A stretch of 64,000 bases of DNA. Origin: Irineochytrium annulatum. Taxonomy: Eukaryota > Chytridiomycota > Chytridiomycetes > Chytridiales > Chytridiaceae. Each line of letters starts with the position of its first letter. Within the stretch, counting starts at the first letter, position 1. Location of the stretch: positions 1 through 64,000 of the forward strand of contig JADGJL010000026.1 in assembly GCA_027600665.1 (NCBI GenBank), read 5' to 3'. The notes below the pieces were generated by a model. It was not told the origin of the DNA and ran no database searches. It was given only the letters and a program-made list of their open reading frames with translations. Below are positions 1 through 64,000 of this stretch, one piece after another. The translations under genes were made by a program, and so were the position numbers.

Positions 1-181
1 GATGCGAGAGAGAAAGATGTTTATTAATATACTTCTTCGTACTTCAATCATGTGCGCACCTATGAGCCCGTCAAGTAAATGCGAGAGAGAAAGATGAGGG
101 AAAAGAAGTGGTGTCTTACACTTAAATGTGTTTGCAAACCTGCGCCACGGGGCGGATCACGACTCTCCCCCAATCTTAACA
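1..181 (-). repeat. 3' LTR (clipped at window edge)
   Basis: It matches 5206-5386 with two substitutions and ends in ATCTTAACA, the inverse of the TGTTAAGAT that opens the other LTR. Element-sense transcription enters it from position 181 downward. The pol reading frame runs through the polypurine tract and stops inside this LTR at 157-159, so the last RNase H residues are encoded by U3. Confidence 0.95.
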
Positions 182-190
182 CTCCCCCTG
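182..190 (-). promoter_or_regulatory. Polypurine tract
   Basis: On the minus strand CAGGGGGAG sits immediately upstream of the 3' LTR start (TGTTAAGAT). This is the expected position and composition for the plus-strand primer. It is also coding: the C-terminal end of pol reads through it. Confidence 0.75.
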
Positions 191-3100
191 AGCAGCCCCA
201 GGCGCGCCCGATGCGGCTCGAACTGCACCCACCGAAGTCCCTTGGTGAGGATATCAGCGACCATGGCGGCGGTGGAGCAATGCTCGACGACCACGAAGCG
301 CTGCCGCACCATTTCGCGTATAAAATGGTATTTGATATCCATATACTTGATCTTGTTGCTTTCGGCACCTTTGCGAGCGTTAAGGACTGCGGCCATGTTG
401 TCACACCATATCGTAGTCAGGCCTGTGGCCGGGTAGCCGATCCAATGCATGATATTACATAGCCACAGGACCTCTTTGAGGACGGCGTGCATCGCAATAG
501 TCTCTGCAGCCGTGGTTGAGTCCGCGACAGTTGGCTGGCGCTTGCTGATAGTCACGATAGCCGCGCCGGCCAGGATGACAACAGCACCCGTTGTCGATCA
601 ACGCGTTTCGATATCACCAGCAAAATCTGAATCCCCATACGCTGATACCGTCGCGTGCACCGGCTCATTAGGATCATCGACGAACCTGAGTTGAAGATCC
701 CGCGTAGCATTAAGGTAGGCGAGGAGATGCTGCGCCATCTGCCAGTGGATAATTCGCGGACGGGTCGCGAAACGAGCCAACTTATTTGTGGCGTACGCGA
801 TATCGGGCCGCGTGTGAACAAGGTATTGAAACTTGCCGACGAGTCTCCAATAGTTCCGAGTCGCCATGTGGGCCTGATCACTCGGCGTCGGGTCGCTCAC
901 CACACCAAACTCCGAGTCGTGAGAGGCGTCCCACGGAATACGCCGCTTTTGCAGCGGCTGCTCGTGAAACTCGGAGAGGATGGACTCGAGGTAGGGATGC
1001 TGATCGATTGTAGTATAGTCTTCCCCGAGATCAAGTCTCATGCCCAGATAAAGGCGGAGGTCACCGAGGCGCTTAATCTTGAAGCGGCTCTCGATCTGGT
1101 CGAGAAGCTTATCCGCTTCTGCCTCAATGGCCTTGTCGACAAAGATAGCCCCGTCATCGGTGTGCACACTCACGAGCAGCAGGTGACCATCGACTTCCTT
1201 TCGGTAGAGGCATTCCTCGACCGGACAACTCGTCAGGCCGCATTCTTCCACAAGAAATCGATCAAACATCATGCGCCACAGGTGCCCTGCCTGGCGTAGG
1301 CCATAAAGCGCTTTAAGTAGTCTCAGAAACCAGTGCTCTTTTCCAGCAACCACCATGCCGCGAGGCTGCCGCATGTATATGTCGTGATCGCTGCCGGCGT
1401 TCAAGAACGCCCCTGTTATGTCAAATTGTCGAGATTTCATTCGGCGCTTCGTGCGAATGCCAACGAGTGTGCGGAAGCTGTTCAGGTGTGGCGTAGCTGC
1501 AAATGTTCGTGTGAAGTCAATCCCCTCCGTCTGCTTTCCGACTAATCGCGCTTTATACTCCTCCTCCATCGTGTCGTCGTTCACCTTGACTTTCAGCACC
1601 CAGATTGATGGGACAGCCTTCCAACCCGGCGGGAGAGGCACAAGTTCGAACACGTTCATGCCCAGCATCTGATCATACTCCTTCTGGCATGCCGCTCGCC
1701 ATTTCGGATCCTTCATTGCTTCTCGAATATTCCTCGGGCCGTCCTTAGTCAGATTAGCTGTCCCCAGACGACTCTGTAGCTCCGGTGTCAGAGCGGACGT
1801 GAACTCTTCATCGGATATTTCAATTTCCGCGTCCCAAGTTCCTGTCGGCATCGCTATGGAGCTCAGCGCACTGGCGCCAGGGTGTTCCGACTTGCGCTGG
1901 TCCGTTTTCGCAGCCTTATAGTACGGCAGCGACGGGGCGTCCTCAAGGACCTCCCCCATCGTCAAGCTCCGAGTTAATTTGACGCCTTTCAGCCGCTTGG
2001 ACTGCCGCAACGGCGGCGTAGGGTCTGTCGGCGTCGAGGGCGTTGGGGTCGCGGGGGCCTCCCGTGCCTCCTCCCACTGGGGGGACGGCGAGCGAACGTC
2101 CGGTAGCGGTGAGAGCGTCAACGGCGGCTCATCCGGTGGCGAAGCCGATGCGTGCGGCGTTGGAGTACGCGAGGCAGAGGCTGGTTGCGGTGTCTCCGTC
2201 CTAGATGACGAGGACCTGCTGTCCTCAGACGATGCTGGCGCCTGGTCTTCCTCCTCACTGTCGTCCCTACTGCTTTCAGGCCGGTACGATTCCGTGTCGG
2301 CGCTGTCGCGGCCACTTGCAGTGACCCTCGTGGTGCGAATAGCAACCGTCTCCTCCTCTTCGTCCTCGCCCCAGGTTGTCAGACGAACGCCGATAGGTTC
2401 ATCGTCAGCCTCGTTAATGATAAACTGATTCTCGACAAAGTATGCGTCGCGTGTGAGAATGACCGCATTTGGATCCAGATCGTCAGTCAGGATTTTGTAG
2501 CCTCCTGAGTGGCGAATTGGGAATCCATCTGGGTCAGTGTAGCCAATGAATCTTCCCTTGACAGCTCTGTCGCCAAGTTTCTCATGCCGTCGATCGCTCG
2601 GAAGGATGCGCGCGTAGGCGAGACAGAATGGGACTCGAAATCCAACGACGTTGGGACGCTTCATGGTCAGGCGCTCGTAGGGCGTGGCCTGCGCTCCCCC
2701 GCGAACTGTGCGGTTGTTAATATAGCATTTGGTAACCATCGCATCCGCCCATAACGACAGCGGTGCCTTGGCCGCGATGAGTGCCGCCCTCACCGAGTCC
2801 ATACTGGTTCGAAACCAGCGCTCAATCTCTCCGTTCGACGAATGCGCCTCCATGAGCGTTCCGATGACCGTGATGCCTGCCTCTTCGCAAACTGCCAGCA
2901 AGGAACCGTTGCTACCAAGCTCCCCGGCCTGATCGACATGCCACTCAAGCACCTTTTCGCCAGATACACTCTCGAGCCACTTCCTGGCCCACCTAACCTT
3001 CTCGACAATGTGCTGACGATTTCGACAGGGATAGCCGAACTTAAAGTCGCAGTTCCGGACTGAAAAGCCCAGGAAGTATCTCGACCCATTTAACGATTCC

Positions 3101-3967
3101 ATTGTAACATAGAGAACGTCTATCGAGACCACCGCAAGAAGCTTGGACGAGCGCGAAGCCGCGGTAGGATACGGTCTCGAAGTGATCTTCCCGAGGACGC
3201 AGGGGGGGCTCACAAAACATGTCCGGGTCGATGGCCCCTGCAATCTTCATTCCATGTACAGCCGGCAGAGTGCGCATGAGCGAGCGCGTGTCAACGTGCA
3301 TAAAGCGCTCGTGCCATAGGCGCTGATCATGAGTGGTTGGTATTCCTGCACCGAGGTGAGCCGTAGCAATTGCCCCAAGATCCAATTGAAACATCCCGGC
3401 TTTACCAGCACCGGAGACCCTCGATTGATGGCTCGCAGAGCGGTCCAACACGCCAACATGGCACGTCATGCTCTCGTGGTCAAACCATAAGTCGTGGCCG
3501 TCGCGCATCAACTTGTAGACTGAGAATAAAGTGTGGGCGGCTTTAGGCACATGATGAACGTTTGAGATCGTGAAAGATCCATCATCCGTGGTAACATCCC
3601 CGACTCTCCCTGATCCCACCATCTGTGATCCGTTGGCCACAGTAAAACTCTTCGTGCGCGCAGCAGGTCTGGTGTTGCAGAGATCCGTTGCAGGGGTGAG
3701 ATGATCCGAACACCCCGAGTCGAGGTAACCGATCCGTGAGGACACATCGCACGACGGTTTAGCAACGGCCATCGCATATGATCGCTCGAGGTCGCAATAT
3801 TGATCCATGTTTATTTGAGTGAATGCCGAACAGAAGTCTACATCCTCGTCCCCAGCGATGGCGCCTGACACCATGAATGCTGATCCCTCGTCGATCTCCC
3901 AACCATCTGAGTCCACCGGCAAGGGAACGGCTTTGACAGCATTCGCTTGTGCTTTGCTCGCAGTCTG

Positions 3968-4198
3968 CGGCTTGTCGCTGGCGAGGTTCACTCGGACCTC
4001 CCGATCACCAAGGGTGTGAGTGGCCGCTATGGCTGCCCTAGCCGCGGCAAGCTCCTTAAATGTCACGAAGCCGTATCCCCGTGACTTGCCGCTTTGCGCG
4101 TCACGGACCACAAACGCATCCTCTATGGCTCCGAAGCGACTAAGTAGCCTGCGGTAGTCGTCCTCGTCTGCCCTTCCCATACCTCCAACGAAGACCAT
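3968..4198 (-). other. RRM domain encoded in the copia gag region
   Basis: About 77 residues form a canonical RNA-recognition motif. RNP2 reads VFVGGM at the start and RNP1 reads RGYGFVTF about 35 residues later, with the expected spacing and an alternating beta-alpha pattern. It lies between the Gag capsid-like region and the protease, exactly where copia elements normally carry a CCHC zinc knuckle. No CCHC motif is seen in the upstream Gag segments. An RNA-packaging role in place of the zinc knuckle is inferred. Confidence 0.88.
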
Positions 4199-5160
4199 CC
4201 GGGGGTCGTCCTTCCTTGTCGCTCCATGCGATACCCGTGGCGCGGAAGACGATCCCTGAGCCTGAAGGGCAGTGGCACCCCTCCTCGCCTCACGGCGTTG
4301 GCCTTGTTGACCCCATCCACCGCGTCATCCATCCCACGAATCGACGCTATCATCATGTCAAAGTCTCCGACCGCTCCGTCCGCCTTAAACGTGTTGATCC
4401 AATCCTTGACGTTAACGAGACCGTTTTGGAAGTACCGGGCGAGGTCCTTCTTAAACGTCCTCGCTGTCGCCGCATCCGCCCCAGGATAACCCAGTTGTGC
4501 TAGCTGCGCGACTATGCGCTGCACCCGCTCTCCGTACCGCATGTCTGTCTCATTGCCGCCCTAGCACAGGTTCGAGAGCTCGTCGCGCAGGCGGTCGATC
4601 CTAGTATCGTTGACTCCCACCACCCTCGTGACAATCCTGTCCCAGCATTCGCGGGCCGACAGGGTCATATCCAAAAGGCTCGTAGCGAGATCCGCGCAAA
4701 CGTGCTGACGAATGATCTCCTTAATCACTAGATCCACCCTCGTCCACAGAATCTGCTGCTCACGTAAACTCTTAGGGTCGATCAGGACTCCGTCCTTCTC
4801 CTCGTAGAGACGTGTGGTCCCGTTCTCCTCCCTATCATCCTTGGAGGGCAAAGGAATACCCACGATCTTGATGGCGGCATGACTTCCCGCTCCGACGATC
4901 GCCGTTTTGAATAGGTGATCGGATGCCTGGAGAGCGTAGAGGTATGACGAGTTGATCTCGACCGTCCGATTAATGTAGGATGTGATGCCGAACTGGAACA
5001 TGGGCAGATCGACGCCTTTCTTGCGATCCGCGAATACGAGGATCTTGACGCCAGACTTGGGGTGGAGGCCCGCAGCGACCTCCTTCAGGTGCGACATCGC
5101 GCGTGGATAGGAAACGAGACGACAGGTAAGGTGAGACGAGACGATCTTCCGTTCCCTCCT

Positions 5161-5178
5161 GAGCCAAGACTCTTAATC
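5161..5178 (-). promoter_or_regulatory. Candidate primer-binding site, half-tRNA-Lys(CUU) type
   Basis: Directly next to the 5' LTR, the plus strand reads GAGCCAAGACTCTTAATC. Its core GACTCTTAATC is the anticodon arm of tRNA-Lys(CUU): loop CUCUUAA with anticodon CUU, closed by GA/UC. There is no match to the 3' TGG-type site used by most LTR elements. Drosophila copia and Ty5 are known to prime from a cleaved initiator-tRNA anticodon arm. A 5'-half tRNA-Lys primer is inferred by analogy. Confidence 0.55.
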
Positions 5179-5386
5179 TGTTAAGATCTATGAGCCCGTC
5201 AAGTAGATGCGAGAGAGAAAGATGTTTATTAATATACTTCTTCGTACTTCAATCATGTGCGCACCTATGAGCCCGTCAAGTAGATGCGAGAGAGAAAGAT
5301 GAGGGAAAAGAAGTGGTGTCTTACATTTAAATGTGTTTGCAAACCTGCGCCACGGGGCGGATCACGACTCTCCCCCAATCTTAACA
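5179..5386 (-). repeat. 5' LTR, complete, 208 bp
   Basis: It begins TGTTAAGAT and ends ATCTTAACA, a perfect 9-bp terminal inverted repeat of the TG...CA type. It contains an internal 37-bp direct duplication, 5188-5224 and 5265-5301, with a 77-bp period that covers a GA-rich stretch. In element orientation this LTR would hold promoter and polyadenylation signals; none was assigned with confidence. Confidence 0.96.
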
Positions 5387-5506
5387 TTACTCGCCTTCCG
5401 ATAAGCTATTGTTGCATGTAGCGTAGTCCGGACTTGCACAAGCCAACGTTCTGGAAGTTGATGAAAGGGTGTTTGACTGACAGCGTTACTCTGACAAACT
5501 TAGGCG

Positions 5507-6708
5507 ATGGATGACTTGGACAAGCTCCTCGGGGAGCTCACATGTGCGGTCGAAGACATGCCCACCAGTCTCTCGGCTGCGACAACGCCGGACTTCTCGA
5601 ACGAGCAGCAGAACCCGCTTTTCCAAAAACAACGCTCGCGGGCCGCTTCGATCGCACCGAAGGCCGTGACAGACTCGAATGAGACCGTGACAAACACCGA
5701 GGAAGACCCCTGGAGCTTCACAAACAACCTCCTCGACTCGCGAGCGTCGGTCAGGCCGCTCCAGCCGTGGGCGCGGTCGAGGACAAAGTCGGCGACGGAC
5801 CAGCCCACCTTGGACTCCGCCGCGAGGGCGGCGGCGGATGCCACGCTGCCGAAGAAGATCGTCGCGGCCCCGATGTGCGCAAAGTGCAGGGAGCCCATCA
5901 CGGGCCCGAACGTCGTCAAGGCCATGGGCGGGAAGACGTTTCACCCGGATCACTTCATCTGCGCCGCGAGGGAGTGCGGGAAGGCCATCATGGGATCGCC
6001 GTTCGTGGAGAAGGACGGGTTGCCGTACTGCACGCCTTGCTTTCACAGCCACTTTTCCCCGCGTTGCGCGTTTTGCTCTGATCCCATTGTCGATGTTAGT
6101 AATTGGACTGTTTGTTGCAAACTGAGATGGCTAACAAGTTCCCCCAGCGATGCATTAGCGCACTCGGCATGAATTTCCACCCGGAGCACTTCTTTTGTGG
6201 CCAATGCGGCGTTGTCTTTGGCCCCGGACAGCCGTTTCTCGAAGTTGGGGGGAAAGCTTATTGCCAGGTCGACTACATGAGTCTGTTTGCTCAGCGTTGC
6301 GCGGATTGCGATGGACCTTTGGTCGAGGATTATGTGTCGGCGTGCGGAAGAACATTCCATCTCAAATGCTTCCGATGCACGGTAAGAAAACTTTAGTGCC
6401 TTGTCCTGACGAGTCCTCAGGAACCTGATTGCGGGGCACTGTTATCGCCGACTGGATTTTTCGAACTCCAGGACAAACCTGTCTGTGAGAAGCACTACAA
6501 CGCACGCCGCGAGGCCGTTTGCTCCTCGTGCCAGAAGATGTTGGTCGGGTCCTGCGTGAAGGCGGACGGAAGTAAGTACCACAAGGGATGTTGGGTTTGC
6601 TCGTTTTGCAGGAAGGGTTTGCCGGATTCGAGCACATCGAAGGACGGCTATAAAAACCGGTCTGGAAGGCCATATTGCAACGGATGTTTTTTGAAGCTTT
6701 ACGGTTGA
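5507..6708 (+). CDS. Paxillin-like four-LIM adaptor protein
   Basis: Exons are 5507-6094, 6148-6381 and 6421-6708 (369 aa). The two introns are 53 and 39 nt, both phase 0, the first with a CTAAC branch site. The protein opens with MDDLDKLLGEL, which fits the paxillin LD motif (LDxLLxxL). A low-complexity linker is followed from about residue 120 by four consecutive LIM domains, each with the CxxC...HxxC zinc pattern, and the protein ends just after LIM4. Four C-terminal LIMs plus an N-terminal LD motif match paxillin and fungal Pxl1 proteins, scaffolds linking actin and Rho signalling to the membrane. An AATAAA lies at 6713-6718. The copia LTR ends about 120 bp upstream and may have displaced promoter sequence. 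Confidence 0.9.
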
Positions 6709-6926
6709 TGAGAATAAACGATAGTAAATCACCACTTTTAATGAACTCATCGACCCGCGTCGCTGATTAGCGAGCCGAAGCGGCGAATCGGCCCCTTGGC
6801 AGGCACGAATGCCGTGCACGACGGCGAGCGCCATTGTAAATCTAATTGAATAGAAGACACCTGCCCTTCATCGAAATTCGTACCTTGCGTGCGAGCAACG
6901 CGTCGTCGAACGTTCACCGTATCGCG

Positions 6927-9900
6927 ATGGTCAAAGGAAGCGACTTCAAGGAGCTCAACGAGAATGACCTTCTCGCGAGCGCCCCCATCAACGTCCGCGA
7001 GGAGGGCATCTCTAGCACCCACCACAGCACGATCGTGACACCCGTGAGACTCACTTACTTAACTCTCCTCGAGCCAAACCCGCGTCGTTTCTAACTCCAG
7101 CGTGTTTCCGCAGGCCAAGCGCGGCGAGGCCCACGGGAAGAAGGGCAAGGTCAAGCGCCTCGACGTCGAGGAGCACCTCATGACGGTGGAGCAGGTCTGC
7201 GAGCTCCACAAGACCGAGGTGGACCTGGCCAAGCCCGCGAGCTCGATCGGCCTTAGGGCCGGCGTCGCGACCGAGAGGCTCATCACGTACGGGCCCAACG
7301 TCTTGAAGCCGCCCCCAAGGAAGCACTGGATCTTGCGCTTCATGGAGTGCCTGCTCAACTTGTTCAACATCCTGCTGATGATTGCTGCCACCGGGACCTA
7401 CATCTTGTTCATTATGGACCCGTTGAACAACTTCCAGAACGTAAGTTCTCTGTAAGCGTCGAAGTATACGCGTTAAACTTGGCATTTTCCAGTCTTACAT
7501 CGGCGCAATTCTGTTCGGTGTCGCGTTTATTAACGCCGGCATCGAGTTCTACCAGCTCCAGAAGAGTGCGGCCATCCTCGACTCCTTCATGGTACGCGTT
7601 CCCCACCCATCGCACTTCCTTCGTACTAACTCGTTGTTTACAGAACATGGTCCCTTCCAAGTCCAACGTTATCCGCCACGGTCTGTCCCGCCAAGTCCCG
7701 GCCGCCGAGCTCGTCCCTGGAGACGTCGTCTTCATCCGCATGGGAGACAAGATCCCCGCCGACGTGTACCTCTTCAACGTTTCCGACTTAAAGGTGGACA
7801 ACTCGTCGTTGACGGGCGAGTCTGAGCCGCAGGAGCGCAAGCCGTCCAACAACCAGAAGAACCCCCTCGAGGCGACCAACCTTGCCTTCAACGGGACCCT
7901 TGCCGTCAGCGGTAAGTTTAACGCATGTAATTACCACGCTGGAGTTGTACTTAGTGCATCTGTGTGACAGGTGAGGCATACGGCATTGTCATCCGCACCG
8001 GCGACAGCACTGTCCTCGGCCAGATCGCCGGCCTTACCACCTCCGAAAGCAAGCGCGAGTCCCCACTCGCCCTGGAGATCGAGCGCTTCTGCAAGATCAT
8101 CTCGTTCTTCGCCTTCTCGACAGCCGTCACTTTCGTAAGTTTACATCCAATTCTCGGCAGCTGGTATAAAGTGCTAATATATTTTCGATGCAGTTCTTCA
8201 TCTGCCTCTTCCGCTCCGGAAACTTGAACTACTCGCTCTCGTTTGCCATCGGTATCCTCGTCGCCTGGGTTCCCCAGGGCCTGCCCGCTACAGTCACCAT
8301 GCTCCTGACCATCGCTGCCAAGCGCATGGCCGGCATGAACGTGCTCGTGAAGGACCTCCAAGGTGTCGAGACTCTCGGCGCCATTACCATGCTCTGCACC
8401 GATAAGACCGGAACCCTGACCCGCGTAAGTTCTTGACTTCATATTTTTCCAAGCGATGTTTCTCATTTCGAGTTGCGTAGAACCAAATGACTGTAACCAA
8501 CATCTGGTGCGATGGAGTTATGTGGATCGCGAACGGCAAGCCCGACGAGAAGGAGAAAGAGAAGGAGCTTAGCCTAACCGCATGCGGAGTCCCGGAAATC
8601 ATGTACACCAGCGCTCTGTGCAGCCGTGCGGTAAGTGATCTCCTTGCTTCGATGGAGGGGAAGATATTAACTAACCCTCGCAGAGGTTCAACCGCACGGA
8701 TGTCGCCGTCGAAAAGCGCGAGATTATCGGCGACGCCACCGAGTCCGGCCTCCTCCGCTTCGTCGCCGTCAAGCTATCCAACTACGACAAGATTAACGAC
8801 GAGTTCCCTAAGGTCTTCGAGATTCCCTTTAACAGCGACACCAAGACGCACATGAGCATTAACAAGAAGGCTCACGCCGGCGGCTCCCTGACCCTCTTCA
8901 TGAAGGGTGCGCCCGAGCGTATCCTCCGCAATTGCTCGACCATCCTCAGGAACGGCGAGTCCATCCCAATCACGACGGAGCACAAGAACGAGTTCACGAT
9001 CGCGTACGAGAAGATGGCTGGAAAGGGGCACCGTGTACTCGCGTTCGCGCAGCTGCTGATGCCCGAGGGCCAGTTCCCGGCCGACACCGTGTTCACCAAG
9101 GAGCAGATCAACGCCTTCAACTACTCGGACATGGGCCTCTGCTTTGTCGGCTTGACCAGTCTCGAGGACCCGCCTAAACACGGCGTCCGTGAGGCCGTCG
9201 GCTCGCTCCGCACCGCCGGCATCAAGGTCGTTATGGTCACCGGTGACCACCCCCTGACCGCCGAGGCCATCGGCCGCAAGATCAACCTAATGATCGGCGA
9301 TACCAAGGAGCGTCTAGCTAAGAAGACGGGCCGCGACATCGACGACATCCGCGAGTCCGAGTGCCCTGCTATCGTGATCCACGGCGAGACGATCCCGGAC
9401 CTGACGGAGGACGACTGGGACAACATCTTCTCTAAGGATGAGATTATCTTCGCCCGCACGAGCCCCAAGAACAAGCTTGACATCGTCAAGCGCGCCCAGC
9501 AGCTCGGCCACATCGTCGGCGTGACGGGCGACGGTGTCAACGACTCTCCCGCACTCAAGAAGGCCGACCTTGGCATTGCTATGAATAACTCCGGGTCGGA
9601 CGTCTCGAAGGAGGCCGCCGCCATGATTCTCCTCGATGACAACTTCGCCACCATCGTCCACGGCATCACTGAGGGCCGCCTGATCTTCATGAACCTCAAG
9701 AAGTCCATCCAGTACGCCGTGACTCACATCATCCCGGAGGTCATCCCCTACCTCCTCTACGTCGTCGTACCTATCCCGCTTGCACTGACCGCAATCCAAA
9801 TCCTCGTCATCGACCTCGGCTTCGAGCTCTTCGCGGCTCTGTCCTTCGCCTGGGAGCCCCCGGAGACTAAGGAGGGGCTCATGATCATGCCCCCGCGTAA

Positions 9901-10973
9901 GCCCGTGACGGCCGAGACGATCAAGAAGCTCCGTCGCAAGCTGATCGAGCGCCGGAATGCTGGACTCCTCCCGCCGCCCCCGGACCCGGAGAGGGGCGAG
10001 GACGAGGACGAGTTCGCCATCCCGTCGCGGTGGAGGCGGTACGCGCACGAGCTGAGAATGATGACGTACGCTCGCTACTGGCAGGAGCTATTCGGGAGGC
10101 AGGACGGCGAGGTGCTTGTGGATGGGGAGGTGCTCAGCTGGAGTTACTTGGAGGCGGGCTCGTGGGAGTGCTTGGGCGCGCTGACGACATTCTTCACGGT
10201 GCTTTGGTACTCGTTCGGGATTGATCCCGTCACGGCTTCGAATGCGCAGGCTGCGGGCGGTTACTACATGCCACACTCGCCAAACATGACGCTGTACGAT
10301 GGCTACCAGCTGGTGAGCTCGCTGCGACCTTTACTTTGTAAACGAGATAGGTAACTGACGCGATTCTTCTCCTAGCCTGGTGACCAGCAGTGGGAGGGCA
10401 TCAAGCAGAGCCAGTCGGCGTTTTACCTGTCGGTCCTCATCATTCAGATGTGGAACCTGTTCTGCTGCAAGGCTAGGATCCGTCTGCCGTTCGGGAGGTT
10501 CATGGTCAAGTAAGTAATTGCTTGGGACATTTGCGAAAGCAAAGCTGTCCATGCTGACTTCCCTGGTCTCACAGGAACGAGAAGACTTGGTACTCGCTCC
10601 TAGCAGGCCTCTTCTTCGGCGTCCTCATCGTCTACACCCCGTTCATGAACGGTTCGTATTCCCTCCCGTTATTTGTCAATCACAAATGCTAAGTATCTTC
10701 CTTCAGTGATTTTTGGTACCTCGATGTCCTTGCACCCGAGCTACCTCGCCGTCCCGTTCGGCTTCGGCTTCGTCCTCCTCGTCTACAGGGCGCTTCGCCG
10801 CGTGTTCCTCTCAACCGTGGCCCCGGCTAAGAGGAACAAGGCGATTGAAAACCTCCAGATGTACCCAACGCGCTGGTCTTTGGTAAGAAAAATTGCATTC
10901 GGGTAAACCTTGATGGTGTTTGAGCTGACCAACTCGTCTGTAGACCAACGTCACCGAGGACGCTGAGGCTTAA
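6927..10973 (+). CDS. Type IIC-like P-type ATPase (alkali cation pump)
   Basis: Twelve exons give 1133 aa: 6927-7043, 7114-7440, 7493-7591, 7644-7911, 7971-8134, 8194-8424, 8481-8630, 8684-10312, 10376-10509, 10575-10651, 10707-10882 and 10944-10973. It has an LTGES actuator motif, the phosphorylation site [10 protein letters not shown] (Asp about residue 395), KGAPERIL nucleotide-binding and [13 protein letters not shown] hinge motifs, and about ten membrane segments, all in the order of Na+/K+-ATPase alpha subunits. Ion-site residues differ: M4 reads PQGLPATVT instead of PEGL, M5 [10 protein letters not shown] instead of SNIPE, and M6 IDLGFELF instead of IDLGTDM. It is therefore probably an alkali-cation ATPase of the animal-like IIC or fungal ACU-type clade; transport specificity cannot be read from sequence. 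Confidence 0.92.
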
Positions 10974-11624
10974 CCGACCACCTGTTTCCGCGGTCTTAGT
11001 AAAATTAGATTTTAAACAACGGACAGTCCCTCTCTCAGTAATCTCTTTAATTTGACCTCTTCGCCTCCTCTCTTTATTCAACGTTGGCCCTCATCGTGCA
11101 GCAGCTTTCCTTCTTGCATCACGCATTTGATTTTAATACTGCAGGACTCAGTTGAGAGGACGAGATAGGCAGACGCATACAGCGAGAATAAACTTACAAA
11201 TGCAAAAGTCTTGTTGCAATACAGCTGTCAGTCATAAGTTGAAGCCATGATGAATTTGAAGCTCATGGAAAATCGTATTTAGAAGTAGAACAGGGACTGT
11301 ATATGTGGCTTGCGATCGATGGTAAACATTCTTGCATTAAATATTAAGTAAGAAGACAGTGGAAAACTAAATACAATGCATTATCTGAAGACATTTGGAA
11401 TATTTGGTGGAAAGGAAGAAGCTATGCTTATGCAAACAACAACGAGTGCAAGTAAGCCAAGAACTCATGCCAGCACGTAATAAGTTAGGGTTCTAGAACA
11501 GCGAGCGAGCAAGAAACCAAGACAGTATATAAAAACAGCGAGCGAGTAAATATTGTGAACAGTCCTAGGCGATGGCTCTAAATTATCGCAGACGACCTCA
11601 CCCTGAAGATCAGTAGCCGACTAT
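10974..11624. other. Intergenic, between convergent genes
   Basis: This AT-richer stretch separates the ATPase and the minus-strand cyclin, which converge. It holds an AATAAA at 11187-11192 and two copies of a short AACAGCGAGCGAG-like repeat around 11495-11545. No coding sequence or RNA gene was recognised. Confidence 0.6.
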
Positions 11625-12796
11625 TCACTCGTCGACCTCCATCCTGTCCGCCCTGCCACCCACCCTCGCGGCGCTGGCGATAGCGGCCCGCGCCATCTCG
11701 GCCCAAAGCCCAGATCCCATGCTCTCATCCGCGCCGGGCAGCACCAGCGGCGCAAGTGCGACGGTCCCGCTTGTGGTCCTCTCTCGCTTCCTGCCGGTCG
11801 TGTGCTTGGGAACTGCGACGGGGCGGGGGCGGGTGACGACAGGCGCGGCGGCCTGGGTGTATTCGGGCGGCGGCGAGTGGTATGGCGCGCGGCGGGCCGA
11901 TTCCTCGGTCACGGCACGGGAGGAGTGGTGGGAGTGGCGCGTGTTCGTGTGGTGGGCTTGGGAGAAAACGGGGGGCTTAGGGAAGTGCGAGGGCTGGAGA
12001 GCGGCCATCTCGTCGGCGAGCGTCTTGAGCGTCCGGATGAAGGACGCGTACTCTGAGGCCGTGACGTGGGTCTGCCATCTATGATAGAGAGTTGCAAGGT
12101 TAGCATCCGAATCAAGAAAATAAAAAAGTTTGAGGTAACATACCTAATCTTAGCCAAAAACTCCCTCTCCATGCCGCTGACGACCTCGAGCGGCATGCCG
12201 GCCCACGGCGCCCACCCAGCGTTGTCGACGCGATCGTCGTCCAAAACCTTCTGGGCGACCAGGAGCGCTGTCGCGAGCAAGTTGCACTCGGCGCCGTCGC
12301 GCACCGGGTCGGATCGGTTCAGGTCGCGGAGCCGCGCGATCAGGAGCAGCGACAAGACGATACACTGCGTCGTGACGGCTTCGGAGCGGAGGAGGCGGAG
12401 CGCGTGGGCGTGGAGGCGCTGACGCGTCTGGGATGACATGCGACGCGGCTGCGGGGCTGGGGGCAGCTGGTCGCAGGTGGTGGCGGCGGGCGAGACGGGG
12501 GAGACGGGAGAAGGCGGTTGTTGCTGGGTGGAATGGTCAGGGGTGGTCGGGGGTGAGACGGGAGCGCGACCAGTCGGGGTAGAGGGCCGCTTGCTGTCGG
12601 GAAAGGTAGAGGAGGCGGAAGCGGGCCGGCTGCAGCAGGAAGGGGCGTGGCTGGCCGATGTAGGGGGCATGGGCTCGGACCAGGTCCGGGCAATGACATG
12701 GACTACGAAGTCGGCGAGCCGGCGGTCCTTGTGGTCGGCGGCAGCCGAGCAGGAGTGGCGGCCGTGGTGGTGGTGGTGGTGGTGGTGGTGGGCCAT
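11625..12796 (-). CDS. Pho80-like cyclin with polyhistidine N-terminus
   Basis: Two exons, 12796-12144 and 12078-11625, joined across a 65-nt intron, give 368 aa. After MA comes a run of nine histidines encoded by a (GTG)n repeat on the plus strand, then a Pro/Ser-rich linker. A cyclin-box-like helical region follows (about residues 120-245: VLSLLLIARLR, NLLATALLVAQKVLDD, EFLAKIRW, then an EYASFIRTLKTL helix spanning the splice). The pattern fits Pho80/Pcl-type cyclins, which activate Pho85-like kinases in nutrient and morphology signalling. The C-terminal third is disordered. A TATATA lies 77 bp upstream. The kinase partner cannot be deduced. Confidence 0.78.
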
Positions 12797-14383
12797 TGCA
12801 GATAGGGACGTGTCGATGTAGTTGAAGTGTAGAAGTAGGTGATGGTGTTCAACGACGGGGAGTGTGGTAGAATATATAGGAGGGTTTTCTTAGGGGGTCG
12901 ACGGAGTCATGGCTGGTCTCAGCGGTTGCCCTGCACCCCGTCCCCGTCCGCTATTTCACTCCCGCCACGCTAGCAACGCGCTGCGAGCGGGCCGTCTCGC
13001 GGGGGTTCACAAGCGCGGGCGGGCATTCAAGCACAGTTTGCAGTAAATTTCGACCAGGCTTGCTAACAGCGGAGCCCGGCGCCAGTCTCAGCGACCGGGG
13101 TAGAACGGGTTGCGGGTGCTGCTGGTCCTTTGGAGCGAGCAAGGGGGATACGAAAGGGGGTGAAAAGAGCCCATGTCAACAACTTCAGCTTTGCGAGCTT
13201 GGTTTTCCCCCAGCCCTCGTCGTACCTCGCCCGCCCGGCCCGCTCGCGGCCCAGCGGCTGTTGGGAAGGGTGCTGGAGGCTGAAGCACTCGCGTGTGGCG
13301 GCCGTGAAGCACGATCTTTCCATCCCGCTGGAAGGCTAGGTGTTTGAACATCGGATTCGGAAGAAGGCAAGCTCCAGCTCTTGACTTTCTGCATATAAGG
13401 ACCTCACGTGGCTGACGTCCCTAATGTACGCGTACATCGTGGGCATGTAGGTTTCCTTACGGAGTCGTGTATGCGAAGTGGATCGTCCACGTAGGGCTTG
13501 CAATATGAAGAATATACCAACTCCTCTATCGACTGACGTTCACGTCGTAACGCGTCAAGGGCAACCTCATTGTTATCCGCACCCTCTAGAGTAACTAGCA
13601 CGATGCACATGAAGAGAACGAGCTCTCAAGGTCCCTATGATCCCGGCTAGATACGATTCCGGTTATCCGGACTAGCTGATCGCCGCAGCCCCAGTGGCGC
13701 TCGTCAGCGACCGTCCTGAGGACTCGCGTCTGTCACATTCCGGACCTCGAAGGAATCGCCCCGCCCGCGCGAGACAGGAGGTATGGTTCCTCCTCCGGGA
13801 CGGACATCAATAGCTTGTCCTCAGCTCAGATGGAGGGCAGGCGCTTCGCGCTTATACACGATGGCCGAAAGTCCACGACTTGACCTAACCTCCAGCTGAC
13901 GCATAATCTTCCATGGACTGTCAGCAAGGTCACCAAAGGCGACGGGTCGCGGAAGACCGGCCGCGAAGGCCTGACATTGCGCGACCACGCGCCCATCCAT
14001 CCATGGGGTCGGCTGACGAAGGGGCTGCCTGTGGAAACAGCGTAAATCCGTCACGAACTAAGCTGTCCTACTCCTTGAAGTGCCTGCTTCGTCCAGACCA
14101 ATGGCTTGCGCGAGATAACGTCGTGTAAAACACTGTCCTGTGTTTGAGGGACTGTTTCAACCGCTAAAAGGCCTCCGTCGGCCGCAATAATGGGCTAGCA
14201 CAGCGTCAGTGTCGGTGGGAATAAAACGACGACGGCCTCCCCCCCAACCTCTAGCATCAGCACTCGTCCTCTCCTCCATACCCCCTCCTCGAGTCTTGCA
14301 CGTTACTCTCTTTCTATCAATCCAACGGACGTCGGCCGGCCAACCTCATCCTCAACTTCCACACCTACACCTACCACATCACC
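12797..14383. other. Long divergent intergenic region
   Basis: About 1.6 kb between the divergent cyclin and the Ser-rich orphan, the largest gene-free gap in the window. It is moderately GC-rich. Short open frames on both strands lack homology features, splice logic or start context. A pyrimidine-rich leader (about 14260-14380) precedes the orphan's ATG. No tRNA or repeat was found by eye. Confidence 0.5.
12873..12878 (-). promoter_or_regulatory. Candidate TATA box of the cyclin gene
   Basis: A TATATA hexamer sits 77 bp upstream of the cyclin ATG, a reasonable position for a core promoter. It is self-complementary, so strand is assigned from context only. Confidence 0.4.
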
Positions 14384-14845
14384 ATGTACCGCCGCGGATC
14401 CCACTCCCTCGCTGGGCGTCGCTTCAGCGCCGACTTCAAGAAGTCCTCTGAGATCCAGCAGCAGTGGAACCCGCTCAACCCGATGACCTGGTCGACCCCC
14501 GCCACAGCCGCGCCGTCTCGCCGCGCCAGCACCTCCTCCCAGGGGGCCGCCGGCCCGAACGGTGCCACCGCCCGCCGGTCGTCCTCGAGCCACTCGGGCA
14601 ACGCGTCCGCCCCTGCCAGCCGCAGGTCGAGCCTGGGCGGCCACTCGCACGACTCGAACGCCTCTGGCGTCGTCTCGGTGGCCTCAGCGTCGTCCGCCGT
14701 GTCGAGGAGGGCCAGGGCCGAGTCGTGCTCGTCGACCTCCTCGGCGGAGGGCGGCAACACGCTCGACATGATTCTCGACGAGGGCGTGCTCATCACGGAG
14801 CCGGAGGAGAGCTCCGACAACGAGACCTCCGCCGCGCTCTGCTGA
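14384..14845 (+). CDS. Ser/Ala-rich hypothetical protein
   Basis: A single open frame of 153 aa, preceded by a C/T-rich leader typical of the expressed genes here (CACATCACC before the ATG). The protein is basic and Ser-rich (many RRSS and RRAS clusters resembling PKA/AGC phosphosites), with an acidic C-terminus (EPEESSDNE). No domain, signal peptide or membrane segment is visible. A longer overlapping frame (14464-15066) lacks a good start and looks like a GC-driven shadow. Function unknown; expression is the main uncertainty. Confidence 0.6.
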   Translation: MYRRGSHSLAGRRFSADFKKSSEIQQQWNPLNPMTWSTPATAAPSRRASTSSQGAAGPNGATARRSSSSHSGNASAPASRRSSLGGHSHDSNASGVVSVASASSAVSRRARAESCSSTSSAEGGNTLDMILDEGVLITEPEESSDNETSAALC

Positions 14846-15221
14846 TGCGACAGCTCTTGCCCTCCCCGGCCCGTCTCAGCGCGATCCCCCACCTTTTACC
14901 CTTTCTGTATTGCTATGAAGTTACATTACCCCTTAACCTGCATTTGCTGTTCACCTCGGTCTCTTTCTCTCGTCGCGCAACTCGACCTCTTTTTTCTGGA
15001 AATATAAATATGGCGCCGCTTCCTCATTTGCCCTTATTCCGCTATTCCTTTGCCCAGCTGGTTTGAGAATATTGATGTAAATACACGATTATCTGTCGAA
15101 GTGCTACAAGTCCTTCATTTTGAACGCCAGTCTATTTCTCACTTCGCCCACGCCACCAGCGGGGTTTCGCTCAACCCGATCGGGCTCGATCGGGTCGACG
15201 TCCGCTTCACTCATAGCCATC
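14846..15221. other. Intergenic, promoter of first GDSL gene
   Basis: T-rich downstream sequence of the orphan gene followed by the upstream region of the first GDSL gene. No coding signal. A tandem GATCGGGCTCGATCGGG motif occurs at 15178-15196, just upstream of the start. Confidence 0.5.
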
Positions 15222-16422
15222 ATGTCGTTCACCGACATCGTCACCTTCGGAGACAGGTATTGCTTCAACGCGTTGACCTTGCAACTAAAGTGCATCATGC
15301 TTGCGATGTATTTGCAGTTTCTCCGATAATGGGAATCAGTTTGCCTTGACTGGCCGGCCTAAACCGCCGTATTTTCAAGGCCGTTTCTCGAACGGGCCAG
15401 TGTGGATCGAAGATCTCTCGGCTCGGCTTGGCGCTAAGCTCCATGACTACGCCTTCGGAGGCGGCGTCATCTCGACCGCTGATGTGCCGATGGGATCCGC
15501 ATCGGGTTTGGCTATGGAGGAGCAGCTGAAGAATTACACGACGACAAAGATGTTCCCATCAGGTGCCGTATTCTCAGGTCACGTTTGATACTTACTCTCG
15601 GGTGTCCGCGCATGTCTTTCCAGCGTCAACGCTTTACACCGTCTTCTGCGGTGGCAATGACTTTCTCGACAACTTAGGCGTCAGCGTCAAGACTGGCACC
15701 CTGCCCAACGGCACCCAAATCAGCGCCCAAATGACCACCTTCCTCTCCCACCTTGTCGCGAACGCGCACGCGACAAATATCCTCCTGCTGAACCTGCCGC
15801 CGATGGAGGACACGCCCATCCTGCTCCAGAACGCCTCGAGCTTTGCGAGCGTCATCGCCCCCATGTCGGTCGCGTACAACCAGGAGGTCGATGCGGGAGT
15901 AAAGGGGATCGTCGCGGCGAACCCGGGCGTGAATGTAATGACGTTCGACTTTTATGCGTTTGTCAAGGATCTCGTCACGAGTCCCAGTAAGAGCCCTTCC
16001 TCTGACTCATTTTCTGATGGATACTAACGTTGTGCCTTGCTACGCTAGCGGTCTTCACCGTCGTGAACGCGTCGTGCATGGACCCGATGACTAACGCCGT
16101 CTGCTCCGACCCAGACTCATACCTATTTTTCGACTACCTCCACCCAACCGCAAGGGCGCACTCGTACCTCGCGAACGCGACGTATGACTTCCTGACGTCT
16201 TCGACCGCGTCCGCGGCGGCGTCGTCCGTAGGACTAGCGCAGATCGCCGCCGCCGTAGTACCTATGGCGGGCGGGGAACCCGTCTCTACGTTGACTCCGT
16301 CGCCGTCGTCCTTCTCTGGTACTTCCGCGAACGCCTCGTCTGCTTCTTTAAAGGTCCGACCGTGGTCTGATTGTGTAGTCGTCTTTGCCGCTTTTTCGGT
16401 TCTGCTCCATTTATTGTCATGA
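15222..16422 (+). CDS. GDSL/SGNH-family hydrolase, copy 1
   Basis: Exons 15222-15256, 15318-15562, 15624-15986 and 16049-16422 give 338 aa. The GDS box is split by intron 1 (FGD + SFSDNGN). Block III is FCGGNDF and block V is DYLHPTARAHS, supplying the Ser, Asn, Asp and His of an SGNH esterase. Splice sites align with those of copy 2 downstream, except that copy 2 has its first intron elsewhere. The last about 18 residues are hydrophobic after a Ser/Ala-rich stalk, like a GPI or tail-anchor signal, yet the protein starts directly at the catalytic domain with no signal peptide. Likely an ester hydrolase acting on lipids or acetylated polysaccharide; substrate unknown. Confidence 0.88.
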
Positions 16423-17127
16423 GATTATTCTATGGACCTTGCCGACGACTGCCATCGCCTAAGCGACATTTTATTTAACCTTGCACTATCCCTCTGACGT
16501 GATGGTCTATGATGTTCCGACGGTTTCTAGCTATGGACGGTTTTGTTGAAGGGAACGGGCGCGTCGATTTTTGTGTTTCGTCGCTTCTTTTGTATTCGAC
16601 TATTTTCATTTCATACACAAGCGAGCGTATGTATTTTGCACAAGTAGATGGGATAGATCACATATCACATTGCCTTCATCATCCGTGTTGTACTCTTGTC
16701 GTCGCTTTAATGCTTGTACTAAATACCACCCAATCTTTTTCCATATTGGCCGCGACAAAGTGGCCGCCAGACAAATTTTTCCTCGCGAAGCGCCTTAAGG
16801 GCTTGTCAACAGCCCCGTCGCTGTAAGAATTTGTAGTTGACCTAAGAGATCATGCTTTCGCTCATAGCCCATGGGCTTCCTTCATTCGGTCGAACGGATC
16901 GCCGAGACCCGCAGCTATCGCTCGGTACCTGCCCACAAACTCGCTCGCCAGACGACGACGTGGAGAAACTGGGTGGGCGCAGAATTTTTACACGGCGGGG
17001 CGGGGGTTGGGAAGTGGCTCTGACACAACGACGAGGCTAAATTTCAAGGTGGCTTAAGGTCCAAATAAAGGTCGCTGTCCATTCCCAATCGACCCACCTC
17101 CCACATCCATCGCCCACTCCCATCGCC
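16423..17127. other. Intergenic between tandem GDSL genes
   Basis: Contains the 3' flank of copy 1 and the upstream region of copy 2, ending in a C-rich leader before the copy 2 ATG. Only short, unconvincing frames are seen. No upstream exon that could supply a signal peptide to copy 2 was recognised. Confidence 0.5.
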
Positions 17128-18294
17128 ATGTTCACCGACGTCGTCGCCTTCGGAGACAGCTTTAGTGACAATGGCAACGCTCTTGCGATGTTCGGCATCC
17201 CCAAACCGCCGTATTTCCAGGGCAGATTTTCCAACGGGCCTGTCTGGGTCGAGCATCTAGCAGACCGCCTTGGGGCCAAGCTTCACGACCTGGCCGTGGA
17301 AGTGAGTTTTGACGTTACCATTTACGTTGATCTTAACCGCCTAACAACCAGGGTGGAGTTATCTCGGATGCCGACATACCGAAGGATGCGTTACCCGCGT
17401 CGGATTTGGCCATGCAGTTGAAGAACTACACCCAGAAAGTTCTTGATCCTGGTATTATTCTCATCTTTCAATTTGACCCTACTCAATGATATCGTGCTGA
17501 CGTGCCATTGCTTCGCTCTTATCTTCAGCCACGACGCTCTACACCGTGTTCTGCGGTGGGAACGACTTCATCGATAACATGCCCGTTGCCCTGAAGACAG
17601 GCGTCCTCCCGAACGTCACCATGATCAGCGGCGACATGGTAGCCTTCCTTAGCGACCTCGTGAAGGCCAATGCGACCAACATCCTTTTAATGAATCTGCC
17701 GCCGATCGAGGCCTCGCCCCTCGTCATTCAAAGTATCGGGCCGTTTGCGCCCATCGTCGCGAAGCTGCCCGTGCAGTACAATCAACAAGTCGCCGCGGGA
17801 GTTCAGGCGATTGCCGCGGCCAACGCCGGGTTGAAGCTACAGACTTTCGACTTCTATGCGCTCGTCAAGAACTTGATTGCGGATACTGGTATGTTCACTA
17901 ATCTTCAGCTGCGCGCCAGCACGATTGTTAACGTAATTTTTTTTTTTTGGAAACAGCTTTGTTCCCCATCGTCAACCGGTCCTGCCTCGTGAACACCACC
18001 GCCTGCTCCGACCCGGATTCATACTTATTTTGGGATCATTTGCACCCTACCGCGAAGGCGCACTCTCTCCTTGCCAACGCGACGTATGACTTCCTGATGA
18101 CGGGCGTCGAACCTACGGTTTCGTCCACCGTTCCCGCCACCACCGCTGCGGTTGTGGTGACGGCGGCGGTGGCTACGACGTCGAAGGCGGTTACCACCAC
18201 CACCGCGAAGTCTTCAGCTTCCCGCGCCGGATTGTGGTCGGGTCGCGTTGTTGGGGTCGCTGTCGTTTCGGTTCTGCTGCAGTTGTTGCTTTAG
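17128..18294 (+). CDS. GDSL/SGNH-family hydrolase, copy 2
   Basis: Exons 17128-17301, 17352-17451, 17529-17888 and 17957-18294 give 323 aa. It has an uninterrupted GDSFSDNGN block I, FCGGNDF block III and [11 protein letters not shown] block V. It is a tandem duplicate of the preceding gene, sharing two intron positions in the same phase (before the [11 protein letters not shown] segment and before the C-terminal catalytic exon). Copy 1 splits block I with an intron and copy 2 instead has one after HDLAVE, so an intron was gained or lost after duplication. It also has a Thr/Ser-rich stalk and hydrophobic C-terminus, and no N-terminal signal. Confidence 0.9.
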
Positions 18295-18476
18295 ATGCAA
18301 CCTAATGCGTCCGCCGTTTCTTTTGTGGGGATTCTGGATGAATAATAGGTGTAATGGAGTAGCACCTAGTTGCTGATATCGTTTCTTTCGTTCTATGCGT
18401 TTATAGTTCCTACTGCAATAGATCTAATGTATGTGTCACGTCATCAATCAACAAACGTTGAAACTTCCTGGCTTAA

Positions 18477-19952
18477 ATGGACTCTCTCCTGGTCTATCCG
18501 CGCACCGGAGAACCACGGACGCCGCTGCTCCCGCTCGTTCTCGTCGACGACGTTCTCCTCGCCATCCTTTGCCTGCTCGACCCGGCCGAGCTCGCGGCAT
18601 GCGCGACCGCCTCGCGACACCTCTTTCTCCTGTCCACCCCGCTTCTCTGGCAACACGGCAGCGTGAACGACGCCATGCGCTACACGAGCCCTGGGGAGCT
18701 GGCTGATCGGGATCCTCTGTGCAACGCAGCCCTGACTCCTTGGTCGCCGGAATGGCGTCGGACTCTTTACTTGAGGAGCGTTCGCGCCATCAACATCTCC
18801 CTTCGGACGCCAATGGAGACGCCAGCAGAGCTCATGCCGTGGCTCGGCCGGCTGGACGTCGTGCGGCTTCAGAGCGACGAGAGCCTCCTCATTTCGGGAG
18901 ACGCTGCGCTCCCGCCCACGCTGCAACAACAGTGGGTGGACGCGGTCATGGGGCGACTACGGGAGGGTTTTGGACCGAGCGTGATCGAAGTTGTGGGAGG
19001 GTTCAGGTGGCATGACATGCGCGAGCTGCTCGCGTCCCAGTCGGTTAGGGTGTTAAAAGTCGTCACCGTTCGGGACCCGGAGGGGGTCGAGGTCAGGCCC
19101 GAGCTGGAGCTAGTGCCGCTCCTCACTCACGCCGTCGAGGAGCTGACGGCGAGCAGCAGATTTGTCTGCAGATATCGCCATACAGAGAAGTTACGACTGC
19201 TAGCTATCAACTCGTGTGACGACTGGGATACTTCGTGGTTTACTACGAAGTGGAACTTCCCGGCGCTGACGCACCTAGAGATAACATGCCAAGTCGAACG
19301 CATGTACATGCATGCGCTTCTGGGTGCCGCCAGAGAAACACTATTAACTTTGAAGGTGAACGACGGGCCATTCAATGAGACGAAAAAGGTTGCGGCACCA
19401 ATCTTGTCAAGCAGGGACTTCGATGCAATCGCAGCCTGCAGCAACCTCACTACACTCGTTCTTAGAGGAACTGTGAACTGCTTCGCCAACCTTACACTCC
19501 GCCCTGCCCTGACGTCCCTTCGTCAGCTCAAGTTTCTTTCGGCGGCCACCCAGCAGAGTTTCCCTTTCGTTACACCTGCTCCTCGAGCCGTTGGCCTGAC
19601 TCTGTATAGCATGACCTCGCTCACGCACCTGTCGATCTCTTTTGAACGCCAGCAAGTGCTGCGGCTGAGCTGCCGAAACTTGAAGAGCGTCAAGCTGCAG
19701 AATGTCCATGCCGTCGTTAACGATTACGAGCAGATCAAGGCGGAGGGCTGGCCGGCATTGAGGGAGTTGACGCTCAAACACTCAAAGCTGTCGGCACAGG
19801 CCAGCGGTACGAAGCTCGTCGATATTTCTAACGACGAAGGCTTTAAGCGGGTCTTGTCCGAGCTTGGTTCGAGATTGAGGTTGGATACGGAAGACGGGGC
19901 GAACTGGTGCGGCCATTTGTGGCAGCGCGTGAAGACAGCATATCGGGCGTAG
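18477..19952 (+). CDS. F-box protein with leucine-rich C-terminal region, copy A
   Basis: Intronless frame of 491 aa from an ATG in the context TTAAATGG. An F-box-like segment lies near residues 20-65 (VDDVLLAILCLLDPAELAACA...SRHLF...LLWQ). It is followed by irregular leucine-rich repeats suggestive of an LRR substrate-binding arc. F-box proteins bind Skp1 and recruit substrates to SCF ubiquitin ligases. A paralogue at 25939-27399 is nearly identical across the F-box and more diverged in the repeats and C-terminus. Being intronless in an intron-rich genome, it may derive from a retroposed or recently expanded family. Confidence 0.82.
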   Translation: MDSLLVYPRTGEPRTPLLPLVLVDDVLLAILCLLDPAELAACATASRHLFLLSTPLLWQHGSVNDAMRYTSPGELADRDPLCNAALTPWSPEWRRTLYLRSVRAINISLRTPMETPAELMPWLGRLDVVRLQSDESLLISGDAALPPTLQQQWVDAVMGRLREGFGPSVIEVVGGFRWHDMRELLASQSVRVLKVVTVRDPEGVEVRPELELVPLLTHAVEELTASSRFVCRYRHTEKLRLLAINSCDDWDTSWFTTKWNFPALTHLEITCQVERMYMHALLGAARETLLTLKVNDGPFNETKKVAAPILSSRDFDAIAACSNLTTLVLRGTVNCFANLTLRPALTSLRQLKFLSAATQQSFPFVTPAPRAVGLTLYSMTSLTHLSISFERQQVLRLSCRNLKSVKLQNVHAVVNDYEQIKAEGWPALRELTLKHSKLSAQASGTKLVDISNDEGFKRVLSELGSRLRLDTEDGANWCGHLWQRVKTAYRA

Positions 19953-20126
19953 TTTACTGTATATATTAATATGCTGATTAAACAACAGAGCTGATTTGTG
20001 TTCTTCACACGCCGATATGCATGTGTGCCAAGGGCGGAGTCTCAATCTTTTCGACAGGTCTTTCTTCCTCATCAACCAAGTTACCGGCCCGGGTTCGCCT
20101 TGGGCTATCACCTCGAGGATCCCGTC

Positions 20127-21419
20127 ATGGATCCCTCGGACTTCGAGGACGGCGGACGGCGCCTCTCGACCGCGACCGGGATCGCTTCGACCGCCGCCAT
20201 CCTGCCATTAACTCCGCCATCCACCCCTCCCCGCGGACTGGCAAAGACCGCGCGAGTGGCCGAGGCCGACAAAGTGGACGTTGAGGCCGGCATTCCGGAA
20301 GCAGAGCCGGAGCTCGATGTCGATTCCGGGTCAGATGATATGACGGGCTCCATGGCCGACTTTCGCCTCGACTTCACCAAACGGTTCGTTCTTTCGACGC
20401 CATGCCACTCATTCTCCGTTAACTTGCGCTTTCTCTCTTTAATAAGCCTGTGCCCGGAGGTCGTGTATCAGATTTTCTCCTTCCTTGATGCTCGCGACGT
20501 GAGCTACGGCGGCGGCGTGTCCCGCACGTTTAGGGCGGTGTGCAGGGATCAGGGGCTTTGGCGTGAGCTCTGCAGACGGAGGTGGTGGGGGAAACAGTTT
20601 CACCCGCTGCAGTTGCACCCCATTGCGGACTGGAGCGCCCACTTGGACTCGTTGTCTGAGGAGGAGATGCTGCACGTGCTCGCGAGAAGGGGGGTCATCC
20701 TGAGGCCAGGGAGCCCGGTGAGCAAGTGTCGCTACGGATATGATCTGGATGTATTGTGCGCTAACCGCTATCCCGTCTGTAAAGGCGTCGGCCTCCTGGC
20801 CCTCCTCTGCCTTCCCCGCCGTCTCCTTGTGGTCATGGTCTTGGTCCCCAACAGTCCCCGACGTCCACCTTCATCCCGCCTCCATTGTCTCCGCTCCCAC
20901 CGGCTCCTCGCCCTCCCCAAACCCACTCGGCTACGACCGAGCCTGGCTTCGGCGCCTCATGGTTGCGACGTTGCCCTTGCATGCGCCGCCCGCTCTGCCG
21001 CGGGGCTGCGGCAAGTGGATGGTCTCCTACGCGGCAGCCGAGGCCGACCGGCACCGGTGTCGGATCACGAGGATGGAGCTCGTGGGCATTGAGTGGAGGT
21101 TCATGCATCCGGTCAGATGCGGCACGGCAAGATTTCACGCGGATGGGACGTGGACGTCGGGTGAGCTGTGATGAACGCATTATTTCTCTTGTTCGGGGCG
21201 ATAGCTGAACCGATCGCGCGATTCGTAGATATCTACGACCAAAGGGAGTGGTGGCGCCTCAGGCGCGACGGCCGGCCACAGGTGAACTTCTTCCAGCCGC
21301 TTGAGGTCTCCCGGACGGAGGACTGGGGGTTTAAGTTGTCAAATGAGGTCTCCACGTACATGTCTATCGCGGGACCGCCGCCACAATGTCTCGGCGCGAA
21401 CCAAATGACGGATCTGTGA
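20127..21419 (+). CDS. F-box protein with C-terminal Trp-rich module
   Basis: Exons 20127-20383, 20447-20717, 20785-21160 and 21229-21419 give 364 aa. The start at 20127 (MDPSDFED) is preferred to an in-frame upstream ATG at 19998, whose extension looks non-coding. The F-box (LCPEVVYQIFSFLDARDV) appears only after removing intron 1, which is itself 63 nt and open, so retention would insert 21 residues without breaking the frame. The C-terminal half contains Trp/aromatic-rich strands (WRFMHPV, ADGTWTSG, EWWRLR) resembling a small beta-sheet module. Likely an SCF adaptor; substrate unknown. Confidence 0.75.
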
Positions 21420-21705
21420 CTATCTGTTTCACGTCAGAGTTACTTGGGCGGGGCCCTCGTTTTGCAAATTTAGGTGTATCATTCTTCGTTCTTAGTTGTA
21501 TCATCACTCATGCATTCACATAGTATCTCATCCCACTTGCAAATTTACATTTACTTTAATAAGAAGAGCTTGACGTGGTACCGGGTTGCTGGTGTAAGCC
21601 GGATGAAGGACTGGAGGAGACTGCAGACGAAGAGCAGATAATCTTCTAATCAACCATTCCCTCAATTTGATGAAAGAGAGCACCTGAGCCGTCAAAGATT
21701 CAATC

Positions 21706-22349
21706 ATGGCGCGAGGAGGACCATCCAACAGGTGGGCCACCCGACTCCCTCCTGGCGCGATCCGTGGACGTTCGCCTGATGCGAAGATGGACATGCTGCT
21801 GGGAGGAATGAATCGCAGATTATCTTGTTCGCGGATCGGCCCTAGGATTCATTTTTTAGTTGGACTGGAGGCCCCAGTTGTAGACCCTCGCCTTCCACAA
21901 CTCCTTTTTCTTCATCTTTTAATACCTTGTATTAATTACGTTACATTCCATTTCTAGGTCGGCCGCCGATGATGATCAGGCCGCGTCCCTCCTTGAATCC
22001 CAAAACGACGAGAACATCAACTCCCTCCACTCCAAAATCCAGGCCATCAAAGGCGTACGTCCCTCTTCTCCTCTTCCTTTTTGCTTTCCCTGGCATCTTC
22101 CTCATGCGACCCCTTACGACACCCACGCAGATCTCAATCAACCTCCACGACGACGTCAACGACCAGAACCGACATCTGGACGGCCTCCAGAATTCCTTCA
22201 ACGCCATCCAGGACGGCATGCGCGGGTCGCAGCGGAGGATCAAGCTAATGCTGTCGACGCCGCAAGGGAAGCAAACGTGCGCGATTGGGGGCATAACGGT
22301 GCTGTTCTTCCTCGCGATATATATCATGATGTCGAGGCATAAGGGGTGA
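21706..22349 (+). CDS. Bet1/Bet1L (Sft1)-type Qc-SNARE
   Basis: Exons 21706-21731, 21958-22054 and 22131-22349 give 113 aa, the family's usual size. One SNARE motif runs from LESQNDENINSLHSKI to the membrane, with the zero-layer Gln in VNDQNRHLDGL. A C-terminal transmembrane segment (about 19 residues from TCAIGGITVLFF) and a short lumenal tail follow. Such SNAREs act in ER-Golgi or intra-Golgi vesicle fusion. The DQNRHLDGL sequence is slightly closer to Bet1L/Sft1 than to Bet1. Intron 1 (226 nt) is unusually long for this window. Confidence 0.87.
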
Positions 22350-22837
22350 CGGGAAATTGTAGGAGGGCTGGGCGGTGTGGATGACGGCGATTGGGGTGCG
22401 TTCGCGTCTCGGTTCCAATTTCTGGCCGAAATAGGGTGTAATGTGGAAGCCGATAAAGAGCCGTACGTCGTTGGGGCTGCAGCGAGAGGCGAAGCTGTGC
22501 ACGTGAGCGCGCTGATTTAAATGCCGCGCCGATCGTTTAACGGGGAAAGGGGTCGAGCGGCCCATGAGAGCGTACATTTTGTGATTAATGTCCCGTTGTA
22601 ATTCTTGCAATCTAATAAATACCGCATGCACTTTTACCTCATGTTGTTTTTTGCGAGTGAGTGGCGAAGATTTAGGAAAATCTGACGTGGAAGATTATTG
22701 TAAGAAGACGGGCAAATGGGTAGGGAAAAGAATTCGAAGGATCAGTATAACTAATGTTGCAACGCGTAGGTACAAGTATTAACAAGTAAGATGTTATCAA
22801 AGTTTGGTTGGCATCGAAATAAAATGTCATTTTAAAG
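22350..22837. other. Intergenic, convergent SNARE and MND1 genes
   Basis: 3' flanks of two convergent genes. No coding sequence; an AATAAA-like signal (AATAAAT) occurs near 22615. Short frames here lack support. Confidence 0.5.
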
Positions 22838-23940
22838 TCATATGTCCTCCGGAATGTTGAATTGACGACAGAAGTCAGATGACGACATGTTGAAATTGTT
22901 AGAGCAGTACGACTGTAGGCTGTAGATGTTGTCTGTGAGGGGAAAAACCAGTGTCAGCCTTCGCTCAACCCGTCAAGAACGGCAAACATAACTTACCTGT
23001 CCATCGGTTAGCGGCCTCCTCAGCAATCTTTCCCGCTTTCACTATAAGGAAGTTAGAGCCCTATCACACAAAATCTAAGCACATAATGGACAAAACATAC
23101 CTAAAAGCTCGAGCATTACCGGATCACAGTCCTTGTATTGCGCGAGCTCCTTCTTCAGACTCGCGTTCAACTCCTCAGCCTCCTTGACCTGTCGCAGCAG
23201 GCCCGTCCGTTCATCCTTTCATCCACGACCATTGTCAATACATTGGCATGCCGTCCGGAACAAAAAGAAGCCACGAACCGAATCCATCCGCTCGGACTGC
23301 GCTCTCGCGATTGCTTCCTCCATCTCCTCCTTCTTCTCCTTGGCCTGCTGCAGTTCGGCCTCCAGCTCCCCGAGCTTGCGTCGACGCTGGACGTGGTTCG
23401 GGAACGACCAGAAGTAGTTGGACGTTCCGATCTTTTCGCAGACGACTAGGCCGTCGCTCTTATGTTGTGAAGGAGAGTTGGAAGTTTAATTCAGAATAAG
23501 CGCTTCCAGTCCTTTTCACGACATATGTCCAACTCGCTTTCAACAAAATCTTTTACATGATCACTCGATTCCCATCCTCTATCTGTGACAGTTGCTCCAA
23601 CATGATCACACTCCAGCTTTGTCCCATCCCTCTACACCCGCGGCAATATTTATATCCATACCTTCGTATCCAACCTAGGAAGGGAAACTCACCACTAACG
23701 AGTCCAAGACGTCCTTCACGGTGTTCCCAACGATACCCTTGTACTTGGGACCCATTTTCTCGAGCTCCTTGAGCGTCCAGAAGTCCGGGAAGGTCGCGCC
23801 GTCGTCGGACTGGTAGTTCCCATGGAAGATCTGTTCGAACATACCAATGAGCTGGTATATCGGGCTCCAAGTTATTCGAAGAGGCAGACCTCGAGGAGCT
23901 TTCTTTTCTTGTCGTCGAACGACAGCTTCTTCTTGGACAT
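22838..23940 (-). CDS. MND1: Meiotic recombination protein MND1
   Basis: Six exons on the minus strand: 23940-23890, 23830-23693, 23458-23279, 23215-23101, 23041-22997 and 22932-22838 (207 aa, matching the usual about 205). The start MSKKKLSFDDKKRKLLE, the winged-helix segment FWTLKELEKMGPKYKGIV and TSNYFWSFPNH are family hallmarks. A coiled coil (KLGELEAELQQAKEKKEEME) and the C-terminal pattern KYKDCDP...EEAANRWTDNIY follow. Mnd1 pairs with Hop2 to stimulate Dmc1/Rad51 strand invasion in meiosis, so the organism retains meiotic machinery. Intron 2 (234 nt) is long; the intron 1 donor (GTCTGC) is weak. Confidence 0.93.
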
Positions 23941-24649
23941 GGTGCACGAAGTCCACCGCAGATTCGGACAAAAAAGTTCGTACGGGATTGACGATCGGGG
24001 AGATACCGCAGTACCTTCTTGCTGGCGCATAGCTTAGTCAGTCTAATCGCCGAATAGAGTGCGAATTTTGGCTCCATTTATTTATTTGTTTTTTTTTTTG
24101 GATCAGCGAAATACACCTCTATAATGTAATTGATCTGTTAAAAAAGGGACCCTTAAGAAGTTAATTCTGATAGCCATAGTACTGAAATGAGGGAAGATTT
24201 GTTCGCAAACAAATCCACGAGATCAACTTGTGACGCGTTCCAGCGACGGTGTGGCAACGTGCCTCGGCGGTGGCGCGCGATGGTGAATGGCGGGCCCAGT
24301 GAATGCCCAGTAGATGGTCCACCATGGACCATGGGCTCCAAATAGGATAATGGCTGTTCTGAGCAAGTAGGAAGTCGTCAATCAAGGCAAACTGGGCGGT
24401 CTCAAGTGAATCTCCTGGAAGCGTGCAAGTCATGTGCTTCTGGCATTAGAAACGTGTGGAACATTTGGTTCTTGGTACAAGAAACCTCCACAGTGGCGGC
24501 TTGAACTGCCTGAAACACTTGCGCGTGATGCGATGACGGTCCTCATCAGATCCTCATAAGCTCATAAGAGCGAAGCCCCCACGTCACTGCCCACCAACGC
24601 CGCCATTCAACTCCACCGACGCCGCCGTCAACGCCATCATCCCCACCAG
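23941..24649. other. Divergent intergenic region
   Basis: Upstream of both MND1 (minus) and the orphan at 24650. It has a T-rich run near 24090-24100 and a 15-bp near-palindrome, GGTCCACCATGGACC, around 24316-24330. No coding sequence recognised. Confidence 0.5.
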
Positions 24650-25291
24650 ATGACGCTTTCCATCCGCATCCCCACCGCCGCCGACCTTATCTCGTCCGCC
24701 ATCTCATTCTTCATCCCTTCCACCGCCACACCCAACGCAGAGCGATCAGACCCCCTCGACGATGACACGCTCCTGAGCCCAACATCGTCCAAGTCGGATT
24801 TCCTCCTCGCCTTGCAGTCCACGCTCAAGGAGCGGCGCTTCGAGGGACGCATCATAGGACGGAACTACAACTTCAGCCTCACCGCCTCCCCCACCACCAC
24901 CGCCGCCCCAGCTTCGTGCAACCCGTCCGGAGCCGCGAACGTACCGACGCTCACGAGGCCCGATCCCACGCTCGTGCACGGGAGGCGGAAGTCGCCGCTC
25001 GTCGCCCCACCATCGCCCGATCTTGCGTCGTCCTCCTCCACCACCACCACCACCCCCGCCACCAGCTCGTCCCGGTCGTCCAACGCTGACGAGGAGTCGT
25101 GGCCCGAGGAGGAGGATTATGTGGAGGACCTCGCGGAGGAGGATCGGGACGCGTGCGACGGATCTAGCGTCTGGCCGGTAAACCCGCGCGCGGCTACCGT
25201 GAAGGGACGTGCGCACCTGTCGGCGTCGTTCCTTAAAAGAGTCAACAGCGCACCGCCGAGCTATGGGGGGATGATGTTGAAGGTCTTATGA
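24650..25291 (+). CDS. Hypothetical Ser/Thr/Pro-rich protein
   Basis: Open frame of 213 aa preceded by a C-rich leader with repeated GCCGCC/CCACC elements. An N-terminal segment with helical character (ADLISSAISFF) is followed by SKSDFLLALQSTLKERRFEGRIIGRNYNF. A Thr/Ser/Pro-rich linker, an acidic block (EEEDYVEDLAEEDRD) and a basic C-terminus complete it. No known domain is visible. The conserved-looking LKERRFEGRIIG segment suggests a real protein rather than a chance frame. Confidence 0.6.
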   Translation: MTLSIRIPTAADLISSAISFFIPSTATPNAERSDPLDDDTLLSPTSSKSDFLLALQSTLKERRFEGRIIGRNYNFSLTASPTTTAAPASCNPSGAANVPTLTRPDPTLVHGRRKSPLVAPPSPDLASSSSTTTTTPATSSSRSSNADEESWPEEEDYVEDLAEEDRDACDGSSVWPVNPRAATVKGRAHLSASFLKRVNSAPPSYGGMMLKVL

Positions 25292-25938
25292 GATCTTAGA
25301 CAGGAGAGGGTGATGAGATGGGCTTTGTTGTGCTGGAGAGGAAATGAATTGAATAGCGGGACTGTTCGTTGAATTTCTTGCTCATGGGGGGTTACTTTAC
25401 ACGACCCAGGCCTTTAACCCCCTTAGGTAGTTTGCCCTTAGTTCCTAATCAATCCTTCACCGTTTACCCGCATCACCTACGCATCCCTCCGCACCCATCC
25501 CGCCACCACCCCTCTAATCCTGTTCATCCTACAAGTCAAAACGCCCTTTACCATATATAACATAACCATGACCGAATGATTTACTCCTTCGCCTCCGCGA
25601 TCCTACTACCTGTCAGACCTCTACGCACGTAACTTCTTTCTCTTTGTTGCCTTCGCATGTGTGTACATAACCTGCGTTGCATCACTTTTTTCCTTTAATT
25701 TTTCTTCGCAAGCGTTATATAGCTGTCGTTCGTAAGCTTTCTTCATGGCACCCTAAACGTACATCTGGAATGTCCCCATACTTCTTTAAATGAAATACAT
25801 AAAGGAAACTGTAATGCATTCTCCGTTTTCGCCGCATAGCTTTCATTTTCACACGAGCGTGTATGCCTTCGCAATGCAATAGGCCAAGTTCAAGCCCTCA
25901 CGTGGAGCATCGCGTTGACATCATTAACCGCAGCGGCA
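25292..25938. other. Intergenic
   Basis: AT/T-rich 3' flank of the orphan followed by the upstream region of the second F-box/LRR gene. No convincing coding or RNA feature. Confidence 0.5.
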
Positions 25939-27399
25939 ATGCTCTCCCACCTCCTCTGTCCCCACGGCAGAGGACCAACGACGCCGCTTCACCTCGTCGA
26001 CGACGTCCTCCTCGCCATCCTTTGCTTGCTCGACCCGGCCGAGCTTGCGGCATGCGCGAATGCCTCCAGACACCTCTTCCGCTTATCGGCACCTCTGCTC
26101 TGGCAACACGGCAGCGTAAATGACGCCCTCCGCTGGACGGACCCATTCGAGCTCGTTAATCGGGACCCGACCGCGGCAGTTTCACGGCCGTGCCGGCCGG
26201 AATGGCGCCTGGCGATTTACTTGCGGAGCATCCGCGCCATCGACATCACCAGTCACACGCCCGTAGAGGTCATGCCGTGGCTTGGCCGGCTCGACGCCGT
26301 GCGACTTCAGAGCGACACGAATCGGCTCATCCCTGAGGACGCTTCGCTCCCGTCCACGCTACAACGGTGGTTGGACGCCGTCCTGGAGCGGTTGCGAGAG
26401 GGTCGCGGGCCGAGCACGCTCGAAATTGCGGGAGCGTTCAGATGGCGAGACATGTTCGAGCTGCTCTCCTTCCCGTCAGTTAAAGTGGTAAAGTTATGCT
26501 CCGTCGCCGTCGACGGGATGACATCCCAAAGGCCCGAGAGGGAGCTAGTGCCGCTTCTTAACCACGGCGTCGAGGAGCTGACCGCGAGCGTCGGCTTCGC
26601 CTGCCGATATCGCCGTTCTAATGAGCTCCGAAGGCTGGTCATTAATGATTCGCGCGGCAGAGAGAACGAGTTGCGGCCGAGGGGATGGAATTTGCCAGCG
26701 CTGGCGCATTTGGAGATAACATCAAAGCATGAACGCGAATTCCTACTCCCTCTGCTGGTGGCCGTCAAAGAGACGCTGTTGACACTGAAGATAAATGATG
26801 GGCCATTAAACGAGTCTGAACAACGTCTGGTGCCACTTTTGACAAGGGACGACTTTACCGCCATGGCCAACTGCACGAACCTCGATACACTTGTCATCCG
26901 GGTCGCTGATCGTTGCTTCGATAGTATTACCAACCTCTCCGCTCTTGCCTCCCTTCGTCAACTCACCATTCTACCGGCGGCCACTACGCCCCAGCCGATG
27001 TTCATTGCTCCACCAGTCGGGCTAGTTGGCGCAATTCCGGCTATTGGGCAGATGTTGCAGGGCATGGTGTCGCTGACGCACTTGTCGATCTCCCGCTCAT
27101 ACCCCGGCCGCAACGTGCTACGGCTCAATTGTCGTAACTTGATCAGCATCAAGCTGAAGAACATCCATGCCGTTGTTGACGACTACGACCGCATCAAGGC
27201 GGAGGGCTGGCCAGCGTTGAGGACGCTGAACCTTCAGCACTCTGTCCTGTCGGCAGAGGAAAAGAGCATGGTGTTTTTTGATATCCTTGAAGACGAGGGA
27301 TTTGAGCGGATGCTCAGTTCGCGGAAGCTGAGGCCGATTATAAACAGTCAAGGGACTTGGTACTTCGACGGATTTTATGGTGGCAAGTTGGGGAGGTGA
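25939..27399 (+). CDS. F-box protein with leucine-rich C-terminal region, copy B
   Basis: Intronless, 486 aa from the first ATG of the frame (25939). The F-box (VDDVLLAILCLLDPAELAACA) is almost identical to that of 18477-19952, and the family share HGSVNDA, PWLGRLD and ELTAS blocks. The repeats contain insertions relative to copy A (an extra segment near the MFIAPPVG stretch). The C-termini are unrelated after the DILEDEGFERML helix. The strong F-box and weaker repeat conservation fits birth-and-death evolution of SCF adaptors with changing substrates. Confidence 0.82.
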   Translation: MLSHLLCPHGRGPTTPLHLVDDVLLAILCLLDPAELAACANASRHLFRLSAPLLWQHGSVNDALRWTDPFELVNRDPTAAVSRPCRPEWRLAIYLRSIRAIDITSHTPVEVMPWLGRLDAVRLQSDTNRLIPEDASLPSTLQRWLDAVLERLREGRGPSTLEIAGAFRWRDMFELLSFPSVKVVKLCSVAVDGMTSQRPERELVPLLNHGVEELTASVGFACRYRRSNELRRLVINDSRGRENELRPRGWNLPALAHLEITSKHEREFLLPLLVAVKETLLTLKINDGPLNESEQRLVPLLTRDDFTAMANCTNLDTLVIRVADRCFDSITNLSALASLRQLTILPAATTPQPMFIAPPVGLVGAIPAIGQMLQGMVSLTHLSISRSYPGRNVLRLNCRNLISIKLKNIHAVVDDYDRIKAEGWPALRTLNLQHSVLSAEEKSMVFFDILEDEGFERMLSSRKLRPIINSQGTWYFDGFYGGKLGR

Positions 27400-27770
27400 A
27401 TCGCGATGCACGTGGACTTGCGATGCCCCGTTAAGCCAAAATCAGACAAATGATTTAATGTTTTCATTTGTAATTATTTATTGACTACATCATCACACAT
27501 TTCACATGGTGCAACTATATAAAGTGTGAGTTTGTTCCACCAAGGCGTACCTCAAATAATCTCCTGCTGCGTACTAGCACCGAATAATGTTGATGGCGAA
27601 GCTTTTGAACAACTCTCATCATTTACGATTGTGCTACCCCTCCAATTGCCCGTGTTAGAAAGTCAATGGTCATAACTTGAATCTATTAATTAATGGATAT
27701 ACGGCTGCTGTCATAATTCCACAACAGTTTCTCGCGCATGCTTTGTAGGGTCCACGTTTCCAAACCAATC
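27400..27770. other. Intergenic, convergent flanks
   Basis: 3' flanks of the F-box gene and of the minus-strand methyltransferase. AT-rich, with a TATATAAAG-like stretch near 27517. No gene recognised. Confidence 0.5.
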
Positions 27771-28589
27771 CTATGCCTCCGCGCCATCAAAGCCCTCCCA
27801 AATTAAAGATCCAAACACCCTAAAGTGGATTCTCTCCACCACCATCGCGGCACCGCGCACCTCCTCCCAGCCGAAGGCGCCGCTGCCGTCCATGGCAGGC
27901 CTCTTTGTCGGACTCACGACCACTAGCCACCTCGCACATGCGGCCAGCTCTGCCAACAATGCCCCCATTCGACTCCCCTCCACCAAGTGCAGAGCGAAGC
28001 TACACACGACCATGTGCACGCGAAGCCCACCGTCCCCGACAGATCGCAGCGCACCGTCCGCAATGTCTTCAAACGAGAACCCCGAGCAGTGCGAGAGTCC
28101 TTGAGACAGAACGGAAGAGGACGTATAAGGGTCGCAGCACCAGGCATGCAGCTGATCGAAAACGGGCCAGCCGTCCGCGCCAGCGCTCTTTATGTACTTG
28201 GCCTTGAGGAGGGAGACAGCGGACAGGAGGCACTCAGTGGCCTCCCCTGATCCACACGCAAGATCGAGTACTCTAAGGATCCGCGGCGGCCTCGCAGGGC
28301 CCTTCGAAGCACCATCGCTGGCCCCGACACGCAGCCTGTTCGGCATCCACAATGATTCAACGACATCATCACCCCCCTTAACTTCCTTAATGGCCGGCGG
28401 CGTGCTCGGCGCTGCCGGCGCCGGATCGAGTTCGTGAAGAATGTCCCGCACCGGCGGCGAGCAAACGAACGCCGCAAAAGCGCTTCGGAGGACTGGTAGG
28501 TGCGGATTCCGGTACTCGGTGCCGTGAGCAGCGTAGTATCCGTCCACGCCCTCAGATTCGTAGAGGGCCCTCATGGAGGGCCGTGACAT
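27771..28589 (-). CDS. SAM-dependent methyltransferase-like protein
   Basis: Intronless frame of 272 aa. The N-terminal segment YESEGVDGYYAAHG...YRNPH precedes a class I methyltransferase fold, with motif I VLDLACGSGEAT near residue 107 for S-adenosylmethionine binding. A later hydrophobic strand HMVVCSFALHLV could be motif IV and LAACARWLVVVSP motif V. Its start lies 44 bp from that of the divergent gene at 28634, implying a shared promoter. Substrate unknown. Confidence 0.8.
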   Translation of the reverse strand: MSRPSMRALYESEGVDGYYAAHGTEYRNPHLPVLRSAFAAFVCSPPVRDILHELDPAPAAPSTPPAIKEVKGGDDVVESLWMPNRLRVGASDGASKGPARPPRILRVLDLACGSGEATECLLSAVSLLKAKYIKSAGADGWPVFDQLHAWCCDPYTSSSVLSQGLSHCSGFSFEDIADGALRSVGDGGLRVHMVVCSFALHLVEGSRMGALLAELAACARWLVVVSPTKRPAMDGSGAFGWEEVRGAAMVVERIHFRVFGSLIWEGFDGAEA

Positions 28590-28633
28590 GATGGGAATCG
28601 TGGGATTTTGACCTTCGCTCCCAGCCTTCAGCC

Positions 28634-29312
28634 ATGTCAGAAATCACCATCGCTGGCCGGGCGGATGACCCTCTTCTTGCCCAGGTACTCGACTTGCAAT
28701 GAGATACTCCGTTTTGACCGGCTTAATTGATTTCGTCGACGCTTTCAAAGGCCGAGGGTGAGAGTCTCTAGTCCCGTTCTTGCTCTCACACCTCGTCCCG
28801 CTCTTCAAACACAGCCATCGGCTACCACCTTAGCTCAAACCTCCCGCACTACCTCATCGACGTTGTGATGAAGACGCCCGAGGATTGGGAGGAATACCGG
28901 CGTTCGACGTACGAGCAGCATGGTTGGTCGGAGCGGAGGGCCCGGGACCGGTCAGTGAAAACGCTTGACGACCTGCCGCAAATAGTGTGGAGGAAGTCCG
29001 GCGAGCTGATTGGGAACGCGGAGGACTACATTGCGCTGGTGAGGACTGCTGCCGGTGGAAAGATTGGCTGACCACCAGCTACTTAAACAAGGTCAAGCAG
29101 ACGTATAACCAGGAGATTGTCGTGGACAACGAGCAGCTGCACGCTATTTCTAGGGAGAAGTGAGTCTTTACTTCTAGTAGCTGTTGGCAGTTATTCTAAC
29201 ATCTTTCGATTAAAGCTTCGTCTCCGCCTGTCAAAGCAAGTATGCCTCTCAGACTCACACAGAGGCGCAGTCTCGCGCGGGTGGCATGTCGGCTCTGAAT
29301 TCGACAAAGTAA
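28634..29312 (+). CDS. Stand-alone MDH1B N-terminal-like domain protein
   Basis: Exons 28634-28684, 28751-28757 (7-nt microexon), 28815-29038, 29092-29159 and 29216-29312 give 148 aa. Skipping the microexon shifts frame to an early stop, whereas including it yields the run ITIAGRADDPLLAQAEAIGY. This resembles the N-terminus of metazoan MDH1B (…AGRADCPYYAKAE…, then a W-rich helix and a VWR-ELIG segment). The CPY of MDH1B is DPL here. No malate dehydrogenase catalytic domain follows before the stop or in the next 500 bp. MDH1B is associated with flagellated cells in animals; the function of a lone N-domain is unknown. Confidence 0.72.
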
Positions 29313-29889
29313 ACGGCGTTGGGAACATTTTAGAGCACGATGAAGTTGCAGTATGCGGTGCGAATTACCAGCGAGCAACATCATTTGCGTTTCCCATATA
29401 ATACATATGACAATACTTTATGAAGCAGACTCACCGTGAGTGATATGTCCACGTGAATGAAGAAAAAAAACTAAATCGGTGCAACGAGACTTTAATTAGC
29501 AGAGCAATGTCAAGTGCATACGTATTTACGTTCTTCTGATAGTTAAATACTGTTTGTTTTTGAGATAAATAAGAAGAAAGTGCTCGAGACATGTAAAGCG
29601 CTCCAGGGTCCGTGGCAAAGCTGACCAGATAAATAATCAATAAATACACTTGGGGACATAAAAATAATAGCAATACAGATGCGAAGAACAAAGGACGGTG
29701 TGTGCCGTCTCTGCAGCAGTCGATGTGGGCACTTTCTGTCCGGCAGAAGGGTATACAACGGCAAGCAGGAGAAACTGCTAGGCTTGAGCGAGCTCCTCGA
29801 ATAAAGATGTGGAAAAAAAAGATGGAAAGTAAACGATACGAATATAAGAATAAGAATAGATGATATCCACGCTTCGGCCGCCCGCCGAA
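29313..29889. other. Intergenic, convergent flanks
   Basis: AT-rich 3' flanks of the MDH1B-N-like gene and of the minus-strand chitin deacetylase. No coding or RNA feature recognised. Confidence 0.5.
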
Positions 29890-31620
29890 TCAGAACACCA
29901 GACAGGCCAGAAGCACAAGCGCGCCTGCCACTACGACCTTCGCGACGACCCCCACGCTGCCCCTCCCCGATGGCGCGCCGTTCTGCGCCAAGTTGCCCCG
30001 CGTTGTCGCAAGCACCGTCGCACCCCAAGGACTGGTGGTGGTCGCCAGCGTCGGCGGCATCCCCATGCTCCCCGTCACGACCACCTCCTGGCCCTCGACG
30101 CACTTTCCCGCGATCGGGTCCCACGGCCCGGCCGTGCACCCGCCAGCGGGGACGGCCGTCCGGTTCGAGCCGGCAGGCATGCCAGTGATGGGCGCGGTGA
30201 GGGACGGAGGCGACGAGGGGCAGGCGTAGCAACTTTGAAAGACGGTGTCGTGGTAGGAGCACTATTTGTGTGGAAGGGACAACTGTTAGTGATGAAATTC
30301 AAAGGGTGCGGAATACTGACCTGCAAAACGACACCCTCATCGATAGTTCCGTCGCCGTTGTTGTCGATGCCGTCGCAGATCTCCTTTTGGGACGGGGAGA
30401 CCAGGGGCGCCTCGCACGGAATCGAGAACCTGTGGAGCGGGACCGGGTTCTGTCGTAATTCAAGAAACATCAGCAACCACTTCGTTTGCGTCCACGGTGA
30501 CGTTGAATATATACCTTGATCCAATCGAGGAGCTGCGTGTTTGTCACGTACCAAACGCCCGGGAACGTCTGCGTCCACTTTACAAACTCAATGATCTTCT
30601 TCGTCTTCTCCGCGTTCACGTCCGCCGGCCACGCGATGTACTGCGCCACGTGCTGGTACAAGCCGAAGGGGAGCTTCTGCTTATAGTGCACGAGGAACGT
30701 ATACTGAAGGTCCGCGATCATTTGGTCGTACGTCGTCGGGTCCTGCGGGATGATAATAGGGTCCATGGCGGACCAGATGGACGGCTGGGATGTGGTGTTG
30801 GACAACAGCGTGTACATTGGGATCTCCCAGAGCCCCGGGAACTCGAGTGCGCCTGCGCCGGTCGAGTAGGGCGTGCCGTAATCGAGCGTGTGGGGCCAGA
30901 AGGGAGTGACGATTGGGTCGGCCGTGATGGAGGACTGCCATTCAATAATTAGCAAACGGTATGTGGGCACTCGTTATGAAGTCCTACCTCGTAATAAAAT
31001 CCGGCATTTTTGACCGCGGCGAACGTCTGCGCGTTGTAGGCCAGGAAAGGGTGCCGGAATCCAACCAACTCGGTTGCCGGCACCCCCATGAGCAGGTTGA
31101 TCGCGTCCCAAGATCCCTTTAACTCATTCGTCACCTGCGAGGCCGAGACCGTGGTCAGATCCGGGTGTGTAACTGTTGAAAAAGCATTATTAGTACTCAT
31201 CTGAACGCTACATGTTATACCTGTGTGACAAGCGATCTCGTTGCCCCTCGCATAAAGCTGCGTGCCCCTCCAGAAGTTCGTCCATTGAATCGACACAAAG
31301 TACGTGGCCGGTAGTATGCAGCCGTTCGGGTTCTTGGTCGAGTTCTGCACTTCCATAAAAGCGTCGTACGTTGTATCCTGGACGCTGTCGTCTAGCGTCA
31401 GGGTGATGAACATTGGCGTGTCGTCAAGCGACAGGCCACCCGGAATGGACTTGCTCGCGCAGTAGCAGCTCGGCAGCTTGCACGATGACGGGCAGTTGTA
31501 ATCGTTCTCGGCGCCCGTGGGAATGTTGCCGGTGCCGTCCTGCGCGACCACGGCGCGTAGGAGGGCGAACAGGAGCGCCGTCGTAGCGACTCGTCGTGGC
31601 GTGGAGGAGGTGGCTGCCAT
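29890..31620 (-). CDS. Chitin deacetylase-like polysaccharide deacetylase, GPI-type
   Basis: Five exons: 31620-31221, 31172-30988, 30934-30515, 30449-30321 and 30261-29890 (501 aa). An N-terminal signal peptide (VATTALLFALLRAVVAQ) is followed by a Cys-rich segment. The NodB-type domain has LTLDDSVQD in place of the usual TFDDGP and the metal motif HTVTHPDL. Further on is GFRHPFLAYN. Near the C-terminus an EF-hand-like calcium motif (DGIDNNGDGTIDEG) precedes a Ser/Thr/Gly linker and a hydrophobic end (VVVAGALVLLACLVF) typical of GPI attachment. It probably deacetylates cell-wall chitin. The altered first motif keeps the two Asp, so activity is plausible. Confidence 0.9.
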
Positions 31621-31907
31621 TGTCGCGTCGTCGTCGATGCAGTAATGATGAAGAGTGCCGGCAGGTTAGATCCAGTTCCTTCCGGTCTTCAACAGCCAAG
31701 GTGCTAGGGGTTGGGCGGGTGCAGGCGGAGTTAAAAATAGCCTGTGTCAAGTGCAAAGACAAGGTCAAGGAAACCGCAGGGCTCGAACAGGCTATTTAAA
31801 AATACTGCTGAAGCAAAGTATTATTTTATCAATATAAATGTCCGATTCGACGGTGTACGTTGAAACAAAGCGTAAGCGTAATGTATGCAAATGCAAAATG
31901 AATAATC

Positions 31908-33950
31908 TCATTTCGTGCCTTTCAAGTATGCGGAGAGATCGAAGGATATCGTAATTAAAGCTGAGTGAACGTTAGTGTGCAGTCTGTAACACACATTCAC
32001 CAAAACATACCTATTACAATCTCAAATGAAATCAAAAGAATAACAATCCACTCCAATTTCTCGCCATGCACTGACTGCAAGTTATCTTTCAGCATCGAAA
32101 GCAAGTCGGAGATCACGCTTGTCCGCTGTGGCTTTTGTTTAGACTCTGCTGCCAAGTATAGAGGTATTTACCTGATTAAGGAGGTCGACACGTTGTGAAA
32201 TCTCAAGGTACCCACGCACGGCCGTGTAGCTTTCACAAATTAAACACGATGAAGAGCACCCCACACAGTCATCAGAAGAAGGGAAGGATACTTACAGCGG
32301 CTCGAACGAAGGCTCGGACCAGAAAATCTCTGGCGTATCCAGCACGTTTGACACAAGGTTAACGTTGATGCGCATGATAAATAACTGTCAAACAGGTGTT
32401 AATTTGGAATAATTTCCATTGCGTGCAGGTATCACCTGGCCGATCTTTTGGTTTATAGCCTTCCGAGGCATGTGAATCTTCCCCGTCTCCGCCATGATAG
32501 TTGGAATCGACTTCGTGCTTTCAATGGTTTCCTCGATCAAGCCCTCAAACAGAGTAAGCTTGACGGATTGGGCGAAGGCATGGGAGATCGTCAGCTTCAC
32601 CATTGTAGAGCTGTTCGGGGAAATCAGGGTGACGATGTCGTTGTAAATCCTCGCTTGTTGTTGTCGGGAGTACAGGTAATGGAACCGCTCGGCCTCAACA
32701 TCAGAGTGCTCTAAAGTTTCCAACGTTTGAACTCCCGCTATACTCGGGAGATATTGAGCGCCTCACCTATGCTCTCCACCTCAAACGGTCTAATCTCCTT
32801 CAAGATCATGAGCTCCTCCTCCTCTGACAGTCCCCACATAACCACCACTCCGTAGTCGAAGAAAAACAACTCCGGTACAGTCACCTTCCGCACAAGCGCC
32901 TTATACGAGAACACCATCGTGCTATCCGGGTAACCCGACGCCGCCGGCATGCTCGTCACGGGCTCAGGCTCCCTCCCGTGTTCATCCGAGTCCGCCCCGC
33001 CCCCATCCATATGATCCAAATCCCGGAAAGACCCTCTATGCACGGCGCCGGGCGGCGGGTGCTCCTGAAACGCCGTAACTTGGCTGTAGGACCCAGAGAA
33101 ATCCATGTCATTCAAGTTGCTGACGTGGGGGGCCCGAACATGGGAACCCGGGATAGACTCGCTCCGCCGGTGGTAGATGCCCGAGGCGTCGTTCGCGTCC
33201 ACGTTGCCCGCCCCGATCAAGTCCACGACGTCGCAGGTCGCATAATTGGAAAACTGGTCTGGCGGCTCGCTCGAGTAAAGTCTGTAAGGCGTGTAGAGGG
33301 CTAGCGAGCTCATTAAATTCACTGGCACTGGATTCGACAGTAACGGACCTTCGTCAAACCGCTTCGGGTCGGTCCCGTTGATGGCCTTTCGAGATGTGAG
33401 GTAGTTTAAAAGCAGATCCATGTTATATCCGCTACGAACGCACGCATAAGAACTGGTTAATCACAACACGTCACACTTACTCCGCAGTGCAATAAGCCGT
33501 CGCCCTCGGGAGAGATGCCTTGTCAACTCTCCACAGAAAATCCTCTTTAGGGGTCTTCGCCGCGACGTGTGGGAGGGGAGGGGGCGCGAAGGTCGACTGG
33601 GAGGCAGGGATGTTGCTGTCGTCGACCTGCTTCACGGTCGGGTCCAAATCTTCGGGAAACAGTGCAAGCTTTTGACTTTATCGAATGCGTGAGACACTTA
33701 AAATGTACATATACAACGCATTCCACATATCACCTTGTTTTTGTCGTCCTATACAAAAAAATTAAGCATGGTTCTTGGTAGCAAGCGTCTCATACCGTTT
33801 AGGCATCCTCTGTGCATTCGCCCCGCTCTCCACCCTCCCAGTTACAGACGTCCGCGGCGTCTGTTGGGGGATCACCAGTTGCGGAGGGCCATTTGCTTCC
33901 AGCAAGCCTGTCTCCTCGTTTGCTAGCCGCTGATATCGTGACTTTTGCAT
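31908..33950 (-). CDS. RMD1/DUF155-family membrane protein
   Basis: Nine exons: 33950-33796, 33748-33734 (15-nt microexon), 33675-33481, 33431-32767, 32710-32436, 32384-32296, 32229-32172, 32125-32011 and 31960-31908 (539 aa). Diagnostic segments are RTTKTSQKLALFPE, LPRATAYCTADGYN, FFFDYGVVVMWGLSEEEE, RIYNDIVTL, MVKLTISHAFAQS, LDTPEIFWSEP and YLEISQRVDLLNQ. A C-terminal membrane helix (EWIVILLISFEIVI) ends it. Relatives are yeast Rmd1/Rmd8, fission-yeast Sad1-interacting factors and mitochondrial RMND1; membrane placement is expected but the compartment is unclear. The microexon adds TTKTS-region residues and is frame-neutral. Confidence 0.9.
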
Positions 33951-34168
33951 TTGGCAATGGAAGGAGCTAGGGTAGTGGCGTGAGGAGGACGCTGGTGATG
34001 TGCGATCTCGGAGTTTGACAACGACCGGTCTTTTGCAGTGATCTTGGTGTCAAGCAGTCTCCGCGTCCGCTATCCCCGAGCTGGCCCTTCGAGCGGCCCC
34101 CGTGTCCGCGAGTCCGACCTGACTTTACTATCTCTGGCGACTATTACCAGCGAATCCTCCATCAGGCG

Positions 34169-35538
34169 ATGAAGCTTTCGCGCTTTGATGCTTTTCCTAA
34201 GATCGAGAGGAATATTCAGCATGCAACGTGGACGGGTGGGCTGCTGACAGTGCTCGTGGCCCTAGGCCTGGCGTTCCTGCTGTTCTCGGAGTTCAACCAA
34301 TTTCTGAGGATCCAACTGAACTATGAGTTTCGTGAGTATCCCTGACTGGCTGTTGTGCAGTGCTGACTCTCTGGTGTCGTAGTTGTCGACCAAACGCATG
34401 CGACCAACAGCCAGCTGCAGATCAACGTGGACCTGACGATAGCTATGAAATGCGATGGTAGGGCATGGATCAAATGGACGGAGACTGACGACCTGTTGCA
34501 CTTCACTTGCAGCGATACGGTCGGATGTGCTGGACGTGTCGGGGACGTCCCTGCCGATTAAAAGCGAGTTTATGGCACGACCGGTGAGGGCTGGCCAGTT
34601 GGCTAAAAACCTGTTCTGACGTGTTCGTTTAGGCCAAATTCAGTGCCTACGGGGCGCATAAGCTGGGGTACGGAGAGCTGGCGTGGACGTGAGATCTAAT
34701 GGACTCTTACCAGGGATGATATAGTAAACCGCATGCTTGACGTGCATAACGTTATTGCGGAGGCCAACCGTGCGGCGATGGCGGTAGGGGCGGGATCTGC
34801 TTCTTTATCAGGTGAAGAACCCGACGGGTGTCGCATCGCGGGGACGATTCGTGTCAATAAAGTGTCGGGGATGTTGCACTTTACGGCCCTTGGACATGGC
34901 TACAAAGATGGGCAACATGTCTCCCACGAAGGCATGTGGTTTCTCGGAAGGACCTGGTTTGCTGACCACTCCTGCAGCCATGAACTTCACCCATCGGATA
35001 GATAAGATGTCTTTCGGGAATAACTATCCTGGCCTGCTGAATCCGCTAGACAATAGCTTGGAAGTTGCAAGCACACGTTCGTTCCCATATGTCGAGCTTG
35101 CGTCTGACCGGGCCTCTAGACTTCGACATGTTCCAGTACTTCATCTCCGTCGTCCCAACCATCTTCATCGACAATCACAACACTTTCGGAAGCCGGTTAT
35201 TGCTCACAAATCAGTACGCGGTGACTGATTACACGCGTTCCATAAGCCAGGAGCAAGGAGCCAACGGCATAGCAGGTATTTTGCGAGCGCCCTTGCCAAA
35301 GACAAGGTCTTATATGATGGAAAAAGGCATTTTCATCAAGTACGATATAGAGCCTATATCGGTCCGAGTAACGGAAGCGAGGGGCAGTTTCATGCATTTT
35401 CTGACGAGGATGTGCGGTGTTATCGGGGGTATGTGTCTTGCCGATAGGTGTATTTCAAATGTCAACCGGCCCTTCCCCACAGGTATCTACGTCACCGTCG
35501 GGCTCTTGAATAACGTGGTGCTGTACATTGCAAAATGA
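34169..35538 (+). CDS. ERGIC2: ERGIC2/Erv41 ER-Golgi cargo receptor
   Basis: Nine exons: 34169-34331, 34383-34457, 34513-34583, 34633-34688 (or ending 34667), 34714-34931, 34978-35076, 35120-35275, 35327-35428 and 35483-35538 (331 aa, or 324). The N-terminal FDAFPKIE, a first membrane helix, LQINVDLTIAMKCD, VNKVSGMLHFTA, AMNFTHRIDKMSFG, MFQYFISVVPT and GIFIKYDIEP are family signatures; a second membrane helix lies near the end. Erv41 pairs with Erv46 for retrieval of ER proteins. The intron at 34932-34977 uses a GC-AG pair, needed to rejoin HVSHE with AMNFTHR in frame. The protein is shorter at the C-terminus than the human form. Confidence 0.92.
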
Positions 35539-35814
35539 GGCAGCTTTGTTAACGACGTCCTGGCACTTGATCGGCGAAAGTGCGGAGGGAGAATCTCGGG
35601 ATGGCGCCAGTTAGGCATTGACAAACCCAGTCACGTTAATGTACTCAGACGCCATTGAGCTCGCGACAATTTCGCGTACAATCAAATAGATCTTGCATCC
35701 AAACAGTGTCACTTCCGGCAATAGGTCACTTAAGTTAATTATGCCGGGTAGATGACGCGATGCAGGTGGTGGTAAGGAAAATTATCTCTCATGAATCGCA
35801 TGGGCGGCGGATTG

Positions 35815-38800
35815 TTATTCACACACGGCCTTCGGGACCAAGAATAAGTGGGCGACATCGCTCGTAATGATAATGTTCCGCTTCACGATCGCCTTGACTG
35901 TTGCCTGGATTTTCTCAAGGTCGATAGGGTCGTAGTCGCACTGCGAAATGGCCGCCTCAGGGGACTTCAGAGCATGGCCCGCAGCTACGGGCGGCAACGA
36001 TTCGGCCGCATCAAGACGAGGGGTGTCTACAGTATCAGCACGGGCGCATCTTGACACCAACGCCCATACGGCCTGAAATATTAAAAGAATCTCGGATGTG
36101 GCGAGTTTGTCGAACAATATCGCCGAATCGCCGACACTCGCGGGCAGTCGTAGACCCTACCATGGGAGGCAAACGAGTCAACTTTCACAAATATAGTCGT
36201 GACTCACGTCACTTATAATCCTTATGATTCTTTTCGAGCATGATAAGCTGTACTCATCATCCGCGCTTAATTCCCCCCGTTTCTCCAGCCAAAACCAAAG
36301 AAGCCAGTAAAGTAACGACTTCGCAATGTTTAACGAATGATAGAACGAGCGTGGTTCTGGAGTGATCATTGAAAACCCGAAAAAAGTGACGGACGACGTC
36401 TTTAGTTACCTTTGGCAATTAACTCCAATATGTCCCAGAACACGTTGTTCTTTCGAAAAGCACCATATATATCCAATTCCCTGCAAATAGCTCTTAGCGC
36501 GTGCAAGTTTCATCCGTTCCAGTTACCGTTGACATGACCAGATCTTCGGTAACTTGTCGTAGTAATCCGGGGCCGGCTGGGGGTACATTGTGATCCGTTC
36601 GGGAAATCGCCGCGACAATTCAACATATCCCCATAAGCTCATGGGCGCTGCATTATTTACATCCGGAGTTGTCTGATCCCGTGGCTCAAGAGAATAAAGG
36701 CATGCGACATACAACGACAATATGTCCCTGTTAAAAGCCAACAACGCAGGAGTCCTGCAAAACGTAACGTCAGTCCCAGCTTTAGGTTGGAAAGAATCTA
36801 CATCTTAAGAAAGTGCTCCGCCTTCTCAATGGGTTTGACCGGTGGCGGGGGCGGGCGCGGCTTTAAGCTCCTCCACCTCTCCATCAGATTCTTGGGTCGA
36901 GGGCCAATCTCCATACTCCGGACGGTGTCGAGCAACGACAATATCACCGAAGAGTTTTTTTCAACGGCCTCCACACCAGATGCTTTGCTCCCGTCCCTAT
37001 TGGTCGCAACTCCACCGGTGACCTCCATTTGGACGTCCTCCAGTTCGGCGCTCTTCGCTGCATCGTCCACCGCGGCCGCCGCGATCAGACCGGGAATTGC
37101 CTCCAGCACCGAATCCACTACAACCGCCCAGAGCTCGACGGTGGACATCTGCCTCGCCACCATAGATGCACACAAGCGAAGCTCCTCCCAATGTCGAAGC
37201 GCCTTCTCGTCGCCCCGGCTTTCAAAATTCTTCAACCCGACGCCCGCCACTTTGAGGTAGCATGCTACCGCCCTCTGAAGGCCCAGGATAGACCCGTCCC
37301 GCAACGCGCTAGGTGTCACATCGGCCGCAAGGCGGAGCGCGTGAATCCGGAGAGAGGCCGGATAGTCCTTTTGTCCCGGCAGCGGATCCGCAAGGTCCAT
37401 GATGGCCATCCAGGAGCGCGAGAGGATCGAGGACGTGGACGACTCGGCGGCGCACTCTAGGACTTTGGTATCGTCGACCGCGGCCAGCAGTCGGAGGTTC
37501 TGGAGAATATAAGCTCCGAGCTGGTCATCGTTTGCGCCCGCTTGCTGCAGAAGGAGCGCCAGGCTCTTTCTTGAACAGAGTTATTGACGGACTGCGCGAA
37601 GTAGGTCTGGTACCTGTAAAACAAAGGCCATTTCGTTTCCCAGGCCAAGCGTAGCGACCCGACAATGTAAAAGCAGTTCATATTCGAGTTCTCTAGGGCC
37701 AGCCTTTTGGATGTGTGAGGCGGAACACACTATCAACAGTTACAAAAGATATCCTTATAAATCGAATGAGACAGTAATACCTGACATATGATCGACACCA
37801 ACGCAGCGATCGCGTCATTCTCCCCCATTGGCGAGACCGCCAACTCGATCATCAATCGCAGTTGCAACCCGAAGTCGTTGTTGCGCGAACATCGATTCTG
37901 TGCCGCGCATTCATTAACGCGGCTCGCCAGGCGGTTGCAGAAATCCAGGACCTTCACGGAAAACGCCGCGACATTTAAGGTGCCTCCGGAGGCCAATTCG
38001 TCCTGCACCTACTTCCGAATCAGTCTCGCAGAAGGTAGGGCATACTTATTACCCTGCCAACCATAAACTGAAGAAGGCTGTCACACTGTACCCGCGTCGC
38101 GTGCACGGACGCACTACCGGTCAATTCGGCGTCCAGAGCGTCGCACGCGGCGCTCACGTGCTCCATCAATAGGAACATATCGGGAAGGACGCTCGGTAAG
38201 TCGGCGAGTCGATGCTTCACGAGGAGGTAAAGCCAACTGTGCATGCAATCCCATACAGGTCTGTCCAAAGGGCTGCCCTATGTTACGAAAGAAGCTTGCT
38301 CGTAAAAACTTACGGGATCAATTGCGTCCACCTGGAGAACTGCACATCACCCTCCAGTTTGCAGATCGATGCAAATCGGCGGGGCGATCTTTGAATCCGC
38401 GGAACGAATCGGGGAAGCAACGCTGAAACGTTCATGAGCTCGCACGGTATAGGGTGTGACGACGGCACACTCACGGATTAGCAAATGGGGCTCGATGAAA
38501 AGCAAGGTCGCCAGGTAGCTAAGCACACGCCGCATAAACGGGTCTGAGAAATCTATTTACTTAGCGAACGAGAGGCAGTCACCGGCATCCGCTTACCAGG
38601 GTTGATCTTGGGGTTAACCGACAATGACTCGACAGCGCCCTCGTACATATCATATAGATTCGTCAGGCTCTCCCAAAACGGCTCCGGATTTTCCCGGGAT
38701 ATGAAGGTGATGAACTCAAGGATGGTCATACTGGTCGTGTTTGGCATAACGCTAACGCCAGCACTGGCAAATTAGAGGTCTGACGTTTTAAGCCAAACAC

Positions 38801-39594
38801 AAGCGCTCCGCTTACTTTGCGGTATCGCTCAGGTTCGATAGGATCGGGTTCCGGGCTTCGACGAGGAGCTTCATATTGTATTTGTGAAGGGCGATGAAGG
38901 ATTGCTGCGGTGTCTGGTTGACGACGTGGAACAGCACCCAACGCAGTTGTGCACGGTTATAATATAGCTGAAAAAAAAGGGCGGCATTATGGACGCGTTC
39001 ACGCAGTTTAAGAAGATATACCAACTTCAACAAAAGTGACCGCAGAGCTAAAAAAAGAAGTATACATCAGAGATTGAAGGCGGCGAGAGCAGATGCTCTG
39101 ATGTAACGCTAAACACGTTGACGGAGCATAAAATGTGGCTTACTTTATCCTGTTGTCGGCTTTAACAAGATTGATCAAAATGTCTGCGATTGCTTTTACC
39201 ACCGGGTTCGCTGTTCTATCCGCAATCATATGGCCGTAGCTTGCAAAAGGCGTGACCGGGACTAATGGATGACTTCAGGTCACTGTCCATATGTCATCGC
39301 GTAAAAGAGTTTACCTGGAAGATTCCCCAGCAACCTAATGGACCACTATTTTCGAATACGAGAAGAAAAGTCTTAGTCATCTTCTCATTAACACCGACGA
39401 AATTGTGGCCGGCGCGACACCTGTACGACAGCTTGGGGCGTCCAAAGGTCAGGTGCGGACGCTATGCTATCCCCAACTTGGGAGAGCTCGGTCGCGACAA
39501 CGGCCACATTCGGATCGTATAAGTGGCCGTGTAGGGTGGCCGAAACGCGCTGCGTGAGCCCGAAGAGGATGTCAGTGCTAGTTGGTAAGGACAT
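35815..39594 (-). CDS. Unidentified large alpha-helical protein, many exons
   Basis: A chain of exons on the minus strand joins in frame from the ATG at 39594 (MSLPTSTDILFGLTQRV) to a stop at 35815-35817, roughly 1000 residues. Linking exons include 38747-38592 region (FITFISRENPEPFWESLTNL), 38267-38056 region (LDRPVWDCMHSWLYLLVKH), 37578-36792 region (LGAYILQNLRLLAAVDDTKV) and 36376-36209 region. Predicted helices are amphipathic and Leu-rich, like a HEAT/ARM or karyopherin-type solenoid, but no family signature was recognised. An exportin, nucleoporin or other scaffold remains possible. Exon borders are tentative. The start lies 60 bp from USP39 on the opposite strand, so the two share a promoter region. 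Confidence 0.6.
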
Positions 39595-39654
39595 TGTAAG
39601 ACGCAGCAAGAGGCTTGTAGAAACCTGTTCAAGGCTTAATAGGACATCTGAAAC

Positions 39655-41609
39655 ATGAAGAGGACTGCGAGTGGGGACGATGATGAAGACCGCCAACCAA
39701 AGAAGAAACCCAACGCGGCCGACGGTGACGTCAGCGGCCTGTTTCTCGAGACAATCAACCGCCACATGCTCGACTTCGACTTTGAGAAGCTCTGCTCCGT
39801 GTCGCTGTCGAACCTGAACGTGTACGCCTGCCTTGTCTGCGGGAAATACTTCCAAGGTAGCGTGCAGCGAGCGCGTCCCAGAAACTCATGCAGTTACCTA
39901 GGCCGGGGGCCTTCATCTCACGCGTACTTTCACTCGGTACAGGAGGATCATCACGTGTTCATTAACCTGGAGTCTCTAAAGGTATGAGCTCTTTCCACCA
40001 CGCTCACAGACGATGATCATTAGGCCTATATTCTCCCGGATGGCTACGAAGTGCGCGACTCCTCTTTGGCGGATATCAAAGTAAAGCGGCTTTGGCCGCA
40101 ATCTGCTAACGACTTCACAGTACGTGCTAAATCCGACATACACCCCCACGCAAGTCGCAAACATCGACAAAGCCAGCTCGTACTCCTATGATTTAAACAA
40201 TAAGCGTTTTCTACCAGGTTGAGTCTTAAGTTCTACACGTTGTTAAGCGCGTTGGATAGGGTTCGTTGGCTTGAATAATATCAAGGCGAACGACTACGTG
40301 AACGTTGTCATCCAGGCTCTGACGCATGTGCAACCGTTACGAGATTTCTTCTTGAAAGAGGATTTAAGTTCTTACTCGGAGCTTGGTGGGTTTCAGCAAA
40401 GTTTGTGACCTTACGTGATTGCAGTTAAGCGATTTGGGATGCTGACGAAGAAGATTTGGAATCCCCGGGCCTTCAAGGGACAGGTGTCCCCGCATGAGTT
40501 ACTACAAGTAAGTACTTTCGTGCCATTACTTCCGCTCGCCTGCCGTTATTTTTGAAGTAGTTTTTGATTTGAACTACAGGAAATCTCGAACGCGAGCCAA
40601 AAAAAGTTTCGGCTTTCGGAGCAAGCCGACCCTATCCACTTTTTATCGTGGTTCTTAAACGCGTTACACGCGGGAATGAAGGGGACGAAAAAAGGCGGAA
40701 GCAGTAGGTTGTTCAAGTAACAGCGGTTTTTAATTTTTACAGGTATAATATACAAGATCTTTCAAGGGGAAGTGCAAGTCGAATCCCAAATCATACCCAA
40801 CTATGAGGCCGCCGAAAACGACGTGCGAAGCTGGCGGCCGTTTGACGACAACATAGGTACCAACCTTTTTTTCGGGCGAAAATAGCTAAATTTATGACAG
40901 AAATAAAAAAGACGGTGTCTCCGTTTTTGTTCCTTGGTCTCGACTTGCCGCCACCTCCATTGTTTCAAGACGAGGTAGAGAAGAACATCATTCCGCAGGT
41001 ACTACCAATATTGTATTGTTAGTATTGCGAATACTTACTAAGATAGGTCCCGCTGACGGAGTTGCTAACGAAGTATGATGGCGTCTCCGCTAAGGTGAAG
41101 CCATGGGGTGCACAATAAGCATCTGACCTATGGCAGGAAAGTGGAAACGTCCTCCAGAGGATGAAAGTCACGCGGCTGCCGCAGTTCCTCATCTTCCATA
41201 TCAAACGGTTCACGAAGAACAATTTCAACACGGAGAAGAACCCCACGATCGTCAACTACCCAATCAAGAACGTCGATATGCGAGACTGTATTTCTACTCT
41301 TTGAGTGTTCGAGATCTGACGCTTTCGTGTTTAGATATTACGGACCCTGACGCGGCGAAGGAAGTAACGCGGTACGATCTTGTGGCCAATATATGTCATG
41401 AGGGTCGCCCTGGTGCGGGAAACGGGAAGTATAGGGTGTATGTGCACTCGAAGGGGAATGATCAATGGTTCTGCATACAGGACTTGTTCGTGGAGGACAT
41501 CGCACCCCAGATGATTTTTCTTTCGGAGTCATACTTGCAGGTTCGTCCTGGCACCCTTCTTTCCAGACAAGCCTAATTGCTTTAGATTTGGGAGCGGTGT
41601 GCGACTTAA
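39655..41609 (+). CDS. USP39: USP39/Sad1, splicing-associated inactive ubiquitin hydrolase
   Basis: Thirteen exons: 39655-39856, 39902-39981, 40024-40080, 40121-40217, 40260-40385, 40425-40507, 40580-40703, 40743-40856, 40901-40998, 41047-41094, 41137-41287, 41335-41540 and 41586-41609 (469 aa). A ZnF-UBP part (VYACLVCGKYFQGRGPSSHAY) precedes a USP fold starting GFVGLNNIKANDYVN, where the catalytic Cys of active USPs is Asp, and FHIKRFTKNNFNTEKNPT. This pseudo-enzyme state is typical of USP39/Sad1, which is needed for U4/U6.U5 tri-snRNP function. It is highly fragmented, with introns mostly 39-55 nt. Confidence 0.95.
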
Positions 41610-41728
41610 GCTTCCAGCCCTATTTTTAATTGTAAACCTAGTAATCAATGCAGTTGTGATCTTGATCCGTACGTCGTTGTCCGGAACTTGTCAAGTGTGC
41701 AAAGCAGAGGCCATCCATTCCAACGACG

Positions 41729-43546
<1,818 letters not shown>

Positions 43547-43548
43547 TG

Positions 43549-43554
43549 AATAAA
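43549..43554 (+). promoter_or_regulatory. Polyadenylation signal of RBBP4
   Basis: An AATAAA lies 19 bp after the RBBP4 stop codon. It is only 25 bp upstream of the farnesyltransferase start codon, so cleavage would fall at or within the next gene's start. Confidence 0.6.
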
Positions 43555-43578
43555 TACAGTAAAAGACGCGTTCCTCCA

Positions 43579-45348
43579 ATGCAGGCCAACGACGATGCTT
43601 TCCCCACAGACTCGTCAGAGCAGCAGAAGGAGGTCGAAGAGTCCATCTTTGAGCTTTACGCGCCCTACCGGCTCGACCCAAGCCTTCTCGCGCAGTACGT
43701 CTCCGGAGCCCTCCGTCGCGATCGCGTTGACCCACACCTTTTTTCCAGGGTCTCCCTTCTGCGCTCGCTGCACTGCAGCTTCATAAAGGGCGGATTCAAC
43801 GGCCTGCGGAAGGGCTTTGTCTCCCTGGATGCTAGCCGGCCGTGGATCATTTTCTGGATGTCGCAGGCATTGGACCTCCTAGGGCATACGTTCACGGACG
43901 CGGAGAAAGACCGGTATGATCGGATCGTGATGTTGAAGTCGTGATGTGTCGCCTTGACGACTGCGTTCAGGATAGTCAACACGCTATCTCGATGCCAGGA
44001 CCCACGCGGTGGATTCGGTGGCGGACCCGGCCAGTTGCCGCATCTTGCCACCACCTACGCCGCGATCAGCGCTTTGGCTATTGTGGGGACTCCTGCGGCA
44101 TATGACTGCGTTGATAGGTTGAGCTGATCAACGTTCGGTGCTAAGTATTACGCATGTATTTATCACCATCATTGTGTAGGGCAGCCCTGCACGACTGGAT
44201 GATGAAGATCAAGCTTCCGGATGGATCTTTTCGGATGCATGAGGGAGGGGAGGTGGACATTCGGTTCGTCAATGTGCTCGGTGGTCATGCGCCGATATGC
44301 ATGGGATACAGCGCTGACAGCCATGTCTTTAACAGCGGGAGCTACTGCGCCGTCTCAGTCGCTAAACTACTCAATATCTTGTCTCCGGACTTGTCGGCGA
44401 ATGTTGGCGAGTTCGTTGCTAGGTGTCAGACGTACGAGGGGGGCATTGGGAGCTCACCGAGGGTTGAGGCGCACGGAGGGTACACCTTCTGTGGTCTGGC
44501 AGCCGCGGAGATAGTCGGTGGGGCGGAGTTGATGGATTTGGAGGCGCTAATGGTTGGTATACATCTGACTTGTTTGCATGGACGCAATGGGGCTACGCCG
44601 TATTTGGCGATATTGACCTTTCTTCGCCGTCAAAAACAGTCTTTCGTTGTGTCCAGGCAAATGGAGTACGAGGGTGGCTTTCAGGGGCGGACGAACAAGC
44701 TTGTGGACGGCTGCTATTCGTTTTGGCAAGGAGGAACGTCGCCACTTCTTGAAGTGATTCTGCAGCGGCGTAATGGTGTGTTCATACAGAACCAGGGGAT
44801 GTACTGACAGAATTTTGAATGCAGGTGTAGCGTTACCTGCGGGCTTGATGGATAGAGGTCCGTGTTTTTCGAACAGCGGAGTGGTTATAATGGTAGATCG
44901 CAGGACGACTACAGGAGTACATTCTCATATGCTGCCAGAACAGGTCGTCGGGAGGCCTGCTGGATAAACCTGAAAAGTGAGAGTTAATTTCTTCGAGTTG
45001 GCTCAAGCGATCCGTATTAAGACTTCACGTCTAGGTCGCCGGATTTATACCACACCTGCTACTGCTTAAGCGGTCTTTCCGTCGCTCAACACGCTTACTT
45101 TTGGGACACTACGGAGCGGGACTTCGTCGCGACCGAATCGGAAGTTATAGGGGACCCAAGCAATCGAGTTGTAAGTATCTCAGCAGCTAATTTGGGTTTA
45201 CGTATGCATTATATTCGAGACTAGTGTTTCTACACTTCCGTGTTAATTATGCGACTGATGATAATTATTATAGCTACCTACACATCCCATACACAACATC
45301 CGGTACTGCCACGTGAGAAAGATAATAGACTACTTTAGTGCGATTTAG
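43579..45348 (+). CDS. FNTB: Protein farnesyltransferase beta subunit
   Basis: Nine exons: 43579-43913, 43971-44117, 44180-44263, 44336-44552, 44640-44775, 44825-44857, 44904-44976, 45035-45170 and 45274-45348 (411 aa). Beta-barrel repeats carry CQDPRGGFGGGPGQLPHLATTYAA, PDGSFRMHEGGEVD and the zinc-site regions EGGFQGRTNKLVDGCYSFWQ and LYHTCYCLSGLSVAQH. With the alpha subunit it farnesylates CaaX proteins such as Ras. The N-terminal segment aligns with known subunits from residue 10 on, so the ATG at 43579 is credible although only 48 bp separate it from the RBBP4 stop. Several introns are open, so unspliced frames look deceptively long. Confidence 0.94.
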
Positions 45349-45548
45349 CTTGCATGTGCATATAACCTCATCAGCGCGATCTTCATTAGCATAGCCACAA
45401 GTAAAATTGCGTAGCAAAAAGTAATAAATGATATAGATGATACAAAATAACATACAGAAACCATCCAATGAATAATGAAGAGGATATAAATGCCTTCGAC
45501 ATCGAAGTTCATGATTTTGAATGTGTAAAGAGTAGTGATCGAAGTCCT

Positions 45549-47752
45549 TCACAGATATCTGCGTCTGGCGTTAATGAACCAGTCATTGATCTGGTTCAAT
45601 CTTAACCCCGTCGTCTTGGCAAGGTTCTTCTTGACCTCGTCCGACGGGTATGGGTCGGACTGATGGTCCATCAGCCAGCTGAAAAGGCTCGCCGTCACGT
45701 CCGGCCTGTGGTTCGGCCTCGTTTTGGCGCGTGCCGTGGCCGGGCGTGATGTCGACGACGCCTTCCTGCCTGCTGTCGCTCGCGACGCCGTCTCGACCGG
45801 TGATGTCTCAGCGTCACCAGTCCCGTCAGTGCCGGACGTCACCCGCTCCGTCTCGTCCGACGACCCCGACCCCGAGGCTTCGCTGTGGCTGTGACTCTGG
45901 CTCTGAGCGTGACGAGAGGCCTCCATCTTGGCAGCGAAGGTGGCCGCCGCAGCAGCTGCCGCAGCCGCCGCGCGGTCGACGGCCGAGGTCCTCCTCCTCT
46001 GCAGGGCGCGCCTCTCCTGCGCCGCCGCCTCCACGGCTTCCGCGTTCACTTCCTGGGCCGGTTGAGGGCTCGCTGCCGAGGCGACGGCGGCGACAGCGGC
46101 CTGCATCTGCGCAACAGTAGCGGCCTGCATTTGTACAGGTGCGGGCATGGGTCTCATGTGCAGCATCCCCGCCGGATGCGCGTGCTGCTGCTGCTGCTGT
46201 GCTGTCGCGTTTGGCGACGGCGCGTGCATAGGGTAGTAGTACGGGAAGTAGTATGGCCTCGGTGTACCTCCCACCATGGCCTGCGGATGATGCGGGTGGG
46301 ACAGCGCCATCGGCGTCGGGTATCCCATCCCAGGCGGGAGGTGCATAGGCACCATGTGAGGGTGGTGCGGGTGGGCCTGTATCGGGTAGGAGTGTGGGTA
46401 GCCCGGGAGCATTTGTGGATGGTGGGAAGGGTAACCGAGCGGGATGGGCTGGAGGCCCTGGTGGTGGGGGTGCATAACTTGCTGGGGCGGGCGAAGGTGG
46501 GTAAGCATCACGGGCATTGGCATGGGCATGTGGGACAACGTGGGTGCGCCGTCGTATTTTGGGAGCGGCGTCGGGTGCGGAGTTGGCAGGGGTCGGAGTC
46601 CGTGGGGAAGCTGCGTGACGTTGCCGTTCGGCGTGCGCAACTCGTGGCCGAACCCAGGCTCAGTCTTTGAAAGATCGCGGTCCTGGCCCCCATCCTTCAG
46701 CTCGAACAAGGCTCCGAATGCGTCGTCATCCGCACCGCTCTCAAAGGGATCGCCTAGGTTGGAAGGAAGTTGGCCGTCACCATGACGCGACAAATCCGAG
46801 TCGAACGGTGTTGAGCCAATGTTGTTCTAGCAAATCTCATTTTAGTCAAAGAGAATGAAGAAAAATAGCGCAAACTTTTGCCACTTACATTGAAGAACGC
46901 GAAGGCGGAGTTATCCTGGAACGAGAGCGGAGTGTCGAAAAAGGTTCTGTGTCGCTTCGCGTCCGACGCTTCATCATCGGTTTCGGGACCTTTGCGTTTG
47001 CGAGGCAAGGGCGTAAAGCTCATATCCGAATGGAACGGCGTGGAGTCCTGCGAGCTCAAAGTCAGCCGAAGGTCCCGAAAATGTAAGGAAGCGGCTGCAA
47101 CGTACATGAACACCACCAATGTCGTCCAAGAACAAATCGTCATTACTGTGGGTCTCACTGAATCCCGACGAGCCCCGCCGCGAGCCGCCGTTGTCGTCGT
47201 CCTCGATGACGATGCAGTCGTCGTCCAGCGGCTCGTCGTCCCCGTACTCGAGCCGTCGGTACGCCGCCATTCTCGCGTCCCCGTCGACACCCGCCAGCCC
47301 TCCCGTCCCCATCGAGTCCTCCTGCTGGACCGGGCTATCCCGCGAAGTCGATCCGGGTGACGGCTGCGAAGAGCAAGGGCCATGTCAATGTTGGACAGGA
47401 ATGTCCGAAATTGAAGTGGGAGCATACTCACCAGCGTAGCTTTCAGCCCAGCACCGGGGGCAGCGCCGGACATCGTCCTCGGCGTCGCGTAGCCGTCCGT
47501 CCCAAGGCTGGAATCCGATGGCTGTGGTGTGGAGGCCGCCGCGTTGGTGATGGCTTTCGCGTCCGACTCCGGCATGTACCTCGAGACAAGGTTGAACAGG
47601 TCCTCGTCCTGCGTGTCGGCAATGTCCCTCTTCAGCAGCAGCGACGTCGGGACCGACGGGTCGAACAGGGAGGATTCGGCCGCGGTGGCGGCGGAGGTAG
47701 CGGCGAAGGGCTGGGGCGGCGACGACTTCGGGGAAGGCAGCGCGCTGACCAT
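45549..47752 (-). CDS. TALE-class homeodomain transcription factor
   Basis: Four exons: 47752-47432, 47363-47106, 47047-46889 and 46826-45549 (671 aa). The homeodomain is at the extreme C-terminus: NHRPDVTASLFSWLMDHQSD, the PYP three-residue loop extension, and helix 3 LNQINDWFINARRRYL with the invariant Trp, Phe, Asn and Arg. The long N-terminal region has acidic patches, a putative nuclear signal (PRKRK), His/Pro/Met-rich and Gln repeats, and an Ala run. TALE factors (PBX/Knotted type) act as DNA-binding regulators, often as heterodimers; in fungi some control development or mating. The donor of exon 2 (GTACGT) was chosen over a closer GTTCAT. Confidence 0.9.
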
Positions 47753-48303
47753 CGCTGTCGTCGAACTGCTGTCGCTGGCGTTGGATGCTGGTGGCGGCGT
47801 GGACTTCGTTGAACGCGATGGTTGTTGGTAATTGCAGTATCTAGTCTAGTCTACCGGCAGGCAGCCGGGCAGAGCGGTGGAGGAGCAGACGTAGAGAGAT
47901 AGAGCAAGGATCGGTTGCAGGAGAAGGAATGTTGGTGGTGCGGTCTGGTCTCTCCGGCGGGAAAGAGAGATGTCCGTCGACCGGTCGTCGATACCGACGA
48001 AAACGCGAGGAGGAGCCGCGTTATTACGACCTGGGTTAAAAAAGAGGAGCCCTGGCTAGCGTGCCAGGGTCGGATGTGGGCACTTCAAGCCCCGACAGCG
48101 CTGCGGACGCAGGAGTACGGGCGACGCAAGTGGCCAGCCGTCTCCCTGGCCATGCGCGGTAATCATCTCATCACTGGCTTTGCAGTGGACCTCCCTGGTC
48201 AGTCCAGTATGACCGCCAAGTTCGGCGGGGTCCTGGTGCTGAAGGCCAGGGCCAAGCCTAGAGACCCTGGTCAAAAGTCTAAGTCAACCTCCCAACCATC
48301 CCC
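47753..48303. other. Divergent intergenic region
   Basis: Upstream of the TALE gene and of the AIG2-like gene. Purine-rich near 47880-47935. Short frames on both strands look non-coding. Confidence 0.5.
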
Positions 48304-48902
48304 ATGCCCGCTGGCTGCTTCTTCTATGGGTCCCTTCAATCGCCCGCAGTCTTCAACCACGTAACGCAGCGCGCCGCCTCCGCTGCGTTCCCCACCACGG
48401 CGGCGACGCTTGATGGCCACCGGAGGTTCACAGGTTTGCCGATTCTGTTGAAACGGAGCCTTGTGTGATGCGATGATAAGTGAAGGGCGAGTGGTACCCG
48501 GCCGTAGTTCCTCTGGAGAGCTTCTCCGTTAAAGGCCTGCTTGTGGAAGGTGCGGTTTTTGTTCCTACCTCTCCCGTTCCGATAAGGGCAGGGACGACGA
48601 GACTTGTTTCTTTTTATTTACGATCGACGGCGCCTGGGCCGCTGCGGCTCGGAGCTGATGTTCTCAATACTGAACATCTAGCAGAGGTGACGGAGGCTGA
48701 AATGGCGATGCTGGACCGGTTCGAGGGCTCCGAATACACGCGGGAGCTCGTCACCGTCTCGTTGGAGGACGGCTCCAAGCGGTCGGTCTTTACCTACATT
48801 TGGTCCAGCTCAAGGGATGTCCTGGATACTGCAGAATGGAGCTACGATGAGTTTCAGAGGAGGAATGTGCCTACAGCTATTGTCCGGAACGAAATATCGT
48901 GA
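48304..48902 (+). CDS. AIG2/gamma-glutamylcyclotransferase-like protein
   Basis: Exons 48304-48433, 48481-48549 and 48685-48902 give 138 aa. The start MPAGCFFYGSLQSPAVFNHV carries the YGSL substrate-binding loop of the AIG2/GGCT fold. VKGLLVEEV and the catalytic-region MLDRFEGSEYTRELVTV, with the conserved Glu, follow. The family releases 5-oxoproline from gamma-glutamyl compounds or acts on related amides. The second intron is 135 nt and open; if retained it adds 45 residues in the middle of the fold, so the spliced form is preferred but not certain. Confidence 0.8.
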
Positions 48903-49298
48903 TTAAGGGCGACTTCTTGGTCTGTGTATCTCGTTCTTGGTTTAATAGGGCGGCGCCGGCGCTATCTGGTCATCGCACGTTAGCTCCAAAAAAAATTTTC
49001 CTCCCTGTTCACTTATTAAAGTACCCATTGTTTTGGTGCACGTTTAACCCTTTTATTCGTTGGACGAGAGGGAGAAACTGTTAATTCTGGAACACCTGTG
49101 TCTTTAATATCATGCATATCTTCCCCATCATTTATGGTTGTGCTGGTTTTTCAAGCCACTGCGCCTGAATGACCATCGCCGCTGTCTTGTCGGCATTCGA
49201 GTTGGCCCCGACCGCAAAGCGGAAGGAGATGTAAGGCACTACTTGATCATCCTCCTTCGATTCCTCCCTGCATCATCCTTGCCATAGACCGCGTGCTG
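48903..49298. other. Intergenic
   Basis: 3' flank of the AIG2-like gene with an A-run near 48990, then the promoter of the F-box/WD40 gene. No gene recognised. Confidence 0.5.
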
Positions 49299-50902
49299 AT
49301 GCATCAACCCCCACCGTCGTACAGCCTAACACGCCTGGTGTCGCTCCTCACGCCGTCGGAGCTCTGGCTGGTCCAGACGCTCCTCCAGGACCTTCGCGTG
49401 ACGGCCGACCCGATTGTGCACCTCCCCGTCGAGCTGATCCTGCGCCTCGCGGGATGGTTGGGATCCCTGCGCGACCTGGCCAACCTGTCGATGGTCAGCA
49501 GGGCGTGGAACGACTTGGCCGTGAGGTCCGAGGTGGCGGACGCGTTCTGGAGGCAGGTGGCGGGTGCGGTCGGGTGGCATCGGGGTGTGGGTGGCGAGGG
49601 TGGATCGAGGGTGGTGTTGAGGAGGAATGTGGGGATACGGGATTCGTATCTGGTATGAGTCCTTGAATTTTGTTACCTTACAGTGCCGCTAGGGAGTCAA
49701 CATCACCGCGAAGCCCGAATGCTTCCTGCTCTTCAACTTCCAAGGCCACCACAATCGCGTGATGGGCTGCCAATTCGTCGACATTGACAAGTCGGGCTCC
49801 GAGTCGCTGGTCGCGGATCAACGTGACACGTCCAAGGACGCTTACGATATATGCTCAAGTCCGCGGCGTTCTCGTCGGTTGCTTATCACCGGCTCTGCGG
49901 ATGGGACAATCAGGTTATGGGACGCGGCGGATAACGTTGGTCCACTTATATATTTGTCATGATCGAGGCCTAAAGCGAACACAGATGCGGATAGCAAGCT
50001 CCATCCCAACATCGTCGCTCTCTTGCCTCCATGTGTCACCAACACACCTTCTAATAGCCTACGGCACCTTTAGCCGCCAAATAACAACCCATCACCTTCT
50101 TACTGGCGCCCGGCTGCCAAACCAACCTCAACCCGGCATCGCCACCTCCGCTATCCTCTCGCTCGCCATCGACCCGGATCCGAACTCTCGCGACCTGGTG
50201 GTCGGCTGCCTCGACGGCTCCATCTTCGTCACACCGTGGTCCTCCGGCGCGCCGGGATTGCCACAGCGGGGTGCGACGCTGCTGGCCATGGTCCAGCAGA
50301 AAGTTTCGGCCATCCGGATCCGTGGTGACACGCTGGCAATCGGGACGGGGTTCGGGAGCGTGCACGTATGGACGCGATCGGCAACGGGTTGGACGGCTCA
50401 CAGGACTTCGGATGTTGGGGACATGTTCGTGAACGATCCATTGAGGTCCGTAGATGTGACGGAGGGGGAGATGCCAGTGCGGGTTGTGGCGGCCTCGTCG
50501 CGGTACGTCGCGCTGTTCGAGGATGACGATGAAGGGGCCGTGGCGATGGGAGACAAGGATGGCGCCACTGGGCTGAAATTGAAGTGCTGGTCGAGGAACT
50601 GGGACGCGGGTGGGGGTATCCACCAGGTGGCGTTTTCGGGCTTCGTGGCGGGCACGGGCATGCGGAGGGAGAGGTTCGTGGTGTCGGTCGAGAATGGGAA
50701 GGTCGTTATCAGGGAGGTTGAGGGGTTGGCGCAGAGACGGGTGATGTCGTTTAAAGGCGCGCACGGGGCCGGACCTGCCGGGATGGGGAACGAGTCGATG
50801 CGGTTGGCGGTTGATGGACGGGGGATGGTGGCTGTTGCGGACGCGAGAGGCAACGTGACGGTGATGACTCTGTTGTGCAATGATAAGGTAACTGGGCAGT
50901 AG
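49299..50902 (+). CDS. F-box protein with WD40-like repeats
   Basis: Exons 49299-49652, 49693-49935 and 49985-50902 give 504 aa; the ATG at 49299 is the first in the frame. The F-box is IVHLPVELILRLAGWLGSLRDLANLSMVSRAWNDLA near residue 35. WD-type strands follow: LLITGSADGTIRLWD, DLVVGCLDGSIFVTPW, TLAIGTGFGSVHVW and VVSVENGKVVIRE. This is the architecture of SCF substrate receptors of the FBXW group. The second donor (GTTGGT) is weak but restores frame. A terminal intron close to the stop cannot be excluded. Confidence 0.8.
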
Positions 50903-51039
50903 AAACGCTCACCATGAATTCAATGTATTTTATTACCACGCGCGCTCTATGATCAGACTATTTCCAAGAATGCTAGGATAAAGACTGTGGAGAATTCAAC
51001 CACACATCGCCCTCTCCAGTTGGGGCAGTCTGTGAAAGA

Positions 51040-54000
51040 ATGGGGTTGCAAAGGCCACCTTTCATGCTCGGCAAACCACTCTGTCCGATCCGGCGACCCC
51101 TGAGCATCAACTGGCACATCCCATTTCGACCCGTCTTCGGAGCGCGATATCGACCGGCGTTAAACCACCGACCGACCACCTCGTCGACTTCAACACCCTT
51201 ATCCCTGCGCGAGGAGGTTCAGAAGGCCTACCATCACCTCGCAGAGCTTGACAGTATCTACAATCATCGCAAACCCGACTGCTACAGCGTTACCATGCCT
51301 GCCACCATTCTGGACGGGAAGGCCATCGCCGAGTGAGTATCCGAGTGCCATGATCAACACTGCAGCATTCGGCTGGCGATCGCGGGCGTGCATGATCTGA
51401 CCGCTGGGAAATCGCAGCTCTCTGCGGGAGAAGCTGCATGCAGAGATCGAGGAGATGGGCCGTCTCTATGACGGATTCGCGCCGCACCTCACTGTCGTCC
51501 AGGTTGGCGATCGTGAGGACTCGAGCGTATACGTGCGCATGAAGCAGCAGGCGGCGATCAAGGTGTGTGGGCTTAGCACATCGCCTTCTCCTTTTTTTTC
51601 TAATCTGGTCTTAATCTTGCTTGACTTAAAACGTTTAAAGGCCGGCATCAAGTTCACCATCGAGAAGCTGAGCGGAGACGTCTCCCAGAGCGAGGTATAC
51701 TGATGCCTTGTTTTTGGATCGTTACTGTTAATAAACATACGACATGTGGCAGGTGTTGAACTTGGTCCAGCTGCTAAACGCCGACCCTAACGTCCACGGC
51801 ATCCTCGTGCAACTCCCCCTTCCCCAAAACTTCGACGAGCGCCTCATCACCGAGTCCATTGACACGAGGAAGGATGTCGATGGGTATGTCTGTTAATACT
51901 TTACGTGTTGCACTCCATGACTGGCGGTAACCCTTGTTCAACAGCTTTCACTCCTCCAACATCGGCCGACTGGCCAAGCGCGATACCGAGCCCCTCTTCG
52001 TCCCCTGCACGCCCAAAGGTGTGATGGTCCTCCTTGAGCAAGCCGGCATCGACCCGAACGGGAAGAAGGCTGTCGTTATCGGCCGCAGCAACATCGTCGG
52101 CATGCCCGTCGCACACCTCCTCACCGCCCGCAATGCCACCGTCACCGTCTGTCACTCGAGGACCGTCAACCTGGAGGAGATCGTCCGGACCGCAGACATC
52201 ATCGTCGCGGCCGTCGGGGTTCCGCAACTTGTAAAGGGGAATTGGGTTAAGTCGGGAGCGATTGTTATTGATGTTGGGACCAACGCTGTGCCTGGTAAGA
52301 TGCTTGTTTCCTTGATCATGGCTGACGGTTCCTAACAGATTCGACGAAGAAGGCTGGCATCCGGTGGGTCGGCGACGTCGACTTCGACGCCGTGTCCCAG
52401 GTGGCAGCGGCCATCACACCCGTCCCGGGCGGTGTCGGCCCGATGACCGTCGCGATGCTTATGGATAACACCGTTCTTTCCGCCAAGCGTTACCTGAAGG
52501 GATTTAAAATCCCGACGGACTACTTGAAGCTGAAGCGCCTGGAGCCGGTCCCTAGCGATATCGAGATCGCACTGGCTCACCGCCCAAAGCCGATCGCGCG
52601 CGTTGCTGAGGAACTTGGCTTGTTCTCTGCCGAGTTCGAGAATTACGGCCCGTACAAGGCTAAGATCAACCTTTCCGTCCTTGACAGGCTGAAGAATCGC
52701 AAGGACGGGAAGTACATCGTTGTCACAGGGTAAGTAGTTATGAACTTTTGATGCCAAATGCACTAACAAATGTGCTTTGTAGTATCACTCCCACACCTCT
52801 CGGCGAAGGCAAGTCGACCACCACCATTGGTCTCTGCCAGGCACTCGGGGCGAACCTCAAGAAGACGGCTTTCGCCTGCGTTCGCCAACCCTCCCAGGGC
52901 CCAACTTTCGGTATCAAGGGCGGGGCCGCGGGGGGCGGCTACTCGCAGGTCATCCCCATGGACGAGTTCAACCTCCACCTCACGGGCGACATCCATGCCG
53001 TCACGGCCGCCAACAACCTTCTCGCGGCCGCCATCGACGCCAGAATGTTCCACGAGGCCACCCAGTCGGACGAGGCCCTGTTCAACCGGCTTTGTCCGAA
53101 GAAGAAGGGGAAAAGGTCGTTCGCGCCCGTCATGTTGAAGCGGTTGGCAAAGTTTGGGATTAGCAAGACGGACCCGGAGGATCTCACGCCGGAGGAGAGG
53201 AGGAACTTCGCGAGGCTCGACATTGACCCAGAGACCATCACGTGGCAGAGGGTTTTGGACACGAATGACCGGTTCCTCAGGAAGGTCAATGTTGGGCTGG
53301 GCAAGCAGGAGCAGGGGAAGACGAGGGAGACTGGGTTTGATATCGCTGTCGCTAGTGAGGTCATGGCTGTGCTGGCGCTCACGAAGGACCTGGGAGATAT
53401 GAGGGAAAGGTGTGTTTGCGATGCCTACTCAATTACTATGTGTGCTTGATGCTAACCGAGTAATTTACCAGGCTCGGCAATATGGTTGTCGCGAGCAGCA
53501 AGTCTGGCTTGCCCGTTACTTGCGATGATATCGGTTGCGGCGGGGCCCTTACCGTTCTCATGAAAGACGCTATCAAGCCAAACTTGATGCAGACGCTTGA
53601 GGTATTGTTTGCGGCTTTCTTTGCCGCTGTGAAGTGACCAAAATTTGCAGGGCACCCCGGTGTTCGTCCACGCTGGTCCCTTCGCTAACATCGCCCACGG
53701 CAACTCCTCAATTCTTGCCGACCGCATTGCCCTGAAGCTTGCCGGCACCGAGCCCGCTGGCGCCCATGGCGCCGAGGACGAGCCTGGATACGTCGTGACC
53801 GAGGCCGGATTCGGCGCCGACATTGGCATGGAGAAATTCTTCGACATCAAGTGCCGCGCATCCGGGCTCATTCCCTCCGCCGTCGTCCTCGTCGCTACCG
53901 TCCGGTCCCTCAAGATGCACGGCGGCGGGCCCGACGTTATCGCCGGAGCCCCGATCCCCGAGACCTACTCGACCGAAAACCTTGAGCTTGTCGAGAAGGG

Positions 54001-54729
54001 GTGCGCGAACATGGGAAAGCATATCTCCAACGCCAGGAGGTTCGGTGTGCCCGTCGTCGTGGCCATCAACCGCTTCAGCGCCGACACGGACGAGGAGGTC
54101 GAGCTCATTAGAAAAAAGGCGCTCGAGGCCGGCGCGGAAGATGCCGTCTCGTGCTTCCACTGGGCGAAGGGTGGGGAGGGTGCTGTCGACCTCGCCAGGG
54201 CCGTGGTGAAGGCCACCAGCGGGGACAAGGTGGGCGAGTTCAAGTTCCTCTACGAGCTTGGTCTGCCCATCGAGGAGAAGATCGCGATCATTGCGAAGCA
54301 GATGTACGGGGCGGACGGGATCGAGCTAAGCGAGCTTGCGAAGAAGAAGATCGAGGTTTACACGAAGCAGGTAAGCATTTTGTAACTCTCGTATGCGACT
54401 TTTACTAATCAAGTGTCCTTTTAGGGCTTTGCCAACCTTCCCATCTGCATGGCAAAGACGCATCTATCGATCTCTCACGACCCGAAGCTGAAAGGCGTCC
54501 CGACCGGATTCACCGTTCCCGTGCGTGACATCCGGGCCTCTGTCGGCGCTGGCTTCCTGTATCCGTTGTTGGGTGAGATGCAGACAATGCCTGGGTTGTC
54601 CACGGTACGTTTTAATGACCCTATTAGATATAAAGTCAATTTACTTAAATGTTCTATATGATCTAGCGCCCCGGGTTCTTCGACATTGATCTGGACGTAG
54701 AGACGGGACGGGTGATTGGACTGTTTTAG
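51040..54729 (+). CDS. MTHFD1: Trifunctional C1-tetrahydrofolate synthase
   Basis: Eleven exons from 51040 (or 51295): first exon to 51332, then 51418-51562, 51641-51694, 51753-51883, 51945-52294, 52339-52729, 52783-53409, 53472-53601, 53651-54370, 54425-54604 and 54667-54729. Dehydrogenase/cyclohydrolase motifs include the [11 protein letters not shown] lysine region, ILVQLPLP and [14 protein letters not shown]. The formyl-THF synthetase part begins with the P-loop [11 protein letters not shown] and has [17 protein letters not shown]. From ATG 51295 it is 942 aa, matching cytosolic Ade3. From ATG 51040 an 85-residue extension, rich in Arg and lacking Asp/Glu until its end, resembles a mitochondrial presequence (1027 aa). 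It interconverts one-carbon folates for purine and thymidylate synthesis. Confidence 0.95.
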
Positions 54730-55104
54730 ATGACTATACTTGGGGTAGAACATAATGGTAGTAATTTAGCAATGAGAATAAAGCTCAAGGACCTCAGTTT
54801 GTTATCATTGGTTCCCGTTCTTTGTGGCCTCTTGCCTTTAACGCTTTCGTAGAAATGTAGTCATCAAGCGTTAGATAATTCATGGTTACTCAAATATGAA
54901 CATGGTTTATGACACGCATTTACACCTTGATCGCTAGAAACAGGTCCTAAGTTTATTAATATCACGCCCCGGACCATCACCCCACAGACAGGTAAATATC
55001 CTTAGCCCCCATACATAACCCACAGAGTAAAACGATACAGTTTTTTCACCACAGTAGACAATAGAAGATATGTACAGTCCATAACTTAAACCTACACAGG
55101 CTCA
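54730..55104. other. Intergenic, convergent flanks
   Basis: AT-rich region between the convergent C1-THF synthase and glycogen phosphorylase genes, with an AATAAAG signal near 54777-54783. No gene recognised. Confidence 0.5.
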
Positions 55105-58100
55105 TTAAGCCTGCGAGCAGGCGTCAACCTTCCAAATCTTCTTCGCGTACTCAGCAATAGACCTAAATTAAATTTAACTTCTTTAAGACAATAGAGGCAC
55201 CCTAACCGGTCGGAACTAAAGCTGCCCATTGACGCCGCCGCGATAATGCTCTTGCGCGCCCACGCGGCCTGGAATAGCTGTTAGTCACACGAAAACAAAA
55301 GAAAGGCGCAATCATACCTTGTCCTTGAAAGCAACGTCAATGTCTGACAACGTCTTAATGTCTGAAGCAACGGGTTAAAAGGTTAAGGGAACATTGGTTC
55401 AATTACATGACGCGAAGTCGTTGCTGACAATGTAATAGTCATGGCCAGACGTCAAGGTCGCTGTAAGAAACGGTTATGGACATGACGGAAAGGGTGAGGC
55501 TTACAGAGAAGAGGTTCGAAAATGTAGGCATCGCCGAACTCGGAGTTCCGGATGCTGTTGACAACTTCCGCAAGAGACGGGTCCAGGATGCTGCCACGGT
55601 ACCTACCGTCGAAAACTTAGCGAATATTGTTGCAAATGATCGTACATGTTCTCGTGGCGAATGTTTTCAACCTGCGGGGTGAGAGCGCCAAAAGTCCAGA
55701 TGTTCTCCTTTCCCACCTCATCAGCGATCTCAATATTGGCTGTATAAGGAATCACCATCAGAGGTATAATGCAGTTGAAAAATATTAAGACCCTACCTCC
55801 GTCAACGGTTCCAATAATCAGGCCGCCGTTGAGAACGAACTTCATGTTAGACGTTCCCGAAGCTTCAGTCCCTGCGGTCGAGATGTGCTGCGAGATGTCG
55901 CTAGCGGGGATAATGATTTCTAGGAAAGCATTAGCCCACGCGTGACATCGAATGAGTTACCGGCAAGCGAGACGTTGTAGTTCGGGATGAAAACAAGCTG
56001 GGCGAAAGGTTAACAAACCGTACCAAGAAACATTGCAGCAAACCTTTAAATACTCGGAGGTCTCCTCGTCGTTATTAATAACGTCGGCCACGTTGTTGAT
56101 CAACTTGATAATCAGCTTTGCAATGTAGTAGCCGGGAGCGCTCTTGCCAGAGAAAATAACGACCTTTGGGACCTGAGACTCTAGCTCTGTCTTCGTCATC
56201 ATCTTCAGCGTGCGGTACCGGTGGATAACACCAAGGATGTTCATAAACTGACGCTTGTACTCGTGGAAACGCTTGCACTGCAACGGAGTCAATGCGTGTC
56301 TTTCGCGGTCGTGCCGAAACGAACCTGGATATCAAAAAGCGCATCCGGAGACACATGGATCTTGCAGACCGTGCGGATATACTCGGATAGGCGCACCTAA
56401 CCCATGCATTAGCAGTCTTACAAACACAAAAGCAACCTTGTTCTGCCTCTTAATATTCATCCACTGAATTTGGAAGTTCTTCTCATTGGCAAAGGGCTTG
56501 ATCTTAGACAGCTGGGTCAAGTCCTTCAACCAAAGGTCGCTCCCAAGTTTCTCGGTGATAAGCTCGCCAAGACCCGGGTTCGCCTGATGAAGCCACCTCC
56601 TAGGCGTAATTCCGTTGGTCACGTTCGTGAACTTCGCGGCACCAAAGTAGTCAACGAAATCACTGAAGATCTAGGACGGCGTTAATAGCGCGTAAAAGCT
56701 AATAAAAAGACCTCCGTCTTGATAAGCTCGGAGTGGAGCGCTGTAATCAAAAGTTACCAAACGAAGGACACACTTCTCTCCTCGCACCTGCAACACCGTT
56801 GACGGTGTGAGAGCCAACAGCGGCGAGGAAAGCCATGCGCACGTGTTGAGGGTGGCCCTAAACAAATTAGACGAAGTCGGCACATGTATTTTTTTACCTC
56901 CTCAATGATCGACATCCGACGCAGCTTCTCGCGGTCGTTGGGGAACTTCTTCTCAACCTTTTGCAGGAAGAACTGAAAAGGGGTCTCAGCGGCAAGCAGA
57001 CAAAAGCGATTTACCAAATTGATATCGAAAATGATCATCATCAACCGCGGCAAGAGATCCTGAATGAGCGGAACGGACCAGCGCTCAAGGGCCCTATTAA
57101 AGTAAGAAACACACCATGCCCACAGAACTTACTCGGGAAGCACCGTGTGGTTCGTAAACGAGTATGTGCGGGTAACAATATCTTGGTCATGTTAAAATAA
57201 ATCAAATCACAACGCATACCCCACGCCGCGTCCCACTGCAGACCCTCCTCGTCAACAAGGATCCTTTGCAGTTCGGCAATGCTCAGCGTCGGGTGCGTGT
57301 CTGGGGATAGCTAAGAACACGATGTTTTGATGCCAAATTCTACCATTGAGCTGGATGGACACCTGCTTAGGGAAGTCGCTCCACGGCAAAGCCGACTTCT
57401 TAAACCTCCTGATGACGTCTTGCAGCGTCGCGCTGACGAAGAAGTACTGCTGCTTCAATCGAAGGATCTTTCCGCCCGTGTGGTTGTCATTGGGGTACTG
57501 TAGAGTATTAGATCGTCGAACATATCCATTAGCTTACCAAAACCGAAGTGATGTTCTCAGCGGCCTTCTGCTCCTCAACAGACTTATCATACTGCCCTAT
57601 TTGAGTCAGAGAGTTATAACTTGCTGCGTTCCTACCATCGTTGAAGCTTGCGAAGTCAAACTCCTTGTTAGGCTTCGAGCTCCAGAGCCGGATGTTAATG
57701 CAGTTCTTCGTGTTGAACCCAGGAATAGGGTAGTCGTAGGCGACCGCAATAACAGTCTCGCCCCCCTTGAAGCATGTTTAGCAATTGGCTCAACCTGCCG
57801 CCGCACAGACCTCCCACACGTATTTCCCCTTCCCCTTCTCGTCTTTCGATACGGTCCCCCTGAACCGAACATCGTATGTGACGTCGAGGCGTTGAATTTC
57901 CCAGGGGTTGCCAAAGTTGAGCCAATAGTCTGAGATAGGGTCAAACAAGATTACTCTGTACGAAGTTAACTCCTTACCCGGGTACTCCGTCTGGAACCCG
58001 TCTACAATCCGCTGCTGGAAGATACCGTAGTTGTAACGAATGCCGTATCCCCAGGCCTGAAGGTAGGTCAGTCCGTGACGTTGGCGGTGTCACCAACCGG

Positions 58101-58963
58101 AAGGTCTAGCGTCGCCATAGAGTCCATAAAGCAAGCCGCCAGACGGCCCAAACCACCATTACCCAGGGCCGCATCCAGCTCCTCCTCAATGAGGTCCTCG
58201 ACGCGGAATCCGACTTGGGTTAATGCGCCTTGGTAGTTGTCCTTCATGGTCATGTTCAACATCGCATTGTCCAAAGTTCGCCCCAGAAGGAACTCGAGTG
58301 ACATGTAGTAGACCCGCTTCGGGTTCTTCGATGTGTGGAACTGTTGGGTGCAGTTCCAACGGTCGAGCAGGCGGTCGCGCACGCTAAAGGCAGTCGCGTA
58401 GTAGGCCGCGAAATTGTCCATGTTGAACGAGCTGCGCGCCAGGGTCTTTGTGGCGTGACGGCAGAACGACGCGATGATGGACTTTTCGTCTGTTCAGTGA
58501 GGTCAGTAGGCAACATCAAAATGTCAAGTCAGTAGTGGTCTTGAGCAATCCCGTGACACAATCGATTCAAGGTGCGTGGCACTGCCCGCAAGCGCGACCA
58601 TCAATCCCACTTCAATGCATGCATCTTAGGCGAGCAGCCCATGACCCCCGACGGAGTCCGTCCAATCACGGGGTGACGCCGGGAGGGAATGCCGCGCTCG
58701 GAACACGACGCGCAATCGGTCGCGATCGAATCCAGCACCTCCCATCCCGGCGTGTCCAGAAAAAACTCCTCACCATGGTCCTCGGGCTCCGTATTCGCCT
58801 TCCAGATGGACAGGGCCGTCTCCGATGGCGCCCACAGCGGGTTGTTCTTGCCATCTGGAAGGCCCGTGCTAGGTCCGGTCGCCGAACGGTTCCGGGTGGG
58901 CCCTGCAACGAATATGGTAAGCTCAACGAATGCAGGCACGGAGGCAACCGATGGGAATGACAA
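55105..58963 (-). CDS. GPH1: Glycogen phosphorylase
   Basis: About twenty short exons on the minus strand encode a full glycogen phosphorylase, ending at TAA 55105-55107 ([18 protein letters not shown]). Recognisable blocks, N to C, are [126 protein letters not shown] and the PLP-lysine site [17 protein letters not shown]. The enzyme releases glucose-1-phosphate from glycogen. The 5' exon is uncertain: 58963 is used as start, with a donor at 58773 and a 284-nt intron to 58489, which joins EPEDH to DEKSII in phase. Exon borders inside were not all resolved. Confidence 0.92.
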
Positions 58964-59388
58964 TGGTCGGGGTCATCGCGATGTGGGCTATGAGGAGAGA
59001 TGGAAGAACGCGAGACTTTTGCTTGATTTCGCCTCCAGTCAGACATGGACGCTAGGCCAGCAATAGGCGCCGCAACGGGCCCACCGTCTGGCCAACAGCC
59101 AAACATCCTGGATGGTCGGTCGCACCCTGTATGCGCAGTTGAGAAAATTGCATTTAAGATTATATGAATCTTCCCGTAAACGGGTTTGTACGAATAAATT
59201 CATGTTTTGTTTTCGGATCAATTAACAATTGCAATAAATATTAGCCATTAAATAACTTTGGCCTTTGAATAATTCAAGGCGCGTCCTGGGCTCATCCTCA
59301 GTTTGCAATGACAGTTGCGCCGAATTGACCACACTTGGCCACGATCACTTGGTTTTTTCAACGCGGTCGTGAGGGACTATCAGTCGGG
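58964..59388. other. Divergent intergenic region
   Basis: Between glycogen phosphorylase (minus) and GCN1 (plus). Open frames at 58666-59106 (minus) may include an alternative first exon of the phosphorylase, starting MSDWRRNQAKVS near 59046. Otherwise AT-rich with no recognised feature. Confidence 0.5.
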
Positions 59389-62300
59389 ATGGACGAAGGG
59401 GGAATGGAGCTTGATCTCGACCTCGCGTGGGAGGAATACCTCGGGGCGATCCTGCGGCCGGTGCTGCTAAGCTCACGAATGCAGGCGAGGCATGAGGCCA
59501 TTCACGGGGCCACGCTTAAGATGAAGCAGGGAGGCATCCCTTCAGAGCTGATTCCCGAGCTTCTTGATGTCATGATGGAGACCATACCGCGCTTTCATGA
59601 TGATTCGAGAAAGTCGGTTCTCACCCTGCTGGTTGAAATGTACCGGAAGTTCCGCGTCGAGAGTGGCGACGGTCTGGATAATCCGTTTATGGTTAAGGTC
59701 TCGGGAATAATCGCGTCCAAGTTGAAGACGGCCTCGCTGTAAGTTAGTGAGACGTGTCTAGTATTAATAGTTACAAGGGCCGGCATGTCTGCTGCGTCGT
59801 TGTTCTCTCTGCTAAAGTGGACTTCGAAGCTTCTAGAGATGACGTTTTTGAGGCTCCCGAAGCCGTCTCCTGCGCCCTACTCGCAGTCCACTTCGCAGTC
59901 GTTCCGCTCTCTCCTAATGTCCCATTCCGAGCTGCTGGTTACCATTGCAAACACGACTACCGTTCCTTCGGCATCATCTCGTACCGGAGCGATTTTACGG
60001 CAGTCCTTGAAGATCACTCGACGATTTTTGCTAATGGGAGGAGATCGTGCGGTTGAGACTACTCTGGGATTGCTTCTGACGCCGTCGGCTGTTGAGGGGA
60101 AGGAAGGGATGAGGCCCGCCCTTGTGATAGGGTGTGCTGTGAATGTCGCAGTTCACAAGAACTGGCAGGGGGTGATAGAGAAGTTTTCAGACTCTATTGT
60201 AAAGTTCTACGTGAAAACCGTGTTGGTAGCCACATCAAAGACGGTGCTTCCAACTGCAGTGTTGGTGTGTCTCTTTCTTGTCGGCGCGGAATTAATGCTG
60301 TACTAGGACGGATTCTTCACCTTCTTCCAGATCTTTGTCCCACTAGATAAAATTGAAAGGGACATCCTGACTGGCGCGGAACGGCAAATGCTAAGATCAC
60401 CGGAAGTTGTTATTCGCATATATGAAGGGATTTTTCGGTCGATGGACTTCGACACTTCCACAATTTTGAAAGAGAAGTTTGCTGATCCCCTCCTTAGTAC
60501 GTCCGTTGTCTTCGATAAGAGAACTTACAGGCTTGTAGCTCATATGAAGTCGTCCAATGAGTCGGTCAGAAAGGATGCTTTTGCTTTGTTTCAAACTCTA
60601 GCATGTAGAGGTAAAAATGACGACGTACTTTCGCAAGTCGTGGATATAGTCATCAAGGCATTCTCTGGTAAGTTAAATATGCATGTCGAGTGAAGTAACC
60701 ATCTCCGAAGGGAAGGCCCCAGCCCCAGAATGCCGACCATTATACTACACTTGCCTTATTGAGCTTCCGGGATCTCCTCCCGTGTCAAAGAAAGTCATCA
60801 CTGGGGTTTTGCCGCTGATTCCGAAGGAGACGACAGATCAGGCACTCCTTGCTTGCTTCAACGCGCTGTCGAAACACTTACATGCATACCTTACTACCTC
60901 GCCCGACACCGCGGTCTTGACCTCGACTTTCAAGACACTCCTTGCGGGACTGGCTGACTCGAAGACGACTATTCGACGAGCAACGCTATGGTGCATTGAA
61001 TCCGCGCTGGTGGGCGACGCTTTAAAAGCGGTACCTCCCGCGTCTCTTACTTCCTTGGTGGAAAGCTGTGTTAAGATTATCGATAAAGTACAAGGCAGCA
61101 GCAATGCTTTGTTGGATTCTAAGAAAGATTCGCCAACGTTAATAGAGGGGTACCTGGCTGTGCGGTGGATTATCGAGGTTACCGAATGGGAGTTGGAGGC
61201 CAAGAAGGACACGATATGTAAGAAGTTCCGCGCAACTATCCGAGGCTAACGGCTTGTAGCCGCGCTGCTAGAAAAGAAGAAGTTCTTCGCCACTCTTCTG
61301 AGCCTGGGGCAGAGGTCGTGGTTTTTGAACGAGAAGTACTACTCGAAACTCCTGATATCCCCGGAGGAACAAAAGGTCATGGCGAAATGTTTGCTAAAGG
61401 TGCTCTCCCGTGATAGACTTTACAACATGATTGGGCCTGTTGATTCCCTGAAGGAGAGACTACCTCTTGCGAATGCGGCGACCTTTCTGCTTGTACTGTC
61501 ACCTCACTGCGACGTGCGGCGCTCTACTAGTTCCGACATCAAAGCACTTGTAGGGAAGTCTGATAAAATGTTGCTGCGCGTTCGAGTGCTTGGAGGTGCA
61601 GGATTGTCACCCCTACTGTTTGATGCAATCAAGCACTCGATTTTTTCCCCCGTATCAACAGAACTGACAGCGTGGGGTGATGAACAACAAAAGGTTGAGT
61701 TTGAGGCGGCGTCGAGAATTCTTCTTGCAATTCAATCACTTCTTCCCGCGAACACGGAGAACGTCTCCTCTTCTGCATTGCACAACGCTCTCCTTGATCT
61801 GGCTGTCTTGGCGTCCCATCCCGTGGTAACGGCAGCGATGGGGTCAGATTCGTGGGTTCGGCTGTGCTTCCGGTCTGGGTGCGATCCGAACGAGGTGGTG
61901 TGCACGCTTGGACCGTCGCGGGTCCTAGCCTGGCTCAAGGATGCCGAAGTGAACGAGGTAGAGTCGTGGAAGGGAGGTTTGACATTCCGTTCACCGCCTG
62001 CTGTGCGCAATGCGACCGTTGCCACGTTAGCATTGTTCACGACCGTCGCTCCTCGTCGGATAATGCGATGTTTGATGCCAGTGGTTTTGGAGGGGCTGGG
62101 AGGGGCTGTCGTTAAGGACATTAGGCCGGTAGATGTCGAGATTTGGGCTGGTGAAGAAGGAGTCTTGGTTGTAGACGTGACGGGGAAGCGGAAGGAGAAG
62201 GCGAATGGACAAGACAATGTTCGTTTATCTCAGAAGCAAGCCGTTGCCGAGAAGAAGGGTAGCAACGCAAAAGCCATCGCGGCGGCCAAGGCTGAAAAGG

Positions 62301-64000
62301 AAGCCGAGCGGGTCCAACTTGAAAAGGAGTCGAAGATCAGGAAGCAAGTCGGCAACCTCAGAGAGAACATGCTTTCTATATTATCGACTCTCGACGCCGT
62401 CATTCGAGGCGTTTCGCTCTCTCTCGATGATGACGCACGGGATGCTCTTTCGACGTGGACAAGTCGTCTGATTTCGGCATTGTGCAATGTGATGACGCGC
62501 GAGCTTGTTGTCTTCAAAAACGGGAGAGATGTTGCGAAAGGAGCGGTGCTTGCTGGAAAGAGGACAATGGAAGTTTACAAGTCGCTCGCGAGCGTATCCG
62601 ACAGCCGTATGACAAAGTATATTGGCCAGGGATGGGACACGGCGATGTACCGACTCATGGGACTTCTAGAAGGCCCGGAAGGATTAGATCCTGAGGCGTG
62701 CAAGAAAGACCTGGGAGGTTAGAGCTTTCGTGCTACTTTGTACTTACCTTTATGAGCAGTGACAGTAACAAAGCTTCTAATTACTGTGAAGTCCGATATA
62801 AACTCCTCAGGACCATTGTCGCCAGCTGGCATTTCGGCGTTATTCCCTTTGCTGTCTACGTTAATCCAGCGGCGGGGACGTTCTAGACTGTTGAAGGAGA
62901 AAATTCGAACTGAACTTACAATGTTAGCATCCGACATTATCTTAGCGCACTCGGGCATGGGCGGTTCGGCATCTGCTCCTCGTCGCCTGATGGTGGAATC
63001 GCTCCTTCAGCTTATTGTCGATTACCCCCGCCTGCACGGGGCCGCTAGAGAAGGACTGCTAACGCTCTGTGTCAGCATGGAGGATGCGGCTGCAGATATT
63101 GATCCCGATGTCGAATTTGACGATGAAGATGAACAGTTCGAGTTTGAGGAAGCCCGCAAGCAAGACGCCGAGGACGAGAAGGCCATTATCAACGAGCTGT
63201 TATCTGCCCTAGTTAGTCACGAGCCCGCCGCTCGGGAGGCAAGTCTTCGGGCTTTACAGCACTTGCCCGTTCCGGAGGGTGCTTTGAATGGAGTAGGCGG
63301 GTCCCGCGTGTGGACTCTACGCCATGACACCTCCGAGTCTATTGCAGCCGAAGCTGTGAGGATCTGGGAAATGTGGAACGACGATAATACCGTTGGCAAA
63401 GAGATTCTTTCTGGTCTATTGGAGCTCGTCGGTACGTTTTCGTGCGTGTCATCGTTTGTTCTTATCTTTCACAGTTTCGAACGTGGCGGAGATCCGGGGC
63501 GCCTCTGGGCGGGCTCTGTGTGCGGCTCTCAAGGAACTCCCTGATGAAATCACCACAACCTTTACAAAGCTCTACGACTTGTATGCGGAGAAGGTAATGC
63601 GGGATTCAACCTTTTGTCATTAATCGCGAGACAGAACGTCCTCCCAATGCCGGAGTACGATGAGTACGGCATGGTAATTCCCGAATCGCTTGAAAAAGAA
63701 GACGATTGGAAATCTCGGTCTGGTGTAGCTCTTGCATTGAAGGCATGCTCGGAGAATATAGAAGACAGCGGATCTCTGCGGAAGCTGTTCGAATTCCTTA
63801 TTGAAGAGGAAGCGCTTGGTGATAGGGATGAACGCGTGCGCGGCCTTCTTTTAGAGGCGGGGATTGCGGCTGTAGGATTTTCCGGGCGTGAGCATGTATC
63901 GGACCTTCTGAAGGTGTTCTCTGCCTGTCTGTCGCGTCCAGCCGGGACTTCAAAGACCTCTGACTGGGTTCGCGAATCAGTTGTTATACTTCTCGGTACC
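59389..64000 (+). CDS. GCN1: GCN1, activator of the Gcn2 eIF2-alpha kinase (N-terminal part)
   Basis: Eight exons in the window: 59389-59738, 59778-60264, 60307-60667, 60711-61217, 61260-62717, 62760-63431, 63475-63593 and 63635 to the edge, in frame for about 1440 codons. The ATG at 59389 is used; the upstream frame starts only with TTG. The protein is a HEAT-repeat scaffold: DGFFTFFQIFVPLDKIERDILTGAE, LLRSPEVVIRIYE and a charged coiled coil (AVAEKKGSNAKAIAAAKAEKEAERVQLEKE) that fits the eEF3-like region entry of Gcn1. Gcn1 binds stalled, collided ribosomes and transmits uncharged-tRNA signals to Gcn2. The C-terminal eEF3-like and RWD-binding regions lie beyond 64000. The first intron is only 39 nt. 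Confidence 0.93.

What the first reader, a model, noticed from the sequence alone, without database searches (positions are those of the whole stretch)
3968..4198. Copia Gag carries an RRM where the zinc knuckle should be
The segment between Gag and protease encodes a textbook RRM (RNP2 VFVGGM, RNP1 RGYGFVTF). Nearly all Ty1/copia elements with an RNA-binding module use a CCHC knuckle at this point, and none is visible in this Gag. Capture of a host RRM as the RNA-packaging module would be a distinct retrotransposon lineage.
Basis: partly seen in the sequence, partly recalled or inferred. Interest (0 to 1): 0.85.

Follow-up and report, generated by a model that had tools for sequence, protein, structure and literature searches.

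The report
Copia retrotransposon lineage with RRM Gag
A group of jumping genes in this unnamed eukaryote carries, at the end of its capsid protein, an RNA-recognition domain of the kind cells use to handle RNA, where relatives often carry a small zinc finger, which suggests a different way of packaging the element's RNA.

Summary
Window 4201-3971 (minus strand) encodes a canonical RRM (Pfam 4.4e-11; modelled at pLDDT about 84-97) between a copia Gag and its protease. Eight loci of the same genome have an RRM or RRM-like stretch there; in C228 one natural 541-residue frame holds Gag, RRM and protease. Their Gags are homologous to each other but not detectably to CCHC-type copia Gags. The five with usable reverse transcriptase form one side of a 100/100 branch. 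In C281/C411 and C228/C1046 the RRM is under purifying selection (dN/dS 0.055-0.11) and the linkers are looser; C940/C148 is inconclusive. No zinc knuckle motif was found in the eight loci as held. Best reading: an old copia lineage whose Gag uses an RRM as nucleocapsid module. RNA packaging is inferred, the RRM's source is unresolved, and no relative outside this genome was found. Precedents: RRMs in LINE ORF1, and a predicted N-terminal RRM-like domain in vertebrate metavirus Gag. New variant of a known kind.

The parts
5179..5386 (-). 5' LTR, begins TGTTAAGAT and ends ATCTTAACA
   Evidence: Repeat of 1-181, 179 of 181 compared positions identical; ends read from the sequence printed
5165..5178 (-). 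Primer binding site directly after the 5' LTR: 14 bases complementary to the anticodon arm of a tRNA that reads as Lys(CUU), as in half-tRNA priming
   Evidence: the 17-base arm deduced from it occurs 3 times in the genome, each inside an Rfam tRNA match, 26 or 27 bases from its start
4330..5172 (-). Gag capsid region, frame with one in-frame stop; first in-frame Met at 5097
   Evidence: Open frames 5172-4561 and 4560-4123; homologous to Gag of the other RRM loci
3971..4201 (-). RRM (RNP2 4195-4178, RNP1 4081-4058)
3701..3736 (-). Protease active-site motif LDSGC
   Evidence: Read from the frame; same place in A1
3497..3727 (-). Pol_BBD beta-barrel domain
   Evidence: Pfam match
3209..3337 (-). 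Pre-integrase match
   Evidence: Weak Pfam gag_pre-integrs match (0.022); the C411 copy matches at 6.2e-4
2815..3126 (-). Integrase core with D, D, E positions
   Evidence: Motifs located; the Pfam rve model did not report it
2422..2661 (-). SH3_retrovirus domain of integrase
   Evidence: Pfam 1.7e-9
964..1656 (-). Copia-type reverse transcriptase (RVT_2)
   Evidence: Pfam 7.8e-39
157..639 (-). RNase H region, split by an in-frame stop
   Evidence: Open frames and motif; named from the sequence, no Pfam match
182..190 (-). Polypurine tract
   Evidence: Sequence before the 3' LTR
1..181 (-). 3' LTR, cut by the contig start
   Evidence: window lies at C281:1-64000

Best explanation
The window holds a damaged but recent copy of a Ty1/copia LTR retrotransposon from an old lineage whose Gag is built as capsid plus C-terminal RRM instead of capsid plus CCHC zinc knuckle. 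Shown here: the domain order (Gag, RRM, protease, integrase, RT, RNase H), Gag-RRM-protease in the same order in diverged copies, one Gag family, one RT clade, and selection to keep the RRM in two of three pairs. Inferred: after capsid assembly the RRM faces the lumen of the particle and binds the element's own RNA (and perhaps anneals the tRNA primer), doing the nucleocapsid's job. The simplest history is one gain of the RRM in the ancestor of the clade. In C940, C148, C228 and C1046 the RNP1 aromatic residues are missing, so there the domain may bind RNA through another surface.
Confidence: 0.75

Rival explanations
1. The RRM is a true Gag domain but not the RNA-packaging module: it binds a host protein or host RNA, for example for export, translation or localisation of the element's RNA, or as an hnRNP mimic.
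For: By sequence the window's RRM is most like hnRNP A/B-type RRMs among solved structures. C228, C1046, C940 and C148 lack the RNP1 aromatics, yet C228 keeps the fold in the model and C228/C1046 keep selection.
Against: Its place is that of the nucleocapsid, no other nucleic-acid-binding motif was recognised in these Gags, and the domain is basic.
Confidence: 0.2
2. The RRM was captured more than once within a copia clade that tolerates domains at this place.
For: Weak similarity between the two RRM subgroups; support for one element group in the RRM tree only 43/88, found in 48% of 200 bootstrap trees.
Against: The RRM loci share one Gag family and, where testable, one RT clade, with the domain at the same place, so a single gain needs fewer events.
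Confidence: 0.15
3. A host RRM gene or pseudogene happened to be inserted or fused into this one copy.
For: The window copy has a change of frame just before the RRM.
Against: C411 (80-81% in LTR, 83-87% in protein) has the same domain with its frame break elsewhere; six further loci have an RRM or RRM-like stretch at the same place; it is under purifying selection in C281/C411.
Confidence: 0.02
4. A host-domesticated Gag-RRM gene rather than a mobile element.
For: Unbroken Gag-RRM frames in C352 and C228.
Against: Pol parts follow in the seven loci that extend past the RRM (C352 is cut by the contig end); C281 and C411 have LTR pairs, PBS and PPT.
Confidence: 0.03

Closest known systems
Ty1/copia LTR retrotransposons with CCHC Gag, such as C900 in this genome
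   Same: Domain order, Pol_BBD, SH3_retrovirus, RVT_2; capsid-like fold in the C228 model
   Different: RRM instead of zinc knuckle; Gag sequence not recognisably homologous to that of C900, which matches Retrotran_gag_2
Ty1 of yeast
   Same: Element whose Gag lacks a canonical zinc-finger NC domain (PMC4974528, passages seen); its copia family is recalled
   Different: Ty1 binds RNA through a C-terminal region with basic clusters, not a folded RRM
Vertebrate metaviruses and PNMA genes with a predicted RRM-like RNA-binding domain (PMC11011659, section 10 read)
   Same: RRM-like fold fused to a retrotransposon capsid
   Different: Metavirus (Ty3/gypsy) family, domain N-terminal to the capsid, NC kept (RBD-CA-NC), recognised by structure prediction, function not shown; here copia family, C-terminal, no NC knuckle, canonical RRM by sequence in the window copy
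LINE ORF1 proteins with RRM, often with CCHC (PMC4120745, abstract and section 12 seen)
   Same: RRM used by a retrotransposon as RNA-binding and chaperone module
   Different: Non-LTR elements without a Gag capsid

Membership tests
Ty1/copia LTR retrotransposons | Copia-type reverse transcriptase (RVT_2) | tested here: met
   7.8e-39; C411 1.0e-42
Ty1/copia LTR retrotransposons | Order protease, integrase, RT, RNase H | tested here: met
   Coordinates; integrase core and RNase H by motif only
Ty1/copia LTR retrotransposons | Two LTRs with TG...CA ends, PBS and PPT | tested here: met
   the outer end of the 3' LTR is cut by the contig
Ty1/copia LTR retrotransposons | Target-site duplication | tested here: inconclusive
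   3' flank of C281 not in the contig; none seen at C411
Ty1/copia LTR retrotransposons | Copia/Ty1-like capsid fold | tested here: inconclusive
Ty1/copia LTR retrotransposons | CCHC knuckle in Gag (usual, not obligatory) | tested here: not met
   No CCHC motif in the 8 RRM loci as held; the 11 zf-CCHC genome matches lie on other contigs
RRM domain (RRM_1) | Score above the curated cut-off | tested here: met
   Window 42.9, C352 32.3, C940 27.8 bits against 20.7; not met for C228 (14.6), C1046 and the partial frames of C148, C460, C411
RRM domain (RRM_1) | Beta-alpha-beta-beta-alpha-beta fold | tested here: met
   Models of the window and C228 frames; the other six loci were not modelled
RRM domain (RRM_1) | Aromatic RNP1/RNP2 positions | tested here: met
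   Window and C352 keep them; C228, C1046, C940, C148 lack those of RNP1
RRM domain (RRM_1) | RNA binding | not testable with these tools
   Needs a binding assay
PNMA-type metavirus with RBD-CA-NC | RRM-like domain N-terminal to capsid, NC present, Ty3/gypsy RT | tested here: not met
   RRM follows Gag, no CCHC motif, RVT_2
LINE ORF1 | Non-LTR element | tested here: not met
   LTR pair

The most novel reading that the evidence does not exclude
A whole old lineage of copia elements has replaced the zinc-knuckle nucleocapsid by an RRM, so that genome packaging rests on an hnRNP-type RNA-recognition domain inside the particle; within it one branch has lost the usual RNA-stacking residues and evolved a second mode of binding.
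Probability: 0.6. Interest if true: 0.78.

Novelty: new variant of a known kind. Interest (0 to 1): 0.68.

Why it matters
The survey PMC2774666 describes the nucleocapsid of LTR retroelements by the number of CCHC arrays it holds, 0 to 3 (passages seen). A clade that uses an RNA-recognition domain of host type instead would show that this part of Gag is exchangeable, parallel LINE ORF1 and the RRM-like domain of PNMA-type Gags, and give a natural system to ask what a nucleocapsid must do. It could also interest those who use Gag capsids as RNA carriers.

Tried and rejected
Nested host gene or artefact of one broken copy: rejected, because seven further loci of the genome have an RRM or RRM-like stretch at the same place.

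Relatives elsewhere: three protein-database searches. One search, with the 882-aa Pol frame, gave 11 copia proteins at 27-32% identity, 0 of 11 with PF00076. One search, with residues 60-520 (Gag end, RRM, protease, pre-integrase) of the C1046 frame, gave none at E 0.01. One search, with the window's 427-aa frame, gave one plant RRM protein. In each only the roughly 8000 candidates sharing most words were scored, and only proteins of 0.55 to 1.75 times the query's length. Scans of viral contigs and genome contigs (bacteria and archaea) gave none. This does not show that the lineage is absent from other eukaryotes.

Origin of the RRM: a tree of 5 element RRMs (of 8 loci) and 6 host RRMs from 5 host loci was unresolved, with long branches.

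Literature: 10 searches ran (one search was an argument error). In these listings I saw no paper that reports an RRM in a copia Gag, going by titles and abstract starts. Passages were checked in PMC3248453 (0 hits for RRM), PMC4427930, PMC3605345, PMC7602945 (RRM only in reference lists or an author's initials), PMC2774666 and PMC10799480 (0 hits), PMC4974528 (0 hits) and PMC11011659 (section 10 read). Subscription papers and preprints are not held.

A first guess for the tRNA arm had no match in the genome; the version deduced from the PBS itself matched (its reversed control had none).

Full report
What is in the window. The 5' LTR is at 5386-5179 and the 3' LTR at 181-1, where the contig begins; 179 of 181 comparable positions agree, so the insertion looks young. 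The LTR starts TGTTAAGAT and ends ATCTTAACA. The 14 bases after it are complementary to an anticodon arm that reads as tRNA-Lys(CUU): the 17-base arm deduced from them occurs three times in the genome, its reversed control never, and all three places lie inside Rfam tRNA matches, 26 or 27 bases from the start. That resembles the half-tRNA priming of Drosophila copia (recalled, from no call). A polypurine tract precedes the 3' LTR. The coding part is broken: in-frame stops in Gag and in RNase H, and changes of frame before the RRM and in the pre-integrase region. Pfam finds RRM_1, Pol_BBD, weak gag_pre-integrs, SH3_retrovirus and RVT_2, in copia order; the integrase triad and RNase H were located by motif.

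One lineage. Profile comparison of the Gag part without the RRM gives 95.6-97.8% among the three RRM subgroups (C411/C281; C228/C148/C940; C352), 0.1-5.5% between these and the Gag of the CCHC element C900 or the first 300 residues of four database copia proteins, and 85.1% between the last two; 10 column-shuffled controls gave at most 1.4%. Whole-genome searches with the C352 and C228 frames recover the same loci (C460 only in 92). For the RT tree I gave 20 of the 30 loci that cut out (46 RVT_2 matches in all) and 11 database proteins; 27 sequences had an RT match, 5 with under 170 residues were dropped, leaving 22 rows. The 5 RRM rows (C281, C411, C460, C1046, C148) are one side of a branch with support 100/100 and length 1.05; the 17 others are on the other side; 14 of 500 label shuffles did as well, counting the labelled rows only. 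Inside the RRM clade the three deep branches differ by roughly two changes per site, so it is old. C352, C940 and C228 gave no RT row. Of the other rows, C900 has two Pfam-supported knuckles. C365 and C148 (near 55 kb), labelled CCHC in the tree, and C995, not in it, have a CCHC motif by expression only, not reported by Pfam.

Selection. Nei-Gojobori counts on three pairs. C281/C411: RRM first half 5.0 of 78.0 nonsynonymous against 10.0 of 24.0 synonymous sites changed (ratio 0.11), second half 4.0 of 81.2 against 15.0 of 29.8 (0.061); flanking linkers 0.19 and 0.20; Gag 0.098 and 0.174, RT 0.10, protease/BBD 0.015. C228/C1046: RRM 10.0 of 158.2 against 31.0 of 51.8 (0.055); linkers 0.31 and 0.83; protease/BBD 0.145. 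C940/C148: RRM parts 0.157 and 0.34, not below their own frames (0.167, 0.271), with small counts. So in two pairs the RRM has been kept by selection about as strongly as Gag and Pol, while adjacent linkers drifted more; the third pair is inconclusive.

RNA-binding residues. The window and C352 keep the aromatic positions of RNP1 and RNP2. C228/C1046 (GRAAIIDL) and C940/C148 (AAVIKF, AGVIKF) lack those of RNP1. The two RRM groups resemble each other only weakly (phmmer E 0.001 at best). The lack fits the C1046+C148 group of the RT tree (100/100).

Interpretation. The best reading is an RRM serving as the nucleic-acid-binding end of Gag. Position, basic charge, absence of a knuckle and selection support it; binding and packaging are untested. 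A host-factor or regulatory role is the main rival, above all for the branch without RNP1 aromatics.

Known kinds. Ty1 Gag lacks a zinc finger and binds RNA through a C-terminal region with basic clusters (PMC4974528, passages). RRMs occur in LINE ORF1 (PMC4120745, abstract and section 12). An RRM-like domain before the capsid was predicted in vertebrate metaviruses and PNMA genes, with the NC kept and its function not shown (PMC11011659, section 10). I found no report of an RRM in a copia Gag in the searches listed under Tried and rejected. Hence new variant of a known kind, with interest limited by one genome, no binding data and no outside relatives.

Noticed in passing
L029 residues about 318-343 of the 5068-6690 frame (C228): A predicted helix just before the RRM, at low confidence; possible coiled coil, which would recall the coiled coil plus RRM layout of L1 ORF1p (that comparison is recalled).
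   Followed up: no
G000:C903:13039-13206 and C660:4715-4826: LTR-like DNA matches on contigs where no Gag or Pol match was listed; possibly solo LTRs of this family.
   Followed up: no
G000:C900:65-508: A fragment matching the C228-type Gag at 39% on the same contig as the CCHC copia element.
   Followed up: no
C411 element, L024: No target-site duplication is visible at the outer ends of its LTR pair, which agree at 183 of 188 aligned positions.
   Followed up: partly
window 5504-6708, plus strand: Cysteine-rich frames that look like a LIM-domain gene next to the element (read by eye).
   Followed up: no
window about 6927-10970, plus strand: A P-type cation ATPase gene with short introns (read by eye).
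   Followed up: no
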